The notes under the pieces were generated by a model, which searched no databases, was not told the DNA's origin, and worked only from the letters and a program-made list of their open reading frames with translations. Of a stretch of 64,000 nucleotides of DNA, positions 1 through 64,000 are shown piece after piece. Both the position numbers and the translations under genes were made by a program. Numbering within the stretch: the stretch's first letter is position 1; each line of letters begins with the position of its first letter. Source of the stretch: Streptacidiphilus sp. ASG 303. Lineage in GTDB: Bacteria > Actinomycetota > Actinomycetes > Streptomycetales > Streptomycetaceae. The stretch is taken from the NCBI RefSeq assembly GCF_020991365.1, contig NZ_JAJLRA010000003.1, forward strand, positions 310,001-374,000, in the 5' to 3' direction.

Positions 1-1094
1 TCCAGGTCGGTGGCGACGCCGCCGGCCCGGGCGAGCGCGGTCCAGGCGCCGGTGACGGCGTACTGGCGGCGGGCCTGCTCCCGGTCGCCGAGGGCGGTGT
101 CCAGGTCCCCGAGGAAGGCCAGCTTGTCGGGCAGCGGGAAGCGCCGCACGACGGCGGCCATGTCGGCGGCGGCCGCCCTCAGGTCCCCCTGTGCGGCGCG
201 GGTGCGGGCCCGGCCCTCCAGGGCGGCGAGGTTGCCGGGGTCGGCGCGGAGCGCCTCGGCGTACCGGCGCAGCGCCTCCCGGTGGTCCCCCCGGCTGCGG
301 GCGAGTTCGCCGAGGGCCGTCGCGGTGTACGCGACGTCGGACGGCGCGGTGGCCGCCGCGCGGGCCCGCAGCAGGACGCGGCGGGCTCCCGCGGTGTCGC
401 CGCGCAGCTCCAGCACGTACGCGCAGCGGGTGAAGACGGGGATGCCGGGGCGGCGGCGGTCGGCCTCCTCGGCGGCGCGGCGGGCGTCCTCGTACCGGCC
501 GAGCTCGACCAGGGCGTCGATGCGGACGGCGAGGGCGCGCTCCCCGTACGGGTTGAGGGCCAGCGCCCGGTCGGCCTCGGTCAGGGCGCGGGCGAAGTCG
601 TGGCGGGCCGCGGCGAGGGAGGCGAGGCCGGCCACCGCGGCGTCGTTGCCCTGCGGGCGCAGCCGCAGGGAGGTGCGCAGGGCGCGCTCGGCCTGCGGGT
701 AGCGGGCGGGGTCGGCGGTGGTGCGGGCCTGCTCGACGTACGCCTGGCCGAGGGCGGCCCAGGAGGCGTCGTCGCGGGGCCGGGCCCGGAGGCGGGCCTG
801 CAGGGCGGCGATGCCCCGGGCCAGGTCACCCGTGCCGAGGCGGTCCAGGGGGGCCGCGGCGGGCGCGACACGGACGGGTACGGGCGGACGGACGGCCTGC
901 GGCCGCGGAGCGGGCGCGGGACCGAGGACGACGGCGGCCACGGAGGCCGCCGCGGCGATGCCCGCGGCCGCGAGGGCTAAGGCGGTGGCGCGGCGGTCGG
1001 CGTCCTGCAGGACGGCGGCGCGGCGGACGGAGGCTTGGCGGACGGAGGCGCACAGGGCGGCGGCGCGGCGGACGGAGGCGGCGCGGGGCGGCAT
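1..1094 (-). CDS. TPR-repeat protein (3' end outside window)
   Basis: The minus frame is open from an ATG at 1094 (upstream GGGAGGAG, 9 nt away) to the window edge, so the C-terminus is missing. The visible ~364 residues begin with a basic N-terminus. One hydrophobic segment follows at about residues 38-60 (Ala/Val-rich), so the protein is probably anchored in or exported through the membrane. After it come tetratricopeptide-like helices with the spacing of TPR units, e.g. a motif reading SWAALGQAYVEQA, then ALTEADRALALNPYGERAL and REALRRYAEALRADPGNLAAL. TPR proteins are protein-protein scaffolds; no catalytic motif is visible. It lies 241 bp downstream of, and in the same direction as, the DUF4331 gene. 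TPR and DUF4331 genes are often neighbours in Streptomyces, so joint function is possible but inferred. Confidence 0.85.
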   Translation of the reverse strand, partial: MPPRAASVRRAAALCASVRQASVRRAAVLQDADRRATALALAAAGIAAAASVAAVVLGPAPAPRPQAVRPPVPVRVAPAAAPLDRLGTGDLARGIAALQARLRARPRDDASWAALGQAYVEQARTTADPARYPQAERALRTSLRLRPQGNDAAVAGLASLAAARHDFARALTEADRALALNPYGERALAVRIDALVELGRYEDARRAAEEADRRRPGIPVFTRCAYVLELRGDTAGARRVLLRARAAATAPSDVAYTATALGELARSRGDHREALRRYAEALRADPGNLAALEGRARTRAAQGDLRAAAADMAAVVRRFPLPDKLAFLGDLDTALGDREQARRQYAVTGAWTALARAGGVATDL

Positions 1095-1335
1095 GCGGGG
1101 TCTCCTCCCGGTGCTGCTCCGCACGGGGCGGGCAGCCGGGGCTCGGCGGGCGGACGGGGCCCGGCGGGGGACGAGGACAGGGCGGGGGCCGACGGGCCCG
1201 GGCGGGAGGCGGGTGCGGCGGTCCGGGCAGCGCGGGTCGGCGGTCCGGCCGCACCCGCGCCGCCCGGGCCCGTCACCGGGTCGGCGGACCTCACCGCGTC
1301 GGCGGACAGTCACCGGGCAACGGGGCGCCACCGGG

Positions 1336-2949
1336 TCAGCGGGCGTGCGCGCCGCTGCGGCGGCGCCTGCGGCGCCCCACGAGGAGCCCGGCGAGGAGCA
1401 CCGCGCCCACGGCGCCGCCCAGCCCGATGCCGACGGCCATCCCGTTGCCGCCGCTGCCTCCGGCCAGGGCGGCGAGGCCGCTCTCGGGGGCGGCCGCCTG
1501 CCCGTACGCGCCGGCCTGCGGGGCCCCGCCCGCCGACGCGCCCCTGGCCCCGGGGGCGTCGGAGCCCGCGTGCGGGAGGGCGACGTACGGGAACGCCTTC
1601 TCGAAGTCGACGTCGTTGGCGTCGACCGCGTCGCCCAGGTCGCTCCTGGCGCCCCTGAGCTCGCCGGTCACCGCCTGCAGGGCGATGTCGACCACGTCGT
1701 CGGTGAGCCGCCGCCCGTTGGGGAAGCCGGCCGTGTCGCCGTCCAGCACGCCGAGCCGCTTGGGCTCGGCGGCGGGCCTGACCGCGGTGTTGAGCCGCAG
1801 CACCTCGGACGGCCTGCCGCCCACGACCTCGTTGAGCTTCGGGACGCCGGTGAGGAAGACCTGCACCAGGTCGTCGCGGGGCTCGGCGGGCGCCGGGATC
1901 CTGTGGACGGCCTCCAGCAGCTTCGGCAGCTCGGGATTGGTGACCCGGCGCAGGAACTGCGCGTCGTCCCTCGGCTTGGAGGCGTTGAACCGGTCCTTCT
2001 CGGCCACCGGGATGACCACCTCGTTGACCAGCGGGTTCCCCAGCCGGGACACCTGCTCCCAGTCCTTGCTCAGAGCGGACTGCCGGGAGGTGGTGGACCA
2101 GATCCCGATCACGGGGTGCTGCGCGTCGGCGGTGAGCATGTGCGTGGGCACCTGCAGGGCGACCGTGTTGACGTTGTAGCCGCGCAGGGTGTCGTCCCCG
2201 ACCTCGGAGAGGTCGCCGCCGTACAGCAGGTCGAAGACCCGCAGGTCGAGGAAGAACGGGTCGTCGGCCTGGCCGGCGAAGCCCGTGGAGCCGTCGTAGA
2301 GCCTGCTCACCGCGTGGTGGCGCAGCGACGCGTAGTCGGGCATGGACGCCCTGCCCACGTCGGACGGGGCGACCGGGGCGTTGGCAGCGAGCTTCTGCAC
2401 GGAGGTGCGGTGGCCGTGGCTGAGGTGGACGAGCTCCAGGTCGTACGTCTGCCGGACGTTGAGGTCCGGGTCGTCCAGGCTGGTGACCGGGCCGGTGTTG
2501 TAGAGGAAGGTGCTGCCGTTGCGGGTGCTGGTCCGGAACGACCAGCGGTAGACGAGGTCGGGGAGGGCGTCCCCGTCGTTGTCGATGTTGACCTCGTAGC
2601 GGGCGTCGGTCGGGAACGGGTAGAAGTTGGGACCGCCCGTCGGGTCCTCGAACGGGGTCCAGTTCGCGATCAGCGTCGTGGTGTCCGGCTTGTCGGGGCT
2701 GACGAAGGCGTAGAGGTCGGTGTTGTCGTACTGCGGCTGGCCCGAGATCAGCGGCGCCTCGCGGTGGCTGGACGCCGCCGCGGGCGTCGCCTGCAGGACG
2801 ACCAGCGCGGCGGCGGCGAGCGGGCCGGAGGCCAGCAGCGACGCGGCCGCTAAGGCGGTGCGGCGGCGCCGGCGTACGGGCGGTCCGGGATCGGCACCTC
2901 CCGGATGTGCGCCGTCGTCGACCGGTCCGGAGGGCATGGCTGAGGACAT
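1336..2949 (-). CDS. DUF4331 family secreted/anchored protein
   Basis: 537 residues. The start is ATG 2949 with GGAGAGGAA 8 nt upstream; a second in-frame ATG lies four codons in. The N-terminus carries an Arg cluster (RRRRRT), a hydrophobic stretch and an Ala-x-Ala cleavage-like region (ATPAAASSHREAP), so it looks exported. The mature part matches the DUF4331 family: SSHREAPLISGQPQYDNTDL, then NWTPFEDPTGGPNFYPF and VYRWSF. The function of DUF4331 is not established. The C-terminus has a Gly/Ala linker, a final transmembrane helix (about residues 507-528) and a tail of Arg residues (RRRRR), which is a membrane or sortase-like anchor without an obvious LPXTG. The TPR gene follows downstream on the same strand. 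Confidence 0.9.
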   Translation of the reverse strand: MSSAMPSGPVDDGAHPGGADPGPPVRRRRRTALAAASLLASGPLAAAALVVLQATPAAASSHREAPLISGQPQYDNTDLYAFVSPDKPDTTTLIANWTPFEDPTGGPNFYPFPTDARYEVNIDNDGDALPDLVYRWSFRTSTRNGSTFLYNTGPVTSLDDPDLNVRQTYDLELVHLSHGHRTSVQKLAANAPVAPSDVGRASMPDYASLRHHAVSRLYDGSTGFAGQADDPFFLDLRVFDLLYGGDLSEVGDDTLRGYNVNTVALQVPTHMLTADAQHPVIGIWSTTSRQSALSKDWEQVSRLGNPLVNEVVIPVAEKDRFNASKPRDDAQFLRRVTNPELPKLLEAVHRIPAPAEPRDDLVQVFLTGVPKLNEVVGGRPSEVLRLNTAVRPAAEPKRLGVLDGDTAGFPNGRRLTDDVVDIALQAVTGELRGARSDLGDAVDANDVDFEKAFPYVALPHAGSDAPGARGASAGGAPQAGAYGQAAAPESGLAALAGGSGGNGMAVGIGLGGAVGAVLLAGLLVGRRRRRRSGAHAR

Positions 2950-3192
2950 GCGGTACTTCCTCTCCGCGCGCAGCGAAAGACTGTGCGGAGCCGGCCCTGG
3001 GGGTGCCTCCCCCGGGGGGCGTGGGCCCGGCCACCGCGCGGAAGTCGTCGTTCCGCCCCCTGCCCTCTGTACGCGCGGGGGCGCCGGTACGGCCGGGTCC
3101 CGGCGCCGGTTTCTGCAGGACGGCCCCGCTGCGGCGGGGCGCGCGGCCGTACGGGGGCGCGCGGCGGGGTGCCGGGCGCGGCCCTGCCGGGC

Positions 3193-3705
3193 CTACGCGG
3201 GAAGCCGCCTGGCCGGCGCCCCGGGGCCGGGCGCGGGTGCGGGTGCGGGACCGGCCGCGGATGCGGGCCGGGGCTGCTTTCGCGGCTGCTTCCGTCCCTG
3301 CGGCTGTCCCTGCGACTGCGGTCGGGGCTGCGCCTGCGGTCGGGGCTGCGCCTGCGGTCGGGGCTGCGACTGCGGCGTCCCGTCGAGCGAGGGCAGGACG
3401 GCCACCACCTCGGAGATACGGGTCCAGGCCAGCAGTTCCAGGAGCCGGGGGGCGGTGACCATCGCGGTCACCGTGCCGCCCCGTTCCTGCGCCCGCCGCG
3501 CCGCGCACGCCAGCGGGCCCAGCCCCGCACAGTCGGCGAAGGTCACCTCGCGCATGTCCACCAGCAGGTCGCACCCGGGATGGCTCTCGGCGGCCTCCCG
3601 CAACAGCCGGTCGGCGGCAGGGGCGGTCAGCAGGTCCAGTTCACCCCGCAGGACCACGACGGATCCGAAGCAGGGGGCGGACGCGGAGAGCCGGCTGCGG
3701 TGCAT
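3193..3705 (-). CDS. STAS-domain protein (anti-anti-sigma factor-like)
   Basis: 170 residues from ATG 3705, with a GGAGAGGAG Shine-Dalgarno just upstream; longer in-frame starts lack one. Residues ~1-110 form a STAS domain: VVLRGELDLLTAP, LLVDMREVTFADCAGLGPL and a following helix with AARRAQERGG. In STAS antagonists the loop has an Asp-Ser phospho-acceptor; here the equivalent position reads FADCAGL, with Cys where Ser/Thr is usual, so normal phosphorylation control may be absent. The last ~55 residues are a low-complexity Pro/Gln/Arg tail with a six-residue repeat. It probably binds an anti-sigma kinase of the Streptomyces partner-switching type, but no partner gene is adjacent. It is transcribed toward the DUF4331 gene's upstream region. 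Confidence 0.85.
   Translation of the reverse strand: MHRSRLSASAPCFGSVVVLRGELDLLTAPAADRLLREAAESHPGCDLLVDMREVTFADCAGLGPLACAARRAQERGGTVTAMVTAPRLLELLAWTRISEVVAVLPSLDGTPQSQPRPQAQPRPQAQPRPQSQGQPQGRKQPRKQPRPASAAGPAPAPAPGPGAPARRLPA
3320..3373 (-). repeat. 18-bp tandem repeat in STAS gene tail
   Basis: Three 18-bp units lie head to tail (3320-3337, 3338-3355, 3356-3373). The first two are identical and the third differs by one base. They encode the RPQAQP-type repeat of the STAS protein's C-terminal tail. Such repeats can change copy number by slippage. Confidence 0.85.
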
Positions 3706-3896
3706 GGCCTGCTCCTCTCCCGGAGGCCCCGGTGGTGGTCCCCGGGATTCCGATCGTGTACTGACCAGGACCGCCCCGTCAAGGTTCCGTTGGTCCCGGA
3801 TCCGCCGGTCCGTGCGGCGACCGGGCCGCACCCCGCCCCTGCGGGCGGGGCGGCTCCCCTGGCCGCCTGTCGGTGTCCTGCTGCACCCTGGTCGGT

Positions 3897-4121
3897 ATGC
3901 GCGCACCCAGAGTCCAGTGCCCGACCTGCGGACGGCCGGTCGCCCTCGTGCCGACACGCCGGGCGGGCTACGGCGTCGTCCACGACCACAAGAAGGACCG
4001 CCGCTCGCTCCTCCTGTGCGAGGGCAGCATGCGGCAGATGGCGCTCTCCGAGGCGACCGCCTGGCAGGACCCGCTCCCCGGCGTGGCCGAGCACCGGGGG
4101 ACGGCCGCGACGCTCTTCTGA
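3897..4121 (+). CDS. Small zinc-ribbon-like protein
   Basis: 74 residues from ATG 3897; a GTG at 3873 would add eight residues (MSCCTLVG). Neither start has a strong Shine-Dalgarno. Near the N-terminus is a CPTCGRP knuckle (CxxC), followed by a basic HDHKKDRR segment and a single later Cys (LLLCEGS). The pattern suggests half a zinc ribbon. I do not recognise the family. It reads divergently from the STAS gene, with a 191-bp gap that probably holds both promoters. It is the last apparent gene before the decayed tRNA-Tyr fragment. Confidence 0.6.
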   Translation: MRAPRVQCPTCGRPVALVPTRRAGYGVVHDHKKDRRSLLLCEGSMRQMALSEATAWQDPLPGVAEHRGTAATLF

Positions 4122-4317
4122 GGACGCCGCACCGACCGGCCCCGCCCGCAGCAGGCAGGGACGACCGCCCCGGACGGCGCAGGTCCGCTCCCCCGGTGGG
4201 CACCGGACGCCGGACCACCCGTCCGCAGCCGTGGCACGCTCCCGCCCACGGGGACCGGCAACCAGGACGGCGCGAAGGGCCCCGACCGCGGAGGCCGAAG
4301 TGCTTCGCCCTGCCCGC

Positions 4318-4365
4318 GGCGGGTGCAGGGTTCGAACCTGGGCAGCCCGCGCGACAGATCTGCAG
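4318..4365 (-). pseudogene. Decayed tRNA-Tyr 3' half (old att site remnant)
   Basis: These 48 bases match the acceptor-TpsiC-variable-anticodon 3' part of the tRNA-Tyr at 28762-28842 at 42 of 48 positions. The T-arm is intact (GGTTCGAACC) and the acceptor strand is present, but the 5' half of a tRNA is missing. A degraded copy of the hairpin found beside 6404 and 28756 precedes it (from about 4272, starting cgaagggcccc). It fits a fossil attachment site left by an earlier element at tRNA-Tyr. Apart from this fragment and the operator at 4745, I see no gene in 4122-4836. Confidence 0.7.
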
Positions 4366-4744
4366 GACCGCACGGTGAATCCTCCGGCCAGGAGCGCCCG
4401 GCGTCGGGAGTACGGCGCCCCGCGCGTGCCCCACGGTGGCATCGGCCCGTCACCGACGGCTGGAGAGGGTCGCGAGGTGGAAAAGTTCGCGTCTTCTTGC
4501 CCCAGCTGCCGTCCTGACCTGCGGCCAAGGATGGTGGAGCCCCTGGTGGGCCGCCGCATGATTCCCCGGCGCTTCCCCCGGCCCCCGTCCGGCCTGGCGC
4601 GCGTCCGGCACGACTCATGCGCCCCGGACTGTGAGCGGAGCAGTCGCTGCCGTCTCTTCGGACCATCAGCCGGCCTGCCTGCCGTTGCCCCTTCGAAGGG
4701 CCTCCTGATGCTGCCGGCACGCGGCTTACTCTTGTATGCCATGT

Positions 4745-4761
4745 ACTTTGTGTTGCAAAGT
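4745..4761. promoter_or_regulatory. Operator-like palindrome ACTTTG-N5-CAAAGT
   Basis: A perfect 6-bp inverted repeat with a 5-bp spacer lies 76 bp upstream of the membrane-protein gene, in a locally AT-rich patch (4725-4765) within otherwise very GC-rich DNA. The likely ligand is the winged-helix protein encoded by the second gene of the downstream pair. That assignment is inferred from position. Confidence 0.6.
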
Positions 4762-4836
4762 TAGGCCTTCGGCGGGCGCGCCCTTCTGGCGGTCCGCCCA
4801 CGAGCGCTGCCGAAGCGCCGGCCACAAGGGGGAGAG

Positions 4837-5667
4837 ATGAGAACATCGGCACCGAGCGGCGCGGAGCCGGAGCCGAGAGCGGCCGCAGCCGCCCTGCTGG
4901 CTGCGACGGAAGGCCTCCGGGCGAGGACCCGTACGCAGACCAACGGGGCATGGACTCCCCTCCTCGGCTTCGGACTCCTTGCACTGGCGGCCGTTCCGGT
5001 CGCCCGGTACGCCTTCAACTTCGGAGCCCACGGGCGCTTCATCGGGTCCTATCCGGCCTTTGCCTACGCCGAGCTGACCGGCCTGTGCGTCGTCCACGAG
5101 CAGGGAACCCCGTGCCTGAAGGGGGAGTTCGACGGAGCCGTCCTGCGCTTCGTGGCATGGGGCGTGTGGTTCGCGCTCCTCCCCCTCGCATGGGTCGTCT
5201 TCGCCCGCTGGTATCGCGTGCGCGGCGAGGCCCGGGGCATCGTCCCCCGACGAGGCATGTGGGTCCGCGTGACCGCTGCGGCCACCACGGTGATCACGGC
5301 AGCTCTGGCGGCGCTGCTGTTCGGCAAGGACCAGCCGTGGGAGGCGGCGCTGCTGGAGAACAGGTACGCCTCCCCGTGGTACCTGGTCGGCGTCGGACTC
5401 CTCGCCCTCGGCGTTGCCGAACGCAGTTGGATCGCCGCAGCGGCCGGCACTGCTCACGCCCTGCTGCTCACGCAGTACCTGGGAGCCTCCTGGGGCAGCG
5501 GATGGCTTCCCTGGCAGCACCCCGCGCACCCCGGCTGGTCCGACGGGCCGCAGGCCAAGGCCCTTCTGCTCGCTGCGATCCCCCTCCTCGCCGGCCTGTA
5601 CGAGTGGACAGCGGTCCGCCGCCGGGGCGCGCCCGGTGTCGCCGGTGCAGGTACGGTCGTCCCATGA
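4837..5667 (+). CDS. Polytopic membrane protein, unknown function
   Basis: 276 residues from ATG 4837, preceded by AGGGGGAGAG. It has a hydrophilic Ala/Arg-rich N-terminus, then about six hydrophobic segments: WTPLLGFGLLALAAVPVA, a block around VLRFVAWGVWFALLPLAWVV, TTVITAALAALLFG, WYLVGVGLLALG, a weak one around IAAAAGTAHALLL, and LLLAAIPLLAGLYEW near the end. A short extracytoplasmic-looking loop carries two Cys (LCVVHEQGTPCL). No catalytic motif is visible. The stop overlaps the start of the regulator gene by 4 bp (ATGA), so the two are translationally coupled. Membrane protein plus HTH_34-type regulator pairs are common in actinomycetes, with the regulator usually controlling the pair. 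Confidence 0.85.
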   Translation: MRTSAPSGAEPEPRAAAAALLAATEGLRARTRTQTNGAWTPLLGFGLLALAAVPVARYAFNFGAHGRFIGSYPAFAYAELTGLCVVHEQGTPCLKGEFDGAVLRFVAWGVWFALLPLAWVVFARWYRVRGEARGIVPRRGMWVRVTAAATTVITAALAALLFGKDQPWEAALLENRYASPWYLVGVGLLALGVAERSWIAAAAGTAHALLLTQYLGASWGSGWLPWQHPAHPGWSDGPQAKALLLAAIPLLAGLYEWTAVRRRGAPGVAGAGTVVP

Positions 5668-6035
5668 GCGTCGAAGACTCGACCGCTGCGCAGGACGGCC
5701 AAGAGGAGCTGCATCCCACCCAGGCGCTGGACGACACCGTCCACCAGCGCGTGCGGCTCGGCGTCCTCACCGTTGCCCGCGAGGCCGACCGGGTCGAGTT
5801 CGGCTTCCTGAAAAGGCACCTGGCCGTCACCGACGGAAATCTCTCCCGGCACCTGAAGGTGCTGGAGGAGTCCGGAATGATCACCGTGGAGAAGGGCTAC
5901 ACCGGTCGACGACCCCGGACGTGGGTGACCCTGACCCGTGAGGGCGCGCAGGCCCTGGACGCCGAACTCCGGGCCCTCCGTGCACTCGTGCTGCGCCTCG
6001 AGGCTCCCCGCCCCGCGCCCGGCGCAGCCGACTGA
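5664..6035 (+). CDS. Winged-helix transcriptional regulator (HTH_34/MarR-like)
   Basis: 123 residues from ATG 5664, overlapping the preceding stop. The winged helix covers about residues 25-105: VRLGVLTVAREADRVEFGFL, then the recognition helix LAVTDGNLSRHLKVLEESG, and the wing MITVEKGYTGRRPRTWVTLT. This matches the small transcriptional regulators of the winged-helix DNA-binding domain family (PF13601 type), which bind as dimers and commonly autoregulate. The palindrome at 4745-4761 upstream of the operon is the obvious candidate site. No ligand domain is present. It is the last gene before the AICE. Confidence 0.88.
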   Translation: MSVEDSTAAQDGQEELHPTQALDDTVHQRVRLGVLTVAREADRVEFGFLKRHLAVTDGNLSRHLKVLEESGMITVEKGYTGRRPRTWVTLTREGAQALDAELRALRALVLRLEAPRPAPGAAD

Positions 6036-6360
6036 ACCGCACCCCGGGCACATCACCTCCGTACGAACCGACGCAGTTCGCCCTCGGGCACTGGGCCTCT
6101 CCATCCGTTGAGGCGTGCAACGCCACCTGCTGCCGCCCGTTCGCGGCGGTCGAGGAGAAGATCCGCGGAGAGGCCGTCCAGGGGCGTGGGCACCTGGACG
6201 AGGCGTGGACGGAGGAGGACCGGCGCACCCGCGGCCATCCGGATCCCACAGCCCGGCCGTAGCCGCCGGCGCCCTCCTGGCGAGACGTATCCGCCGCGTG
6301 CCCGCCGCAGGATCCAGCGGGGAGACGCGGGGGCCCGCAGGCGGCGGGCGACGGGCATGC

Positions 6361-6399
6361 GAAGGGCCCCTGACCGTTGGTGCCGGTCAGGGGCCCTTC
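6361..6399 (-). terminator. Perfect hairpin beside attL
   Basis: A 15-bp perfect stem (6361-6375 with 6385-6399) has a 9-nt loop. It lies 5 bp outside the att repeat. Its position matches the terminator downstream of an intact tRNA-Tyr on the minus strand, so it is probably the original chromosomal terminator of that tRNA, now separated from the gene by the element. No gene is apparent in 6036-6360. Confidence 0.75.
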
Positions 6400-6403
6400 G
6401 TGC

Positions 6404-6458
6404 TGCAAGTGGCGGGTGCAGGGTTCGAACCTGCGTAGCTTGCGCGACAGATTTACAG
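6404..6458. repeat. attL: 55-bp att core
   Basis: The 55 bases are identical to 28756-28810 and cover the 3' half of tRNA-Tyr(GTA), from 6 bp beyond the acceptor end into the anticodon loop. Identity stops abruptly on both sides (c/t before, a/t after). It carries no 5' half, so it is not a working tRNA. It marks the left end of the AICE. Confidence 0.92.
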
Positions 6459-6638
6459 ACCGCGCGCCGGACCGCGTCGACCAGCGGTGCTTCGGCTCCG
6501 GGGAGGCGGTGCCCCGTGTCTGCCCCATGGAAGCAGTCGGTCGCGGCTTTGCCCGACTGCCCCGATCGGGTCTGGCGGCGGCTCTACGCTGCGTCCTGAC
6601 CGCTGTACCAAGCCAAGCGCGTAGATGGGGGTTTCGCG

Positions 6639-7055
6639 ATGAGTACGGAGATCGTGGAGTTGGTGGAGCAGGCCGGCCCGTACCTGACGGCGGCGCTGGG
6701 CGCCTACGGGGGTGCGGTGCTCACGCGGGCCGAGAGCGCCGCGGCCGACGCCACCGCCAACCTCGGCCGCCGCATCCTGCACGCCGTCTGGCACCGCCGC
6801 GGCGCAGACGGACGGGCCGCACTGGAGAGCGCGGTGCAGGACGCCGCCGAGGACACCCAGGACCCAGACGCCGCCGCCGCACTGCGCCAGCAGATCAAGC
6901 GAGCCCTACGCGACGACGACGCCCTGCTCGCCGAACTGGCGGACCTGCTGCCCGAACCGTCCGGGACGGTGACGATCACCGCCTCCGGCACCCGCGCCAT
7001 CGCCGCCCACACCATCACCACCGCCGTCACCGGCGACAACACCCAGATCGGCTAG
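6639..7055 (+). CDS. Bell-like small protein with C-terminal amyloid-type motif
   Basis: 138 residues from ATG 6639 (GGGGG 8 nt upstream). The N-terminus is a Gly/Ala-rich amphipathic or hydrophobic helix (VELVEQAGPYLTAALGAYGG), followed by Ala-rich helices to about residue 100. The C-terminus switches to a beta-prone stretch rich in Thr, Ile, Val and Gly. Its last 26 residues include ASGTRAIAA and TGDNTQIG. Residues 113-133 align without gaps to residues 12-32 of the NB-ARC protein next door, with 12 of 21 identical. In described BASS systems a small effector with a Bell domain ends in a motif shared with the NLR receptor, and templated amyloid assembly then triggers membrane damage. That role is inferred; the motif match is directly visible. 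Its stop overlaps the next start by one base. Confidence 0.75.
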   Translation: MSTEIVELVEQAGPYLTAALGAYGGAVLTRAESAAADATANLGRRILHAVWHRRGADGRAALESAVQDAAEDTQDPDAAAALRQQIKRALRDDDALLAELADLLPEPSGTVTITASGTRAIAAHTITTAVTGDNTQIG

Positions 7056-10000
7056 TGACCAACGACCCGCCGCTCCGGGACACGGGCATCGAAGCATCCG
7101 GTGCCCGGTCGATCGCTGCCGGCAGCATCGTTAACGCCCACAGTGGCGACGTCATCAAGCTGCCCGCCGAGGTGCTGAACGCCGCCCGGGACGTCCAGGC
7201 ACCGCACGGGGCCAGCAACCTGCCCCCACTGGACCTGTGCCTGGGCCGTGACGACGACCTGGTCTGGCTGCGGAAGGCGCTGGCCTCGGACGGTGAGACG
7301 GCGATCACTCAGGCGCCGACGATCCACGGGCTGGGCGGGATCGGCAAGAGCACCCTGGCCCTGGCCTACGCCCACCGCCACCGCCGCAACTACAGCCTGG
7401 TCTGGTGGCTCACCGCCGACTCCCCCGCGAACATCGAGCAGTCCCTCGCCGACCTCGCCCTGCGCCTCTTCCCCGCCTGGGCCGAAAGAGCATCCGAGCA
7501 GGCCCGGGTCGCATGGGCCAAGTCCTGGCTGCAGTGGCACCCCGGCTGGCTCCTGATCTTCGACAACGTCGAAGACCCCAGCCACCTCGACCCCTACACC
7601 GGCGACCTCAGCGGCGGCCACCTGCTGGCCACCAGCCGCCGCGCCACCGGCTGGCCCCGCACCACCCCCACCCGCGCCCTCGGCACCCTGCCCCCCGACG
7701 ACGCCGCAGAGCTCCTGTGCACCCACGCCCTGGACGGCAACCCGCCAACCGCCCGCCAGCTCCACGACGCCCGCGCCCTGGCTGCCGACCTCGGCCACCT
7801 GCCGCTGGCCCTGGAGCAGGCCGGCGCCTACCTGCACCAGAACCCCACCATCGGCATTGACGCCTACCGCCGCCGGCTGTCCGTGAAACTGGACAAGGCC
7901 GCCGACGGCATCGACGCCGAACGCACCATCGCCCGCATCTGGACCCACACCCTGACGGCCCTCACCACCCGCAACCCGCTCGCCGTCATCGTCCTGCACA
8001 CCCTCGCCTGGCTAGCCCCCGACCACATCCCCCTCACCCTGCTCGACGGTCTCAGCCCCGACCCGGACGACCTCGGCGAGGCCCTCGGCGACCTCCACGC
8101 CTACAGCATGATCACCATCGCCCCCGGCGGCACCAGCATCAGCGTCCACCGCCTCGTCCAAACCGTCCTCCGCCACACCGCAACCACCGAAGACAACCGA
8201 CCGCCGGCAGGACGGGACGAGGCCGAGCAGGCCCTCGTACACGCCCTGACGGACCAGCCGACACCCGGCACCGGCCCCGCCCCGGAGTGGGACGCCCTGA
8301 TGCCCCACCTCATCGCACTCGCCACCACCACCCCGGATAGCCACCACTGCGATGCGACCACCGGTCTGTACGACACCGCTGCTCAATACCTCTACCGGCA
8401 GGGTCACGACGCCCGCACAATCCCACTACGAGAAGCCGCTCTCACCCAATGGGAGCAAACTCTCGGCGACACCCACCCCGACACCCTGACCAGCCGCGGC
8501 AACCTCGCCGGCGCCTACCAGACAGCGGGGAACCTGGCCCGCGCGATCCCTCTGCTGGAGACCACCCTCACGCAGTGCGAGGAGGTCCTCGGCGACACCC
8601 ACCCCGACACCCTGACCAGCCGCAACAACCTCGCCAGCGCCTGCCAGGACGCCGGCGACTACGCCCGCGCCATCCCCCTGCTGGAGACCACCCTCACCCA
8701 ATTCGAGGAGGTCCTCGGCGACACCCACCCCGACACCCTGACCAGCCGCAACAACCTCGCCAGCGCCTACCAGGACGCCGGCGACTACGCCCGCGCCATC
8801 CCCCTGCTGGAGACCACCCTCACCCAACGCGAGCAGGTCCTCGGCCACACCCACCCCTCCACCCTGGCCAGCCGCGGCAACCTCGCCGGTGCCTACCGGG
8901 CAGCGGGCGACCTGACCCGCGCCATCCCCCTGCTGGAGACCACCCTCACCCAACGCGAGCAGGTCCTCGGCCACACCCACCCCGACACCCTGACCAGCCG
9001 CAACAACCTCGCCTACGCCTACCAGGCAGCCGGCGACCTGACCCGCGCCATCCCCCTGCTGGAGACCACCCTCACCCAGTGCGAGCAGGTCCTCGGCCAC
9101 ACCCACCCCTCCACCCTGGCCAGCCGCGGCAACCTCGCCGGTGCCTACCGGGCAGCGGGCGACCTGGCCCGCGCGATCCCTCTGTTGGAGACCACCCTCA
9201 CCCAGTGCGAGGAGGTCCTCGGCGACACCCACCCCGACACCCTGACCAGCCGCAACAACCTCGCCTACGCCTACCAGGACGCCGGCGACCTGACCCGCGC
9301 CATCCCCCTGCTGGAGACCACCCTCACCCAATTCGAGGAGGTCCTCGGCCACACCCACCCCTCCACCCTGGCCAGCCGCGGCAACCTCGCCAGCGCCTAC
9401 CAGGACGCCGGCGACCTGACCCGCGCCATCCCCCTGCTGGAGACCACCCTCACCCAACGCGAGCAGGTCCTCGGCCACACCCACCCCTCCACCCTGACCA
9501 GCCGCGGCAACCTCGCCAGCGCCTACCAGGACGCCGGCGACCTGACCCGCGCCATCCCCCTGCTGGAGACCACCCTCACCCAACGCGAGGAGATCCTCGG
9601 CCACACCCACCCCTCCACCCTGACCAGCCGCGGCAACCTCGCCGTCGCGTACCGGGCAGCCGGCGACCTGACCCGCGCCATCCTCCTGTTTGAGACTGTC
9701 CTCGCCCAATGCGAGGAGATCCTCGGCCACACCCACCCCGACACCCTGACCAGCCGCGGCAACCTCGCCGGTGCCTACCGGGCAGCCGGCGACCTGACCC
9801 GCGCCATCCCCCTGCTGGAGACCACCCTCACCCAACGCGAGCAGGTCCTCGGCCACACCCACCCCGACACCCTGACCAGCCGCGGCAACCTCGCCAGCGC
9901 CTACCGGGCAGCCGGCGACCTGACCCGCGCCATCCCCCTGCTGGAGACCACCCTCACCCAGTGTGAGGAGATCCTCGGCCACACCCACCCGCGCACCCTG

Positions 10001-10183
10001 ACCACCCGCAACAACCTCGCCAGCGCCTACCGGGCAGCCGGCGACCTGACCCGCGCCATCCCCCTGTTCCAGACCGTCCTCACCCAGCACGAAGAGGTCC
10101 TCGGCCACACCCACCCGCGCACACAGAGAGTGCTTGCCAACCTGGTCAGCGCACGGAAGGCGCTCAAAGACGCGCAAGAGTGA
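7055..10183 (+). CDS. NB-ARC/TPR NLR-type STAND ATPase
   Basis: 1042 residues from GTG 7055, overlapping the upstream stop by one base; the open frame extends further but passes into the small gene's region. Order: N-terminal signalling motif at residues 12-32 (ASGARSIAAG, then SGD) shared with the upstream protein; NB-ARC ATPase with Walker A GLGGIGKST at ~91-100, Walker B LLIFDNVED at ~165 and a GHLPLALEQAG helical block; winged-helix region to ~400 ending in an SVHRLVQTVLR motif; one degenerate TPR; thirteen 42-residue kinesin-light-chain-type TPRs (472-1017); and a partial fourteenth. STAND ATPases of this type sense a ligand with the repeats, then oligomerise. A role in phage defence or regulated cell death as AICE cargo is inferred. 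No other effector domain is fused, so output probably goes through the neighbouring small protein. Confidence 0.9.
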   Translation: MTNDPPLRDTGIEASGARSIAAGSIVNAHSGDVIKLPAEVLNAARDVQAPHGASNLPPLDLCLGRDDDLVWLRKALASDGETAITQAPTIHGLGGIGKSTLALAYAHRHRRNYSLVWWLTADSPANIEQSLADLALRLFPAWAERASEQARVAWAKSWLQWHPGWLLIFDNVEDPSHLDPYTGDLSGGHLLATSRRATGWPRTTPTRALGTLPPDDAAELLCTHALDGNPPTARQLHDARALAADLGHLPLALEQAGAYLHQNPTIGIDAYRRRLSVKLDKAADGIDAERTIARIWTHTLTALTTRNPLAVIVLHTLAWLAPDHIPLTLLDGLSPDPDDLGEALGDLHAYSMITIAPGGTSISVHRLVQTVLRHTATTEDNRPPAGRDEAEQALVHALTDQPTPGTGPAPEWDALMPHLIALATTTPDSHHCDATTGLYDTAAQYLYRQGHDARTIPLREAALTQWEQTLGDTHPDTLTSRGNLAGAYQTAGNLARAIPLLETTLTQCEEVLGDTHPDTLTSRNNLASACQDAGDYARAIPLLETTLTQFEEVLGDTHPDTLTSRNNLASAYQDAGDYARAIPLLETTLTQREQVLGHTHPSTLASRGNLAGAYRAAGDLTRAIPLLETTLTQREQVLGHTHPDTLTSRNNLAYAYQAAGDLTRAIPLLETTLTQCEQVLGHTHPSTLASRGNLAGAYRAAGDLARAIPLLETTLTQCEEVLGDTHPDTLTSRNNLAYAYQDAGDLTRAIPLLETTLTQFEEVLGHTHPSTLASRGNLASAYQDAGDLTRAIPLLETTLTQREQVLGHTHPSTLTSRGNLASAYQDAGDLTRAIPLLETTLTQREEILGHTHPSTLTSRGNLAVAYRAAGDLTRAILLFETVLAQCEEILGHTHPDTLTSRGNLAGAYRAAGDLTRAIPLLETTLTQREQVLGHTHPDTLTSRGNLASAYRAAGDLTRAIPLLETTLTQCEEILGHTHPRTLTTRNNLASAYRAAGDLTRAIPLFQTVLTQHEEVLGHTHPRTQRVLANLVSARKALKDAQE
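8468..10105 (+). repeat. Thirteen near-identical 126-bp TPR-coding repeats
   Basis: Thirteen direct units of exactly 126 bp are present, each encoding a 42-residue TPR of the pattern HTHPxTLTSRxNLAxAYxxAG...RAIPLLETTLTQxE. Variation is limited to a few codons, and several variant blocks recur in combination: DTHP or HTHP, GNLAGAYRAAG or NNLASAYQDAG, and REQVLG, CEEVLG or FEEVLG. Similarity at DNA level implies recent duplication and recombination between units. Confidence 0.95.
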
Positions 10184-10651
10184 GGCGGACGACTCCGGTT
10201 GACCCGCAGCGTTACAGGCCGCTTACCGATCTCTCGTGCAGCGTGCCCCGACCTGCAACTACGTCTCGCGTGGCGCGCGGTTCCAGCGACGGTCCGCACC
10301 TGGTCCGGATCATGGTTTGCGCTTGACACTTGCATCCATCACCCTATGTGCCGCGCCTGCGACCGCAGGAAAGCGGGAAGTAGGTCCGCTCATGGAGCAC
10401 CCCCGGCCAGCCCGTCAGCCACCTAGACCGTTGCAATGCTTCCGTTATGCACGTCGGCGCATCATGGCTGAACGCGCCCTCAACTCAGTAGGTTGCTGCC
10501 AGAACCCGACACGGCCTGCAACCGTTGTACAGGTGACCGTTCCGGCTCGCCAACGACACCTCACAGGATCCGCGACATAGCACTTGTCTACATCAACCGA
10601 ATATAGAAAAATAACCAGAACGAGACGCCCCTCAACGGAAGGGAGGCATTT
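10184..10651. other. Non-coding region at a GC drop
   Basis: I find no supportable gene here; short frames lack codon structure and Shine-Dalgarno sites. Base composition changes within it, becoming much AT-richer from about 10570 (for example gaatatagaaaaataacc), where the promoter of the next gene must lie. It marks the join between the NLR module and the AT-richer cassette. Confidence 0.6.
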
Positions 10652-11452
10652 GTGCCAAAGCAACAATTCGCCCGAGAAGCTGACATGCTATCCCAAATCG
10701 CCGATCACGCTCGCTACTTGCTACAGCAGTCGGGCGATGTCAATACGTTTTTCGAGGTTCAGGCACCTGCAGGCATCCCCGATGTAGTGCTCGTCCAGTT
10801 CAACCAGAGCGAAGTAGCAAAGCGCTATAAATTGGGGCTAGAGCCCGTTCTGGATCTACCCAGCATGTCAGCTCTAATTACCCTGCAAACCCTATCCAGA
10901 AAATATGACAGAACAGGAGATGGATTTAAGACATCTCAGATTTCTTCCCTCTCTGGAGTTAGTCCGGGGCACTTGTCTTCTTCAGTTCTGCCCAAATTGG
11001 CACATGGGGGGCACCTGGAGCGCGTTAAGCGCGGATACTGGACAGTTACCTATTCTAATAGGAGCCTAGCCCGCAAGATTGTTACAGTTGAGGCAAAAAT
11101 TCGCGACTGGCGCAGTGGATATTCGCAAACGCTTAGACATAGAATTTCCGCCGACCAAGCGTGGCTAGTCCTGGATTCCGGCTTTGCCAATCCGGCGCTA
11201 GCACATTCCGATTGGTTCCGGCAAGGGAGAATCGGCCTTGCCACATTGCATGAAGATCACGGATTGCGGCCTAAGGTAACACCTCCACAAAGGATAGATG
11301 TCTCGGCTGCTTATAGGGAACTACTTGCCGAGCGGGCGTTCCTGCTTCACCGTACCGGCCAAGTTAGTGGACCAGTGCAGCATGTATTCGGAGCTCACCT
11401 GACTACTACTACAGGATCTGACCCCAGACTGGTAGGTGCCTCGGAACGTTAG
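10652..11452 (+). CDS. Putative PD-(D/E)XK-fold protein with inserted winged helix
   Basis: 266 residues from GTG 10652, with GGAAGGGAGG 6 nt upstream. A nuclease-like signature is split: E35 in FFEVQAP and P43-D44 in GIPDVVLVQF, then a winged-helix-like segment at ~72-135 (a helix ending TSQISSLSGVSPGHLSSSVL and a wing VKRGYWTVTY), then E147-A-K149 in VTVEAKIRDW with a downstream Gln (SGYSQT). The arrangement GxPD...(E)xK...Q is typical of the PD-(D/E)XK superfamily, and the E-A-K-x-x-D-W pattern recurs in uncharacterised members I have seen. Cleavage activity is inferred only. Codons are AT-richer than the AICE backbone. Its 3' end overlaps the convergent neighbour by 44 bp, which is unusual. 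Confidence 0.6.
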   Translation: MPKQQFAREADMLSQIADHARYLLQQSGDVNTFFEVQAPAGIPDVVLVQFNQSEVAKRYKLGLEPVLDLPSMSALITLQTLSRKYDRTGDGFKTSQISSLSGVSPGHLSSSVLPKLAHGGHLERVKRGYWTVTYSNRSLARKIVTVEAKIRDWRSGYSQTLRHRISADQAWLVLDSGFANPALAHSDWFRQGRIGLATLHEDHGLRPKVTPPQRIDVSAAYRELLAERAFLLHRTGQVSGPVQHVFGAHLTTTTGSDPRLVGASER

Positions 11453-12797
11453 CCTGTGCAAGCGGCCGGCCCTCCGTGAACCGTACCGCCGCATCGACGA
11501 TCCTCCGCACGGCTCCGTATCTACCGCCGCGTTTTGAATCCCTTGCCACAGCGGCCGTTAGCGATCCCATGCTGTGCAGATGATGGAAAGCTGCCAACTC
11601 GTGAGACCAGATAGCACCGGATTCCAGAGCTGGGCAGTACGGACAGCTACAGTCAACGTACCCATCGCCCTTTGCGAGAGACCTATGAACGCTGCTCTCA
11701 ACAGTATGTATGAGCTGACTTTCAAAGTATCGCTCGACTTGCGTTCTGCCTGGGGCACTTCGACGAAACACATACTCAGCGAAAGATTGATCACTGCCGC
11801 TAACGCCGATCCCGAAGCCAGTCGCACCGAAGGCCAGGCAAAGCCACCCGGTAAGCCCTGTTTGAGGAAGCAACAACCTGCGATCCTCGTCCAGGCACAG
11901 GTTAGAAAGCTTCTTGAGCCCGCGGAGCAGCGATAGGTCCTCTGTCGGAGTGAAAACTCGTGACTGCTCCCATTGCACTCGCACATAGAGAGTGTCGAAT
12001 TGGTCCTGGTCGACTATTTGGTCTAGAAGCCTGGTCCGCAGAGGCTCACTGGACAGCCAGCGAGCTGGCACGGTGAGGTTCAGGGCGAGCCTCTCTCCTC
12101 CGTTGAGGAGTGAAAGAGCCTGGTCTGCCTCCGCGCAGACAGCATCCAGTGATTCCTGTGGCTTGTCTGGATTCAGTGCTCTACCTGGCGTAAGAAGCAG
12201 ATTAGCTCCAGAGATCCTTTGAGCATCCAAAACACGTGAAACCCAGTCGTCCGCTTCAGGTTCGGACAAATATTTTCCATACTGGAAGGCGCGCAGAGAA
12301 ATTGGCTCCTGTGACAGGCGAAGAATCTGGGAGTCAAGCAGGTAACAGGCGGGGTCAGCAATCTTCAATGCGGCCGCAGAAGCTTGCTCAAAGAAAGTTT
12401 GGTGAGACTTTGTAGTGGCGCTGGAAATACGCGCGATTGCAGCCAGAGAGGCATGCTGTCCGTACGAGGTGTGCAGGTGAGCGAGGAGCCTCGGAATGGA
12501 CTTAGAGTACAAACGTCCTCGGTGCACCATGTATATGGGCGCGTCACCATCTAGCGCCTCATCCCTGCTCTTCAGCGCCCCGACGGAAGGCGCATTAACT
12601 TTCTTCGCACCAGTCGGCGGCTTCTCAAGAACGCTACCGGCTCCAACCCCACTCAGAATCAGGAAACCCTCTCCCGAAGGCAGAGAAACGAACTCTTTTT
12701 CGTCGCCTAGATATGACCCCGGATCACGACTCTCCACTTCGCCTGAAGACCAGTCGAGGTCATCTTCCGAGAACCAGTCAGGCTCTTCTCCGTGCAC
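11409..12797 (-). CDS. Unknown protein with TGT-like zinc motif
   Basis: 462 residues from GTG 12797 (GGGGGA upstream). The first ~85 residues are acidic and low in structure. From ~90 on, alternating strands and helices suggest an alpha/beta barrel: LLLTPGRAL, LALNLTVPARWL, LYVRVQW, then GATGFGIGVSG. Near the C-terminus is C383-x-C385-x2-C388 (CSCPYC) followed by His residues at 399, 405, 406 and 408 (LAAFHHLHSMG). tRNA-guanine transglycosylases and DpdA-type DNA transglycosylases carry a CxCxxC...H zinc site near the end of a TIM barrel, so distant kinship is plausible but unproven; the usual catalytic Asp contexts are not clear. It starts 8 bp after the kinase stop (same strand), so the two form an operon. 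I do not recognise the family. Confidence 0.7.
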   Translation of the reverse strand: MHGEEPDWFSEDDLDWSSGEVESRDPGSYLGDEKEFVSLPSGEGFLILSGVGAGSVLEKPPTGAKKVNAPSVGALKSRDEALDGDAPIYMVHRGRLYSKSIPRLLAHLHTSYGQHASLAAIARISSATTKSHQTFFEQASAAALKIADPACYLLDSQILRLSQEPISLRAFQYGKYLSEPEADDWVSRVLDAQRISGANLLLTPGRALNPDKPQESLDAVCAEADQALSLLNGGERLALNLTVPARWLSSEPLRTRLLDQIVDQDQFDTLYVRVQWEQSRVFTPTEDLSLLRGLKKLSNLCLDEDRRLLLPQTGLTGWLCLAFGATGFGIGVSGSDQSFAEYVFRRSAPGRTQVERYFESQLIHTVESSVHRSLAKGDGYVDCSCPYCPALESGAIWSHELAAFHHLHSMGSLTAAVARDSKRGGRYGAVRRIVDAAVRFTEGRPLAQANVPRHLPVWGQIL

Positions 12798-12805
12798 TAG
12801 TCCCC

Positions 12806-13633
12806 CTAGCGTTTATCGCCCAGTCGCGAAAGGTTGCTGTTAGAGCTGCCACGCTCGTGCTCTGCTACGGAAGTGAGGCGATCGAGCACACCACGGATAT
12901 GTGATGGGCAATCGGTAGGCAACGGGATGGGGCCCTTGGCCAGCCGATCCATTGCCTCATCTATAGTGAATGCCTGGCCAGGCTCGTAAAACGGGTGCCG
13001 GCCGCAGATCATTTCCCTAACTGTCACGCCGATCGCCCACAGGTCTGCGGATTTTCGAGCCCTCATACCCTGAAGTTGCTCAGGAGCCATATATGGATAA
13101 GTTCCTATGTGGCCGGGGTAGACGGTGATTGTAGATGAATCCAGCTGTTTAGCTAGACCAAGATCCAGCAGCACTGGACTATTCCAGTCCCCCCCACGGA
13201 GAACAATATTCCCAGGCTTGATATCCCGATGAATAGTAGAGGCTTTGTGCAGCGCCTGCGCGCCAATCAGCAGACCTTTTAGCAGAGGCTCAATTGAGTT
13301 CATCGGAACACGCTGGTTCTGCTGCCTCTTACGCTCAAGGTCACCCCCGCTGATGTACTCAAATCGGAGAGCCGGCCTAACCGTTCCGCCCAGATTGAGC
13401 TCCAAGGTTCCCTTGAAGGAAACTACAAAGGGAGAGTCTACGCGCCGGAGTCCTTCGACTTCTCGTTCTATACGGGCTCGCGGATAGTCATCCTTGCAGA
13501 TTACTTTGATTGCCTCATTTGCAACCCGCCAAGTGTCACCAAAGGTACCCGCGCCTAGGAATGTTGCCTGACACCCTAGTGCTTTACTTACCTCGTCGGC
13601 TGAAAATCTGGGCTGTGCGCTTCCGTCGGACAT
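12806..13633 (-). CDS. Ser/Thr protein kinase (soluble, AICE cargo)
   Basis: 275 residues from ATG 13633; a TTG at 13654 would add seven. The kinase domain fills the protein: glycine loop GAGTFGDTW at ~27-35, catalytic Lys in AIKVICK at ~43, HRDIKPGN loop at ~137, DLG in place of DFG (LLDLGLAK), activation-segment end GTYPYMAPEQ and the WAIGVTVREMICG helix. There is no PASTA or transmembrane segment, so unlike housekeeping Pkn proteins it is cytosolic. It is followed after 8 bp by the zinc-motif protein, suggesting that protein is its substrate or partner. Cargo-borne soluble kinases often belong to defence systems (e.g. Stk2); that role here is inferred. Codon use is AT-richer than the surroundings. 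Confidence 0.88.
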   Translation of the reverse strand: MSDGSAQPRFSADEVSKALGCQATFLGAGTFGDTWRVANEAIKVICKDDYPRARIEREVEGLRRVDSPFVVSFKGTLELNLGGTVRPALRFEYISGGDLERKRQQNQRVPMNSIEPLLKGLLIGAQALHKASTIHRDIKPGNIVLRGGDWNSPVLLDLGLAKQLDSSTITVYPGHIGTYPYMAPEQLQGMRARKSADLWAIGVTVREMICGRHPFYEPGQAFTIDEAMDRLAKGPIPLPTDCPSHIRGVLDRLTSVAEHERGSSNSNLSRLGDKR

Positions 13634-14131
13634 GGCGTGGTCTCGCTCCAACAAGAGTCGGATCTCGACTGGTCAATGTACAGACCTTCACGCCACCTTG
13701 ACAGCACTCCTGCGCAAGTTGACCGCCTCAGGTGATGATAAATTTTCCACATTTAAGACAAAGTTACACTTTTCATCCAGCCTGGTCTAGTCCAATGGAG
13801 CTTTCAACGATCGAACCGCTTGTAAGGCGAACAGGGCGGTGTCCAGCATCGGCTGGCAAGCTGGGCTGGGTGCGCCGCCGCGGGAGCCTCGAAAGGTGGC
13901 GAGGGCTATGCGGAGGCTTTCGCGGCCATCAACCGCTTGCACCTGATCCACGCCCCAGCCACCCGTCGGCCTGCCCTCATCCTCCCGCCTTGTGGCACGG
14001 AGCGGGCCGTCGCCGGAGCGGGATGCAGGCAGGAGCGACGGCGAACGGCGCCGCGCGGCGCCAGTGCCAGCGAAGTGAGCCTCGAACCCGTGGAGGAGGT
14101 TGTTACACCTTGGCGGATCCAGTATCACGAG
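13634..14131. other. Intergenic region upstream of kinase operon
   Basis: No gene is supported. The kinase-proximal part (13720-13785) is AT-rich (gataaattttccacatttaag) and probably contains the kinase promoter. The part from about 13800 to 14131 returns to high GC and may be debris of an older gene, but no recognisable protein motif is present. Confidence 0.5.
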
Positions 14132-14854
14132 CTAGTGGTCTACGGATGCTCCACTTACCCGACCTCCCGGAAGGGTCAACGCGTTCGCGAGAGTGTCCAT
14201 GCATGTGATGACAGCTGTGGCTCCGGCTGTCGTCAGGGCGGAGCGCTTGCCAGGCTTATTCGCAAAGCCGACGACAGCCATGCCAGCCGCCTTGGCCGCT
14301 TGAACATCGGTCACTGAGTCGCCCACGAGGACTGCGCTCCTGGGATCCGTGTCGAGTGAGGTTGCTGCGACTAGCAGTGGGTGTGGTGACGGTTTCATCA
14401 GGCTTGGCGCTAGGACCGGCCGACCGACGACCTCATGCACTAGCCACACCAAGCCATGCAGAGCCAGGAACGCGTTAACGCACTCGGCCGAGTTGTTGCT
14501 GACAACAGCGACCCTGCGGCCTGTGGAGTACGCAGCCGTCAGAGACCGGACAGCTCCAGCGACAGGAGGGCCAGCAACTGCGACGGCCGCCACTTCGGCT
14601 GCGGTCAGTGCGCCTTCAACGACCTTTAGGAGGCCTTCACCGCCAGCCTCCGAGATACGATGCACTTCCATGGGGTCATCGGTCGCCTCTGCGTCATGGG
14701 CGAGCTCTGGAGCTTGCCGCGCGACGATACCTGCAAGCTCTTTTGCCACCTCGGGTGCTGGCGCCCCTGCAAAGACGTCGCAGATGGGGCCGTCGAAGTC
14801 GAACAGGACTGCGTCGGTTGCTTCGACCAAGGCAGTAAGCGCTTCAGTGGCCAT
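14132..14854 (-). CDS. HAD-superfamily hydrolase
   Basis: 240 residues from ATG 14854. All four HAD motifs are present: DFDGPICDVF at ~19 (nucleophile Asp plus the general acid Asp two residues on), VVSNNS at ~115, a Lys in SLMKPSPHPLL at ~151, and LVGDSVTD at ~173. The cap insert between motifs I and II is of the C1 phosphoglycolate-phosphatase size. It probably dephosphorylates a small metabolite; the substrate cannot be told. It overlaps the GntR gene by 11 bp and is co-transcribed after it. GntR-HAD pairs recur at this position in Streptomyces AICEs, so it may belong to element control. Confidence 0.88.
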   Translation of the reverse strand: MATEALTALVEATDAVLFDFDGPICDVFAGAPAPEVAKELAGIVARQAPELAHDAEATDDPMEVHRISEAGGEGLLKVVEGALTAAEVAAVAVAGPPVAGAVRSLTAAYSTGRRVAVVSNNSAECVNAFLALHGLVWLVHEVVGRPVLAPSLMKPSPHPLLVAATSLDTDPRSAVLVGDSVTDVQAAKAAGMAVVGFANKPGKRSALTTAGATAVITCMDTLANALTLPGGRVSGASVDH

Positions 14855-15710
14855 CCGGATTGAAGTCCCTTCCGATGGTGTCCCAGACGCTCTCGAACCA
14901 CATGCGGGCCTGTTCGACCTGCTGGGCCCCTGTCGATGAGTCGCCCTCGTTCACCGAGTAGTGGAACAGGGTGGCGTCCTTACCGACGAGGTCGTAGATC
15001 TCGATGGCTTCGCCCTGGGCGACAACCTTATTCGGACGGATCGGGTAGTAGCCGAAGAAGGCGTCCTCGTTGTTAATGACGTAGAGCTTGAAGAACTGAG
15101 TGCCGCTGTGCACTCGGACGCTGACGTTGCTCTCCTGGACGAGACCGAGGTGGCTCAACTCGCTTATGGCATCGGAGATGCTGCGGGCATAGTTGACCAT
15201 GATGCTGTGCATCCGGGTGCGGAGTCGGGGATCGTCCGAGCAGTCCGCTCTGCGGACGGGCGCAGCCTGAGGGACCCCCATGTCGGGGACGAGGATGCGG
15301 ATGTTGATGCTCGTTGGTGTCAGGCGGCCGACTCGGATCTTGTCGAGCGGTTCCTGAAGGGCTCCGTGGAGAGTTTCGCTGGAGAATCCGGCGAAGTCGA
15401 TGGAGACGTGGCGGCTGGCGAAAGCCTGCTCGACGTAGGGGCGGAGTCCCGCCGGCCGTTCGGTGCGATTGCGGACGAAGACGCCGCTGCCCTTGCGGGA
15501 CACGACAAGGCCTTCATCCTCCAAGTCGCGCAGGGCGCGTTGGATCGTTGCCCGCGCGAAGCCGTAGTGCTCGGTCAGCATCTTGTGGGAGGGCAGCTTC
15601 TCCCCAGGGGTCAGCTTCTTCGTTCGGATGGCTGCGCCAAGGCTGCGCGAGACCTGCTCGTAGGGCGGGCGGTCGTCGTCCGGGTCCAGGGGCTCAAGGG
15701 CGAACGTCAT
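14844..15710 (-). CDS. GntR-family transcriptional regulator
   Basis: 288 residues from ATG 15710. The N-terminal winged helix of GntR type covers ~16-80: YEQVSRSLGAAIRTKKLTPG, EKLPSHKMLTEHYGFARATI and the wing DEGLVVSRKGSGVFVR. The C-terminal ~190 residues are not a clear UTRA or FadR domain; they contain HVSIDFAGF and a block IEIYDLVGKDATLFHYS. In pSAM2 and SLP1, GntR-type proteins (KorSA, ImpC-like) repress transfer and replication genes. This gene reads away from the transfer operon, across a region with a perfect inverted repeat over a promoter (15730-15791), consistent with the same role. Confidence 0.88.
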   Translation of the reverse strand: MTFALEPLDPDDDRPPYEQVSRSLGAAIRTKKLTPGEKLPSHKMLTEHYGFARATIQRALRDLEDEGLVVSRKGSGVFVRNRTERPAGLRPYVEQAFASRHVSIDFAGFSSETLHGALQEPLDKIRVGRLTPTSINIRILVPDMGVPQAAPVRRADCSDDPRLRTRMHSIMVNYARSISDAISELSHLGLVQESNVSVRVHSGTQFFKLYVINNEDAFFGYYPIRPNKVVAQGEAIEIYDLVGKDATLFHYSVNEGDSSTGAQQVEQARMWFESVWDTIGRDFNPDGH

Positions 15711-15729
15711 GGCTCGATGCTACGGCGAA

Positions 15730-15791
15730 CATGACTATTTGGACAGCCTGGCTACTCATCTCTTGACGTGGATAGTCATGCTGGCTACGTT
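15730..15791 (+). promoter_or_regulatory. Transfer-operon promoter with GntR operator pair
   Basis: Two perfectly inverted 9-mers, CATGACTAT (15730-15738) and ATAGTCATG (15772-15780), flank and overlap a sigma-70-like promoter on the plus strand. The -35 is TTGACG (15763-15768), followed by a 17-bp spacer and a -10 TACGTT (15786-15791). The second half-site lies inside the spacer, where a bound repressor would block polymerase. The GntR start codon is 20 bp away, so autoregulation is likely. The remaining bases up to 16107 show no gene. Confidence 0.65.
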
Positions 15792-16107
15792 GTTCCCGTG
15801 CCCACAAGGCTAGCCATGTTGATCAGGTTGGCCGGCGGAACTGCACCTGCAAAGAGGCAGCTCAGGACACAGATTGCGCCCGGAGAACCTCGTGAGACGG
15901 GTCCGAAGGAAGCGTCGGTTCTTTGACAACTGCATGGGGATCACGCCGCCTCTCCTCGGCCAAGTAGGCGGCCACGCGGGCTCTGCCCGCGTGAGGTACA
16001 GCGCATCCCGACCTCTCCGCGGCCTTGTGGCTGCGGCCGGTTGCCTCCGCCGCTCGTCTCGCACGAGCGGCGCCGAGGGGAGCCGGATCGACCGACTTCA
16101 ACGGCGC

Positions 16108-16137
16108 GCGGCCCCGGTGCTGGAACACCGGGGCCGC
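16108..16137 (+). terminator. Leader hairpin before transfer genes
   Basis: A 12-bp perfect stem (16108-16119 with 16126-16137) with a 6-nt loop sits 36 bp upstream of the first transfer-operon gene. It has no U-tract. It could end a short transcript from the 15763 promoter or act as an attenuator. Confidence 0.55.
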
Positions 16138-16173
16138 TGCATGGGCCGTTCCTGCCGAAAGGACGCACGACCC

Positions 16174-16422
16174 ATGAAGGACATCGTCTCAGGTCAGCAT
16201 GCCGCTACGGCCTCCGAGTTCGCCGAGCTGGCGCTCGGCATCGACACCGAGCTGTTCACCGGCCCGGCCGGCCCCGAGTCGCCCGAGGAGCGGGCGGCCC
16301 GGCTGGACGTGGCCGGCGCGGTGCTGGCGGACCTGCGCCGGGAGGACCCGGAGCTGGCCGCCCGCGCCGCGGCCGAGGCCGCCCGCCGGGCCCGCGAGGC
16401 CGCCGACGGGGGTGCCCGGTGA
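16174..16422 (+). CDS. Small acidic AICE protein
   Basis: 82 residues from ATG 16174 (GAAAGGACG upstream). It is hydrophilic and helical, rich in Glu, Ala and Arg: ASEFAELALGIDTELF, then AARLDVAGAVLADLRREDPE. There is no known motif. It is the first gene after the putative regulated promoter. Its stop overlaps the DUF2637 gene's GTG (GTGA), so the two are translationally coupled. Similar short genes precede DUF2637 genes in Streptomyces elements; the role is unknown. Confidence 0.75.
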   Translation: MKDIVSGQHAATASEFAELALGIDTELFTGPAGPESPEERAARLDVAGAVLADLRREDPELAARAAAEAARRAREAADGGAR

Positions 16423-17336
16423 AGCGCGGACCGAAGATCCTGCTGGTGCTCGGACTGCTGGCCGTGGTCGGCATGGCGTTCCGGGTCTCCTGGAACGCGC
16501 TGCGCGACATCGCGCACGCCATCGGCGCGGACCCGGTCGCCGCCACCGTCTACCCCCTGGTGGTCGACGGCCTGATGGCCCTCGCCCTGGTCGCGGCCCT
16601 GGTCCTGCCGGAGGGCGACCGCCGGTTCGCCCTGCGGATCCTGGCCGGGTACACCGCGGCGTCGCTGGTGCTGAACTACGTGCACGGTCTGGTGCCCGGC
16701 CTGCACGGTGCCGGTCGGGTGCGGCTGGCCGACTGGTCGCCCGCCAACTGGGCGCTGGTGCTGCTGGCCACCTCGCTGCCGGTCGGCTCCATCTTCTACG
16801 GCTCCGACCTGGTCGCCAAGGTCCTCCACCACCGCCCCGCGACCGGCGAAGCACCGCAAACCGGCATGGGTCGGTCTGCCGTTGACCTGGGGCAGCCCGC
16901 CGGGGTGCCCGCCGAGCGGTCGGCCGACCGGGCCCTGACCGCGCCGGAGTCCGGGCCGGCGGCGGAGCCCGAGGGAGGCGTTCTGGCCCCGGCCGATCGG
17001 CCGACCGGTGCGCCGCGGACGCGACGGCCGCGCAAGCCGACCGGCAGGGTCCCGGCCGCGGCCCGCGGCACCCGACCGCGCCGCACGCCGGAGGAGCTGC
17101 TGACCGAGGCCCGGACCGCCACCGCCGCGTGGCCGGTCGAGCGACTGACGGCCGACCGCATCCGGGAGGCCGTCCACACCTCGCCCGCCAAGGCGCGGGT
17201 GCTGCGGGAGACGCTGAAGGCCGAGCGCGCCGCCGCCCCGGCCGGGCTGCACCTGGTCACCGACCCGCACACCACCGCCCCCGACACGGCCCCGGAGCCG
17301 GAGCCGGCGGCTGTGGTCGCCGCGGCAGGTGAGTGA
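16419..17336 (+). CDS. DUF2637 membrane protein
   Basis: 305 residues from GTG 16419. The N-terminal ~135 residues hold four transmembrane helices: ILLVLGLLAVVGMAF, VYPLVVDGLMALALVAALV, a block around FALRILAGYTAASLVL and WALVLLATSLPVGSIFYG. This matches the DUF2637 family, which is largely confined to actinomycete mobile elements. The C-terminal half is hydrophilic, Pro/Arg-rich, and ends in a helix-turn-helix-like segment (TADRIREAVHTSPAKARVLR). It is thought to take part in intramycelial spread or transfer along with TraB; direct evidence is lacking. It overlaps both neighbours at the start and stop codons. Confidence 0.85.
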   Translation: MKRGPKILLVLGLLAVVGMAFRVSWNALRDIAHAIGADPVAATVYPLVVDGLMALALVAALVLPEGDRRFALRILAGYTAASLVLNYVHGLVPGLHGAGRVRLADWSPANWALVLLATSLPVGSIFYGSDLVAKVLHHRPATGEAPQTGMGRSAVDLGQPAGVPAERSADRALTAPESGPAAEPEGGVLAPADRPTGAPRTRRPRKPTGRVPAAARGTRPRRTPEELLTEARTATAAWPVERLTADRIREAVHTSPAKARVLRETLKAERAAAPAGLHLVTDPHTTAPDTAPEPEPAAVVAAAGE

Positions 17337-17707
17337 TGGGCCGCCCCCGGTTGTGGGACCCCGGCGGGGAGCGGTTCGGTATGCCGACCTACCCGTGGCG
17401 GATGGCCCCGGCAGGGCTGGCCACCCGCCGCCAGCTCCGCGCCGCCGGGCTGCGGCCCGGCGGCCAGCCGGTGTGCGCACAGATCCTGTGGCAGAGCCGC
17501 CGCCGGGGCGTGCGTGCCGCCTACCTCTACCGGATCGACCGGGCCCGCCCGGTGCGGCCGATGACCCCCGCCCGCGCCGCCGCCCTGGCCGCTGCGATGC
17601 GGGCCCGCCGCACCTGCCCGATCTGCGGGCGGGACGCGGGCTACTGCATCCCGCGCCACCTCGGCATCTGCGTGCCGTGCGCGGATGCCGCCGCAGCCGC
17701 GGCCTGA
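17336..17707 (+). CDS. RRQRL-motif zinc-binding protein
   Basis: 123 residues from ATG 17336 (ATGA overlap; a GTG one codon earlier is possible). It has the motif ATRRQLRAAGLRPGG, then AYLYRIDRARPVRPMTPA, and a C-terminal zinc knuckle pair CPICGRDAGYC and GICVPC. This combination defines the small RRQRL zinc-binding family seen beside traB in many Streptomyces AICEs. The biochemical function is not known; the Cys clusters suggest a structural zinc and the basic body suggests nucleic-acid binding. Confidence 0.82.
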   Translation: MGRPRLWDPGGERFGMPTYPWRMAPAGLATRRQLRAAGLRPGGQPVCAQILWQSRRRGVRAAYLYRIDRARPVRPMTPARAAALAAAMRARRTCPICGRDAGYCIPRHLGICVPCADAAAAAA

Positions 17708-17799
17708 TGGAACAGCGCCACCCGATGACCGGCAGCGCGGGGCCGGACGCTTGCCGGCTCCCCGGCCCCGCTACCTCGCTGAGAGAGGCGTTCCCCACG

Positions 17800-19371
17800 A
17801 TGACAGAGACCATCGCCGAGCGTGCGGCCGTCGCCGAGACGCCGCCCGCCGACACCTCCACCCCCGCTCCCACGCCGCCGCGTGCCGTGCGAGAGCCGTC
17901 CGGGCAGACGGCGGGCGGGCTGCCAGCAGTGCCGCTCGCGGTGGCTACCGCGAACGCCGCCGTCGCGCTGGCCTCCGCCGCCGCCCTGACCACCGGACCG
18001 ATCGCCGCGCTGACGGCGGCCGGGGCCGCGGCCACCGCCGCGGTCAGCGCCCGCACCGGACGCGCCGCCACCCGCCTCACCCGCACCGCCACCCGCGCCG
18101 CCGCGAACCGCACCGCCTCCCCGGCCGGGACGGGCCGGACCGGGGCCCGCCCCGCCAGACCGTCCGGCCGAGGCGGTGCGGCAGGCCGCACGGTCCCGCG
18201 GCAGGCCCGCCCCACCACCAGCACCGGCCACCGTGCCCCGGCCCGGGCGGGCGGGAAGCCGACCGCCGGACACGGCCCGCTCTCCGCTCTTAAGAGCAGC
18301 AGCTCTGCCGGGCGCCGGGCCGCAAGCACCGCGACCGCGCGGCCGGCCCGGACCCCGGTGGGGGCGGTGCGTGCGCTGCGCCGGGACCATCGGGCGGCGG
18401 CCCCGACCCGCGCCGCCCGGCGCACCACCCGCACCGCCTCCCGGCGGCAGGCCGCCGACACCCGCCGCACCGCCAAGGCCCAGGCGCGCGAACAGCGCAC
18501 CGCCACCCGCGGAGCGGCGGCCCGCACGCTGGCCAGGCCGATGCGGGCCGCCCGCCGCGCCGCCGACACCGCCCGGGGCAGGGCCCGGGCGACGGCCGAC
18601 CGCCGCACCACCGGCCGGGTCACGGCGGCGCGGGGCGAGGCCCGCAAGGCCCCCGCCCGCCGCCACGCGCGGCAGCAGCTCCGGCGCTCCGCGGCACGGT
18701 TCCACGGCCGGCGCCTGCTGGCGGCGCTGCTGGCCGGCCCGGTCGGGCTGCTCGGCATCCTCACCACCATGCTCGGCCGCAAGCTCGGCCTGCCGTGGCT
18801 GATGCACCCCGGCCGCCGCCTGTACCGGCGCCTGACCGCCACCGCCCGCGCCGCCCGCACCGGGCGGGACACCGCGATCCGCACCGACCTCGCCAGCGCG
18901 GAGGAGGCCGCGGACGCCGCCGCGCAGGAGACGGACGCCCCGCCGGTCGGGGAGTCCGTGCCGCGGGCCCCGAAGCACCACACCGCCCACCTCGCCCAGT
19001 CGACCCAGGGAGAGCACGTGTCCAGCACCGGTTTCAACTTCGACGAGGCCGCCTCCGAGATGTACGCCGCGGCCACCTCCTTCGAGCCCGACGGCATGAT
19101 GCAGGTCCTCGCCTCCATGGAGTCCATGCCCGAGGCGCTGACCTCGGTGGCGAACACCTTCCGCATCCTGGCCGAGCGCTGCGACTCCGAGTTCCCGCTG
19201 GACTCGGCCGTCGGCGAGGCCCTGAACGAGGTCTACGAGCGCCTGATGCAGGCGGTGACCGCGTCGGAGGAGGTGGCCAAGACCTTCCGCACCCGGCACG
19301 AGGGCGACATCGCCCGCCACGAGGACCCCCGCACCGGCGAGGACAAGTGGGACACCCACAACAACCAGTGA
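17800..19371 (+). CDS. Arg/Ala-rich AICE protein, possible two-part fusion
   Basis: 523 residues from ATG 17800, preceded by GAGAGAGG. Residues ~45-85 are hydrophobic (LAVATANAAVALASAAAL, then a TTGPIAALTAAG stretch). Residues ~90-310 are extremely rich in Arg, Ala and Thr, and probably bind DNA or are disordered. A second hydrophobic segment, LLAALLAGPVGLLGILTTML, follows at ~310. The last ~117 residues form a compact acidic helical domain (FNFDEAASEMYAAATSF...). That domain begins right after an internal GTG at 19018 with a GGGAGAG site, so it may also be made alone. The role is unknown; the position between the zinc protein and traB suggests a transfer accessory. A strong hairpin follows it. 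Confidence 0.72.
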   Translation: MTETIAERAAVAETPPADTSTPAPTPPRAVREPSGQTAGGLPAVPLAVATANAAVALASAAALTTGPIAALTAAGAAATAAVSARTGRAATRLTRTATRAAANRTASPAGTGRTGARPARPSGRGGAAGRTVPRQARPTTSTGHRAPARAGGKPTAGHGPLSALKSSSSAGRRAASTATARPARTPVGAVRALRRDHRAAAPTRAARRTTRTASRRQAADTRRTAKAQAREQRTATRGAAARTLARPMRAARRAADTARGRARATADRRTTGRVTAARGEARKAPARRHARQQLRRSAARFHGRRLLAALLAGPVGLLGILTTMLGRKLGLPWLMHPGRRLYRRLTATARAARTGRDTAIRTDLASAEEAADAAAQETDAPPVGESVPRAPKHHTAHLAQSTQGEHVSSTGFNFDEAASEMYAAATSFEPDGMMQVLASMESMPEALTSVANTFRILAERCDSEFPLDSAVGEALNEVYERLMQAVTASEEVAKTFRTRHEGDIARHEDPRTGEDKWDTHNNQ

Positions 19372-19384
19372 CCAGCGCCGTCCC

Positions 19385-19415
19385 GGGCCGCCCCGCACAC
19401 CGTGCGGGGCGGCCC
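19385..19415 (+). terminator. Hairpin between transfer accessory gene and traB
   Basis: A 13-bp perfect GC stem (19385-19397 with 19403-19415) with a 5-nt loop lies 14 bp after the stop of the preceding gene and 42 bp before traB. It has no U-tract, which is usual for Streptomyces terminators. Confidence 0.7.
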
Positions 19416-19456
19416 GCCCCCATCCCCGCCGCCATGACTTGTCTCGGGAGACCCGC

Positions 19457-21673
19457 ATGGGAGCCCAGCCCCCGCACAGCCTGAACCTGACGAACCTGCC
19501 CAAGCCCAAGCCGTCCCGCCGCGGTCGGCGGGAGTGGATGCCGCCGCTGGACTGGACCGCAGGCCACGGCCCCGTCACCGGCGCCCTGTCCGCCACCACC
19601 GGCGCCGCCGCCGTCGCCCTGTTCGGCGCCGCCACCTCCATGCCCCCCGGCTGGCCGATGGCCGCCGGCGCCGCCGGGGCCCTCGGCCACGGCGTCGGCC
19701 ACACCCTCATCCGCCGCATGACCGGCCGCACCCTGGCCACCCGCACCGCCTCCTGGCTGCTCGCCGGCGGCTGGACCACCTGGGCCATGACCACCGGCCC
19801 GCTGTCCTGGGCCGCCGCCGGCACCCTCGCCACGCTCGGGGTGGGCATCGGGGCGATGGCCTCCCACGCCGCCATCTGGGAGGAGGCGGTGGAGGAGGAG
19901 CGGATCAGCGCCGAGGCCCGCGAGGCCGCCCGCAAGCTCTCCGCCGGCCGCGAGGCCGTCGCCCGGGAGTGGGAGGCCCGCATCAAGCGGGTCACCGGCA
20001 TCGACGTGCGCGTCTTCGCCGTCGAGACCTGGGCCACCGGCGCCGGGTTCTCCCTCGCCGCCGAGCTGCCCGGCGGCGCCGCCACCTGGGACCGCATCGC
20101 CGCCGCCGCCCGCGCCCTGGCCACCGACGCCCGCCTCCCGCTGGGCTGCACGGTGGGGGTGGAGGAGGGCGACCGGCAGGGCCGCGTCGTCCTCGACATC
20201 GCCACCCGCAACGTCATGGCCGGCAGCTACGACTACCCCGACGACTACTCCGCGCTGTCGATCCTCACCGGCATCCCCTGGGGACTGCTCCCCAACTCCG
20301 AGACCGTGCAGGTGGTGCTGCGGGAGGCGTGCGCGCTGATCCTCGGCCCGCCCGGGGCGGGCAAGTCCACCTTCCTCGACGTGGTCCTCGCCGGATTCGC
20401 CCGCTGCACCGACGTGCTCACCTTCCTGGTCGACCTCAAGGCCGGCGCCGCCGGCATGTCGTGGGTCCGCCCCTGGCTGGAGGCGCTGGGCCGCGCGCGG
20501 ACCAAGCCCGGGACGGCGCGCCCGCCGCAGGGGACACGGCCGGGGGTGGACTGGCTCGCCGCGACCCCGGAGGAGGCGCTGCGCATGTTCAAGGCGGCGC
20601 TGGCCATCAACGCCGCCCGGCAGCTCGGCTACCAGGACCTGATGGACCGGGAGGACACCACCCTGCTGCCCGTCTCCGCGGCGGTGCCGCAGATCATGAT
20701 CGTGGTGGACGAGGGCGCCGAGCTGCTCTCCGCCACCTCCTTCCGCGACCCGGTGATGAAGGCGCTGCAGGAGGCGGTGAAGAAGACCATGCGCACCACC
20801 CGCGCCATGGGCATCCGCCTGGTCCTCACCGCCGTCGACGGCAACGTCTCCGCCCTGGGGGACACCTCGGTGCGGAAGTTCTCCCCGGTCGGGGTGGCGC
20901 TGACCTCAGGGGAGTCCAGCGGCAACAACCTGGCCAAGCTCTTCCCCGCCGCGAAGGCCGACACCCGCCAGCTCACCGCCAAGGGCTGCGGGGTGATCGG
21001 GCAGGCCGGTGCCGACGGGTTCGCCCCCACCGGCTTCAAGGGCTGGCGGACCAGCCCGGCCATGGTGCGTCAGGTGGTGCTGGCCACCAACGACCGCCGC
21101 CCGGTCCTCGACCCGGTCTCCGCCCGCGCGGCGGGCGAGGACTACGCGCGGCGCTGGGAGGCGGACCGCGCCGGATGGCTCTGGCAGCACCCCGGCAACG
21201 ACACCGGCGAGGAGACCGGCCCGAAGGACGACTCGGTCTACGCCGCCGAGCCGCCCGCTCGCACCGGTGGGCTGAACCTCTCCTACCAGCGCCCCGCCCC
21301 CGGCCCGGCCGAGGACGCGGACGCGCTCGCGGACCGGTTCATGCGCGAGATCGACGCCACCTACGGCACCACCGACGAACCCCACCCCACCCCGCCGCAG
21401 CCCGAGCGCCCGCCCGGGCTGAACCTCTCCTACCAGCGCCGCCAGCCCCCGCCGCAGAACGCCGCGGCGGGCGGGCCGGACTGGCTGCCCGAGGCCGTCG
21501 CCCTGATCGCCGCCGCCGGCCCCGCCGGCATGAAGCCCTCCGCCGTCGCCGACGCCGTCGGCCGGGACCGCAAGACCGTCCGAGCCGCCCTGCGGGCCGC
21601 CGCCGACCGCGGAGAGCTGGCCTACCGGGACAACGGCCCGCACTCCGTCTACGTCCACCCCGACCACACCTGA
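19457..21673 (+). CDS. traB: TraB, FtsK/SpoIIIE-like DNA translocase
   Basis: 738 residues from ATG 19457 (GGGAG 7 nt upstream; a TTG at 19439 is less likely). Two or more transmembrane helices lie at ~40-125 (AAAVALFGAATSMPPGWPMA, SWLLAGGWTTWAMTTG, SWAAAGTLATLGVGIGAM). The motor has Walker A GPPGAGKST at ~297 and Walker B IMIVVDEGAELL at ~417. The C-terminal ~65 residues are a winged helix (ALIAAAGPAGMKPSAVADAV, DRKTVRAALRAAADRGELAY), like FtsK-gamma. In Streptomyces elements TraB alone moves double-stranded DNA between mycelia, recognising 8-bp clt repeats through this domain. A cluster of GGGTAGTG repeats starts 22 bp after its stop. A PRPG...LNLSYQR phrase occurs twice in the linker. Confidence 0.93.
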   Translation: MGAQPPHSLNLTNLPKPKPSRRGRREWMPPLDWTAGHGPVTGALSATTGAAAVALFGAATSMPPGWPMAAGAAGALGHGVGHTLIRRMTGRTLATRTASWLLAGGWTTWAMTTGPLSWAAAGTLATLGVGIGAMASHAAIWEEAVEEERISAEAREAARKLSAGREAVAREWEARIKRVTGIDVRVFAVETWATGAGFSLAAELPGGAATWDRIAAAARALATDARLPLGCTVGVEEGDRQGRVVLDIATRNVMAGSYDYPDDYSALSILTGIPWGLLPNSETVQVVLREACALILGPPGAGKSTFLDVVLAGFARCTDVLTFLVDLKAGAAGMSWVRPWLEALGRARTKPGTARPPQGTRPGVDWLAATPEEALRMFKAALAINAARQLGYQDLMDREDTTLLPVSAAVPQIMIVVDEGAELLSATSFRDPVMKALQEAVKKTMRTTRAMGIRLVLTAVDGNVSALGDTSVRKFSPVGVALTSGESSGNNLAKLFPAAKADTRQLTAKGCGVIGQAGADGFAPTGFKGWRTSPAMVRQVVLATNDRRPVLDPVSARAAGEDYARRWEADRAGWLWQHPGNDTGEETGPKDDSVYAAEPPARTGGLNLSYQRPAPGPAEDADALADRFMREIDATYGTTDEPHPTPPQPERPPGLNLSYQRRQPPPQNAAAGGPDWLPEAVALIAAAGPAGMKPSAVADAVGRDRKTVRAALRAAADRGELAYRDNGPHSVYVHPDHT

Positions 21674-21691
21674 GAACCAGTCACGCACAGC

Positions 21692-21816
21692 TACCGGGTA
21701 GTGGGTAGTGGGACACACCCCACTACCCACTAGACCACCCCAGTAGAGCCCATGAGGGCCCTCACGGGCGGCTTTTAGCGGGAACCCCACTACCCACTAC
21801 CCGGTACCCACTACCC
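21692..21816. repeat. Putative clt: GGGTAGTG repeats and 21-bp inverted repeat
   Basis: Six copies of GGGTAGTG lie in 121 bp: two on plus (21696, 21703) and four on minus (21721, 21788, 21795, 21809). Paired copies overlap by one base, giving 7-bp phasing. The outer pairs sit inside a perfect 21-bp inverted repeat (21692-21712 with 21786-21806). A region of this kind directly after traB matches the location of clt (TraB recognition sequences) in other Streptomyces plasmids, and the octamer resembles FtsK-oriented KOPS sequences (GGGNAGGG). The assignment is inferred. Confidence 0.7.
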
Positions 21817-21889
21817 AGTACGGCCACGCTCCGTGACGAGCGCGGCCCGCCCCGCCCTGCCCGCACACCGAAGAGAACCGGAGTCCGCC

Positions 21890-22081
21890 GTGCTCGTCAC
21901 CCTGTCCACCGCGTTCCTGTTCGCCGTGATCACCGGCGTCCTGATCTGGGCCCGCCGCGTCACCCTCGGCACCGCCGCCATGGTCTGGCTCTCCGGCTTC
22001 ACCATCGCCGCCACCGGCCTCGCCGGCCCCGTGAACGCCGCCCTCGCATCCGTCCTCACCGCCCTGACCCGCCTGCACTGA
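21890..22081 (+). CDS. Small two-helix membrane protein (spread-type)
   Basis: 63 residues from GTG 21890, with GGAG 7 nt upstream; the longer in-frame GTG at 21833 lacks a site. Two hydrophobic helices fill it: TLSTAFLFAVITGVLIWARR and a second around AAMVWLSGFTIAATGLAG. Such very short membrane proteins follow traB in Streptomyces elements and are grouped with Spd (pock-size spread) proteins. It lies 13 bp before the next gene and belongs to the same operon. Confidence 0.7.
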   Translation: MLVTLSTAFLFAVITGVLIWARRVTLGTAAMVWLSGFTIAATGLAGPVNAALASVLTALTRLH

Positions 22082-22094
22082 CCGGAGGAGACCC

Positions 22095-22586
22095 GTGGAC
22101 ACCGCACCCGCCCCCCGCACGCCCGCCGACTCCGTCTACCGGCCCCACCCCCTGCCGGGCCCGGTCGCGCTCCGGCAGGACACCGACCGCGTCATCCTCC
22201 CCGCCGCCCTCGCACCCGAGCACCTCGCCCTGCTGCTCGCCCCCGCCACCCCCACGCCGGCGCCGGTGGACACCCGGCTCTCCGGGCGGGCGAAGGACGC
22301 CGCGCTGGTCGCCGTCTCCGGCGGCCTCGGCGTCGGGGCGGCCACCGCGGGGGTGGGCTACGGCGCCGGAATGATCGCCTCGGCCTCGGAAGGACTCATG
22401 ACCGCCTCCCTCGCCCTCGCCCTCGGCTCCGCCTCCGTCACCGGCCTGGTGCTGTTCCTGCGCACCGCCTTCGGCCGCAGCCACAGCGGCGGCGGGGCCG
22501 ACGGGCAGGCCGGGCCGCACATCACGCAGAACATCACCGCCACCGGCCTGTTCGGCCGCGCCCACGGCACCATCACCCGCCGCTGA
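22095..22586 (+). CDS. Membrane-associated spread-type AICE protein
   Basis: 163 residues from GTG 22095 with GGAGGAG 6 nt upstream. The hydrophilic N-terminal ~65 residues include DTDRVILPAALAPEHLALLL. Two Gly/Ala-rich hydrophobic segments follow (AALVAVSGGLGVGAATAG, SLALALGSASVTGLVLFL). The C-terminal tail carries HITQNITATGLFGRAHGTIT. It resembles the Spd-like proteins encoded after traB. No enzymatic motif is visible. Confidence 0.75.
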   Translation: MDTAPAPRTPADSVYRPHPLPGPVALRQDTDRVILPAALAPEHLALLLAPATPTPAPVDTRLSGRAKDAALVAVSGGLGVGAATAGVGYGAGMIASASEGLMTASLALALGSASVTGLVLFLRTAFGRSHSGGGADGQAGPHITQNITATGLFGRAHGTITRR

Positions 22587-22684
22587 CCAGCACTCCACGT
22601 ACGGGCCCCGGGACGGCCACAAGCCGCCAAGCATCGCACCGCCCCGGGCCTGCCCTCGCTCATCACGAGACAGGAGCCACCAGG

Positions 22685-23242
22685 ATGCACCCCAGCACGC
22701 CCGAGCCGCACCCCGCGGCGGACCTCGGCACCCTCTACCGCGCCTACCGCGCCCACGTCCTCGCCCAGGCCCGCGCCGCCACCGGGCCCGACCTGGCGGA
22801 GGACATCGCCTCCGAGGTGTGGGCGGAACTCGCCGCCTCCCCCCGGCCGCTGGACGACCCCGGGCACCTGCACGCCTACCTGGCCGTGCTGGTGCGGCAC
22901 GCCGCCGCCGACCACTACCGCCGCGCCTCCGCCCATGAGATGCCCACCGCGGATGACGCCCCCGCCTGGCACCGCGCCACCGCGCCCTCCGCCGAGGACA
23001 CCGCGCTCGCCGGGCCCGCGCGGGAGGAACCGGGCATGCCCGTCGGGTGGCGGGACGCCATGGAGGCCGCGCTGACCGGGCGGCAGCGCTCGGCGCTGCT
23101 GCTGCACTGCGAGGGCCTGTCCCAGCGGGCGATCGCCGCCCGCGAGGGCTACGCCCCCGCCACCGCCTCCTTCCACGTCCGCCGCGCCGTGGTCTACCTC
23201 CGCGCCGCCCTGACCGCGTCCGGGGCGGGGGTGGCGGCGTGA
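22685..23242 (+). CDS. Sigma-70-like RNA polymerase sigma factor
   Basis: 185 residues from ATG 22685 (ACAGGAG upstream). Region 2-like helices at ~15-80: LYRAYRAHVLAQARAATG, DLAEDIASEVWAEL and a block around HAYLAVLVRHAAADHYRRAS. Region 4-like helix-turn-helix at ~125-170: ALTGRQRSALLLHCEGLSQR, then AIAAREGYAPATASFHVRRA. It has the size of an ECF sigma factor but sits in the replication operon with no anti-sigma gene. It may direct element promoters or be a DNA-binding activator derived from a sigma factor. The stop overlaps the methyltransferase start. Confidence 0.82.
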   Translation: MHPSTPEPHPAADLGTLYRAYRAHVLAQARAATGPDLAEDIASEVWAELAASPRPLDDPGHLHAYLAVLVRHAAADHYRRASAHEMPTADDAPAWHRATAPSAEDTALAGPAREEPGMPVGWRDAMEAALTGRQRSALLLHCEGLSQRAIAAREGYAPATASFHVRRAVVYLRAALTASGAGVAA

Positions 23243-23964
23243 GCGCCCAGGAGCTGTTCGCCGCCGCCCGACCCGCCGCCGCCTGGCTGCCGAAGCGGCC
23301 GTGGAACGGGCTGACGGTGCTGGACGCCTACTGCTGCCAGGGCGGCGCCGGCCTGGGCTACCACCTGGCCGGGTTCCGGGTGCTGGGCGTCGACCTCGCC
23401 GGCCAGCCCCGCTACCCCTTCCCCTTCCTCCAGGCCGACGCCGTGGACTTCATCCGCGCCCACGGCACGGAGTTCGACTTCATCCACGCCTCCCCGCCCT
23501 GCCAGCACGACAGCGACTGCCAGCGCATCCAGGGCAACGACCACCCCGACCTGATCACCCCCACCCGCAAAGCGCTCGAAGCCACCGGCCGCCCGTGGGC
23601 GATCGAGAACGTCCGGGGCGCCCTGCCCAAGCTGCGCGGCCCCGTGATGCTCTGCGGAGCCGCCTTCGGCCTGGAGACCTACCGCCACCGCTACTTCGAA
23701 GCCGGCGGAGGACTCCGCCTGCCCCAGCCCCCGCACCCCGGGCACACCGCGCCGCAGGCCAAGATGGGCCGCCCCATCCCGCCCGGCCACTACGGCCAGT
23801 TCGTCGGCAACTTCTCCGGCGTCGACCTCGCCCGCCGCGTCATGGGCGTGCCCTGGATGAACCGCGACGGCATCCGCGAGTGCATCCCGCCCGCCTACAC
23901 CCGCTTCATCGGCCGCAGCGCCGCCGCGCACCTCACCGGCACCCTCCGGGAGGCGGCGGCATGA
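23239..23964 (+). CDS. Compact C5-cytosine DNA methyltransferase-like protein
   Basis: 241 residues from GTG 23239 (GTGA overlap with the sigma gene). Motifs in order: SAM loop CCQGGAGLGYHLAG at ~34, ASPPCQ with the catalytic Cys at ~91, and ENVRG at ~121, followed by a short C-terminal part with GVDLARRVMGVPWM and ECIPPAYTRFIG in place of motifs IX-X. It is shorter than ordinary C5 methyltransferases (usually over 300 residues), with little room for a target-recognition domain, which is typical of phage and AICE orphan enzymes. There is no restriction partner, so it may protect the element from host restriction or mark its own DNA. Confidence 0.85.
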   Translation: MSAQELFAAARPAAAWLPKRPWNGLTVLDAYCCQGGAGLGYHLAGFRVLGVDLAGQPRYPFPFLQADAVDFIRAHGTEFDFIHASPPCQHDSDCQRIQGNDHPDLITPTRKALEATGRPWAIENVRGALPKLRGPVMLCGAAFGLETYRHRYFEAGGGLRLPQPPHPGHTAPQAKMGRPIPPGHYGQFVGNFSGVDLARRVMGVPWMNRDGIRECIPPAYTRFIGRSAAAHLTGTLREAAA

Positions 23965-24803
23965 GCACCGTCCACCTGCAGACCGCGCTGGAGCTGGCCG
24001 CGGCCGGGCTGCCGGTGCTGCCCCTGCGCGCGGGCAAGGTCCCGTTCGGGAACTGCCCCGCCTGCACCCGCGGCGCCTGCGGCGGCCGGCCCGCCATGAA
24101 GACCCCCGGCCCCTGCTCCTGCCCGGCCCCGTGCCACGCGTGGGCCGCCGCCACCACCGACCCGGGCGTCATCGCCTCTGGCGCCTGGGCCTCGGCCTGG
24201 CGGCGGGCCGCGGCCGTGGCCTACCACCCCGGCGGGGCCGGGCTGACCGTGGTGGACCTCGACAATGCGGCGGCCATGGCCTGGGCCCGCGAGGCGCTGC
24301 CGGCCACGCGGACCGTGCCGACGACCCGCGGGGAGCACTGGATCTACCGCGGCGCGATGGCCCCGGCCAACAACGTCCGGCCCGGGGTGGACCTCAAGTC
24401 GCTCATGTCCTACGCCCGCTGGCTCGGCCCCGGCACCGGCCCCCTGGCCGACCTGCCCGCAGCCGTCCGCGCGCTGGTTGTGAAGGAATCCCCCATGGCC
24501 GGTCCGGTGCGGCAGGGCATCGCCGTGCCGGTGCCGGCCGGGGGCGGGCGGTGCCCGCACCGCACGCCCGCCTACCTGGAGCGGGGCATCGCCATGGCCG
24601 AGCAGCGCATCACCCAGGCCGCCGCCGCGGTGCACGCCACCGTCTACCGCACCTTCCTCGCCGTGCTCTCCACCCACGGCCGGTGCGGCTGCCTCACCCA
24701 GGCGCACACCGCGCGGCTGTTCACCGCCGCCCAGGCCAGGGGCGAGTCGCCCCGGCACTGCGCCGACGCCTGGACCAACGCCCGCACCCGGTTGGGACTG
24801 TGA
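23961..24803 (+). CDS. Bifunctional DNA primase/polymerase (Prim-Pol)
   Basis: 280 residues from ATG 23961 (ATGA overlap). Features of the actinomycete Prim-Pol domain: LELAAAGLPVLPLRAGKVPF at the start, a Cys-rich insert (CPACTRGACGG, CSCPAPC) that may bind zinc, the catalytic acidic motif LTVVDLDNA at ~97, TTRGEHWIY at ~119 and VDLKS at ~140. The C-terminal third is helical. It should make primers and extend them for element replication, working with the downstream ATPase. This pair replaces the RepSA of pSAM2. Confidence 0.85.
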   Translation: MSTVHLQTALELAAAGLPVLPLRAGKVPFGNCPACTRGACGGRPAMKTPGPCSCPAPCHAWAAATTDPGVIASGAWASAWRRAAAVAYHPGGAGLTVVDLDNAAAMAWAREALPATRTVPTTRGEHWIYRGAMAPANNVRPGVDLKSLMSYARWLGPGTGPLADLPAAVRALVVKESPMAGPVRQGIAVPVPAGGGRCPHRTPAYLERGIAMAEQRITQAAAAVHATVYRTFLAVLSTHGRCGCLTQAHTARLFTAAQARGESPRHCADAWTNARTRLGL

Positions 24804-26284
24804 CCATGTCCGAGGACGAGAAGACCCCCGCGCGCGAGGTCATCGCCGACTACGCGCAAGCGCACTTCCGCTACTTCCGCACCGCCGACGGCACCGTCTA
24901 CGCCCAGAGGAACGGCCACCCGGTGGCCCGCCCGATCCGCTCCCAGGGCACCACCGGCAGCCACCGCCAGGAACTCATGGTCGGCCTGTACAAGGACGGG
25001 CTCGGCGTCTTCAACGGCACCGCCCTCAAAGAGGCCCTCGACCTGATCGAAGCCCTCGCCCTGACCGAGGACACCGAAGCCGTCCACATCCGCGTCGCCC
25101 CCGGCTTCGACGGCGCCACCTGGCTGGACCTCGGCCGCAGCGATGGGCAGTCCGTCCGCATCCACCCCACCGGGTGGGACATCCGCACCCCCGACCCCCG
25201 TGAGGTGTGCTGGCGCCGCACCCAGCTCACCGGAGAGCTGCCCCTGCCGGCGAAGGACACCGACGGCAAGGGCATCGACCTGCTGCTGCGGCTGTGCAAC
25301 TTCGGCGGCGCCGCCACCGAGTGCCTGGCCCTGGCCTGGCTGATCGGCTGCCTCGGCCCGTCCGTGCCCGTCCCCGCCCCCTTCCTCACCGGCCCCCAGG
25401 GCGCGGGGAAGTCCACCGGCGGGCGGATGCTCGTGCGGGTCATCGAGGGCATGAGCGGCGACCTGCGCCGGGCGCCGAAGGACGAGGAGAACCTCATCGC
25501 CGCGGTCGCCGCCGGATGGGTCACCGCCCTGGACAACCTCTCCCACATGACCCCCGACCTCTCCGACGCCATGTGCTGCATCGTCACCGGAGCCGAGAAC
25601 GTCAAACGCGCCCTGTTCACCGACGGCGACGTCTTCCGCGCCCGCTACCGCCGCCCCCTGCTGCTGACCGGCATCGACGTCGGCGTCATCCGCCCCGACC
25701 TCGCCGAACGCCTCCTGCCCCTGCGCCTGGAACGCCCGCGCGTGCGGCGCACCGAGGCGGAGCTGTGGGCGGAGTACGCCCAGGCCCTGCCCGTCATCCT
25801 CGGCTCCCTCCTCGACCTCACCGTCAAGGTCCGCGCCGCCGAGGCCGAGACCCCCACCGACCTGCGGATGGCCGACTTCGCCCACCTGTGCGCCCAGCTC
25901 GACGCCGCGACCGGCTTCGGGGCGCTCGCCGCCTACCGGGCCAGCCTGGACGACCTCAACGACGACGTCATCGAGGGCGACCTCCTCGCCCAGACCGTCC
26001 TCAGACACGCCGACACCCTCGACCCCGGCACCGCGCAGCGCATGACCTCCACCGAATGGCTGGCCTGCCTCAGCCGCCTCTACAGCGGCGACGACGGCCG
26101 CCCCCTGCCCAAGGGCTGGCCGACCACCGGCAAAGTCCTCTCCGACCGCCTCAAACGCCTGCAACCCACCCTCGCCGCCCGCGGCGTCCTCATTGAGTCC
26201 GGCCGAACGAAAGAGGGCCGCTACCTGGAGATGGCCCGACCGGCGCCCACCGCGCCCCCGCACGAGCAGCCGCCGCTGCTCTAG
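24800..26284 (+). CDS. Helicase-like replication ATPase
   Basis: 494 residues from GTG 24800 (GTGA overlap, the pattern used across this operon); ATG 24806 is the alternative. Walker A GPQGAGKST lies at ~196 and a Walker B-like VTALDNLSHM at ~240, followed by ALFTDGDVFRARYRRPLLLT and an Arg-finger-like RLLPLRLERPR. The N-terminal ~180 residues have TADGTVYAQRNGHPVA and a domain seen in phage primase-helicase proteins. The C-terminus looks like a winged helix (KVLSDRLKRLQPTLAARGVL). It probably acts as the replicative helicase or initiator beside the Prim-Pol and may bind the iterons downstream. Confidence 0.82.
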   Translation: MTMSEDEKTPAREVIADYAQAHFRYFRTADGTVYAQRNGHPVARPIRSQGTTGSHRQELMVGLYKDGLGVFNGTALKEALDLIEALALTEDTEAVHIRVAPGFDGATWLDLGRSDGQSVRIHPTGWDIRTPDPREVCWRRTQLTGELPLPAKDTDGKGIDLLLRLCNFGGAATECLALAWLIGCLGPSVPVPAPFLTGPQGAGKSTGGRMLVRVIEGMSGDLRRAPKDEENLIAAVAAGWVTALDNLSHMTPDLSDAMCCIVTGAENVKRALFTDGDVFRARYRRPLLLTGIDVGVIRPDLAERLLPLRLERPRVRRTEAELWAEYAQALPVILGSLLDLTVKVRAAEAETPTDLRMADFAHLCAQLDAATGFGALAAYRASLDDLNDDVIEGDLLAQTVLRHADTLDPGTAQRMTSTEWLACLSRLYSGDDGRPLPKGWPTTGKVLSDRLKRLQPTLAARGVLIESGRTKEGRYLEMARPAPTAPPHEQPPLL

Positions 26285-26461
26285 CCCCGGGCCGCCGCCC
26301 GAAAGGCAAGAAGAGCACCGGCGTCCGCACGGCGCGTGCTCCTCTTGCTGTTCGGCGGCGGAGCCGCCCCAGAGTCGCGCCGCGCAGCGGCTCCTTCTCT
26401 CCGCTCTGAGCGGGCCTTACCACTTACAGAGACCCCCTCTTTTTCCTAAGTAGGAAGACGC

Positions 26462-26678
26462 TGCGTCACCTGCGTCACCGGCGCCGAAAAACGGCCCCTG
26501 ACCTGCGGCAAAGGGGGGTGACGCAGACGGCCGCGCCTGCGTCATCCTGCGTCATCTGCGTCACCGGCCGCGTCACGGTGACGCAGCCGGTGACGCGCCG
26601 GTGACGCAGGCCCCTGCCGCTGCGGCACCCAACACCGCAGGTCAGAGGCCCGGGTGACGCTGATGACGCGGTGACGCA
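26462..26678. repeat. Iteron cluster, putative element replication origin
   Basis: In 217 bp there are nine exact TGCGTCA/TGACGCA heptamers (26462, 26471, 26519, 26538, 26548, 26557, 26579, 26602, 26672) in both orientations. Four further GCGTCA hexamers lie at 26570, 26591, 26655 and 26664. Some copies are spaced 9-10 bp apart, about one helical turn. Dense iterons right after the replication genes are the classic layout of a plasmid origin. The rest of 26285-26770 holds no supported gene. Confidence 0.72.
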
Positions 26679-26770
26679 GAAATCCCCACCTCGGACAGGT
26701 ACGGGTCTCCGGCGCCGCCTGCCAGGCGCCGACCGACGCCGCCAAGGCAAGCCACACCCGAAGGGAGACC

Positions 26771-26950
26771 GTGCGCATCCGCCTGCACGGCACCGAAGAC
26801 GAGTGCCGTCGCACCGCCGCCGCCCTCGCCACCGTCGTGGACATCCTCGACACCAGCCGCCCCTACCCCGACCGGCCGCCCTCCCGTCTGGTCCGGCTTT
26901 ACCTCACCACCACCCCGCCCGCCGAGCAGCACCTCCCGAAGGAGACCTGA
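26771..26950 (+). CDS. Small conserved-looking AICE protein
   Basis: 59 residues from GTG 26771, preceded by AAGGGAG. Sequence features: IRLHGTEDECRRTAAALATV, then DILDTSRPYPDRPPSR and LVRLYL. It looks like one alpha/beta unit with no enzymatic motif. Short proteins of this type are common before xis in Streptomyces elements. It is 2 bp from xis and presumably co-transcribed with it. Confidence 0.7.
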   Translation: MRIRLHGTEDECRRTAAALATVVDILDTSRPYPDRPPSRLVRLYLTTTPPAEQHLPKET

Positions 26951-26952
26951 GC

Positions 26953-27141
26953 ATGGCCAAGCCGGAGTCCTTGAAGCTCTCCGAGGTACTGGAAGAGATC
27001 CGCATGTCCCGCGCCGCCTTCTACCGCATGCGGGCCCGCGGGCAGGCCCCGAGGATCCACACCCTCCCCAACGGGCATATCCGCATTCACCGCGCCGACC
27101 TGGACGCCTGGTGGGCCAGCCGGGCGGAGACCGCCGCCTGA
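26953..27141 (+). CDS. xis: Excisionase (AlpA/MerR-type helix-turn-helix)
   Basis: 62 residues from ATG 26953, with GAAGGAGACC upstream. A winged-helix domain covers most of it: LKLSEVLEEIRMSRAAFYRM, then the wing IHTLPNGHIRIHRADLDAWW. This is the standard AICE Xis that works with the adjacent integrase in excision. A hairpin lies between it and int. Confidence 0.88.
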   Translation: MAKPESLKLSEVLEEIRMSRAAFYRMRARGQAPRIHTLPNGHIRIHRADLDAWWASRAETAA

Positions 27142-27159
27142 TCTGGGCGGACCAGCATC

Positions 27160-27187
27160 GCGGGGCCCGGCGCCTGCCGGGCCCCGC
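27160..27187 (+). terminator. Hairpin between xis and int
   Basis: A perfect 12-bp stem (27160-27171 with 27176-27187) has a 4-nt loop. It ends 22 bp before the int start, so it could lower int expression relative to xis, or work as an attenuator. Confidence 0.6.
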
Positions 27188-27209
27188 CTTCGAGAGGAGA
27201 TCCACCACC

Positions 27210-28580
27210 TTGGCCAAGCCGACCTATGACGTCCGCATGTGGGCGATCCGGCAGCGCACCGACCGCAACCAGACCTCCGCCGAACTGCGCTGGAAGGTGG
27301 GCGGCACGGCCCACTCGGCCACCTTCCGCACGAAGACCCTGGCCGACGGCCGCCGGGCTGAACTGATGCGGGCGATCCGGGCCGGGGAGCCGTTCGACGA
27401 ACTGAGCGGACTCCCCATGTCCGAGATCCGGGCGCGCGACGACGTGAGCTGGTACGTCCACGCCCGGGACTACATCGAGATGCAGTGGCCCACCTCGCCC
27501 GCGAAGACGCGCACCACCTTGGCCGATGCCCTGGCCACCGCCACGCCCGTGATGGTCTCCTCCCACCGCGGGATGCCGGAGCCCGCGGTACTCCGCACTG
27601 CTCTGTACGGCTGGGCCTTCAACGTCAACCGCTGGCGGGACGAGCCGCCGGAGGAGCTCCGCAAGGCACTGGAATGGGTCGACCGCAACGCGCTGCCCAT
27701 GAGCGCGCTGGACGACCCGCTCCTGATGCGGCGGGTGCTCACCGCCTTCACGCTGCGCCTGGACGGGAAGCCGGCCGCACCTTCCACGGTCCGCAGGAAG
27801 CGCGCCATCTTTCACCACACCCTGGGCTACGCGGTGGAGGCCCGACGGCTGCCGCACAATCCGCTGTCACAAGTGCAGTGGAAGGTTCCCCCCGCGGTGG
27901 AGCAGGTAGAGCCCGCGTGCGTAGTCAACCCGCGCCAGGCGCGCGAGCTTCTGGAGGCCGTCCGGGCCCAGGGGAAGCGAGGCGTGCACCTGGAGGCGTT
28001 CTTCGGCTGCCTCTACCACGCCGGGCTGCGGCCGGCCGAGGCCGTGTGGCTTCGCGCGCCGAACTGCGACCTCCCCGCCGAAGGCTGGGGGAACTTGGTC
28101 ATCGACGGTTCACGGCCCCGTGTGGGCCGTTCCTGGACCGACGGCGGCGCCGCTCACGACCAGCGCGGGCTCAAGTGGCGCCCTCGCAAGGAGACCCGCA
28201 GCATCCCCATCCCGCCGGTCCTGGTGGACCTGCTGCGCCGGCACATCGAACTCCACGGGACCGGGCCGGACGGCCGGCTGTTCCGAACGGCGCGGGGCGG
28301 CATCGTGCAGGAGAGCGGCTACGGCGTCGTCTGGGCCAGGGCCCGGGAAGGCGTGTTCACCCCGGCGCAGGTGGCCTCTCCCCTCGCCTCCCGGCCGTAC
28401 GACCTGCGCCACGCAGCGGTCTCCCTGTGGCTGAACTCCGGGGTGGATCCGGCGGAGGTGGCCCGACGGGCGGGCCACAGCATCGCCGTGCTGCTGCGGG
28501 TCTACGCGAAGTGCCTGGACGGGGCGACGGCCCAGGCCAACCAGCGGATCTCGCAGGCCCTGGAGAAGTGGGGGCAGTAG
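27210..28580 (+). CDS. int: Tyrosine recombinase (AICE integrase)
   Basis: 456 residues from TTG 27210 with GAGAGGAGA 9 nt upstream; no nearby in-frame ATG or GTG has a site. The N-terminal arm-binding region is followed by a core-binding helix bundle. The catalytic domain has Arg in HAGLRPAEAVW at ~276, a Lys region RPRKETRSIPIPP at ~330, the box DLRHAAVSLWLNSGVDPAEV at ~397, then GHS and the nucleophile Tyr in LLRVYAKCLDG near 430. It recombines the att core in tRNA-Tyr, and the gene ends about 175 bp from attR, as expected. Confidence 0.94.
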   Translation: MAKPTYDVRMWAIRQRTDRNQTSAELRWKVGGTAHSATFRTKTLADGRRAELMRAIRAGEPFDELSGLPMSEIRARDDVSWYVHARDYIEMQWPTSPAKTRTTLADALATATPVMVSSHRGMPEPAVLRTALYGWAFNVNRWRDEPPEELRKALEWVDRNALPMSALDDPLLMRRVLTAFTLRLDGKPAAPSTVRRKRAIFHHTLGYAVEARRLPHNPLSQVQWKVPPAVEQVEPACVVNPRQARELLEAVRAQGKRGVHLEAFFGCLYHAGLRPAEAVWLRAPNCDLPAEGWGNLVIDGSRPRVGRSWTDGGAAHDQRGLKWRPRKETRSIPIPPVLVDLLRRHIELHGTGPDGRLFRTARGGIVQESGYGVVWARAREGVFTPAQVASPLASRPYDLRHAAVSLWLNSGVDPAEVARRAGHSIAVLLRVYAKCLDGATAQANQRISQALEKWGQ

Positions 28581-28710
28581 GCGAGGCTCGCCCGACGCTG
28601 CCCCACGGATGCCCCACACGCACTGGTCAGCACCGAAATTCAGGTGAGACAAGCCGGGACAAAAACACCCATTCGGCCCACAGGCCACCGTCGGGCCGAC
28701 CCGGGAACGA

Positions 28711-28751
28711 GAACGGCCCCTGACCGCGTTTCCGCTGATCAGGGGCCGTTC
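28711..28751 (-). terminator. Hairpin downstream of tRNA-Tyr
   Basis: A 13-bp stem (28711-28723 with 28739-28751) begins 11 bp past the tRNA 3' end on the minus strand. It is similar in sequence and position to the hairpin at 6361-6399, so the element supplies its own terminator for the host tRNA after integration. Confidence 0.75.
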
Positions 28752-28755
28752 TTGT

Positions 28756-28810
28756 TGCAAGTGGCGGGTGCAGGGTTCGAACCTGCGTAGCTTGCGCGAC
28801 AGATTTACAG
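28756..28810. repeat. attR: 55-bp att core
   Basis: Identical to 6404-6458. It overlaps the 3' half of the functional tRNA-Tyr, so integration restores the gene. Confidence 0.92.
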
Positions 28811-28842
28811 TCTGCTCCCTTTGGCCGCTCGGGCAACCCGCC
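28762..28842 (-). tRNA. tRNA-Tyr (anticodon GTA)
   Basis: 81 nt on the minus strand. The acceptor stem GGCGGGT pairs with ACCCGCC, with discriminator A. The anticodon loop reads CTGTAAA (GTA). It has a long class II variable arm (GCGCAAGCTACGC region) and T-arm GGTTCGAACC. CCA is not encoded. It is the attachment gene for the AICE. Confidence 0.93.
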
Positions 28843-29027
28843 GGGTCGTCTTGCCGGGCTGAGCCCCGCTCGACGACGTAAACAATACCCGATGCCCAGG
28901 GGTGCTCCGCCACTCCATTGATCACGGGCGGGTCGACCGGGCCGGGCTCGTCGGGCGCCCCCGGGGGCCCCGGTCGATAGGGTTGGTCCCAGCCAGTGAC
29001 GTACCACCGCCAAGGAGAACCCACAGC

Positions 29028-29516
29028 ATGGCCGACTCCAGTTTCGACATCGTTTCGAAGGTCGAGCGGCAGGAGGTCGACAACGCCCTCAACCAGGCCT
29101 CCCGCGAGATCGCGACGCGCTTCGACTTCAAGAACGTGGGCGCCTCGATCGCCTGGTCGGGCGAGAAGATCGAGATGAAGGCCAACTCCGAGGAGCGCGT
29201 CAAGGCGATCCTCGACGTCTTCGAGACCAAGCTGGTGAAGCGGAGCATCTCGCTGAAGGCGCTGGACGCCGGCGAGCCGCAGCTCTCCGGCAAGGAGTAC
29301 AGGATCTCCGCGTCCATCAAGGAGGGCATCTCCCAGGAGGACGCGAAGAAGGTCTCGAAGATCATCCGGGATGAGGGCCCCAAGGGCGTGAAGGCCCAGA
29401 TCCAGGGCGACGAGCTCCGGGTCTCCTCCAAGAGCCGCGACGACCTGCAGGCCGTCCAGGCCCTGCTCAAGGGCAAGGACCTGGACTTCGCCCTGCAGTT
29501 CGTCAACTACCGCTGA
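29028..29516 (+). CDS. yajQ: YajQ family nucleotide-binding protein
   Basis: 162 residues from ATG 29028 (AAGGAG upstream). Full-length Yaj[21 protein letters not shown] at the start, [33 protein letters not shown], and a C-terminal ending [10 protein letters not shown]. The fold is two ferredoxin-like domains. Some YajQ proteins bind cyclic di-GMP or GTP and act as co-regulators; that has not been shown for this one. It lies next to tRNA-Tyr, as in Streptomyces genomes with this locus. Confidence 0.95.
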
Positions 29517-29546
29517 CCCGTCGCCGCACCGCCGGCCCGGCGCCGC

Positions 29547-29939
29547 TCAGCGGGTGGCGAAGGGCCGGTCGGTGGGGACGATCTCCCGCCCCAGGGGCAG
29601 CAGGGAGATCGGGATGAGCTTGAAGTTGGCGATGCCCAGCGGGATGCCGATGACCGTGAGGCACAGGGCGATGCCCGTGGTGATGTGGGCGAGGGCCAGC
29701 CACCAGCCGGCGACGACGATCCAGATGATGTTGCCGACGAGCGACCCGGCGCCCGCGTCGCGCCGCTCCACGGTGGTGCGGCCGAAGGGCCACAGGGCGA
29801 AGCCGGCGATACGGAACGAGGCGATCCCGAACGGGATCGTGATGATCAGGATGCAGCAGATCACGCCGGCGACCACGTAGCCGATCGCCATCCAGAAGCC
29901 GCAGAGGACGAGCCAGATCACGTTCAGCAGTGTCTTCAT
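29547..29939 (-). CDS. YccF family membrane protein
   Basis: 130 residues from ATG 29939. Two YccF domains are present, each a pair of hydrophobic helices with the signature [20 protein letters not shown] in the first and [20 protein letters not shown] in the second. Four transmembrane helices are predicted. The function is unknown. It overlaps the htpX stop by 4 bp and is the second gene of that operon. Confidence 0.92.
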
Positions 29940-30799
29940 GACCGGTACCCCGCCATGCGCTCGAGCCGGGCGATGCGTTCCGCCATCGGCGGGTGGGTGG
30001 AGAAGAGGCGCGAGCCGAGCTCACCGGGCCGGAACGGGCTGGCGATCATCATGTGGCTCGCCGTCTGGAGCTGCGGCTCGGGGGGCAGCGGCAGCTGCTT
30101 CGTGCCGGCGTCGAGCTTGCGCAGGGCGCTCGCGAGGGCGGCCGGGTCGCCGGTGAGGCGGGCGCCGTCGGCGTCGGCCTGGTACTCCCGGGAGCGGCTG
30201 ACGGCGAGCTGGATCAGGGAGGCCGCTATCGGGCCCAGGATCGCGATCATCAGCATGCCGGCCAGGCCCGGGCCCTCGTCGTCGTCGCTGCGGCCGACCG
30301 GGATCAGCCAGGCGAAGTTCACCAGGAACATGATCACCGAGGCGAGCGCGCCGGCGACCGACGAGATGAGGATGTCGCGGTTGTAGACGTGGCTCAGCTC
30401 GTGGCCGAGCACGCCGCGCAGCTCGCGCTCGTCGAGGATGCCGAGGATGCCCTCGGTGCAGCAGACCGCGGCGTTGCGCGGGTTGCGGCCGGTCGCGAAG
30501 GCGTTGGGGGCGGGGGTCGGCGAGATGTACAGGCGCGGCATGGGCTGGCGGGCCGAGGTGGAGAGCTCGCGGACGATGCGGTAGAGCCAGGGCGCCTCAA
30601 TCTCGCTGACGGGGCGCGCGCGCATGGCCCGCAGGGCCATCTTGTCGCTGTTCCAGTAGGCGTAGGCGTTGGTGCCCAGGGCGACGACGACGGCCACCAG
30701 CAGGCCGGTGCGGCCGAAGAAGCTGCCGATCAGGATGATCAGCGCGGAGAGGGCGCCGAGCAGGACGGCGGTCCTCAGTCCGTTGTGCTGGCGGTGCAC
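29936..30799 (-). CDS. htpX: HtpX-type M48 membrane metalloprotease
   Basis: 287 residues from GTG 30799 (GGAGGG 8 nt upstream); the longer frame has no site. Two N-terminal transmembrane helices ([33 protein letters not shown]). The zinc motif is HELSH at ~137 ([13 protein letters not shown]), with the third ligand Glu in [15 protein letters not shown]. Two further membrane helices lie between them. HtpX degrades misfolded membrane proteins. The C-terminus has the [17 protein letters not shown] signature. It is co-transcribed with yccF. Confidence 0.95.
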
Positions 30800-30903
30800 G
30801 GACGGCCCTCCAAGACGTACGACGGGGAAGCCTTCTCGTCGGGTCAACGCGGGGACGCGCTGCTCTGGTTCCCTTCTCCCCCGCGGGCGGGCCCCGCGCA
30901 AGC

Positions 30904-30975
30904 GGGGCGGCCCGGACGGGGCGGGTGCGGGCCCGGGGCGGGTGCGGGCCCGGGGCGGCCCGGACGGGGCGGGTG
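30904..30975. repeat. GC-rich direct repeats upstream of htpX
   Basis: A 24-bp unit (30904-30927) recurs exactly at 30952-30975, separated by two shorter gggtgcgggcccgggg-type units. Low-complexity non-coding sequence between nuoN and htpX; nothing else is visible in 30800-31019. Confidence 0.7.
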
Positions 30976-31019
30976 CCGGTCCGGGGCGGCCCGGGCGGCC
31001 GCGGGGAGGAGGGGGCGGC

Positions 31020-32639
31020 TCAGAAGAGCGCCGCGTCGACCACCCGGAGGACGAGCTGCGGGGCGGCCGAGAGAACGACCGCGGCGGCGGCGGTGAGCGC
31101 CACGGCAGCCGCCAGGGGGGCCGGGGTGCGCGGCGGCCGGGCCGCGGCGCCCTCGGCGCCGGCCTCGGGGGCGGGGGCCGGGGCGAACAGGCGGGCGGTC
31201 CAGGCCAGGTAGTAGTACAGCGCCACGACGACGTTGGCGGCCATGACGACCGCGAGCCAGCCGAGGCCCCCGTCGATCGCGGCGCGGAAGACCACGACCT
31301 TGGCGAAGACGCCGACCACGCCCGGCGGCAGGCCGGCCAGGCAGAGCAGGGCGAAGGCGAGCGCGAGGGCGGCGCCGGGGCGGCGGGAGAAGAGGCCGCG
31401 GTAGTCGTCGAGCCGGTTGCCGGGGGCGGTGCGGCCGACGGCGGCGACCACGGCGAAGGCGCCGAGGTTGACCACCGCGTAGACGAGGGCGTACGCGGCG
31501 GTGGCGCCCAGCGGGCTGCTGCCGCTGTGCCCGTACCCGGCGGCGGCGAGCGGCACCAGCAGGTACCCGGCCTGGGCGACGGAGGACCAGGCGAGGAGGC
31601 GGACCGCGCCGCGCGGGGCGTCGGGCCGCTGCCGGAGCGCGGCGGTGTTGCCGGCGGTCATGGTGGCGGCGGCGAGGACGGCCAGCAGCAGGCCCCAGGT
31701 GGGGGCGTAGGGGCGCAGGGCGAGGGTGGTGACCAGGGCGATCCCGGCGAGTCCGGCGGCCTTGGAGACGACCGACAGGTAGGCGGCGACGGGGACGGGG
31801 GCGCCGGTGTAGGTGTCGGGCAGCCAGAAGTGGAAGGGGACGGCGGCGACCTTGAAGGCGAAGCCGACGAGGGTGAGCGCGGCGCCGGCCTCGGCGAGGT
31901 GCCGCAGCTGCGCGGGGGCGCGGTCGAGGCCGTCGGCGAGGGCGGTGAGGTGGAGGGTGCCGCCGGCCGCGTAGAGGAAGCCGACGCCGAGCAGCATGAC
32001 CGCGGTGGCGGTGACGGAGGAGAGGAAGAACTTGAGGGCGGCCTCGCCGCCGAGGCGGTCGCGGCGCAGGCCGACCAGGGCGAAGGCGGGCAGCGAGACC
32101 GTCTCCAGGGCGACGACGAGGGTGGCGAGGTCGCGGGAGGCGGGGAGCAGGGCGGCCCCGGCGGCGCTGGAGAGCAGCAGGAACCAGTACTCGCCGCCGG
32201 GGAGGCGCTCCTCGTCGACGGTGTGCAGCGAGAGCAGCGCGGTGAGCAGGGCGCCGCCGAGGGCGATCAGCTGGAAGACCAGCGCGAAGTGGTCGGCGAC
32301 GTAGGAGCAGCCGGCGTTGTCGGTGGTGCCCGCTACGGTTTTCAGGCAGAAGGTGGCGCGGTCGCCGTGGCGCAGGGGGACGAGGGCGAGCAGGGCGAGG
32401 GCGAGGGCGGCCACGGTGCCCCAGCCGAGCAGCTGCTTGCGCCGGGCGGGCACGAAGAGGTCGGCGACCAGCACGGCGAGCGCGGCGACGGCGGCGACGA
32501 GCGGAGGGGCGATCGCGGTCCAGTCGACGGACTGGATGAGCGCGCCCGCGTGCGACACGGCGAGGTCGGTGAGGCTGAGCGTCTCGGTCATGGCGGGCTG
32601 CCCGGGGGTGGGAGTGGCGGGGAGGCTGGGGAGCGGCAC
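31020..32639 (-). CDS. nuoN: NADH-quinone oxidoreductase subunit N
   Basis: 539 residues from GTG 32639 (GGAGG 10 nt upstream); ATG 32591 is an alternative that would drop 16 residues. A proton-pumping antiporter-like subunit with about 14 transmembrane helices. The conserved core contains [19 protein letters not shown] and [20 protein letters not shown], with the key Lys in [19 protein letters not shown] and SVVSKAAGL. It is the last gene of the partial complex I operon and starts 3 bp from nuoM. Confidence 0.93.
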
Positions 32640-32642
32640 GGG

Positions 32643-34229
32643 TCAGCCGCCTCCGAGGAGGCTCTTGACCGCGGGGGCGGACAGGCCGAGGAGGACGGCG
32701 GGCCACAGCCCGGCGACGACGGTGAGGGCGGCGAGGGGGCTCCAGGCGGCGGCCTCGTAGCCCCGCACGTCGGCGAGGGGGGCGGTGGCGGGGACGGCGT
32801 CGGTGCGGGGGGCCTGCGCGGGGTCGCCCATGCAGACGCGGCGGACGACGGTGAGCAGGTAGGCGGCGGTGAGGAGGGTGCCGAGGCCCGCCAGGGCCAT
32901 GAAGACCAGGTACGCGGGGCGGGAGAGCCCGGCGGCGGGGTGGAAGGAGCCGAACATGGCGAGCAGCTCGCCCCAGAAGCCGGCCAGGCCGGGCAGTCCG
33001 AGGCTGGCGACGGCGGCGAAGGCGAGGAGGCCGCCGAGCCGGGGCGCGCGCCCGTAGAGGGCGGCGCCGGTGGCGGTGCCGGTCCCGGCGAGGCGGTCGA
33101 GGTCGGCGGTGCCGTACCGGTCCTTGACGGCGCCGACGAGGAAGAACAGCAGTCCGGTGATGAGGCCGTGGCCGATGTTGGCGAAGAGCGCGCCGTTGAC
33201 GCCGGTGGGGGTGAGGGTGGCGATGCCGAGCAGGACGAAGCCCATGTGGCCGACGGAGGAGTAGGCGATGAGCCGCTTGAGGTCGCCCCCGGCGCCGGGG
33301 CGGGCGAGGGCGAGGCAGACGAGGGAGCCGTAGACGATGCCGACGGCGGCGAGGGCGCCGAGGTAGGGCGCGAGGGCGGCGGCGCCGTCGGGGGTGGCGG
33401 GGAGCACGACGCGGACGAAGCCGTAGGTGCCCATCTTGAGGAGCACGCCGGCGAGCAGCACGGACCCGGCGGTGGGGGCGGCGGTGTGGGCGTCGGGCAG
33501 CCAGCTGTGCAGGGGCCACATCGGGGCCTTGACGGCGAGGCCGAGGCCGATGGCGAGGGCGGCGGTGACCTGGGTGGTGCGGGAGAGGCCGTCGCCGTGG
33601 CGGGCGGCGAGCGCGATCATGTCGAAGGTGCCGGCCTCGCTGCCGAGCAGGAGCAGGCCGAGCAGCATGACGGCGGAGCCGAGCAGCGTGTAGAGGATGA
33701 AGCGGTTGGCGGCGGGGCCGCGCCCCTCCCCGCCCCAGCGGGCGATGAGGAAGTACATGGGGATGAGCACGACCTCGAAGGCGAGGAAGAAGAGCAGCAG
33801 GTCGAGCACGGCGAAGGTGCCGAGCATCCCGACCTCGAGGAGGAGCAGCAGGCCGGTGAAGGCGAGCGGGGAGGGGGTGCCGGGGCCGTCGGGGAGGCGG
33901 CGGGTCGAGTACAGCGCGCAGAGGAAGGTGAGCAGCGCGGTGAGGACGAGCAGCGGCAGGGAGACGCCGTCGACGCCGAGGTGGAGCCGCACGTCGAGGG
34001 CGGGGATCCAGCGGACGTCGGTGACGGCCTGCATGCGGCCGGGGTCGCCGTGGTCGAAGCCCGCCGCGAGGGCGACGGCGAGGAGCAGCACCAGGCCGGT
34101 GACGGCGGTGCCGAAGCGCAGGGCGCGGCGGCCGCGGACCTCCGGGTCGGCGCCGAAGGCGCGCGGGGCGAGGGTGGCGGCGGCACCGAGCAGCGGCAGC
34201 AGGAGGAGGGCGATGAGGACGGCGTTCAC
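32643..34229 (-). CDS. nuoM: NADH-quinone oxidoreductase subunit M
   Basis: 528 residues from GTG 34229. An antiporter-like complex I subunit. Diagnostic parts: LHLGVDGVSLPLLVLTALLT, FEVVLIPMYFLIARWGGEGR with the proton-channel Glu, GLGLAVKAPMWPLHSWLPDA with the conserved Lys, and YSSVGHMGFVLLGI. About 14 transmembrane helices. It lies 55 bp after nuoL and 3 bp before nuoN. Confidence 0.94.
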   Translation of the reverse strand: MNAVLIALLLLPLLGAAATLAPRAFGADPEVRGRRALRFGTAVTGLVLLLAVALAAGFDHGDPGRMQAVTDVRWIPALDVRLHLGVDGVSLPLLVLTALLTFLCALYSTRRLPDGPGTPSPLAFTGLLLLLEVGMLGTFAVLDLLLFFLAFEVVLIPMYFLIARWGGEGRGPAANRFILYTLLGSAVMLLGLLLLGSEAGTFDMIALAARHGDGLSRTTQVTAALAIGLGLAVKAPMWPLHSWLPDAHTAAPTAGSVLLAGVLLKMGTYGFVRVVLPATPDGAAALAPYLGALAAVGIVYGSLVCLALARPGAGGDLKRLIAYSSVGHMGFVLLGIATLTPTGVNGALFANIGHGLITGLLFFLVGAVKDRYGTADLDRLAGTGTATGAALYGRAPRLGGLLAFAAVASLGLPGLAGFWGELLAMFGSFHPAAGLSRPAYLVFMALAGLGTLLTAAYLLTVVRRVCMGDPAQAPRTDAVPATAPLADVRGYEAAAWSPLAALTVVAGLWPAVLLGLSAPAVKSLLGGG

Positions 34230-34284
34230 CGGGCGGTCTCCGTGAGGGGGGCTGGTGCTGCGGGCGCGGTGGCGGGGCGGCCGG

Positions 34285-36417
34285 TCATGTGCCCACCGCC
34301 ACGGCGACGGCGAGGACGACGGCCCCGGCGAGCAGGGCGCCGAGGTAGGCCTGGGCGTTGCCGTTCTGGGCGCGGCGGACGGCGGCGCCGAGCAGGCGGG
34401 CGCCGAGGCCGCTGCCCTGGACGTAGCCCTCGACGACCTCGCGGTCGAGGAAGCGGGCCAGGCGTGCGGCGGCGGCGGTCGGGGCGGCGAAGACCGCGGC
34501 GTAGAGCCGGTCGAGGCCGAAGCCGCGGGTGGCCGGGGTGAGGAGGGGCCCGAGCAGGGTGCGGGCCGGGTCGGGGGTGAGGGCGACGGCTTCGGCGGCG
34601 GCGATCGCGGCGTCGATGGCCTCGTGGGTGGGCGGGGCGCCGGCGGGCCGGGCCGGGGGGAGGTCGGCGGCGAGGTCGGCCGGGGTCTCCTCGGGGGCGG
34701 CCTGGGTGCCCGCGGGGCGGACGGCGTGTTCGGCGGCGGCGCGCTCCAGGGCGGTGTTGGCGGCGTCGGCCTGGGCCCGGGCGACCTGCCGGGAGGCGGC
34801 GCGCCAGGCGGTGTACGCCACGAGGACGCCGGCGGCGGCGAGGCCGGTGCCGAGGACGGCGGTGTCGGAGGAGGGGCGCAGCGATCCCCCGTCGAGGAGG
34901 GAGGGCAGCCAGTCGGTGCGCAGGCCCGCGACGCCGAAGGCGAGGGTGGGGACGGCGAGCACCCACAGCGGCCAGCGCATGGCGTGCGGCTCGGCGGCGC
35001 GGCCGCCGGCCGCGTCGTCGGGGGCGAGGGCGGACACGACGGGGCGGGCGGCGGGCGCGTGGAAGGCCAGCAGCCAGAGCCGGGTGGCGTAGGCGCCGGT
35101 GAGCAGGGCGGTGACCGCTCCGGCGACGAGGACGATCCAGCCCGCGGCGGCGGGGACGGCGTCGGCGGGGCCGAGGCCGCGGGTGAGGGCCTCGCCGGTG
35201 GCGGCGTGCTCGGCGGCGGTGAGCACCGACTCCTTGGTGAAGAAGCCGGTGAGGGGCGGCAGGCCGACGAGGGCGACCAGGCCGATGCCCATCGTCCAGG
35301 AGGCGTCGGGGACGCGGCGGCGCAGCCCGGGCATGCGGGACATGGCGGTGAGCGAGTTGGTGTGCGCGGCGTGGATGACGACGCCGGCGGCGAGGAAGAG
35401 CAGCGCCTTGAAGAAGCCGTGGCCGAGGAGGTGGAAGACGGCTGCGTCGCGGTCGCCGGAGGCGAGGGCGCCGGCCATGTAGCCGAGCTGGCCGACGGTG
35501 GAGTAGGCGAGGACGCGCTTGAGGTCGTCCTGGGCGAGGGCGCACAGGCCGGAGCCGACCATGGTGACGGCGGCCAGGACGGCCAGGACGACGAGCGCGG
35601 CGGCGGAGAGCAGGAAGACCGGGAGGAGGCGGGCGACCAGGTAGATGCCGGCGGCGACCATGGTCGCGGCGTGGATCAGCGCGGAGACCGGGGTGGGGCC
35701 GGCCATGGCATCGGGCAGCCAGGTGTGGAGCGGGAACTGGGCGGACTTGCCGGCGACGCCGGCGAGGAGCAGCAGCGCCACCAGGGTGGGGTGGCCGAGG
35801 TGCCCGTGGGCGGCGGCGTCCAGGACGCCGCTGATGCGGAAGGTGCCGGCGTCGGCGCCGAGGGCGAAGAGGCCGAAGAGGAACGGCACGTCGCCGAGCT
35901 TGGTGACGAGGAACGCCTTGAGGGAGGCGGAGCGGGCGTCCGCGGTCTCCCAGTGGTGGCCGATGAGGAAGTAGGAGCAGATGCCCATGACCTCCCAGCC
36001 GACCAGCAGCACGATGAGGTCGCCGGAGTAGACGACGAGCATCATCGCGGCGGTGAAGAGGGAGACCAGGGCCGCGTAGGAGGGGTAGCGGGGGTCGTCG
36101 CGCAGGTAGGCGGTGGAGTACACCTGCACGCAGGTGGCGACGGTGCCGACCAGCACGGCGATGGCGGTGGCCAGCCCGTCGAGGTGGATCGCGAGGTCGA
36201 TCGCGGGGCCGCCGGTGGGGGTGAGCCGGGTGGCGGCGTCCAGGGTGCGGCCGGTGCCGAGGTCGAGGGCGACCAGCAGGGCGAGGACGGCGGAGGCGGC
36301 GACGGGGAGGACGGCGAGCGGCCGGACGAATCCGGGCGCGCGGCGGCCCGCGGCGAGGCCGGCTGCGGCGCCGAGCGCGGGCAGCGCGGGGACGAGCGCG
36401 GCGAGGGTGACGGTCAT
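34285..36417 (-). CDS. nuoL: NADH-quinone oxidoreductase subunit L
   Basis: 710 residues from ATG 36417 (ATGA overlap with nuoK). Antiporter-like subunit: [59 protein letters not shown] and [17 protein letters not shown] hydrophilic Ala/Glu/Pro-rich insert of about 80 residues (~555-635) precedes the C-terminal amphipathic region, which is longer than in ordinary NuoL. The lateral helix segment [15 protein letters not shown] follows. Confidence 0.93.
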
Positions 36418-36815
36418 GCGGCGGCCCGGCCCTTCTCCTGGTCGGCGGCCCGGGAGGGGCCGGGGTGCCCGGCGGGGAGGGCGTCGTCGGCGCCGTCGGC
36501 GGGTTCGGCGTTCTCGGCGAGGTCGCGGAGCCGGTCCACGTCGGCGGTGCCGCGGTTGCGGAAGACCATGAGGACGACGGCGAGGCCGAGGCCGATCTCG
36601 GCCGCGGCGACGGTGATGGTGAACAGGGTGAGCGCCTGGCCGGCGTGGAGGGTGTCGCGGAGCCAGACGTCGAAGGCCACCAGGTTCAGGTTGACGGCGT
36701 TCAGCATCAGCTCGACGGACATCAGCACGAGGACGGCGTTGCGCCGCGCGAGCACGCCGTAGACGCCGACGCTGAAGAGCAGGACGGCGAGGACGGCGGG
36801 ATAGGCGAGGTGCAT
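36414..36815 (-). CDS. nuoK: NADH-quinone oxidoreductase subunit K
   Basis: 133 residues from ATG 36815. Three transmembrane helices with the conserved Glu residues: [20 protein letters not shown] and [20 protein letters not shown]. It has an extra hydrophilic tail of about 35 residues. Its stop overlaps the nuoL start. Confidence 0.93.
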
Positions 36816-36821
36816 CGGCGG

Positions 36822-37565
36822 TCAGCGCTCCTGCGGGGGTGTCGCGGGGTTCGTCGCGGGGTTCGCGGAGGTCCCGGGGGCGGCGGGGGTCGCGGTCGGG
36901 GCGACCGGGGCGGCCGGGGTCCGGCGGGCAGCCGAGACGGCCCGACCGGGCCGGGGGCGGGGCGGGCGCGGCGGGGTGCGGTCCCCGTCGCGGCGGGAGA
37001 GCACGATGGCGCCGACCAGGGCGGCGAGGAGGAGGACGGAGAGCGCCTCGAAGGGCAGCACCCAGTGCCGGAACAGGCTGGACCCGGTCGCCCTCGCGCT
37101 GCCGGTCCCGGCGTCCAGGTCGACCCAGGTGGTGCGGAAGGCGTCGACGACGAGGGTGACCAGGGTGGCGGCCGCGGCCGCGGCCGTGCCGAGGGCGACG
37201 GGGCGGTTGCGCGAGTCGGCGTCCGGCGAGCGCCCGATGGGCGCCCTGGTCAGCATCAGGCCGAAGAGGACGAGCACGACGACGGACCCGATGTAGATGA
37301 GGACCTGCACCCAGGCGATGAACTCGGCGGTGAGGAGGAGGAACTCGACGGCGAGGCCGCCGAGCGCCACCACCAGCCACAGGGCGGCGTGGACGAGCTG
37401 CCGGGTGGTGACGGAGAGCACGGCGGCGCCGAGGACGGCGAGGCCGACCAGGACGAAGACGATCTCGACCCCGGTCGGGGACAGGAAGGAGTGGCCCTGG
37501 GACGAGAGGGAGCCGGCGGCGAGGGGTCCGGCGGCGAGGCCGGGGCCGAGGACGGGGGCGGTCAC
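36822..37565 (-). CDS. nuoJ: NADH-quinone oxidoreductase subunit J
   Basis: 247 residues from GTG 37565 (GTGA overlap with nuoI). Five hydrophobic helices with [40 protein letters not shown] and [10 protein letters not shown], which is the NuoJ pattern including the flexible Gly-rich helix 3. It has a Pro/Ala/Thr-rich C-terminal tail of ~50 residues not needed for the fold. Confidence 0.92.
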
Positions 37566-38167
37566 GAGTCCTGCTGCTCCTCTGCGCTGTCCGGGGACGG
37601 GGACACGGCGGCGGGCGCCGCAGCGGCCTCCCGCGCCGCGGCGGCCGCGGCCGCCTGCTTGTCCGCGGTCTTGCGGGCGGCGGCGACCTCCTTGGGCTCC
37701 TCGGCCGCGGGGTCCAGGGCGGGCGGGGCGGGGACGGTCCACATCCACTCGCGCAGCCGGTCCCGCTCATGGGTCAGCTCGTGGATGTCGGTCTCGGCGT
37801 ACTCGAACTCCGGCGACCAGAAGAGGGCGTCGAAGGGGCAGACCTCGATGCAGATCCCGCAGTACATGCAGAGCGAGAAGTCGATGGCGAAGCGGTCGAG
37901 CACGTTGCGGGTGCGGGCCCGCGCGCCGGGGTCGGCGGCGGGCAGCGTCTCCTTGTGGGAGTCGATGTAGATGCACCAGTCCGGGCACTCACGGGCGCAG
38001 AGCATGCAGACCGTGCAGTTCTCCTCCAGCAGCCCGATCACACCGCGGCTGCGGGGCGGCAGCTCCGGCTGGACATCCGGGTACTGCGCGGTGACGGACC
38101 TGCGGGTCATCGTCCGCAGGGTCACGGCCAGGCCCTTGGCCAGGCCGCGGCCGGGGAGGGGGGCCAT
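37562..38167 (-). CDS. nuoI: NADH-quinone oxidoreductase subunit I (2x 4Fe-4S)
   Basis: 201 residues from ATG 38167, overlapping the nuoH stop by one base. Two ferredoxin motifs: [15 protein letters not shown] at ~51 and [15 protein letters not shown] at ~98, each binding a 4Fe-4S cluster. In complete complex I, NuoI passes electrons toward NuoB. The tail is Ala/Glu-rich and low complexity. Confidence 0.94.
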
Positions 38168-39126
38168 CAGGAGATCACCACCTTGACGACGCCGGTGAGG
38201 GCGAGCTGGGCGAGGGAGAGCGGGATGAGGACGGTCCAGGCGAACCGCATCAGCTGGTCCTCGCGCAGCCGGGGGTAGGTCACGCGCAGCCAGATCACCA
38301 CGAAGGCCAGGGCGAAGGTCTTGAGCAGCGTCCACAGCCAGCCCAGGCCGTCGGAGAACGGCCCGTGCCAGCCGCCCAGGAACAGCACGGTGGTCAGCGC
38401 GCAGAGGACGAGGATGCCCGCGTACTCGGAGAGGAGGAAGAGGGCGAACCGCAGTCCGGTGTACTCGGTGTAGGCGCCGAAGATGATCTCGGAGTCGGCG
38501 ACCGGCATGTCGAACGGGGGGCGCTGCAGCTCGGCGAGGCCCGCCGTGAAGAAGACGAACCCGCCGACGACCTGCCACGGCACCCACCACCAGTGGAAGG
38601 CGTCGACGATGCCGGACAGGGAGAGCGTGCCCGCCGCCATGGCCACCGAGGCGGCGGCGAGCAGCATCGGCAGCTCGTACGACATCAGCTGGGCGGCGGT
38701 GCGGATGCCGCCGAGGAGGGAGAACTTGTTGGCGGACGCCCAGCCGGCCATCAGCGACCCGAGGACGCCGACGCCCATCACGGCGAGGACGAAGAAGAGG
38801 CCCGCGTCGACCGCCTGGCCGACGAGGCCGTGCGGTCCGACCGGGATCGCGATCAGCACGACCAGGTACGGCAGCAGGGCGACGGCCGGGGCCAGCTGGA
38901 AGACGCGGCGGTCCGCCTCGGCGGGGACCACGTCCTCCTTCTGCGCGAACTTCACGCCGTCGGCGACGAGCTGGGCCCAGCCGTGGAAGCCGCCGGCGTA
39001 CATCGGCCCCAGGCGGCCCTGCATGTGGGCCATCACCTTGTGCTCGGTCTGGCCGATGACCAGGGGGAACACCAGGAACACGGCGAGGACGGCGACGCAG
39101 CGGAGCAGCGCGTCGAGCAGGGTCAT
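38167..39126 (-). CDS. nuoH: NADH-quinone oxidoreductase subunit H
   Basis: 319 residues from ATG 39126 (ATGA overlap with nuoC). Quinone-site membrane subunit with eight transmembrane helices: [74 protein letters not shown] and [17 protein letters not shown]. These are the conserved loops around the quinone tunnel. Confidence 0.95.
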
Positions 39127-40331
39127 GCGCTGTCTCCGTCCGGGCGGGATGCGGGGTCGGGGCGGGATGCGGGGTCGGGGCGGGATGCGGGGTCGGGGCG
39201 GGAATCGGCCTCGGGGTGCGGGGCGTCGGAGGCGGCGGGGTCGCCGCCGGCGCCGGTGCCCTCCGGGGCGTCGGCCTCGGCCGTGTCCTCCGCACCGGCA
39301 GGGGTGCGGGGTGCGCCGGGGATGCCGGGCGCGGCGGGCCCGGGGGCGGCCTGCGGCGCCGGGCCGGGCTGCGGGGCTGCGGGGACTCCGGGCTCGGCCG
39401 GGGCATCCGGGACCGCGGGGTCCACCGGGGGCCGGGGCACCCGGGGTTCCACGGGGGTCGCGGGCGGCTCCGAGGCGGTCGCGGGCGGCTCCGAGGCGGT
39501 CTGCCAGGGCGCGTCCGGCGTGCGGCGGCGCTCCCGGCGGGGGGCGGCGTCGCCGTCGGCCTGGGTCGCAGGCCCGGCGGCCGGGGCCGCCTGGCTGGCG
39601 GAGCCCTCGCTGACGCTGCGGGCGCGGCGGGGGCGGTCCGCCCGTACCGGCCGCTCGCCCGGCGCTGCGGCGCCGGCCGCGCCTGCGGCGGCGCGTCCCG
39701 CGGCACCCGCCCGGGCACCGCGGGCGGGCCGCTCGGGGGCCGGGGGCAGGGTGCCCTTGAGCGGTCCCCACTCGTTGGGGTCGGGCACGCCGGGCGGCAG
39801 CATCCGGCGGCGGCCCGCCGCCTGGCCCTCGCCGTGGTCGCTCTCGCCGGGCTCCTTGGCGCCCGGCCACGCCTTGGCGACCCGGGCGGCGAGCACGAAC
39901 TCCTTGCGCAGCGGGTGGCCCTCGAAGCCGTCGGGCAGCAGGAGCGTCGCCAGGCCGGGGTGGCCGGTGAAGCCGATGCCGAACATCTCGTGGGTCTCCC
40001 GCTCGTGCCAGCCCGCACCGGCGTAGACGCCGGTGGCGGTCGGCAGGGAGGCGGCGTCGCGCGGCACGCGGGTGCGCAGCAGCAGGTGGCGGACGGGGGC
40101 CGCCCCGCCGACGGCGGCGAGGTGGGCGACGACGGAGAAGCCCTCCGCCAGCTCGTCCACCGCGCTCAGCCAGTCGAAGTAGGCGAGGCCGAGGGTGTCG
40201 CGGGCGGCGGTGAGGGCGTCGGTCCAGTGCTCGGCGGGGACGTCCACAGTGAGCAGCTCGTAGGTCTCCTCGGCGGTGGCCCACGGTCCGACGGCGGCGG
40301 CCACCTCCTCCGGGGTGCGCTCGCGGGTCAC
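39123..40331 (-). CDS. nuoC: NADH-quinone oxidoreductase subunit C with long Pro-rich tail
   Basis: 402 residues from GTG 40331 (GTGA overlap with nuoB). Residues ~1-165 are the 30-kDa subunit domain, with [18 protein letters not shown] and the hallmark [20 protein letters not shown], then [17 protein letters not shown]. About 220 further residues are Pro/Ala/Arg/Glu-rich and probably disordered, ending in three RPDPAS repeats. NuoC usually stops soon after the hallmark. The tail resembles a linker without the NuoD domain attached, and no nuoD gene follows. Confidence 0.92.
39145..39198 (-). repeat. 18-bp tandem repeat at nuoC 3' end
   Basis: Three identical head-to-tail 18-bp units (39145-39162, 39163-39180, 39181-39198) encode the RPDPAS repeats at the NuoC C-terminus. 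Confidence 0.9.
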
Positions 40332-41086
40332 CGGTCCGCTCCGGACCGCGGGGCGCCGGACGCGCCGGCGGCGGGGCCGGACCCCGGGCCGCCGACCAGC
40401 GGGCGGCGCAGCGCCGCGTCCGGGACGCGGGGGGCGGCCGGTGCGGCGTCGGGGCCGTCGGCGTACCGCTCGGCGAGCGACTCGCCGGCGATCTTCTCCT
40501 GGAGCTTGAGGATGCCCTGGAGCAGTGCCTCCGGCCGCGGCGGGCAGCCGGGCACGTAGACGTCCACGGGGATGATCTGGTCGACGCCCTTGGTCACGGC
40601 GTAGGAGTCCCAGTAGGGGCCGCCGGAGTTGGAGCAGGCGCCGAAGGAGATGACGTACTTGGGCTCGGGCATCTGCTCGTAGAGGCGCTTGACCGCGGGC
40701 GCCATCTTGTCGGTGACGGTGCCGGAGACGATCATCAGGTCGGCCTGGCGGGGCCCGGGGGCGAAGGGGATGACGCCCATGCGGATGAAGTCGTGCTTGG
40801 CCATCGAGGCCGCGATGAACTCGATGGCGCAGCAGGCCAGGCCGAAGTTGAAGCACCACAGGCTGTAGCGGCGGCCCCAGTTGAGGACGACCTTGACCGG
40901 GTCGGGCGCGAGCCGGGCCAGCGGGCCGAGGCGGCGCTGCTCGACGGCGGCGCCGGGCCGGGCGGGGTCCGGGATGCCGAGCGGCACCGGGCCGCCGGCC
41001 GGAGCACCGTGGCCGTGGCCGTGGCCGGCGCTGTGGCCGCCGGAGGTCCCGGAGGTCCCGGAGGTGCGGACGGGGGTCACGTCCAT
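40328..41086 (-). CDS. nuoB: NADH-quinone oxidoreductase subunit B
   Basis: 252 residues from ATG 41086, overlapping nuoA by 10 bp. The N-terminal ~30 residues are Gly/Ser/His-rich ([10 protein letters not shown]). The core has the N2 cluster ligands: the adjacent Cys pair in [14 protein letters not shown] at ~79, a Cys in [13 protein letters not shown] and one in [15 protein letters not shown]. The C-terminus is an Ala/Pro/Gly-rich extension. Confidence 0.94.
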
Positions 41087-41526
41087 GCCAGGACGCCCTT
41101 CTTCCAGGCGTAGAGCAGGCCGACGGCGAGGAACCCGATGAAGACGAACATCTCCACCAGCGTCCCGGCGCCGTAGCCGGGGGCGGCGAAGACGGTGGCC
41201 CACGGGAAGAGGTAGATGGCGTCCACCGCGAAGATCACGTAGAGGAAGGCGTAGACGTAGTAGCGGATGTGGGTCTGGGCCCAGCCCTCCCCCACCGGGT
41301 CCACGCCGCACTCGTAGGCGAGCAGCTTCTCCGGCGTGGGCACCACCGGCCGCATGAGCCGGTTGGCCGTGAACGCGACGGTGACGAAGAGCACGCCGAC
41401 GACGGCCAGCAGCCCGACCGCGGCGTAGGCGTCGAAGTAGCCGCCGTCCCTCGCCGGGCCGTCCGCCGACGCGGCGGCCCACTGCGCGAGCCGCCCCACC
41501 GTGCGGGGCGCCTGCGTTGCCTCCAT
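41077..41526 (-). CDS. nuoA: NADH-quinone oxidoreductase subunit A
   Basis: 149 residues from ATG 41526. Three transmembrane helices and the family loop [20 protein letters not shown], then [20 protein letters not shown] with the conserved acidic residues. First gene of the nuoABCHIJKLMN operon. The promoter must lie in 41527-41858, shared with the divergent sensor kinase. Confidence 0.94.
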
Positions 41527-41858
41527 GATCGGTGTCCCTCGGTGTCCCTTTACGCAGCCATGACGTTCCGTACGCCTGGGAGTCTAGGTGCACCCGGCCC
41601 CGGGCCGTGAACCCCTCCCGAGGTGCGGGACGGCGGGGGTCCGGCGGTGCGGCGCGCGGAGGCGCACGGGGGCCTCCCCGCCCGGGCCTGCGGAGGCCCC
41701 GGGCCCGCCCGGGGGGGTGGGGCTGTCCCCCCCGGCGGACCGGGCGGCCACCCCATGGCCCCCCGCGCCTCCGGGACGGCAGGCTGGAGCTGTCGGGGTC
41801 GCTGGGCGCGGGCCGGGGGCCGGGCAGCGGGGACCGGGCGGATCGGAGGAGAGAGGAC

Positions 41859-43127
41859 GTGCACGCCATGGAGGGGTCGCAGCGCAGCGCGGCGGCGGGG
41901 CCGGTGCCCCGGCCCGACGGACCGGCGGACGGAACGGCGGACGGAACAGCAGACGGAACAGCGGACGGACCGGCGGGCGGGTCCGGCGTCCGGGCCGACG
42001 CCCCGTACGGGGCGCGGACGTGGGCGGCGACGGCGTACCTGCTGCTGAGCCTGCCGGTGGGCCTGGCCGGCTTCGTGTTCACGGCCGTCCTCGTCTCGGT
42101 GGGCGCCGGCCTGGCCGTGACGGTGGTGGGCCTGCCGCTGCTGGCCGCGGGCCTGCTGGGGTGCCGGGCGCTGGCCTCGGCGGAGCGGGTCCGGGCCGCG
42201 CGGCTGCTGGGCCTGCGCGTCCCCGAGCCGGACCCGCCGCTGCCGGGGCGCCCCGGCGCGGCCGGGCGGATCGCCGCCGTGCTCACCGACGGCCAGGGCT
42301 GGCGGGCGGCCCTGTACTTCACGGTGCTGCTGCCCTGGGGCGCCCTCACCTTCGCCGTGGCGCTGGCCGTGCTGCTGGTGGGCTGGCCCGTGCTGCCCTG
42401 GGTGGTGCGCGGCCTGACGGCCGTGGACCGGGCACTGGTGGCCGCGCTGCTGAGCCCGTCGCCGCTGTCGGAGCGGGTGCGCGAGCTGGAGGAGGACCGC
42501 GGCACGGTCGTCGACACGGCCGCCGCCGACCTGCGGCGCATCGAGCGGGACCTGCACGACGGCGCACAGGCCCGCCTGGTCGCCCTGGCCATGGACCTGG
42601 GGATCGCGCGGGAGCGCCTCGCCGAGGACCCCGGGACGGCCGCCCGCGTGGTCGACGCGGCGCACGGCGAGGTGAAGCTCGCCCTGCAGGAGCTGCGCGA
42701 CCTGGCCCGCGGCATCCACCCGGCCGTCCTCACCGACCGCGGCCTCGACGCGGCCCTGTCGTCCGTCGCCGCGCGCTGCACGGTCCCGGGCGGCGTCCGG
42801 GTCTCCGTGGACCTGCCCGACCGGCCGGCGGCCGCCGTGGAGGGCATCGCGTACTTCACGGTCAGCGAGCTGCTCACGAACGTCTCCAAGCACGCCGGCG
42901 CCCGCACGGCCGCCGTGGACGTGTGGCGGAGCGGCGACCGGCTCATGCTCCAGGTGCGCGACGACGGGCGCGGCGGCGCCCGGGAGGAGGCGGGCGGCGG
43001 ACTGGCCGGGCTCGCCGAGCGGGTCCGCGCGGTCGACGGCGTGCTCCTCGTGGACAGCCCGTCCGGGGGCCCGACCACGGTGACGGCCGAGCTCCCCTGG
43101 CACACCCGCACGGCGGTGCGCGGCTGA
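41859..43127 (+). CDS. Sensor histidine kinase (HisKA_3 type)
   Basis: 422 residues from GTG 41859 with an ideal GGAGGAGAG site; ATG 41868 is an alternative. After a Thr/Ala/Asp-Gly repeat region, a four-helix membrane sensor domain follows ([60 protein letters not shown]). The dimerisation helix carries the phospho-acceptor His in [20 protein letters not shown]. The ATPase domain has [16 protein letters not shown] and DDGRGG, then [14 protein letters not shown]. The family normally pairs with a LuxR-type response regulator, but none is encoded next to it here. It reads divergently from nuoA, so it might sense respiratory state; that is inferred. Confidence 0.9.
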
Positions 43128-43704
43128 GGAGCGGCGGGCGGGCCCGGTCCTGCGGGGACGGCCGGACCGGGGCGGGGGCACCCGGACCGGGCCTGGGCAG
43201 CCCCACAGGGGCGGGGCGGGCAGGGGTCGGGGCCACCGCGGGGTGCCGGGGTCGGTACTGCGGCCGGGGCGCACACAGGCAGCGGGCGCGCCCCGGCCGG
43301 AGCGGGCCCTCCTGGGGGGAGGGCCCGGACGCGGCGGCGGTCGGTGCAGGCCCTTGCGCTGGGTGTGCACGGCTGCCGCCGGTCCCGGAGGGAAACGGTC
43401 GGGGTCCGGGAGCGGCTCCGCCCAGGGTGGGCGGCCCTCCGGCCGGGGTGCGGGACGGGCCCGGGACCGCGTGTCCGTTATGGGCATTTTGTCGGAGGTG
43501 ACGCCGGTCGCGGCGTCGGCACGCCGACCCGTTCGCGCCGCCGGTCCGGGACGCCCGGGACGCCGGGGGCGTCCCGGACCGGCGCGGACGGAACCTGCGC
43601 GGGCGGAACCTGCGCGGGCGGACAGGGCCGGACGGAGCCGGACGGAGCCGGACGGGAACGGCCGGTGGGCGGAGGGACGGCCGCGGGCGGGGGCGGCCGG
43701 CCCC
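43128..43704. other. Non-coding region after the sensor kinase
   Basis: 577 bp without a supportable gene: extreme GC, simple-sequence tracts, and no response-regulator motif in any frame. A short AT-rich promoter-like patch (43477-43495, ttatgggcattttgtcgg) is the only other visible feature. Confidence 0.6.
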
Positions 43705-44889
43705 TCAGTCCGTCCGCGGGGCCGCCAGGAGGGCGCGCTTGAGCCGGGGGCCGACGGTCCGCTCCACCAGCCGGTGGATCACCCAGGCCAGGAGCAGCAT
43801 GCCCCCCACGGTGGCGGCGAGGACGGTGTGCGGGGAGAGGCCGGCCTGCCGCCGCAGGAGTTCGATCACCACCCAGCCCAGGTGCTCGTGCACCAGGTAG
43901 AAGGGATAGGTGAGGGCCCCCGCGACGGTGAGCCACCGCCAGTCGACCCGGTCGAGCCACCCGAGCGCGACCGCGGCCACCGCGAGGTAGCCGGCCGTGA
44001 CGACGGCGACGACCACCCAGGCGGAGCGGTGATGGAAGGCGCCGGGCGTCTGCGGCCCGACCAGGCCGCGGACGGCCTGGTACTGGCCGAGCGCCCAGCT
44101 CATGCCGACGACCGACCAGAGGAGCGGCCGACTGCCGAAACGATTCACCAGGTAGAGCGCCAGGCCCCCGACGAAGAAGGGCGCGGAGTCGGGCATCACC
44201 ACGAGGTCCAGCGCGGGCAGGTGCGCGGCGGCCGCCAGCACCGCGGCCACCAGCCAGACCGCGCAGAACGCCACCGAGCGGCGGTAGGTGACCCCCCGCC
44301 ACACCACCAGGGCGAAGAGCAGGTAGAACCGGGTCTCCACCCAGAGCGTCCAGCACACCCCGAGCACCCGGTGGGCGCCCATCGGCTGCTGCAGCATCGT
44401 CAGGTTGACCAGCACCTCCTCCAGCGGCAGCGGGCGCGCGACCACCGGCCGCAGCGCCAGTACCGCCGTGACCAGCAGGACGGCGCACCAGTACGCGGGG
44501 TAGAGCCGCGAGACCCGGGAGGCGAAGAACTCCTTGAGGGTGCGCCCCCACGACGACATGCAGATCACGAAGCCGCTGATCACGAAGAAGACCTGCACGC
44601 CGAGGCAGCCGTAGGAGAAGGCGCCGTGGAGCGTCGGGAAGAGCTCGCGGGGCGACTGCCCCCACGCCTGCTGCACCGTGCCGCCGCGTCCGGCGTAGTG
44701 GTACGCGCAGACCATCAGCGCCGCCACGAGCCGCAGCCCGTCCAGGGCGCGCAGCCGGCCGCCCCGGCGGGCGCGCGGGGGTCCGGGGCGGGCCGCGGGG
44801 GCGGGCGGCGCGGCAGCCGGACGGGTGGGGGCCGCGAGGACGGACGGCGCCTGCGGCTGCGGCTTCGGTCGGACGGCCGGCGGTATCAC
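43705..44889 (-). CDS. Membrane acyltransferase (acyltransferase-3 family)
   Basis: 394 residues from GTG 44889. After a Pro/Ala-rich N-terminus it has about ten transmembrane helices. Family motifs: LDGLRLVAALMVCAYHYAGR with the catalytic His, QVFFVISGFVICMSSWGR, SRVSRLYPAYWCAVLLV, CWTLWVETRFYLLFALVVWR and LTYPFYLVHEHLGW. Members transfer acyl groups (often acetyl) to surface polysaccharides or lipids. It is a clear paralogue of the genes at 45231-46415 and 60873-62033. The acyl acceptor here may be the polymer made by this locus. Confidence 0.9.
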   Translation of the reverse strand: MIPPAVRPKPQPQAPSVLAAPTRPAAAPPAPAARPGPPRARRGGRLRALDGLRLVAALMVCAYHYAGRGGTVQQAWGQSPRELFPTLHGAFSYGCLGVQVFFVISGFVICMSSWGRTLKEFFASRVSRLYPAYWCAVLLVTAVLALRPVVARPLPLEEVLVNLTMLQQPMGAHRVLGVCWTLWVETRFYLLFALVVWRGVTYRRSVAFCAVWLVAAVLAAAAHLPALDLVVMPDSAPFFVGGLALYLVNRFGSRPLLWSVVGMSWALGQYQAVRGLVGPQTPGAFHHRSAWVVVAVVTAGYLAVAAVALGWLDRVDWRWLTVAGALTYPFYLVHEHLGWVVIELLRRQAGLSPHTVLAATVGGMLLLAWVIHRLVERTVGPRLKRALLAAPRTD

Positions 44890-45170
44890 GCGCGGAGGCT
44901 CCTGCGGCTGCGGCCCGCACGGGCGACGGGCGACGGGCGGGCGGTGCGCCCCGCTCCGTCACGGCCCGGGGTGCACCTGCACCCTCGGCCCGCGAGGCGG
45001 CGCACCCGCGAACGCCCGCGGGCCGGGGACCGGCGGAAGGGTGAACACCGGGTGGCCGCGGCGGCCGGCGGGGCGGCCCCTGCAACCCTGCGGTCCTGCA
45101 ACACGGCGGCGCGGCGGCCCGGCGGCCCGGGGACGCCGCGCACCCCGCCGCACCGGGCCCCGCACACGCC

Positions 45171-45208
45171 GAGGGCCGGCCCGCGCCGTGAAGCACGGGC
45201 CGGCCCTC
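45171..45208 (-). terminator. Terminator after second acyltransferase
   Basis: A 13-bp perfect stem (45171-45183 with 45196-45208) with a 12-nt loop begins 23 bp past the stop at 45231. The rest of the 341-bp gap to 44889 is GC-rich and without genes. Confidence 0.7.
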
Positions 45209-45230
45209 GGGGAGGCCGGACTGTCCGGTG

Positions 45231-46415
45231 TCAGCGTCCTCCGGCGGCCGCCGTCTCCGGACGCGGCAGCGGCTTCTCCAGGGCCCGCTTGAGCCGCCGG
45301 GCGAGCGGCTTCTCCGCGAGGCGGTGCACCAGCCAGGCGAGCAGCAGCATGGCGGCCGTGGTCACGGCCAGGACGCCCGCCGGGGGCAGCTGGTCGCGCA
45401 GGTTGTAGATGACCAGGTGGCCGAGGTGCTCGTGGACCAGGTAGAGCGGGTAGGTGAGGGCGCCGGCCGTGGTGAGCCAGCGCCACCGGACGCGCGAGGT
45501 CCACCCGAGGGCGACGGCGGCGAGCACGGCGAAGCAGGCGGTGACCACGACCGCGCCCACCGCGCCCGAGAGGTGGGTGTGGATCATGTCACCGAAACGT
45601 TCCGTCTCCTTGGTGACCATCTTCTGGGCGATCAGCCAGGAGACGCCGACGATCCCCCACGACAGGGCGTGCGAGCCGAAGCGGTGGATCAGGTAGAGGC
45701 CGATGCCGCCGACGAAGTAGGCCGAGTACTTCGGCACCAGGACCGCGTTGAGCAGCGGCTGGTCGACCATGACCGCGATCACCGACGCGGCGGTCCACAC
45801 GGAGCAGAAGAGCACCGTGCTGCGGTAGGTGACGCCCTTCCAGACGACCAGGGCGAAGAGGAGGTAGAACCGCATCTCGACCCAGAGGGTCCAGAAGACG
45901 CCGTCCACGTGCGGCGAGCCGAGCGGCTCGTGAAGCATCGTCAGGTTGAGCAGGATGTCGTGCATGCTCATGCGGCTCTTCACCACGACCGGGTACAGGG
46001 TCTCGGCGACGACGATGAGCACGATCGCCGTCCAGTACGCCGGGTAGAGGCGGGTCACGCGGGAGCGGAAGAACTGGCCCAGGCCGCGACCCCAGCAGCT
46101 CATGCAGATCACGAAGCCGCTGATGATGAAGAAGAACTCCACGCCGAGCCAGGCGTAGTCGGCGACCGGGTCCAGGGCCGGCAGCACGGTGCGGCTCTGC
46201 TGCCCCCAGGCGTGGCTGGCGTTGCCGCCCCGCGCGAGGTAGTGGAAGAGGAGGACGGACAGCGCCGCGAGCAGCCGCAGACCGTCGAGGGCGTAGAGGC
46301 GGCCCGGGGCCGATCCGGTCCGGCGCCCGGCTGCGTGTGCGCGCTGCCGGGGAGCCGGCACCGTCCCTATTCGGGTGTCCGGTGCCTCGGCGGCAGGGGC
46401 ATCCAGGGTGGTCAT
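45231..46415 (-). CDS. Membrane acyltransferase (acyltransferase-3 family)
   Basis: 394 residues from ATG 46415; the longer frame to 46532 reads through upstream sequence without a better site. Motifs as in its neighbour: LDGLRLLAALSVLLFHYLAR with the catalytic His, GVEFFFIISGFVICMSCWGR, SRVTRLYPAYWTAIVLIV, FWTLWVEMRFYLLFALVVWK and LTYPLYLVHEHLGH. About ten membrane helices. It lies 341 bp upstream of the first acyltransferase, each with its own upstream gap, so they may be independently transcribed. Tandem duplication followed by divergence is likely. Confidence 0.9.
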   Translation of the reverse strand: MTTLDAPAAEAPDTRIGTVPAPRQRAHAAGRRTGSAPGRLYALDGLRLLAALSVLLFHYLARGGNASHAWGQQSRTVLPALDPVADYAWLGVEFFFIISGFVICMSCWGRGLGQFFRSRVTRLYPAYWTAIVLIVVAETLYPVVVKSRMSMHDILLNLTMLHEPLGSPHVDGVFWTLWVEMRFYLLFALVVWKGVTYRSTVLFCSVWTAASVIAVMVDQPLLNAVLVPKYSAYFVGGIGLYLIHRFGSHALSWGIVGVSWLIAQKMVTKETERFGDMIHTHLSGAVGAVVVTACFAVLAAVALGWTSRVRWRWLTTAGALTYPLYLVHEHLGHLVIYNLRDQLPPAGVLAVTTAAMLLLAWLVHRLAEKPLARRLKRALEKPLPRPETAAAGGR

Positions 46416-46574
46416 TCGGCGCTGCCGCCCTTCACGTCGGTTCCGTTCGCTTCTGCTGTGAACGGATCGTGGATGGAACATCTCCGTACGCGCACCTTCG
46501 CCGTCTGGAGGGGAGGGCGACGGTCCGCACACCCTAACGGAAGGTCGGGACTACGTCCCCCCTCGGTCGTGGTC

Positions 46575-46600
46575 GCACCCCCGCCAGTCGGCGGGGGTGC
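46575..46600 (-). terminator. Terminator after polysialyltransferase-like gene
   Basis: An 11-bp perfect stem (46575-46585 with 46590-46600) with a 4-nt loop starts 21 bp downstream of the stop at 46621. Confidence 0.7.
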
Positions 46601-46620
46601 GGCCGCGGGGCGCCGGGGGG

Positions 46621-48132
46621 TCAGGAGACGCCGGGCGAGGACCTGCGCGCGCGGGCCTGCCGCACCACGCGGCGGACCAGCGGGGACCTGCCCAGCAGCC
46701 GCGCCCCGGCGGGCACACCCCCCGCGAACCCGCCCGGCAGGCCGCCGGGCAGGCCGAGCGCGGTGAGCCGGCGGCGCTTGAAGTACCGGGCGGTGTCCGG
46801 CCCGTAGTGGGCGTGCAGCCAGTCGGCGGCCTCGGCGGCGAGGTGCGGGTAGGCCTTGCCCTGCATGCAGTAGCCGACGGCGGTGACCAGCGGGCCGAGC
46901 CGCCCGGCGGCCCCCTCCGGGCCGGGGTCGGGCAGGGCGGCGGTGAAGCCTGGCGCCTCCAGGTCGGGCAGCAGCGCGTCCACGACGGTCACCGGGATGC
47001 GGTTGCTGTTCTCGTACGGGGCCAGGCGCTCCAGCAGCAGCGCGGTGCCGACCCGGGCGGCGGGGATGCCGTACAGGGAGGCCGCGGTGAGCAGCGCGGT
47101 GGAGAAGCAGCCGACGACGAGGGACGGGCGCAGCCGCTCGTACAGGGTCTCGGCGAGCACCGGGTCGTCGAGGATCCGCAGGGTGGCGCCGGCGTCGGCG
47201 GCGGCCTTCTCCAGCTCCCGGGAGAGCCGGGACGGGGCGCTGGGGTGCGGTTTGAAGACGATGTCGGTGAGGCCTGCGGCGACGGCGCCGCGGAGCATGC
47301 GGGCGTGCAGCTCCTCCTCCTCGGCCGGGGTGATCAGGCCGAGCGCGGAGAGGTACTGGCCGAGCAGGAGGGCGGGGCCGGGGGCGGACCCGTCCCCGGC
47401 GGCCGGGCCGTCCTCCCCTGCCGGAGCGGCCGGGGTGGGCGGCGCGGCACGGCCGACGGAGGCGAGGACGTCGAGGAAGGCGCCGGTGGGCACGGCCTGC
47501 GGCTCGACCCCGTACTCGGAGAGCAGCAGCGGGCGCAGGCCGGGCACCAGGTCGAGGTGGAGGAGGCGGCGGATGCGGCCGTGCAGCAGGTACGGCAGCG
47601 GGTTGCGGGTGGGGCCGTAGCTCATCAGGCCGTCGGCGTAGACGTGGACCGGGCCCTCGTCGAAGACGGCGGTGATCGCGCGGGCCGGGCTGACCTGGAT
47701 GGACTCGACCGCGATCTCCACGGGGGCGTCGCCGAGCCCCCAGGTCCGCCGCATGAGCCGCTGCAGGATGGGGACGTCCTCCGGGCGGGGGGTCCAGCCG
47801 CTGGGGTGGTAGGGCTCGATCTCCTCGTTCCAGGAGCGGACCTCGTCGAAGCGGTCGCGCAGCGCGGCGAAGGAGGCGGTGCGGTCCAGCGGGACGGCGT
47901 TCTCCGGGATCGCGGCGTTGTTGCAGACCAGCAGGATGCGGCGGTGGTCGGCGCGGGGGCCGAAGAGCCCGGCGTCCAGGGCGGCGCAGACGGTGGCGGC
48001 CCCGTAGAGGGTGGAGGCCGCGAAGATCTGCACGGTGCCGGCGGGGGCGGCGGCGGGTACGGGTGCGGCGGCGGGACGGGACACGGCGGCGGGGGTCTCC
48101 TCACGGGGGCCGGGGGTCGCGGGCGCGGTCAT
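46621..48132 (-). CDS. Polysialyltransferase-family glycosyltransferase
   Basis: 503 residues from ATG 48132 (ATGA overlap with the GT2 gene). It opens with a Pro/Ala-rich stretch, then QIFAASTLYGAATVCAALDA and ILLVCNNAAIPE. Later blocks are VYADGLMSYGPTRNPLPYLL, LLLGQYLSALGLITPAEEEE, DIVFKPHPSAPSRLSRELEK and a nucleotide-sugar-site SLVVGCFSTALLTAASLYG. The K-P-H-P and S-T-A motifs are shared by GT52 and polysialyltransferase families that use CMP-nonulosonates. It probably extends or caps a nonulosonic-acid polymer. It works beside the GT2 gene and opposite the divergent neuA-neuB operon. Confidence 0.85.
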   Translation of the reverse strand: MTAPATPGPREETPAAVSRPAAAPVPAAAPAGTVQIFAASTLYGAATVCAALDAGLFGPRADHRRILLVCNNAAIPENAVPLDRTASFAALRDRFDEVRSWNEEIEPYHPSGWTPRPEDVPILQRLMRRTWGLGDAPVEIAVESIQVSPARAITAVFDEGPVHVYADGLMSYGPTRNPLPYLLHGRIRRLLHLDLVPGLRPLLLSEYGVEPQAVPTGAFLDVLASVGRAAPPTPAAPAGEDGPAAGDGSAPGPALLLGQYLSALGLITPAEEEELHARMLRGAVAAGLTDIVFKPHPSAPSRLSRELEKAAADAGATLRILDDPVLAETLYERLRPSLVVGCFSTALLTAASLYGIPAARVGTALLLERLAPYENSNRIPVTVVDALLPDLEAPGFTAALPDPGPEGAAGRLGPLVTAVGYCMQGKAYPHLAAEAADWLHAHYGPDTARYFKRRRLTALGLPGGLPGGFAGGVPAGARLLGRSPLVRRVVRQARARRSSPGVS

Positions 48133-49100
48133 CGGGCGCCCACCGCGGTCAGCGAGCCGCGCAGCCGGCGGATCACGGCGGCGCGCTCGGCGTCCATGGC
48201 GTCGAGCGCGTCGGCCAGGTGGTGCTGGGGCATGCGGCGCAGCGCCTCGGCGGAGAGCGTCCGCAGGCGGCGGGCGACGTCGCGCTCCAGGCGGTCGGCG
48301 TTGCGGCGGTGGTGGACGAGGACCGCGCAGTAGGTGCGGACGGCCTTGGGCAGCAGCAGCTCGGCGTCGGGGTCGTCGGCGAGCTGCTCCAGCACGAGGT
48401 CGAAGGCGCGGATGAAGTCGAGCTGCCGCTCGTCGCCGACCTGGGTGAGCGAGGTGGCCACGGCGCGCCGGTAGTGGACGCCGCGCAGCCCGGTGACGGC
48501 GTAGGAGTCGGCGAGCCGGTGCAGGCGCCATATCCAGGGGCGGTCCTCGGCGGTGCGCAGGCCCTCGTCGAAGTGGAGGGCGCCGCGCTCCAGCAGCCGC
48601 CGGTGGTAGACGCCGGCCCAGGCGTAGGGGTAGTCGACCATGGTGGCGCGGTCGGCGGGGAGGATGCCGTCGCGGGGGTCGAGGACCTCGTCGCGGCGGG
48701 CCTGCGGGGCCTTCTGGACCTGCCGCTTCACGCCGGTGACCTGGACGTGGTCGACGCGGACGAAGTCGCAGCCGTGCCGCTCGACGGCGCCGACGAGCCG
48801 CTCCAGGTAGCCGGCCGAGATCCAGTCGTCGCCGTCGAGGAAGGTGAGGTACTCGCCGCGGGCGGCCTCCAGGCCGACGTTGCGGGCGCCGGCGAGGCCG
48901 CGGTTGTGCTCGGGCCGGACGACGACCGCCCCGGGGAGGGTCCGGGCGTACTGCTCCAGCACGGCGAGGGTGCCGTCGGTGGAGCAGTCGTCGACGAGGA
49001 CGAACTCGAAGTCGGGCCGGGTGTTGGCGGCGAGGCTGCGCAGGGTGTCGGGCGCGTACGCCTGCACGTTGTAGAAGGGGACGATGACCGACAGCTTCAC
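48129..49100 (-). CDS. GT2-family glycosyltransferase
   Basis: 323 residues from GTG 49100 (AGGAGAG 8 nt upstream). GT-A fold: KLSVIVPFYNVQAYAPDTLR, FEFVLVDDCSTDGTL, NRGLAGARNVGLEAARGEYL and the metal-binding FLDGDDW (DxD-type). The middle has DYPYAWAGVYHRR and AEDRPWIWRLHRL, seen in surface-polymer GT2 enzymes. It probably transfers a hexose or hexosamine to the polymer. First gene of a two-gene operon divergent from 49508. Confidence 0.9.
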   Translation of the reverse strand: MKLSVIVPFYNVQAYAPDTLRSLAANTRPDFEFVLVDDCSTDGTLAVLEQYARTLPGAVVVRPEHNRGLAGARNVGLEAARGEYLTFLDGDDWISAGYLERLVGAVERHGCDFVRVDHVQVTGVKRQVQKAPQARRDEVLDPRDGILPADRATMVDYPYAWAGVYHRRLLERGALHFDEGLRTAEDRPWIWRLHRLADSYAVTGLRGVHYRRAVATSLTQVGDERQLDFIRAFDLVLEQLADDPDAELLLPKAVRTYCAVLVHHRRNADRLERDVARRLRTLSAEALRRMPQHHLADALDAMDAERAAVIRRLRGSLTAVGAR

Positions 49101-49507
49101 GTGAATTCTCTCCTGCAGGGCCCGCGTGCGCGTCCGCATTCCACGCGCGCATGTGTCCGTGTGCTCCGGGCGAGGGGCCTTCCGGGCCCGGGGAGGGATG
49201 GCCGGACCGGCGGTCCGGGGAATCCGGGGCGCGGCTTCCGCCGAGGTACCGGATTCGCTGCGGACTCTACCCGCAGGCGCGCACAGGATGAAGCCCGGAC
49301 CGCCCTGACCTGCCGGTTCGTCTGACGTTGACGGGGAGTTCACGTGATGTCGGACGGAATTCCACACCCCGTCAACCCGCGGTGGATATGCGGCCGGGCT
49401 GTTCACCGTCCGTCCATTCTTCATTTCTCCGATCGACTCCGTGGAGCCCTCCGTGCGCCATGGTCGCATCCCTATGCTCGCCGGGTCACACAGAACCGGA
49501 GCACTCC
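49101..49507. promoter_or_regulatory. Divergent intergenic region of polymer locus
   Basis: This 407-bp gap separates the minus-strand GT2-polysialyltransferase operon from the plus-strand DUF6716-neuAB operon. No gene is supported. It becomes AT-richer around 49320-49440, so both promoters likely lie there. I cannot define -10/-35 boxes with confidence. Confidence 0.5.
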
Positions 49508-50824
49508 ATGCGTATCGATGTCCTGGCCGATTCGGACACCCGCTGGAAATGGGGCGCCCTGCTGGCCGGACAGCTCTGCCCGGAGGGCGGCGCCGACGTC
49601 CACGCGCACCTGCTGCGCGGCCGGGCCACCCCGACCGGGCGCCAGCTCGCCGAGGTGGGCGTCTCCCCCGCGTCCCTGCGGGAGACCACGGTCGCCGACT
49701 TCCTCGCCGACGCGGCCGAGCCCGGCCCCGGCGGCCTGGCCGACGCCGACGTCGTCGTCCTCGCCCTGGTCGGCGGCGGCGTGCAGGCGCTGGTGCACGG
49801 ACTGGCCCGCGCCTGGCGCGGCCGTGCGCGCCGGCCGGTGGTCGTCACCGGCTACGTCGGCGTCGTCTACGAGAAGCTGACGGACGGCCTGCTGCTGCGG
49901 GCGGGCGCCGACGCGGTGCTGGCCAACAGCGCCTTCGACGCCCGGCGCTTCCGCGACCTGTACGGGCCGCTGGGCGTCGACACCGGCAGCGTGGTCCGCG
50001 CCGCGCTGCCGTTCCTGGCGGGCACCGGCGAGCGCTACCGGCCCTCGGAGAACCGGCCGTTCACGGTCTGCTTCGCCGCACAGCCCTCCGTGCCCGAACC
50101 GCGCGACGCCCGCCTGCACCTGCTGGAGCGGTGCGTGCGCCACGCCGAGCTGCACCCGGACCGCCGGGTGCTGGTGAAGCTGCGCAGCCGGCCGGGCGAG
50201 CACACCACGCACCTGGAGGAGCACCCGTACCAGCGGCTGGTGTCGCGGCTGGGCCGTCCGCTGCCCGCCAACTGCGAGCTGGTGTACGGCAACATGGGCG
50301 AGGTCCTGGACCGCACCGACCTGCTGGTCACGGTGAGCTCCACGGCCGCCCTGGAGTCGCTGCAGCGCGGCATCCCCACAGCGGTGCTGGCCGACGCCGG
50401 GGTCCGCGAGGCCCTCGGCAACCACTACTTCACCGGCTCCGGCTGCGTCACCTCCTGGGACCGGCTGGACGCGGGCCACCTGCCCGCCGCCGACGAGGAC
50501 TGGCTGCGCGACCAGGGCGTCCTCGACCCGGCGCCGTACGAGGGCCTGCGCAAGCGGGTCGCGGAGCTGCGGGCCCTGCCCGCGATGCCCCCGCTCTCCC
50601 CCTACTACACGGCGGAGAACGCCCCGGCCTACCTGCCCGGGGTCCTCGCCCGCTACGGCCTGGCGCCCGACGGCTCCCCGCTGCCCACCGCCGCCCGCAC
50701 GGGCGCGGAGAGCGCCGGGCCGCGGCGGGCCGTCCGCCGGGCGCTCGCCCAGGGCGCCCGCGGCGCCTACCGGATGGGCGTGCAGCACGTGGCGCCCGCG
50801 ATCCGCCGCTGGGGGCAGCTGTGA
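49508..50824 (+). CDS. DUF6716-type putative glycosyltransferase
   Basis: 438 residues from ATG 49508 (CGGAG upstream). GT-B-like organisation: MRIDVLADSDTRWKWGALLA at the start, then VVVLALVGGGVQALVHGLAR and VVTGYVGVVYEKLTDGLLLR. The C-terminal half has RVLVKLRSRPGEHTTHLEEH, ELVYGNMGEVLDRTDLLVTV and SSTAALESLQRGIPTAVL. The KLR...H and S-S-T-A motifs recall polysialyl and glycerophosphate transferase families. Genes of this type sit directly before neuA-neuB-like genes in Streptomyces wall-polymer loci. The next frame may begin at an overlapping GTG (50821). Confidence 0.85.
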   Translation: MRIDVLADSDTRWKWGALLAGQLCPEGGADVHAHLLRGRATPTGRQLAEVGVSPASLRETTVADFLADAAEPGPGGLADADVVVLALVGGGVQALVHGLARAWRGRARRPVVVTGYVGVVYEKLTDGLLLRAGADAVLANSAFDARRFRDLYGPLGVDTGSVVRAALPFLAGTGERYRPSENRPFTVCFAAQPSVPEPRDARLHLLERCVRHAELHPDRRVLVKLRSRPGEHTTHLEEHPYQRLVSRLGRPLPANCELVYGNMGEVLDRTDLLVTVSSTAALESLQRGIPTAVLADAGVREALGNHYFTGSGCVTSWDRLDAGHLPAADEDWLRDQGVLDPAPYEGLRKRVAELRALPAMPPLSPYYTAENAPAYLPGVLARYGLAPDGSPLPTAARTGAESAGPRRAVRRALAQGARGAYRMGVQHVAPAIRRWGQL

Positions 50825-50931
50825 CCGCGCCCGGGACGGCGCACCCCGCCACCTCCGCGGCCCCCGGGACCGCCGGAGCCCCCGGGCCCACCCGGCGCCC
50901 AGGGCCCCCCGAGACCTCGGAGCACACCCCC

Positions 50932-52722
50932 ATGACCCACCGGACCACGCCCCCGCCCCGCGTCGTCGCCGTCGTGCCGGCCCGCGGCGGCTCCAAGGGC
51001 GTCCCCGGCAAGAACCTCGCCGAGGTCGGCGGCGTGCCGCTGGTCGTCCGCGCCGTCCGCGCCTGCCTGGCCGCGGCCGGGGTCGACCTGGTCGCCGTCT
51101 CCACCGACGACGACGGCATCGCGGCCGCGGCCGCGGCCGCCGGCGCGGAGGTCGTCCGCCGCCCGGCGGCGATCTCCGGCGACACGGCCACCAGCGAGTC
51201 CGCCCTGCTGCACGCGCTGGACGAGCTCGCCGCACGCTGCGGAGGCCCGGCCGAGGTGGCGCTGATGGTGCAGTGCACCTCGCCGTTCGTCACCCCGGAG
51301 GAGGTCGGCGGCCTGGTCGCCGCGGTCGTCGACGGCGGCGCCGACAGCGCCCTGACCGCCGCGCCCTTCCACGGCTTCCTGTGGCGGGCCGAGGAGGTGC
51401 CGGCCGCCCCCGCGGCGGGCGGCTCCCCGGCCGCCGGCGGCGCACCCGGCGACGGCGCGCCCGACGGCCCGTACGGCGCCGTCGGCGTCAACCACGACAA
51501 CCGGTTCCGCCCTCGCCGCCAGGACCGCCCCGAGGACCTGCTGGAGACCGGCGCCGCGTACGCCATGCGCGTCGACGGCCTCCGCGCGGCCGGGCACCGC
51601 TTCTTCGGGCGGGTCGCCCTGGTCCGCACCGACCCCGCACGGGTGCTGGAGATCGACGAGCCCGCCGACCTGGCGCGCGCACGGGCCCTGGCGCCCGTCG
51701 TCGACCCGCACCCGTCCCCTGTCCCCCACCCCGCCGCCGGGACCTCACCGGCCGCCTCCCACGCGGCCGTCCCGGCGGCACCGCACAGCCCCGTCGAAAG
51801 GAAACCCCTCCCCATGACCACCCACCGCACCCGCACCCTCGGCGACCGCCAGGTGGGCCCGGGCCGCCCCGTCTACGTGGTCGGCGAGATCGGGATCAAC
51901 CACAACGGCGAGCTGGAGAACGCCCTCGCGCTGGTCGACGCCGCCGCCGACGCCGGCTGCGACGCCGTGAAGTTCCAGAAGCGCACCCCGGAGATCTGCA
52001 CCCCCCGCGACCAGTGGGAGATCGAGCGCGACACCCCCTGGGGCCGCATGACGTACATCGACTACCGCCACCGCGTGGAGTTCGGCGAGGCCGAGTACGC
52101 CGCCATCGACGCCCACTGCCGCAAGCGGGGCATCGACTGGTTCGCCTCCCCGTGGGACGTCCCCTCCGTGGAGTTCCTGGAGAAGTTCGACCTGCCGGCC
52201 CACAAGGTCGCCTCGGCCTGCCTCACCGACGACGACCTGCTGCGCGCCCTGCGCGCCACCGGCCGCACCGTGATCATGTCGACCGGCATGTCGACGCCGC
52301 GCCAGATCCGCCACGCGGTGGAGGTGCTGGGCAGCGAGAACACCCTGCTGTGCCACACCACCAGCACCTACCCGGCCCCGGCCGAGGAGCTCAACCTGCG
52401 GATGCTGGACACCCTCCGCGCCGAGTACCCGAACATCCCGATCGGCTACTCCGGCCACGAGATCGGCCTGCAGACCACCCTCGCCGCGGTCGCCCTGGGC
52501 GCCGTCTTCGTCGAGCGCCACATCACCCTGGACCGCGCCATGTGGGGCTCGGACCAGGCGGCCTCCGTCGAGCCGGGCGGCCTGCAGCGCCTCGTCCGCG
52601 ACATCCGGGTCATCGAGCAGGCGCTCGGCGACGGCGTGAAGAAGGTCTACGACGGCGAGCTGGCCGCCATGAAGAAGCTGCGCCGCGTGAAGGGCGCCGC
52701 CGAGGAGGTCGTCCCCGCGTGA
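50932..52722 (+). CDS. NeuA-NeuB fusion: nonulosonate cytidylyltransferase and synthase
   Basis: One frame with no stop encodes both enzymes: 596 residues from ATG 50932 (GGAG 10 nt upstream; GTG 50821 overlapping the previous stop is possible). Residues 1-~250 are CMP-nonulosonate synthetase: VVAVVPARGGSKGVPGKNLA, VSTDDDGIA, VQCTSPFVTPEEV and VLEIDEPADL, with a Pro/Gly insert at ~158-180. A ~45-residue linker follows. Residues 295-596 are NeuB-like synthase: YVVGEIGINHNGELENALAL, AVKFQKRTPEICTP, STGMSTPRQIRHAV, IGYSGHEIGLQTTL and VERHITLDRAMWGSDQAASV. The C-terminal SAF domain is absent. It makes a nonulosonic acid (sialic or Kdn type) from an aldose and phosphoenolpyruvate, then activates it with CTP. 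The stop overlaps the next start. Confidence 0.82.
   Translation: MTHRTTPPPRVVAVVPARGGSKGVPGKNLAEVGGVPLVVRAVRACLAAAGVDLVAVSTDDDGIAAAAAAAGAEVVRRPAAISGDTATSESALLHALDELAARCGGPAEVALMVQCTSPFVTPEEVGGLVAAVVDGGADSALTAAPFHGFLWRAEEVPAAPAAGGSPAAGGAPGDGAPDGPYGAVGVNHDNRFRPRRQDRPEDLLETGAAYAMRVDGLRAAGHRFFGRVALVRTDPARVLEIDEPADLARARALAPVVDPHPSPVPHPAAGTSPAASHAAVPAAPHSPVERKPLPMTTHRTRTLGDRQVGPGRPVYVVGEIGINHNGELENALALVDAAADAGCDAVKFQKRTPEICTPRDQWEIERDTPWGRMTYIDYRHRVEFGEAEYAAIDAHCRKRGIDWFASPWDVPSVEFLEKFDLPAHKVASACLTDDDLLRALRATGRTVIMSTGMSTPRQIRHAVEVLGSENTLLCHTTSTYPAPAEELNLRMLDTLRAEYPNIPIGYSGHEIGLQTTLAAVALGAVFVERHITLDRAMWGSDQAASVEPGGLQRLVRDIRVIEQALGDGVKKVYDGELAAMKKLRRVKGAAEEVVPA
51796..51816 (+). promoter_or_regulatory. 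Internal ribosome-binding site and ATG for NeuB part
   Basis: GAAAGGAAA at 51796-51804 precedes an in-frame ATG at 51814, where homology to NeuB begins. NeuB may therefore be made alone as well as in the fusion. No stop codon separates it from the NeuA part. Confidence 0.55.
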
Positions 52723-54011
52723 CGCGCACCCTCGCCCTGGTCGAGAGCCCCGTCCAGCTGCTGAACGCTCTGGAGTGGGCGCACCGGTACGCACAGGGGC
52801 CCGACCGGGGCGAGGGCGCTCCCGCCGGGACCCGGCACCCGCTGCCGGGCCTCCCCCTCCCCGACTTCCCCGTCGAGCTGCCGGCCGACGTCCTGTCCGA
52901 CGACGCCTCCCCCGACGACGTGCTGCCCGGCGGCGTCCTGCCCGACGGCTCGCTGCCCGGCGGCGTGCTGCCCGCGAAGGACCGGGCCCGCGACGCGTGG
53001 CCCGCCGCGGGCGCAATACCGTCGCAGCGCCCCGGCGCGGCCGCGCGGCCGCCGTCGCCGCCGTCCCCGCTGTCGATGCTGTCGATAGCCGTCCTGCAGC
53101 CGGTGGACCCGGTGACCCGCGCCCAGCTCGCGGCCCTGTCCGTGCTCGCGGCGGCGGAGGGCGTCCGGGTCACCGCCTACGACCCGCGCGGCGGCGCGGC
53201 GGGCCGGGCCCGCTCGCTGGCCGCGCTGGCGCCCCGGGTGGCCCGGGCGCCGCGGCTGCTCATCGGCGACGCCTTCTCCGGGCTGATCCAGTCGCTGCTG
53301 CCGCTGTCGCGCGCGGCCGAGCTCGTGGTGGTGGACGACGGCACGGCCACCGTGGAGCTGGTCGGCCTGCTGAACACCGGCCGGCCGCTGGTGCGCTGGC
53401 ACCGGGAGGGCCCGGTCCCGGGCACCGCCGTGCGGGCCGCCCGCCGCCTCGGGCCGGACCCGCGGCGCCGGCTGGAGCTGTTCACCTCCCTCGCGGTCGA
53501 GCCGCCGCCGGGCGCCCGCGGCACCGCCAACCACTACGCGTGGACCCGGGCCCGCTTCGGCCCGCCGCGCGTGCTGCCCGGCGCCGACCTGCTGGGCAGC
53601 TCCCTGGTGGAGACCGGCGTGGTGGCCGCCGACCGCTACCTGGCGACCGTCGCCGGACTGGCCGCGGAGCACGGCGTGCGCCGGTACTTCGCGCACCGCC
53701 GGGAGCACCCCGACAAGCTGGCCCGGATCGCCGCCGCGACCGGCGCCGAGATCGTCCGCCCGCAGCTGCCGCTGGAGGTCGAGGCCCGGCGCGGCCCGGT
53801 CTCCTCGACGCTGCTGAGCTTCCCGTCCACCGTGGTGCACACCCTCCCCCTGGTGCTGGAGGGCACCGGGGTGCGGGTGAAGATCTGCGCGGTGGACGCG
53901 GACTGGCTCACCCCCCACGCGTCCGCCCGCTCGCTGAGCTTCCTGACGGACGTCTCCGCCTCCGCCCGCAGCCGCCACGGCCTCGAGATGATCTCCCCGG
54001 TGACCGCCTGA
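52719..54011 (+). CDS. GT52/sialyltransferase-like protein
   Basis: 430 residues from GTG 52719 (GTGA overlap with the NeuB stop). Start: TLALVESPVQLLNALEWAHR. A low-complexity insert (~30-120) contains DV/GVLP repeats (SDDASPDDVLPGGVLPDGSL). Later motifs: LLIGDAFSGLIQSLLPLSRA, VVVDDGTATVELVGLLNTGR, YFAHRREHPDKLARIAAATG, SSTLLSFPSTVVHTLPLVLE. The D-D-G, H-R-R-E and S-T blocks fit CMP-sialate-dependent GT52-like transferases. It is the natural user of the CMP-sugar made by the preceding fusion protein. It overlaps the permease gene by one base. Confidence 0.8.
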   Translation: MTRTLALVESPVQLLNALEWAHRYAQGPDRGEGAPAGTRHPLPGLPLPDFPVELPADVLSDDASPDDVLPGGVLPDGSLPGGVLPAKDRARDAWPAAGAIPSQRPGAAARPPSPPSPLSMLSIAVLQPVDPVTRAQLAALSVLAAAEGVRVTAYDPRGGAAGRARSLAALAPRVARAPRLLIGDAFSGLIQSLLPLSRAAELVVVDDGTATVELVGLLNTGRPLVRWHREGPVPGTAVRAARRLGPDPRRRLELFTSLAVEPPPGARGTANHYAWTRARFGPPRVLPGADLLGSSLVETGVVAADRYLATVAGLAAEHGVRRYFAHRREHPDKLARIAAATGAEIVRPQLPLEVEARRGPVSSTLLSFPSTVVHTLPLVLEGTGVRVKICAVDADWLTPHASARSLSFLTDVSASARSRHGLEMISPVTA

Positions 54012-54925
54012 TGACGCACGCACCCACCGCCCCGGCGCCCGACCGGGCCGTCTTCCCCGCCCCGCCCGGGGCCCAGGAGCTCGCCGCCCGGTACGGGCTG
54101 GTCCGGCCCGGGGCGCGGCCGCCGCTCGGCGCGTACACGCGGATGCTGTGGCAGCGGCGCCACTTCACGCTCGCCTACACCCAGGCGCGGCTGACCACCA
54201 TGTACACGGGCGCCCGGCTGGGGCAGCTGTGGAAGGTGCTGACCCCGGTCCTCAACATCGCCGTCTACTACCTGATCTTCGGCGTCCTGCTGAAGCAGCG
54301 GCACAACACCGGCGGCGGCAACTACATCTCGTTCCTCTGCATCGGCATCTTCGTCTTCACCTACACCCGCGAGTCGGTGACCACCGGCGGCAAGTCGGTG
54401 GCCGACCGGCTGGACCTGATCCGCGCGGTGCAGTTCCCGCGGGCCTGCCTGCCGCTGGCGGCGGTGCTGGTGCAGCTGGAGCAGCTGCTGATGTCGCTGC
54501 TGGTGGTCGCGGTGGTCGTGCTGGGCAGCGGCGAGCCGCTGACCGCCTCCTGGCTGCTGGCCCTGCCGGCGCTGGCCCTGCAGACCCTCTTCAACACCGG
54601 CCTGGCGATGGTCCTGGCCCGGGTGGTGGCGACCGTGCGCGACCTGGGCGAGGTCGTGCCGTTCGTGATGCGCACCTGGATGTACACCTGCGGCGTGATG
54701 TACAGCATCGACCGCGTGAGCGGGCACCTGCCGCACGCGGCGGCGGTGGCGCTGAGGGCGAACCCGGGCGCCGTCTACATCGAGCTGGTCCGCGGTGCGC
54801 TGCTGGAGAGCTACCCGGCGGTGCCGGTCTGGACCTGGGCGGTCGCCGCCGGGTGGGCGGTGCTCTCGCTGGCGGCGGGCTACGTCTGGTTCTGGAAGGC
54901 CGAGGACCGGTATGGGCGCGGCTGA
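54011..54925 (+). CDS. ABC-2 polysaccharide export permease
   Basis: 304 residues from ATG 54011 (TGATG overlap). A hydrophilic N-terminus is followed by six transmembrane helices and the ABC-2 family segment RARLTTMYTGARLGQLWKVL-like (here QARLTTMYTGARLGQLWKVL), then LNIAVYYLIFGVLLK and PFVMRTWMYTCGVMYSIDRV. It resembles TagG/KpsM, which export teichoic acids or capsules with an ATPase partner. No ATPase gene is adjacent in this window, so the partner must lie elsewhere or be shared. Last gene of the 49508-54925 operon. Confidence 0.9.
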   Translation: MTHAPTAPAPDRAVFPAPPGAQELAARYGLVRPGARPPLGAYTRMLWQRRHFTLAYTQARLTTMYTGARLGQLWKVLTPVLNIAVYYLIFGVLLKQRHNTGGGNYISFLCIGIFVFTYTRESVTTGGKSVADRLDLIRAVQFPRACLPLAAVLVQLEQLLMSLLVVAVVVLGSGEPLTASWLLALPALALQTLFNTGLAMVLARVVATVRDLGEVVPFVMRTWMYTCGVMYSIDRVSGHLPHAAAVALRANPGAVYIELVRGALLESYPAVPVWTWAVAAGWAVLSLAAGYVWFWKAEDRYGRG

Positions 54926-54960
54926 CCGGTCCCCGGACGGGCCGGCACGGCCCGGGACAT

Positions 54961-55000
54961 GCGGGAGGCCGGTGCGCGCAGCAGCGCACCGGCCTCCCGC
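54961..55000. terminator. Bidirectional terminator between convergent operons
   Basis: A perfect 17-bp stem (54961-54977 with 54984-55000) with a 6-nt loop lies between the convergent stops at 54925 and 55014. It can serve both directions. Confidence 0.85.
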
Positions 55001-55013
55001 GGCCGCACGGCCG

Positions 55014-57383
55014 TCAGGGCTGGAGCACCGTCGCGGCGTCGGCGGAGACGCGGCTGCCGGGGACGCGGCCCTTGAGCAGGGCGTACGCCCGGTCCGGCGC
55101 GGGCGCGGGGGTGCGGTCGGCGACCGGCACCGGAGCGGGCAGGCCGTCCTCCTGCCCCAGGAACAGGCGGCGGACCACCCGCTCCGCGGCCAGGCCGTCG
55201 TCCCACGGGCAGAAGCGCTCGCGGAACGCGGCGCGCCGCTCGGCGGCCTGCACCCCCCGCCACTCGCCGGTGCGCAGGACGTCGATCAGCTCGTCCTCGC
55301 TGCGGGCGACGGCGCCCGGCGCCTGCTCGGTGATGTCGAAGTAGGTGCCGCGGGCCTCCCGGTACGTCTCCCAGTCGTCGGCGAAGACGACGATCGGGCG
55401 GTCCAGGTTGGCGTAGTCGAACATCAGGGACGAGTAGTCGGTGATGAGCGCGTCCGACGCGAGCGCGAGCTCCTCCACGGAGGGGTGCTCGGTGACGTCG
55501 ATCAGCCGGCCCTCCTGCTTCAGCCGGGACATGGCCTCGGCGCCGCCCGCGGCGTAGAAGTAGTGGGCGCGGGTGAGGAGTACCGTGTCCTCGCCCATCT
55601 CGCTGCAGAACCGCTCGAAGTCGATCCGCGGCTCGAAGGTGCGCCGGTAGTCGCGGTGGGTGGGCGCGTACAGGAGCGCGCGGACGCCCTCCTTGATCCC
55701 CAGCTCGCGCCGGATGCGCACGACGTCCTCGGCGGTGGCGGTGGAGTACACGTCGTTGCGGGGGTAGCCCAGCTCCAGACCGGTCCAGGAGGAGGGGTAC
55801 ACCCGCTCCCACACCAGGGTGGAGTGCCGGTTGGAGGAGAGGCTGAGGTCCCAGCGGTCGACGCGGCTGAGCAGCTTGCGGAAGCTCATGCCGTTGCCGC
55901 TGGCCGGGTACTCCTGCTGGTCCAGGCCCATCGACTTCAGCGGCGTGCCGTGGTGGGTCTGCAGGTGGACCTGCTCGGGGCGCTTGACCCAGCCGTCGGA
56001 GAAGTTGACGTTGTTGACGAAGTACTTGGCGCGGGCCATCGCGTGCCAGTACTCGCGGGAGCCGGGCTGCACCGTCTCGATGCCCTCGGGCACCAGGTGC
56101 TGGTGGGTGGCGCGGACCACCCAGACGGAGCGGATGCGCGGTGCCAGCTCCTGGACCTTGCGGTGGATCGCCGCGGGGTTGCAGGCGTAGCCGCGGTCCC
56201 AGTAGGCGGAGAAGACCGCGAGGTCCGGGTCGACCGGGCGGAGCCGCTGCAGCTGGTAGTCCCGGTCCATCAGTCGCTTCTTGGTGGCCTTGCCCTTGGC
56301 CCGGCCGGCCTTGAGGGTGCGGCGGGCGACGGTGCGGGCGGTGCGCAGGCCGCTGAAGGTGTGCGACGAGCCCTGCTCCACCATGCGGAAGTACACGCCG
56401 GGGCGGCCGACGGGCGGGACGAAGCCGGCGGGGCGGTAGCGGCGGCACTGCTCGGCGCAGCGGCGCAGGAAGTCGTTCCGGGCCTCGGGCGGCAGCCGGT
56501 CGGGGCTGTTGAGGATGGTGACGAGGTGCTCCACCATGCGCTCGTAGAGCAGGGTGCGCCAGCGGGCCAGCTCGGGCCGGGAGTCGACGAAGGAGAAGAC
56601 CCGGTCGTACTGCTCGAAGATGTCGAAGTGCTTGCGGCTGCGGGTGCGCAGGATGTTCCCGCCCTGGCGGCGCTGCCGGTAGTGGACGCAGACGCGGTCG
56701 AGGACGGCGACGGTCCGCGCGGCCAGCATGGCCGGGTAGGTCCACGGGGTGTCCTCGTAGTACCCGCCCGGGAAGGTGAGGCCGACGCGCTCGATGTAGT
56801 CGCGGCGGTACGCCTTGTTCCACACCACCATGAGGAGGTTGAGCAGCTCGGGGCGCTCGGTGACGTCGAAGACGTCCGGGCCCTTCTGCTGGAGCAGCTC
56901 GCCGAGGGAGTTCCGCTCCGCCTTGCCGTACCAGTAGGTGCGGGCGTAGTCGTAGACCAGCACCTCGGGGTCGCCGGTCTCGTCGAGGCGCCCGGCTATC
57001 GCGGCGAGGGCACCCGGGACGAGGGTGTCGTCGCTGTCCAGGAAGAGGACGTACTCGCCGCGGACGCGCTCCAGGCCGGCGTTGCGGGCGCGGCCCAGGC
57101 CGACGTTCTCGGGCAGGTGCATGACCACGACGCGGGGGTCCGCCGCCGCGAACTCGTCCATGATCTCCCCGCAGGCGTCGGGGGAGCAGTCGTCGACGGC
57201 GATCAGCTCGAAGTCGGAGTACGACTGGTTGAGGACGGATTCCAGGCACTCGCGCAGGTAAGCCTGCACCTTGAAGGCCGGAATGATGATACTAAGTCGC
57301 GGTGTGGACACCCCGGTGAGGCTAGGCTCGGCGGCCCCGGTGTGCAAGCTCCGCCCGCGGTCGTCGTCGGTCGTTCCGGCCAT
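55014..57383 (-). CDS. GT2 - CDP-glycerol glycerophosphotransferase fusion
   Basis: 789 residues from ATG 57383. Residues ~30-260 are a GT2 domain: RLSIIIPAFKVQAYLRECLE, ELIAVDDCSPDACGEIM, ENVGLGRARNAGLERVRGEY and the FLDSDDT metal site. A linker of ~130 residues follows. Residues ~400-750 are a TagF/TagB-type phosphotransferase: VNNVNFSDGWVKRPEQVHLQ, QTHHGTPLKSMGLDQQEY, ALLYAPTHRDYRRTFEP, DALITDYSSLMFDYANLDRP. This pairing builds phosphodiester-linked wall polymers, adding glycerol- or polyol-phosphate and a sugar. It ends at the shared terminator and is transcribed after the mannosyltransferase-like gene, 2 bp away. Confidence 0.92.
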   Translation of the reverse strand: MAGTTDDDRGRSLHTGAAEPSLTGVSTPRLSIIIPAFKVQAYLRECLESVLNQSYSDFELIAVDDCSPDACGEIMDEFAAADPRVVVMHLPENVGLGRARNAGLERVRGEYVLFLDSDDTLVPGALAAIAGRLDETGDPEVLVYDYARTYWYGKAERNSLGELLQQKGPDVFDVTERPELLNLLMVVWNKAYRRDYIERVGLTFPGGYYEDTPWTYPAMLAARTVAVLDRVCVHYRQRRQGGNILRTRSRKHFDIFEQYDRVFSFVDSRPELARWRTLLYERMVEHLVTILNSPDRLPPEARNDFLRRCAEQCRRYRPAGFVPPVGRPGVYFRMVEQGSSHTFSGLRTARTVARRTLKAGRAKGKATKKRLMDRDYQLQRLRPVDPDLAVFSAYWDRGYACNPAAIHRKVQELAPRIRSVWVVRATHQHLVPEGIETVQPGSREYWHAMARAKYFVNNVNFSDGWVKRPEQVHLQTHHGTPLKSMGLDQQEYPASGNGMSFRKLLSRVDRWDLSLSSNRHSTLVWERVYPSSWTGLELGYPRNDVYSTATAEDVVRIRRELGIKEGVRALLYAPTHRDYRRTFEPRIDFERFCSEMGEDTVLLTRAHYFYAAGGAEAMSRLKQEGRLIDVTEHPSVEELALASDALITDYSSLMFDYANLDRPIVVFADDWETYREARGTYFDITEQAPGAVARSEDELIDVLRTGEWRGVQAAERRAAFRERFCPWDDGLAAERVVRRLFLGQEDGLPAPVPVADRTPAPAPDRAYALLKGRVPGSRVSADAATVLQP

Positions 57384-57385
57384 GG

Positions 57386-59035
57386 CTAGCCCTTCTCCTT
57401 GCGCTCGTACAGCCGCACGTCCAGCCCGTGCACGTGCACGGTGGTGACCGTCCGGTAGGACCCCCCGAGTACATCCTTCTTGTTCCGCGCGCCGGAGTCG
57501 CCGCTCCTGACGCGCAGCCCCGCCCGCCCCACCAGCCAGATCCGGTCCCTGGCCAGCACGGCCCCGCGGACCTCCCTCCTGCTGAGCTCGGTGCCGCGCA
57601 GGTTGGCCGCCCGCAGGGGGGTCCTCTCCAGCGCGACGTCCGCCGTGTTCCGGAAGGCGCCGGGGTAGGCCAGCTCCACCGCACGGTAGTTCGGCGTGAG
57701 GAAGACCACTCCGTCGCCGGGGCGGGCCCCGGCCGCCACGGCCCGTGCCGCCCCCGCCAGGTCGTCCGGGCGTGCCTGCAGGGTACGCAACTCGGACTGG
57801 CGCGGCAGCTGCGGCAGCACCGCGGCCGCGACCGCGGCGGCGGCCAGCAGGGCGGCGGCCCCCCGGAACCGCAGGAGGGCCGCGGCCCGCTCCGCGCCGG
57901 CGGCGGCCAGCAGCGGCAGCCCGGCGGCGCAGAAGAGCACGTACCGCTCGTGGTACACGGGCCGGACCTGCGACGCCAGCAGCAGCAGCGCGGGCGGGAC
58001 GACGGCCAGCGGGGCGGCCACCGCCGCGAGGCCCAGCGGGCCCCGGCCGCGCGGCGGGAGGACGGCGCCCGCCGCGGCCAGCACGAGCACCGCGGCCACG
58101 GCGGCGGGCGCGGGGCCCGCGAGGGACCGCACCAGCCCCCACACGGCGTCCCAGCCGGGCCGCTCCAGCCAGCCGACCTGGCCGGACTGGCGGCGGGAGT
58201 ACAGCGCGAGCGGGGCCAGCACCGCGCAGCAGGCCGCCGCGGCGGCCGCCCAGCGCAGCCACACCCGGCGCGGCACCCGGGACAGCAGGAGCGCGGCGGC
58301 GTGCGCGGCCAGGGCCAGCACGGCGAACTCGTGCAGCAGCGAGGCCGCCGCGGCGGCCGCCGCGTACCCGGCCCACCAGCACCGGCCCTCCGGCGCCTCC
58401 ACCGCCCGCACCAGGCAGTACGTCGCCAGCAGCACCGCCGCGCAGACCAGCGCGTACGAGCGGCCCTCCTGGGCGTAGAACGTGACGAGCGGCGTCGCCG
58501 CGAAGAGCAGGCCCGCCAGCAGCCCGGCCCGGGGCCGCAGCAGACGGGCGCCCAGCGCCGCCACCAGCGCGGCGGCCGCGGCCGCGCCGAGCACCGACGG
58601 GACCCGCATCCACACCTCGCCGCCGCCGGGCAGCATCCAGACGTGCATCAGCAGGTAGTAGGCGGCGTGCACCGCGTCGACGTGCCGGACCATGGCCAGC
58701 AGCTGCGGCACCGTGCGGTGCGCGGCGTCGAAGGTGGCCTCCTCGTCCCGCCACATCGACCCGCGGTCCAGGCCCCACAGCCCCACGGCGAGCATCACGG
58801 CGGCGACCAGGGCGGGCACCGCCCACGCGGGCGCGGCCCTGCGGCCCGAGGCCGCGGGGGCGGCCCCGTCGTCGCCTGCGGCAGGAACGGACTTACCGTC
58901 AGGATTGCTGCTGCCGAACACCGCTGACGGCGCCTCGGCCTCATCCGGCCCGGTCGCGGCCGGCCCGCGCTCCGGGACGGCTGCGGGCGCGGGGCCGCCG
59001 CCGGCGGGACGGTCGGGTGCGGCACGGGGGTCCAT
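57386..59035 (-). CDS. GT39/PMT-like polytopic glycosyltransferase
   Basis: 549 residues from ATG 59035. A Pro/Ala-rich cytoplasmic N-terminus precedes about eleven transmembrane helices. The first extracytoplasmic loop has GLDRGSMWRDEEATFDAAHR, where the D-E pair matches the catalytic acidic residue of GT39-type polyprenol-phosphate sugar transferases; VTFYAQEGRSYALV follows. Such enzymes use lipid-linked sugars outside the membrane. The C-terminal ~110 residues are soluble (VVFLTPNYRAVELAYPGAF...). The stop is 2 bp from the start of the GT2-TagF gene. Substrate unknown. Confidence 0.85.
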   Translation of the reverse strand: MDPRAAPDRPAGGGPAPAAVPERGPAATGPDEAEAPSAVFGSSNPDGKSVPAAGDDGAAPAASGRRAAPAWAVPALVAAVMLAVGLWGLDRGSMWRDEEATFDAAHRTVPQLLAMVRHVDAVHAAYYLLMHVWMLPGGGEVWMRVPSVLGAAAAAALVAALGARLLRPRAGLLAGLLFAATPLVTFYAQEGRSYALVCAAVLLATYCLVRAVEAPEGRCWWAGYAAAAAAASLLHEFAVLALAAHAAALLLSRVPRRVWLRWAAAAAACCAVLAPLALYSRRQSGQVGWLERPGWDAVWGLVRSLAGPAPAAVAAVLVLAAAGAVLPPRGRGPLGLAAVAAPLAVVPPALLLLASQVRPVYHERYVLFCAAGLPLLAAAGAERAAALLRFRGAAALLAAAAVAAAVLPQLPRQSELRTLQARPDDLAGAARAVAAGARPGDGVVFLTPNYRAVELAYPGAFRNTADVALERTPLRAANLRGTELSRREVRGAVLARDRIWLVGRAGLRVRSGDSGARNKKDVLGGSYRTVTTVHVHGLDVRLYERKEKG

Positions 59036-59391
59036 GGGTGTCCTGCGGGTCGGGGACTTGGGGACGCCCAGATCTTAGGGCAGATCGGCCGCGGGTCCGC
59101 CGGGATGTGGGCCCTGCGGGCGTCCACTTCGCCGGCGGGGGCACGATCGTCCACGGGCCCGCTCCCGCGCCCGCCGTCCGGATGCCGAGGTCCGGGATCA
59201 CCGGACCCGCCTCCGTGCAGGGGGACGGCGGCGGGATCACGTGCCTGCCGCGCCACCGGGCCTGAGCCGTACGGGAGGACCGGGGCCGGCGCACCCGCCG
59301 ATCGCGCCGGCTGTGCCGGGTGTCCTGGAGGTCCTGCGGTCTCCCAGGTGCCGCCGACAGGGCGATGTGCCAGGCCCCGGGGGCTCCCTGC
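59036..59391. other. Intergenic region between glycosyltransferase genes
   Basis: 356 bp without a supportable gene, between the GT39-like gene's start and the stop of the PIG-V-like gene. It should contain the promoter of the 57386-59035 operon. Confidence 0.55.
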
Positions 59392-60678
59392 TCAGGGCGA
59401 ATGGGTCCAGACGAGGGCCAGGTGGCCGCCGTACACCGCCGAGAGGAGGGCGGCGGCGGCGAGGACGACGGCGGCCTTGGCGGGGCGGGCGAGGGCCAGG
59501 GGGCGGGCCAGGGGCAGGAGCAGCGGGAAGGCGGGGACGAGGAACCTCGCCTTGGCGTGGAAGAAGCCGGCGGTCCCGAGGGTGAGGACGAGCAGGGCGG
59601 CGCAGTAGAGCAGCAGGACCGGGGGGACCCGGTCCAGGGCGCAGAGCAGGAGGAGCACCAGGGAGGCCAGGAGCACGGCGGTGACCACGGCCGCCGCGAG
59701 CATGGTCCGCTCGGACCTCGCGAACTGGTCGACGACGCCGTGCACGGTGAACGCGCCGCCGTCGAACGTCGTCCCCCATGCGGTCTGGACGGCAAAGTAG
59801 CCGTCCCACCGGTGGAGCCGGACCCCCACCCAGGCGGTGTACGCCACCCAGCCCGCCGGGGCGAGCACGGCGCCGAGAAGGCATCGCCAGGCGGCGGGCC
59901 GGTCCGCGCCGGCCGCCCCGTCGCGGCTCCCGGCGCACCGCCGCAGTCCGGCCAGGGCGCCCAGTGCGACCGCCGCCGCCAGGGCGGCCCCGGTGGGCCG
60001 GGTCAGGCCGGCGAGGAGGCTCAGGAAGCCCGCCAGGACCCACCGCCGGTCGAGCGCGGCGCGGAGCGACCACGCGGCGAACGCGGTGAAGACCGGCTCG
60101 GTGTAGGCCATCGACTCGGTGAGGGCGTGGGGCAGCACCCCCCACAGCACGGCCAGCGCCACCCCGGTGCGCCGGCCGTGCAGACGCCGTCCGACGGCGA
60201 AGACCCCCCATGCGGCGATCAGCGAGAAGACCCAGGAGGCCACGAGTCCGACCGTCGGCGAGGACAGGGACGTGAGGGCTGACACCGCGCGGACGATGCC
60301 GGGGTACAGGGGGAAGAAGGCGAGGTTGCTCAGGGACTTGCCGTCCGGCCCGGGGGCCGGCAGGGCGGTGTCGTAGCCGTGGTCGGCGATGCCGAGGTAC
60401 CACACCGAGTCCCAGCTCCGGGCGAGGAGGTCGCCGAGGTGCCCGCCTCGCCGGTGGGCCCACCAGGCAAGCACCAGGACCCCGGTGAGCCGGACGGCGG
60501 CGTAGCCGAGCAGGGCGGGTGCGGCGGCGCGCAGCGCGGCGGAGGCCGGAGCGGTCGCCGCCGCGGTGCGGCGCCGCCACCGGCCCCCGGGCGCCCCCCG
60601 TTCGGGAGCGGTCCCCGCGGCCGTTCCGGCGGCGGCCTCCTCCGTGGTGCGCCGGGCGGTCGACGTGTCCTGGCTCAT
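59392..60678 (-). CDS. PIG-V/PIG-M-like mannosyltransferase
   Basis: 428 residues from ATG 60678. A basic cytoplasmic N-terminus is followed by about nine transmembrane helices. Loop 1 has RSWDSVWYLGIADHGYDTAL with the D-S-x-W-Y-L pattern of mannosyltransferase (PIG-V) family proteins, then LAFFPLYPGIVRAV. A later loop reads WGVLPHALTESMAYTEPVFT, and near the C-terminus is FHAKARFLVPAFPLLLPLAR. Such proteins transfer a mannose from polyprenyl-phosphate-mannose. It reads divergently from the third acyltransferase across a 194-bp promoter gap. Confidence 0.88.
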   Translation of the reverse strand: MSQDTSTARRTTEEAAAGTAAGTAPERGAPGGRWRRRTAAATAPASAALRAAAPALLGYAAVRLTGVLVLAWWAHRRGGHLGDLLARSWDSVWYLGIADHGYDTALPAPGPDGKSLSNLAFFPLYPGIVRAVSALTSLSSPTVGLVASWVFSLIAAWGVFAVGRRLHGRRTGVALAVLWGVLPHALTESMAYTEPVFTAFAAWSLRAALDRRWVLAGFLSLLAGLTRPTGAALAAAVALGALAGLRRCAGSRDGAAGADRPAAWRCLLGAVLAPAGWVAYTAWVGVRLHRWDGYFAVQTAWGTTFDGGAFTVHGVVDQFARSERTMLAAAVVTAVLLASLVLLLLCALDRVPPVLLLYCAALLVLTLGTAGFFHAKARFLVPAFPLLLPLARPLALARPAKAAVVLAAAALLSAVYGGHLALVWTHSP

Positions 60679-60872
60679 GGATGTCCCGGGGGTCGGAGGG
60701 GGCGGGCACGGAGATGGTACGGGTGCGCTCCGGCACCCCCTGACGGCCCTTCGGCGGGAACGCCCTTCCCGGAGACGCGGCAGGCGGTGCGGGCGTCCCC
60801 GCGGTACGGGGCCAGTGGGCCGACTGGTTGAATCGCCCCGCGCACCGGCAGCCGTCCCCGGAGAGGAACCCC

Positions 60873-62033
60873 GTGCCCACCCGTCTCAGAGCCCCCGCCG
60901 CCGTCCCGGCGCCGTCCCAGCCGCCCCCTGCGGGGCATGCGCGCCCACGCCTCCACGTGCTGGACGGGATCCGCCTGGCGGCTGCCCTCATGGTGGTGGC
61001 GTTCCACTACGCGGCACGGGGCAAGGGCTGGGACCGGCCCGTGCAGCAGGTCTTCCCCCACGCGTCCCTGCCGGCCTCCTACGGCTGGCTGGGCGTCGAG
61101 CTGTTCTTCCTGATCAGCGGCTTCGTCATCTGCATGAGCTGCTGGGGCAAGTCGGTGGGCGGCTTCTTCGTCTCCCGGGTGGTGCGCCTCTACCCGGCCT
61201 ACTGGTTCGGGGTGCTGGCGACCACCCTGGTCCTGCTGGCCGTCCCCGGCGGGATGGATCCGCACGGGCCGAGCGCGGTGCTCGCCAACCTGAGCATGCT
61301 CCAGGAGCCCCTGGGGGCTCCGCAGGTGGACGGCGTGTACTGGACACTGCTCGCCGAGCTCAAGTTCTACCTGCTGTTCTCCCTCGTGGTGTGGCGGGGC
61401 GTCACCTATCGCCGGGTGGTGCTCTTCGCGTGCACCTGGGCGGTGGCGAGCGCGCTCCTCGTCCGGACGGACGACGGCTGGCTCCGGCAGCTGCTCATCC
61501 CGGACATGAGCTGGTACTTCATCGCCGGCATGGCGATGTACCTGATGTACCGGTTCCGCCCGAACGCGCTGCTGGCGGGCATCGTCGCGGTCTGCTTCCT
61601 GGCCGGCCAGTGGTTCGCCCTGGCCCGCCTGGCCCGCACGGAGCGGCAGATCGGCCACGACGTGCCGGACTGGCCCGTGCCGGTGCTCCTCGCGTGCTTC
61701 TTCGGGCTGATGCTGCTGGTCGCCACCGGGCGGCTGTCATGGATCTCCTGGAGGTGGCTGCCGACCGCGGGCGTGATCACCTACCCGCTCTACCTCCTGC
61801 ACGAGAACATCGGCTGGGAGGCCATCGGCCTGTTCCAGGACCGGGTGCCGGCCCGGGTGCTCCTGGCCGTCCTCGTCCCGGGCATGCTGCTCGCCGCGTG
61901 GCTCGTGCACCGGTTCGTCGAGCGGCCCGCGGCGAGGCGGCTGCGCGTGCTGCTCGACAGGGCGCTGGAGCAGGCGGCGGAGGCGTCGCGGCGGCCCCCG
62001 CGGCAGCGGGTCCACGACGGCGCCGCGCCGTAG
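60873..62033 (+). CDS. Membrane acyltransferase (acyltransferase-3 family)
   Basis: 386 residues from GTG 60873 with GGAGAGGAA 5 nt upstream; the longer TTG (60828) is not favoured. Motifs as in the other two copies: LDGIRLAAALMVVAFHYAAR with the catalytic His, GVELFFLISGFVICMSCWGK, SRVVRLYPAYWFGVLATT, YWTLLAELKFYLLFSLVVWR and ITYPLYLLHENIGW. About ten membrane helices. It converges on the GT4-Stealth gene, with only 16 bp between stops. Third paralogue of the locus; it probably modifies the same polymer. Confidence 0.9.
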   Translation: MPTRLRAPAAVPAPSQPPPAGHARPRLHVLDGIRLAAALMVVAFHYAARGKGWDRPVQQVFPHASLPASYGWLGVELFFLISGFVICMSCWGKSVGGFFVSRVVRLYPAYWFGVLATTLVLLAVPGGMDPHGPSAVLANLSMLQEPLGAPQVDGVYWTLLAELKFYLLFSLVVWRGVTYRRVVLFACTWAVASALLVRTDDGWLRQLLIPDMSWYFIAGMAMYLMYRFRPNALLAGIVAVCFLAGQWFALARLARTERQIGHDVPDWPVPVLLACFFGLMLLVATGRLSWISWRWLPTAGVITYPLYLLHENIGWEAIGLFQDRVPARVLLAVLVPGMLLAAWLVHRFVERPAARRLRVLLDRALEQAAEASRRPPRQRVHDGAAP

Positions 62034-62049
62034 GCCGGCGGCCCGGCGC

Positions 62050-64000
62050 TCAGCGCTCGTACGGGCTCGGCACCGGGAAGTAGGCGCGGAGGAACGCCCG
62101 GACGACCCGGTCCTGCTCCTCCGCCGGGACCTCCGCGTCGAGGGACTCGTTGAGGCAGAACACGTCGTGGCCGCGGTTGGTCAGCAGCCGGGTGAGCTGC
62201 AGGTGCTGGTCGTAGGAGCCGACGTCCACGTACGCCGCCCGGATCGACCCCGGGACCGCGCGGCCGGTCAGGTAGGCGTAGTGGTGGTGCAGGGACGAGG
62301 GGATGGCGATGTCCCCGGTCCCGCGCAGCCGGGAGTGCGCGGTGCGCTCCCACTCCTCGGGGAACCGGCCCGCGATCTCCTCGAGCACGCTGCGGCGCAG
62401 CGCGTACGGGCTGTGAAGGAAGCCGTGGGTGGTCACCCTGCCGAACTCCCGCTGGATGAGTGCCCGGTTGTTCTTCCCCGCGGCGAAGTACCCCTCGTCG
62501 TCCTCCGCGACCGGGGTCATCGGAATCGCGGTGGGCGACCGGAAGTACTTCGCCGTGCCGTTGCTGAGGAAGAACTGCCGGGGCCGCACGGCCCGCCCCA
62601 GGAACATGTCGTCGTTGAAGTAGAGGAAGTGCTCGGACAGGCCCTCGATGCGGTGCAGCTGGCTCTCGATGGCGTGCGAGTTGAAGGTCGGCAGCGCGTC
62701 CGGGTCCGCGAAGATCTCGCGGTGGGAGACCACGCGGACGTCGGGGTGGGCGGTGTCGAGCCAGTCGGGGACCTGGTCGTCGGTGACCAGGTGGATGGTG
62801 CGGATCCAGGGGGCGAACATCGCCGCCGAGCGCAGCGAGTAGCGGAGCTCGTCGCGGTTGCGGAAGCGGGCGGCCTCCGCGCCGTCGGAGACGGGTTCGG
62901 CACCGGCCGCGGCGCGCGCCTCGGCCATCCGCGCCCGCCACCGCGGGTCGCCGTCGTCCACCCAGGTCCACACGGCGTCGACGGGGAAGTCGAGGTCGTC
63001 GGTCAGCGGGCGGGTGAACTGCTCGAGGGTGGGGTAGGTCCGGCCCGCCCTGGACGCGCGGGCGGTGGGCTCCAGCGACTCCAGGCGCTTGCCGACGGAG
63101 GTGGCGCCCCGGGGCGCCACGCGGAGTCCGTCCTCGGGGTCGGTGTCCCAGAACTCGACGTCGCAGCCGTAGCCGGGCCCGTACCGCAGGGTGCGGCTGG
63201 TGCTCGCCACGGGCCGGAACACGCGGACGCCCTTGACCTCGCCGACGTCCGCGAGCAGCTCCGCGAGGACCGCGCCGGGGGCGGCGGAGGACGGCTCCAG
63301 CAGTTCGGCGTAGACGGCCTCGCCCTGGAGGCTGCGGGCGAGGGCGAGCAGCGCCTTCTCCCGCTGCTCGGCGGGGACCGCCAGCCGGGCCTGGGCGCCG
63401 GGGTGCTTGAGGAGGACGTGGTCGACGGCGTGCGCCTCCAGGGCGTCGGCCGCGGTCCGCAGGTTCTCCTCCTGCATCTGCCAGGCGAGCAGGTCGTCGC
63501 GGACCTCGGCGATCCGGCCCGCCGAGCGGACGAGGCCGGGCCGCGCGGCCAGCAGCTCGTCCTCGCGGGCCCGCTGCTCGCCCTGGGAGGGCGCCATGCG
63601 GTCGGCGGGGACCGCCGGCTGGAACCGTCCCGCTCCCATGGCGGAGCGGAGGGCCGTGCGGTCCGCCTTCTCCCGGGCGCGCTCCGGGCTGTCCCGGCGG
63701 GCCACCAGCTCCTCGAAGAGCTCCTCCCACTGCGCAACGACCTTCTCCGCGGCGAACCGGGAGGTCCCCTCGAGGGCGGCCTGCCCGTAGGCGGCGCGCA
63801 GGCCGTCGTCGGCGAGGAGGCGGTCCATGGCCGCCGCGAGCAGCTCGACGTCGCCCGCGGGCACGAGCAGCCCGTCGACCTCGTGCCGGATGATCTCGGC
63901 GGGCCCCGAGACGATGTCGTAGGCCACTGCGGGGACCCCGGCGGCGAAGGCCTCCAGCAGCACGAGGGGGAAGGCCTCACCGTCCGCCGACGGCAGCAGG
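62050..64000 (-). CDS. GT4 - Stealth phosphotransferase fusion (5' end outside window)
   Basis: 650 visible residues; the frame runs off the right edge, so the N-terminus is missing. The first visible part is the end of a GT4 domain: LPSADGEAFPLVLLEAFAAG, SGPAEIIRHEVDGLLVPAGD. A helical linker (to ~315) follows, then the Stealth domain with regions CR1 (DFPVDAVWTWVDDGDPRW), CR2 (RFRNRDELRYSLRSAAMFAP, IHLVTDDQVPDWL), CR3 (PYALRRSVLEEIAGRFPEEW) and CR4 near the C-terminus (QDRVVRAFLRAYFPVPSPYE). Stealth proteins transfer hexose-1-phosphate to make phosphodiester-linked capsule or wall polymers. Fusion with GT4 suggests one protein adds a sugar and a sugar-phosphate. Confidence 0.9.
   Translation of the reverse strand, partial: LLPSADGEAFPLVLLEAFAAGVPAVAYDIVSGPAEIIRHEVDGLLVPAGDVELLAAAMDRLLADDGLRAAYGQAALEGTSRFAAEKVVAQWEELFEELVARRDSPERAREKADRTALRSAMGAGRFQPAVPADRMAPSQGEQRAREDELLAARPGLVRSAGRIAEVRDDLLAWQMQEENLRTAADALEAHAVDHVLLKHPGAQARLAVPAEQREKALLALARSLQGEAVYAELLEPSSAAPGAVLAELLADVGEVKGVRVFRPVASTSRTLRYGPGYGCDVEFWDTDPEDGLRVAPRGATSVGKRLESLEPTARASRAGRTYPTLEQFTRPLTDDLDFPVDAVWTWVDDGDPRWRARMAEARAAAGAEPVSDGAEAARFRNRDELRYSLRSAAMFAPWIRTIHLVTDDQVPDWLDTAHPDVRVVSHREIFADPDALPTFNSHAIESQLHRIEGLSEHFLYFNDDMFLGRAVRPRQFFLSNGTAKYFRSPTAIPMTPVAEDDEGYFAAGKNNRALIQREFGRVTTHGFLHSPYALRRSVLEEIAGRFPEEWERTAHSRLRGTGDIAIPSSLHHHYAYLTGRAVPGSIRAAYVDVGSYDQHLQLTRLLTNRGHDVFCLNESLDAEVPAEEQDRVVRAFLRAYFPVPSPYER

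Follow-up and report, generated by a model that had tools for sequence, protein, structure and literature searches.

A mobile three-gene cassette of a protein kinase, a predicted TGT-fold protein, and a PD-(D/E)XK protein in Actinomycetota, with a possible role in immunity

Analysis of a 64,000-nt stretch of DNA from Streptacidiphilus sp. ASG 303 (the window) revealed a cassette of three genes encoding a Ser/Thr protein kinase, a 462-aa protein with the predicted fold of a tRNA-guanine transglycosylase (TGT), and a 266-aa protein with a predicted PD-(D/E)XK fold and an inserted winged helix. Their conservation indicates that the three genes, which occur on mobile DNA in soil bacteria, are passed on as a single unit, and we see an even chance that they form a self-contained three-gene immunity module of actinobacterial mobile elements, aimed at competing phages or elements. 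We infer this defence role from context.

With the upstream TTG start of the kinase included, the cassette spans positions 10652-13654 (Table 1). The kinase gene and the gene for the 462-aa protein are spaced by 8 bp, and the latter converges on the nuclease gene; this gap and the 44-bp overlap are both as claimed in a preliminary description of the sequence. In regard to base composition, the cassette has a GC content of 54.8% vs 73.8% in the window, the lowest value among 519 3-kb windows outside 10-16 kb being 69.7%, and its third-position GC of 0.49-0.57 compares with mostly 0.7-0.98 in other ORFs chosen by script. The described drop in GC was therefore found, but the wording that it holds against everything around was slightly overstated, since positions 13655-16000, immediately right of the cassette, are also low (62.6%). 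The cassette is located inside a 22.4-kb tRNA-Tyr integrative element with a 55-bp att repeat, in agreement with the earlier assignment to a mobile element, and is flanked by an NB-ARC/TPR protein on one side and by transfer and integration genes on the other. Its position between the parts described before as an NLR module and an AICE backbone was confirmed, but the repeat brackets all of these parts, which thus belong to one element. As the first codons of the NB-ARC/TPR ORF precede the left att copy, the true start of this gene should lie further in.

Table 1. Location of the cassette genes and of associated features in the window
Feature	Position	Strand	Remarks
Left att copy	6404-6458	+	55-bp exact direct repeat of 3' part of tRNA-Tyr
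NB-ARC/TPR (NLR-like) neighbour ORF	6377-10183	+	Outside cassette, same element
PD-(D/E)XK protein gene	10652-11452	+	266 aa
Convergent 3'-end overlap, nuclease and 462-aa protein genes	11409-11452	.	44 bp
462-aa protein gene	11409-12797	-	462 aa
Kinase gene	12806-13633	-	275 aa counted from ATG; possible alternative start TTG upstream, at 13654
Tyrosine integrase of element	27111-28580	+	Phage_integrase 27.2 bits, just above 27.1 cut-off
Right att copy	28756-28810	+	55-bp exact repeat; overlaps tRNA-Tyr (28761-28842, -)

An argument for a single unit comes from its relatives. All 16 distinct loci with the 462-aa protein also have the kinase and the convergent nuclease in the same order, at identities down to 25%, so that a search for scattered homologues without co-occurrence came out opposite, and the earlier reading of the genes as one cassette was upheld. 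When every ORF of 70 aa or more within the stretches compared around these loci was sorted into families, exactly three families, the cassette genes, were present in 16/16 loci, the next best occurring in five. Pairwise distances calculated for each of the three proteins are correlated with one another (r 0.94-0.97), a level reached in none of 5000 permutations, and the convergent 3' ends overlap by 4-101 bp in 14 of the 16 loci, with gaps of 5 and 70 bp in the other two. No common motif was seen by eye in the upstream regions of the cassette loci. While a single-sequence scan of genome contigs gave no relatives, a profile scan gave nine; the phylum-wide scan gave 10 of 396 within E 0.1, seven of which were short matches (E 0.02-0.1) and were discarded. 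Viral contigs and phage records contained no relative of the 462-aa protein. The L013 homologue of this protein lacks a start codon where one was expected, and its sequence was therefore taken from the first homologous base onward; for L011, L019, and L020, it is uncertain which codon is the start. The motif counts given below are unaffected by these cases.

Two of the 16 copies are plasmid-borne, and several others look like integrative elements; the carriers include S. iakyrus and Arthrobacter FB24, the latter with a plasmid copy. An integrase adjoins the copy at locus G669 (104.8 bits), an integrase match just under the cut-off lies beside L010, and four Streptomyces loci have small ORFs in common with the window's element. 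The Streptomyces albogriseolus copy, which by eye is located among chromosomal-looking ORFs, was nearest to Actinomadura for all three proteins. DNA similarity between this copy and that of G1030, which occupies a different genomic place, is confined to the three genes and about 60-80 bp per end. Among the matches listed for 21 genomes, no empty site corresponding to the S. albogriseolus copy was seen, but the G1030 copy was. Low GC content, plasmids, elements, and the affinity of the S. albogriseolus copy to Actinomadura suggest that the cassette spread horizontally.

The kinase was recognized by the Pfam model Pkinase (PF00069) with 118.6 bits against a cut-off of 31.7. It keeps its catalytic residues and is predicted to be intact, as G29xxG32, K43, E58, H135RD137xK139xxN142, and D157LG are invariant in 16/16 orthologues. 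In PADLOC, it resembled PD-T4-6 (E 1.2e-33, a value that stands without threshold, as the library gives no cut-off), mad6 of MADS (8.7e-40), and PglW of the Pgl/BREX type 2 system (4.8e-14), which all have a Ser/Thr kinase domain, but the matches are confined to this domain. PD-T4-6 is a lone defence kinase, while the defining partners of MADS and Pgl are absent from the cassette, the two other cassette proteins matching no PADLOC model beyond a weak similarity to AbiEi.

For the 266-aa protein, an AlphaFold2 model (pLDDT 89.2) and a subsequent fold search bore out the PD-(D/E)XK domain with inserted winged helix (about residues 65-138) that had been read from the sequence. The nearest folds were 3dnx (Z 11.9), which we take to be MmcB-like, and the type IIS enzyme PaqCI (8em1, Z 11.0), followed by winged-helix structures with Z 8.8-10.2; Foldseek gave 3dnx (E 8.9e-4) as the sole match at E 0.001, and a sequence search of the PDB revealed nothing significant. 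While the PD-(D/E)XK core is shared with 3dnx and PaqCI, the winged helix is, in contrast to both, inserted between the catalytic Asp (D44) and the ExK motif (147-149). The residues E9, E35, D44, E147xK149, and Q159 are invariant in 16/16 loci, so that the protein is likely a DNA-cutting enzyme with intact catalytic residues on the predicted fold. Among annotated models, that of the AbiEi antitoxin (type IV toxin-antitoxin) reached 14.9 against a cut-off of 25 bits with the winged helix only, and a second AbiEi score was 12.2 against 150.

A divergent version (kinase, zinc-less protein, nuclease) with the same architecture was identified at three more loci, namely G520, G444, and a Dietzia plasmid, with the kinase directly upstream in both G520 and G444. 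Scanning with its 383-aa protein, six of 197 passed E 0.001, G444 being the only full match and five short ones being dropped. The nuclease scan yielded 20 of 394 at E 0.001, i.e., three cassette loci, two of the divergent version, and 15 partial matches to the winged helix or the C-terminal part, four of which (G407, G522, G460, and G551) were looked at further. G460, G522, and G551 have a zinc barrel convergent with a PD-(D/E)XK relative that lost its ExK, and G407 has such an ExK-less relative without a recognisable barrel adjoining; cutting thus seems not always retained. At G460, about 6-7 kb were free of kinase similarity, and the kinase check at G522 and G551 spanned about 1.6 kb on each side.

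The 462-aa protein revealed nothing above noise in Pfam, NCBIfam, PADLOC, or PHROGs, and nothing significant in a PDB sequence search. Based on an AlphaFold2 model (pLDDT 86.2), however, it is predicted to have a TGT fold, a TIM-barrel with zinc subdomain, which agrees with the earlier barrel reading and sharpens it to a TGT fold without the TGT nucleophile. In VIA-align, all 50 matches listed were TGT structures (Z 19.2-20.5), the best being 1iq8_A with Z 20.5, an rmsd of 3.4, 297 aligned residues, and 14% identity. Foldseek also placed the TGT 1iq8 first (E 9.2e-6, TM 0.45), while the other 49 matches listed were non-TGT, for the most part TIM-barrel enzymes (aldolases, transaldolases, and others). 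Like queuine and archaeosine TGTs (PF01702), the protein combines the barrel with a C-x-C-x2-C...H subdomain, and its putative zinc ligands C383, C385, C388, and H405, assigned by analogy with TGT, are invariant in 16/16 loci, though the last Cys and the His are spaced by x16 compared to x25 in the TGT 2ash. The residue table of the orthologues confirmed the DLG, HRD, CxCxxC...H, and D...ExK motifs of the preliminary description as present and conserved.

Differences from TGTs concern catalysis and sequence. Strand 8 of the family has no Asp in columns 324-333 in any of the 16 members, where TGT carries Asp280 (Z. mobilis numbering), so that the protein appears to be without the key catalytic nucleophile; this position was mapped strand by strand, by eye, on the predicted model and not by coordinate superposition. 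D148 sits at the place of TGT Asp102, within an ADP motif present in 14/16 members; two deep-branch members have LDFG or LDWG, which is not aligned in that column. No sequence-profile similarity to TGTs was detected: in Pfam, PF01702 did not match the window's protein at E 1 and was not among the four families listed for 14 members, and a profile-profile comparison of the family with 18 actinobacterial TGTs (20 fetched loci minus two giving no ORF under the motif filter) returned no alignment. Most family members also carry a long acidic N-terminal extension unlike TGTs. A noncatalytic relative of TGT has a precedent in eukaryotic QTRT2, described as a subunit that kept the fold and zinc site while its catalytic residues were replaced (PMC6165067). 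Its partner is the catalytic QTRT1, whereas the 462-aa protein is accompanied by the kinase and the PD-(D/E)XK protein in a genome without PF01702 TGT (0/21 for the window's genome and 20 relatives). As a side observation, a viral-structure search with the model placed the unnamed protein R9TGF0 of Vibrio phage nt-1 first (TM 0.35). As nt-1 is listed as a deazaguanine phage (PMC6884629), this might be its DpdA, but the match is not counted as evidence.

Altogether, PADLOC recognized nothing in the cassette except the kinase domain and, with a weak match, the winged helix. In line with the preliminary description, which could match the set to no named system, none of the families and defence models searched gives it a name, and the open-licence PMC literature, as far as its text was accessible, contained no description of the three genes together. 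The set matches no defence system found and looks like an undescribed one. In regard to its surroundings, PADLOC matches were obtained in 4/10 cassette neighbours, picked by eye and without background control, and in 6/10 there were none; the matches comprised a type III-like restriction enzyme (G669), an HNH/SAVED effector-like protein (Planotetraspora), PDC-S39 (S. lydicus), and a HEPN-like protein (G962). The window's element contributes its NB-ARC/TPR neighbour to this context.

In an immunity module, the 462-aa protein would have lost base exchange and would use the nucleic-acid-binding face of the TGT fold for recognition of nucleic acid, which may be a tRNA or the DNA of an invader. Recruitment or release would allow the winged-helix nuclease to bind and cut DNA. 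The kinase, encoded just upstream, would act on the barrel protein, the nuclease, or both, and would either hold the pair inactive or activate it upon infection; the overlap of the convergent 3' ends would contribute to balancing the nuclease against the kinase-barrel operon. A small mobile cassette, however, is also compatible with element maintenance or regulation, and the loss of ExK in the relatives at G460, G522, G551, and G407 also speaks against immunity. We consider it rather unlikely that the winged-helix protein is mainly the element's DNA-binding regulator or site-specific nuclease, with kinase and barrel tuning excision, transfer, or copy number: plasmids and integrative elements as carriers would suit this, as would the fact that the 266-aa protein resembles, weakly and below threshold, no family but the AbiEi winged helix, but the S. 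albogriseolus copy amid chromosomal-looking ORFs (by eye), the G1030 copy at an unrelated place, the lack of any other gene family common to all 16 carriers, and the invariant nuclease residues argue against it. An addiction-like or toxin-antitoxin set, in which a host-toxic nuclease (or kinase) is restrained by the barrel protein or by phosphorylation, seems distinctly improbable. The overlap of convergent ends in 14/16 loci, the mobile location, and the intact kinase and nuclease residues are compatible with it, but convergent instead of operonic partners are unusual for toxin-antitoxin pairs, and addiction needs less than three conserved enzyme-sized genes.

The TGT fold allows further readings. 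According to PMC12839542, DpdA, a homologue of TGT, works together with restriction enzymes, and the Dpd and BRC systems have, like the cassette, a TGT homologue in a defence setting, proposed there to modify DNA with deazaguanines; their partners (DpdB, DpdC; PglZ, HerA/FtsK, GNAT, and others) are, in contrast, absent from the three cassette genes. On this precedent, the TGT-fold protein might put 7-deazaguanine into DNA and the nuclease restrict unmodified DNA, but we regard this as highly improbable given the absent nucleophile-strand Asp (16/16), the lack of a PF01702 match, and the lack of a dpd model among the PADLOC matches. QueC, for preQ0 synthesis, was above the Pfam cut-off in 8/16 genomes or records, all partial or weak, and at E 0.001 in 9/16, while seven had no match (two of these being plasmid records only). 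The matches, with E 1e-5 to 9e-4, mostly covered model positions 1-70 and were located in reading frames 440-822 aa long, the best one, from Actinomadura (7.7e-11), spanning half of the model, and we tentatively read most of them as other proteins. Very unlikely in our view is also an RNA-directed abortive system. In this case, tRNA recognition would persist in the TGT-fold protein, and the kinase together with the nuclease would halt growth upon perturbation of tRNA by a phage. That the 50 VIA-align matches listed all act on tRNA and that QTRT2 is a noncatalytic subunit (PMC6165067) point this way, but the nearest folds of the nuclease are DNA enzymes, it carries a DNA-type winged helix, and no RNase fold was recognized in the cassette.

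The boldest form of the immunity reading, to which we give a small chance, is that the 462-aa family represents a TGT that, after loss of its nucleophile, changed from a writer into a reader of a hypermodified guanine or a flipped-out base, handing DNA to the PD-(D/E)XK cutter under kinase control. If true, this would be a modification-dependent restriction built on the fold that makes the modification, with, for instance, the 7-deazaguanines put into DNA by some DpdA-bearing actinophages as targets. GrwAB and GmrSD-type modification-dependent restriction provide a precedent for restricting 7-deazaguanine-modified phages, though these are DUF262/DUF1524 proteins for which the available text mentions no TGT fold or kinase (PMC12137116). 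Since Rosebush is known as an actinobacterial phage with dPreQ0 at about 28% of G (PMC6884629), this version is testable as well; phage Orion, in contrast, has DpdA but revealed no modification according to the same source. The immunity module as such can be tested directly because the cassette is short and clonable and its catalytic residues are clear targets for mutation. In the libraries searched, two of the three proteins fall into no family. That the trio is conserved across Actinomycetota, with the barrel diverging down to 25% identity and the mobile elements differing, speaks for a single function under selection, and a TGT fold that lacks its nucleophile would, in a set with kinase and nuclease, be put to a new use.

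The cassette encodes a kinase of 275 aa and a 462-aa protein in one operon with 8 bp between the two genes, together with a 266-aa protein. In this 7-Mb actinomycete genome, it revealed a GC content of 54.8% versus 73.8% for the window, and the lowest value among 519 other 3-kb windows (outside 10–16 kb) was 69.7%; the flank at 13655–16000 was somewhat low as well (62.6%). Based on the tRNA-Tyr repeats and the integrase located beside the intact tRNA, an element of about 22.4 kb was delimited, and the cassette is cargo of this element rather than flanking DNA. Apart from the cassette and the integrase, the element contains an NB-ARC/TPR protein, a GntR-type regulator, and a DUF2637 protein. 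The NB-ARC/TPR (NLR-like) protein lies in the left cargo end and directly adjoins the cassette.

Coordinates and occurrence of the cassette, its element, and related loci (G, genomes; L, extracted locus stretches)
Feature	Location	Remarks
Cassette of three genes	10652-13654	266-aa gene on + strand, other two convergent on it
tRNA-Tyr element	6404-28810	att repeat perfect
55-bp repeat	6404-6458; 28756-28810	exact; 3' part of tRNA-Tyr
Tyrosine integrase	27111-28580	adjoins intact tRNA; 27.2 bits, cut-off 27.1
HAD-family hydrolase/GntR regulator pair	14132-15710	GC moderately low; cassette on one side, transfer genes on the other
32 identical bases	L014 ~8956-8987; matching L089 stretch	upstream of kinase
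Plasmid loci	Kineococcus linear plasmid pKRAD01; Arthrobacter FB24 plasmid 3	latter typed conjugative
Remaining loci	six Streptomyces; Nocardia; Planotetraspora; Actinomadura; G576, G429, G669, G962	
Divergent version	L096 3168-5892; L053 6603-9385; L054 8652-11725	L096, Dietzia pDK313-58
ExK-less pair with CxCxxC TGT-like protein	L039 (G522); L043 (G551); L056 (G460)	
PADLOC-matched neighbours	G669; Planotetraspora; S. lydicus; G962	type III-like restriction enzyme; HNH/SAVED effector-like; PDC-S39; HEPN-like (in this order)

The 462-aa family is rare: it was detected in 2 of 293 genomes of the order and 3 of 394 of the class, and convincingly in 3 of 396 of the phylum sample, where seven weak matches were dropped (these samples overlap, and the genome of the window is counted in each). 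Among 72,556 plasmid records, two carried it, compared with none among 50,697 from phages, and a profile scan of genome contigs revealed nine loci, including one in genome G181. Altogether, 16 distinct loci were obtained, window included, and genome G1030 harbored a 17th copy of the cassette.

The preliminary description had treated the three genes as one set, and this was borne out by all 16 loci, in which the 462-aa gene lies downstream of the kinase gene, with the 266-aa gene convergent on it; as the loci were collected with the 462-aa query, the count concerns the presence of the other two genes. The Arthrobacter nuclease is present as an open frame, though missing from the incomplete PLSDB gene table. 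The convergent ends overlap by 4–101 bp in 14 loci and are separated by 5 and 70 bp in the remaining two. When ORFs of 70 aa or longer were compared all-versus-all, covering about 10 kb or less per side, exactly three families were present in all 16 loci; the next most widespread, a small ORF shared with the window's element, occurred in five. Identity to the window proteins fell as low as 25% (462-aa protein), 18% (nuclease), and 33% (kinase). The pairwise distance matrices of the three proteins were correlated with r values of 0.94–0.97, reached by none of 5000 permutations. In S. albogriseolus, all three proteins were closest to those of Actinomadura and not to other Streptomyces, and thus the trio moves together. 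Between G1030 and the S. albogriseolus locus, DNA similarity (79% identity) set in about 58 bp ahead of the kinase start and ended about 83 bp past the nuclease start, the flanks mapping elsewhere in the G1030 genome. Upstream of the kinase, a stretch of 32 bases, TCGTATAACCTGTCAGGGCGTCATATGCCTGC, is identical in two copies with an overall divergence of 21%; it is possibly an operator or promoter.

An AlphaFold2 model of the 462-aa protein, built on 14 sequences, reached a pLDDT of 86.2. Its top Foldseek match in the PDB was the archaeosine tRNA-guanine transglycosylase (TGT) 1iq8 (E 9.2e-6, TM 0.45), while the other 49 matches listed were non-TGT, for the most part enzymes with a TIM barrel (aldolases and transaldolases, for example). 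A second look with VIA-align gave 1iq8 a Z of 20.5 (rmsd 3.4 Å, 297 residues, 14% identity), and TGTs made up 50 of the 50 matches listed. Thus, the protein first described as barrel-like with a zinc motif has a predicted TGT fold, and its CxCxxC...H motif (C383, C385, C388, and H405) is invariant in all 16 loci; in the model, these residues would correspond to the TGT zinc site. In the Z. mobilis rows, the alignment ends at model residue 439 and chain residue 383, and H405 presumably falls on zinc ligand H349, provided that the alignment is ungapped. Because the profiles do not align, the strands were mapped onto TGT by eye over secondary structure. Along the predicted strands, 'IADP' (D148) lies at the position of 'LTDSGG' in TGT, and strand 8 carries GxxGFGxG versus 'GVDMFD' in TGT (2ash sequence). 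The ADP motif is present in 14 of 16 proteins, and none has an Asp in columns 324–333. By the same mapping, the TGT base-pocket residues (Asp156, Gln203, and Gly230) are not kept. According to PMC6165067, Asp280 of bacterial TGT performs the nucleophilic attack, assisted by Asp102, and QTRT2 is a known noncatalytic TGT. On this evidence, the family does not rank as a standard TGT enzyme.

A canonical TGT (PF01702) was found in none of 21 genomes (the window's and 20 relatives) compared with 14 of 14 control genomes, and queuosine is therefore probably missing from their tRNAs, judging from gene content. QueC matched at E 0.001 in 9 of the 16 cassette genomes or records, eight over the Pfam cut-off and all partial or weak, and in none of the other seven, two of them plasmid records only, so that cassette hosts may still be supplied with preQ0.

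The model of the 266-aa protein (pLDDT 89.2) agreed with its earlier assignment as a PD-(D/E)XK nuclease-like protein with a winged helix. Its sole Foldseek match at E 0.001 was 3dnx, also the closest fold by VIA-align (Z 11.9, 134 aligned), followed by the type IIS enzyme PaqCI (Z 11.0); part of it also resembles the Pyrococcus repair endonuclease 2vld (Z 9.2, 98 aligned), and residues ~65–138 gave many winged-helix matches. E9, E35, D44, E147, K149, and Q159 are invariant in all 16 nucleases. The kinase (PF00069, 118.6 bits) likewise retains HRDxKPxN, DLG, K43, E58, G29, and G32 throughout, with the first loop Gly (27) changed to Asp in the two deepest members.

The nuclease profile matched 20 of 394 genomes. 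In G520 and G444, the nuclease can still be recognised (hhalign 98.9 and 98.8%) and is convergent with a 383-aa protein lacking CxCxxC, whose gene overlaps by 4 bp with a kinase gene directly upstream; here the arrangement counts and not kinase similarity, because kinases are common. Using the 383-aa protein, we found this divergent trio on Dietzia plasmid pDK313-58 (31%, E 3e-27; 1 of 72,556 records), with 4-bp overlaps at both junctions, an adjoining N-6 DNA methylase gene, and, read by eye, PD and EAK motifs retained in the nuclease. The divergent loci share a kinase with HRDLSPGN, a zinc-less protein of 383–389 aa, and a nuclease that looks active; the L054 copy adjoins a TrwC-type relaxase. 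By eye, the 383-aa protein has only short motifs in common with the 462-aa family, and profile comparison of the two was negative; by analogy, it would be the barrel. Three genomes that we take to be Frankia-like (G460, G522, and G551) encode a 400–470-aa protein with [AG]DPxxY, ALTPT, and CxCxxC, convergent with an ExK-less nuclease relative, and no kinase was found in the flanks (about 6–7 kb for G460, about 1.6 kb each side for the others). No recognisable barrel was found beside the ExK-less relative in G407.

The earlier remark that the set matches no named system held for the four libraries searched, as no model of Pfam, NCBIfam (June 2026), PADLOC 2.0.0, or PHROGs covered the 462-aa protein. 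No published description was found in the open-licence PMC literature searched. We infer the function from context: the architecture, a reader-like fold combined with a likely DNA cutter and a kinase, resembles that of immune modules, as do the mobility of the set, its patchy occurrence, and its neighbours. Among ten neighbour proteins hand-picked from seven loci, an uncontrolled set, four matched PADLOC at E 0.001 or better and six did not; such defence-like neighbours are suggestive of an immunity role. We give even chances to the cassette being a three-part immunity module. In the most daring and rather unlikely version, to which the mapped loss of the base-pocket residues lends no support, the 462-aa protein would be a TGT-fold reader of modified guanine; such a reader would be compatible with an actinophage carrying dPreQ0 (PMC6884629) and with GrwAB, another deazaguanine-sensing restriction system (PMC12137116).
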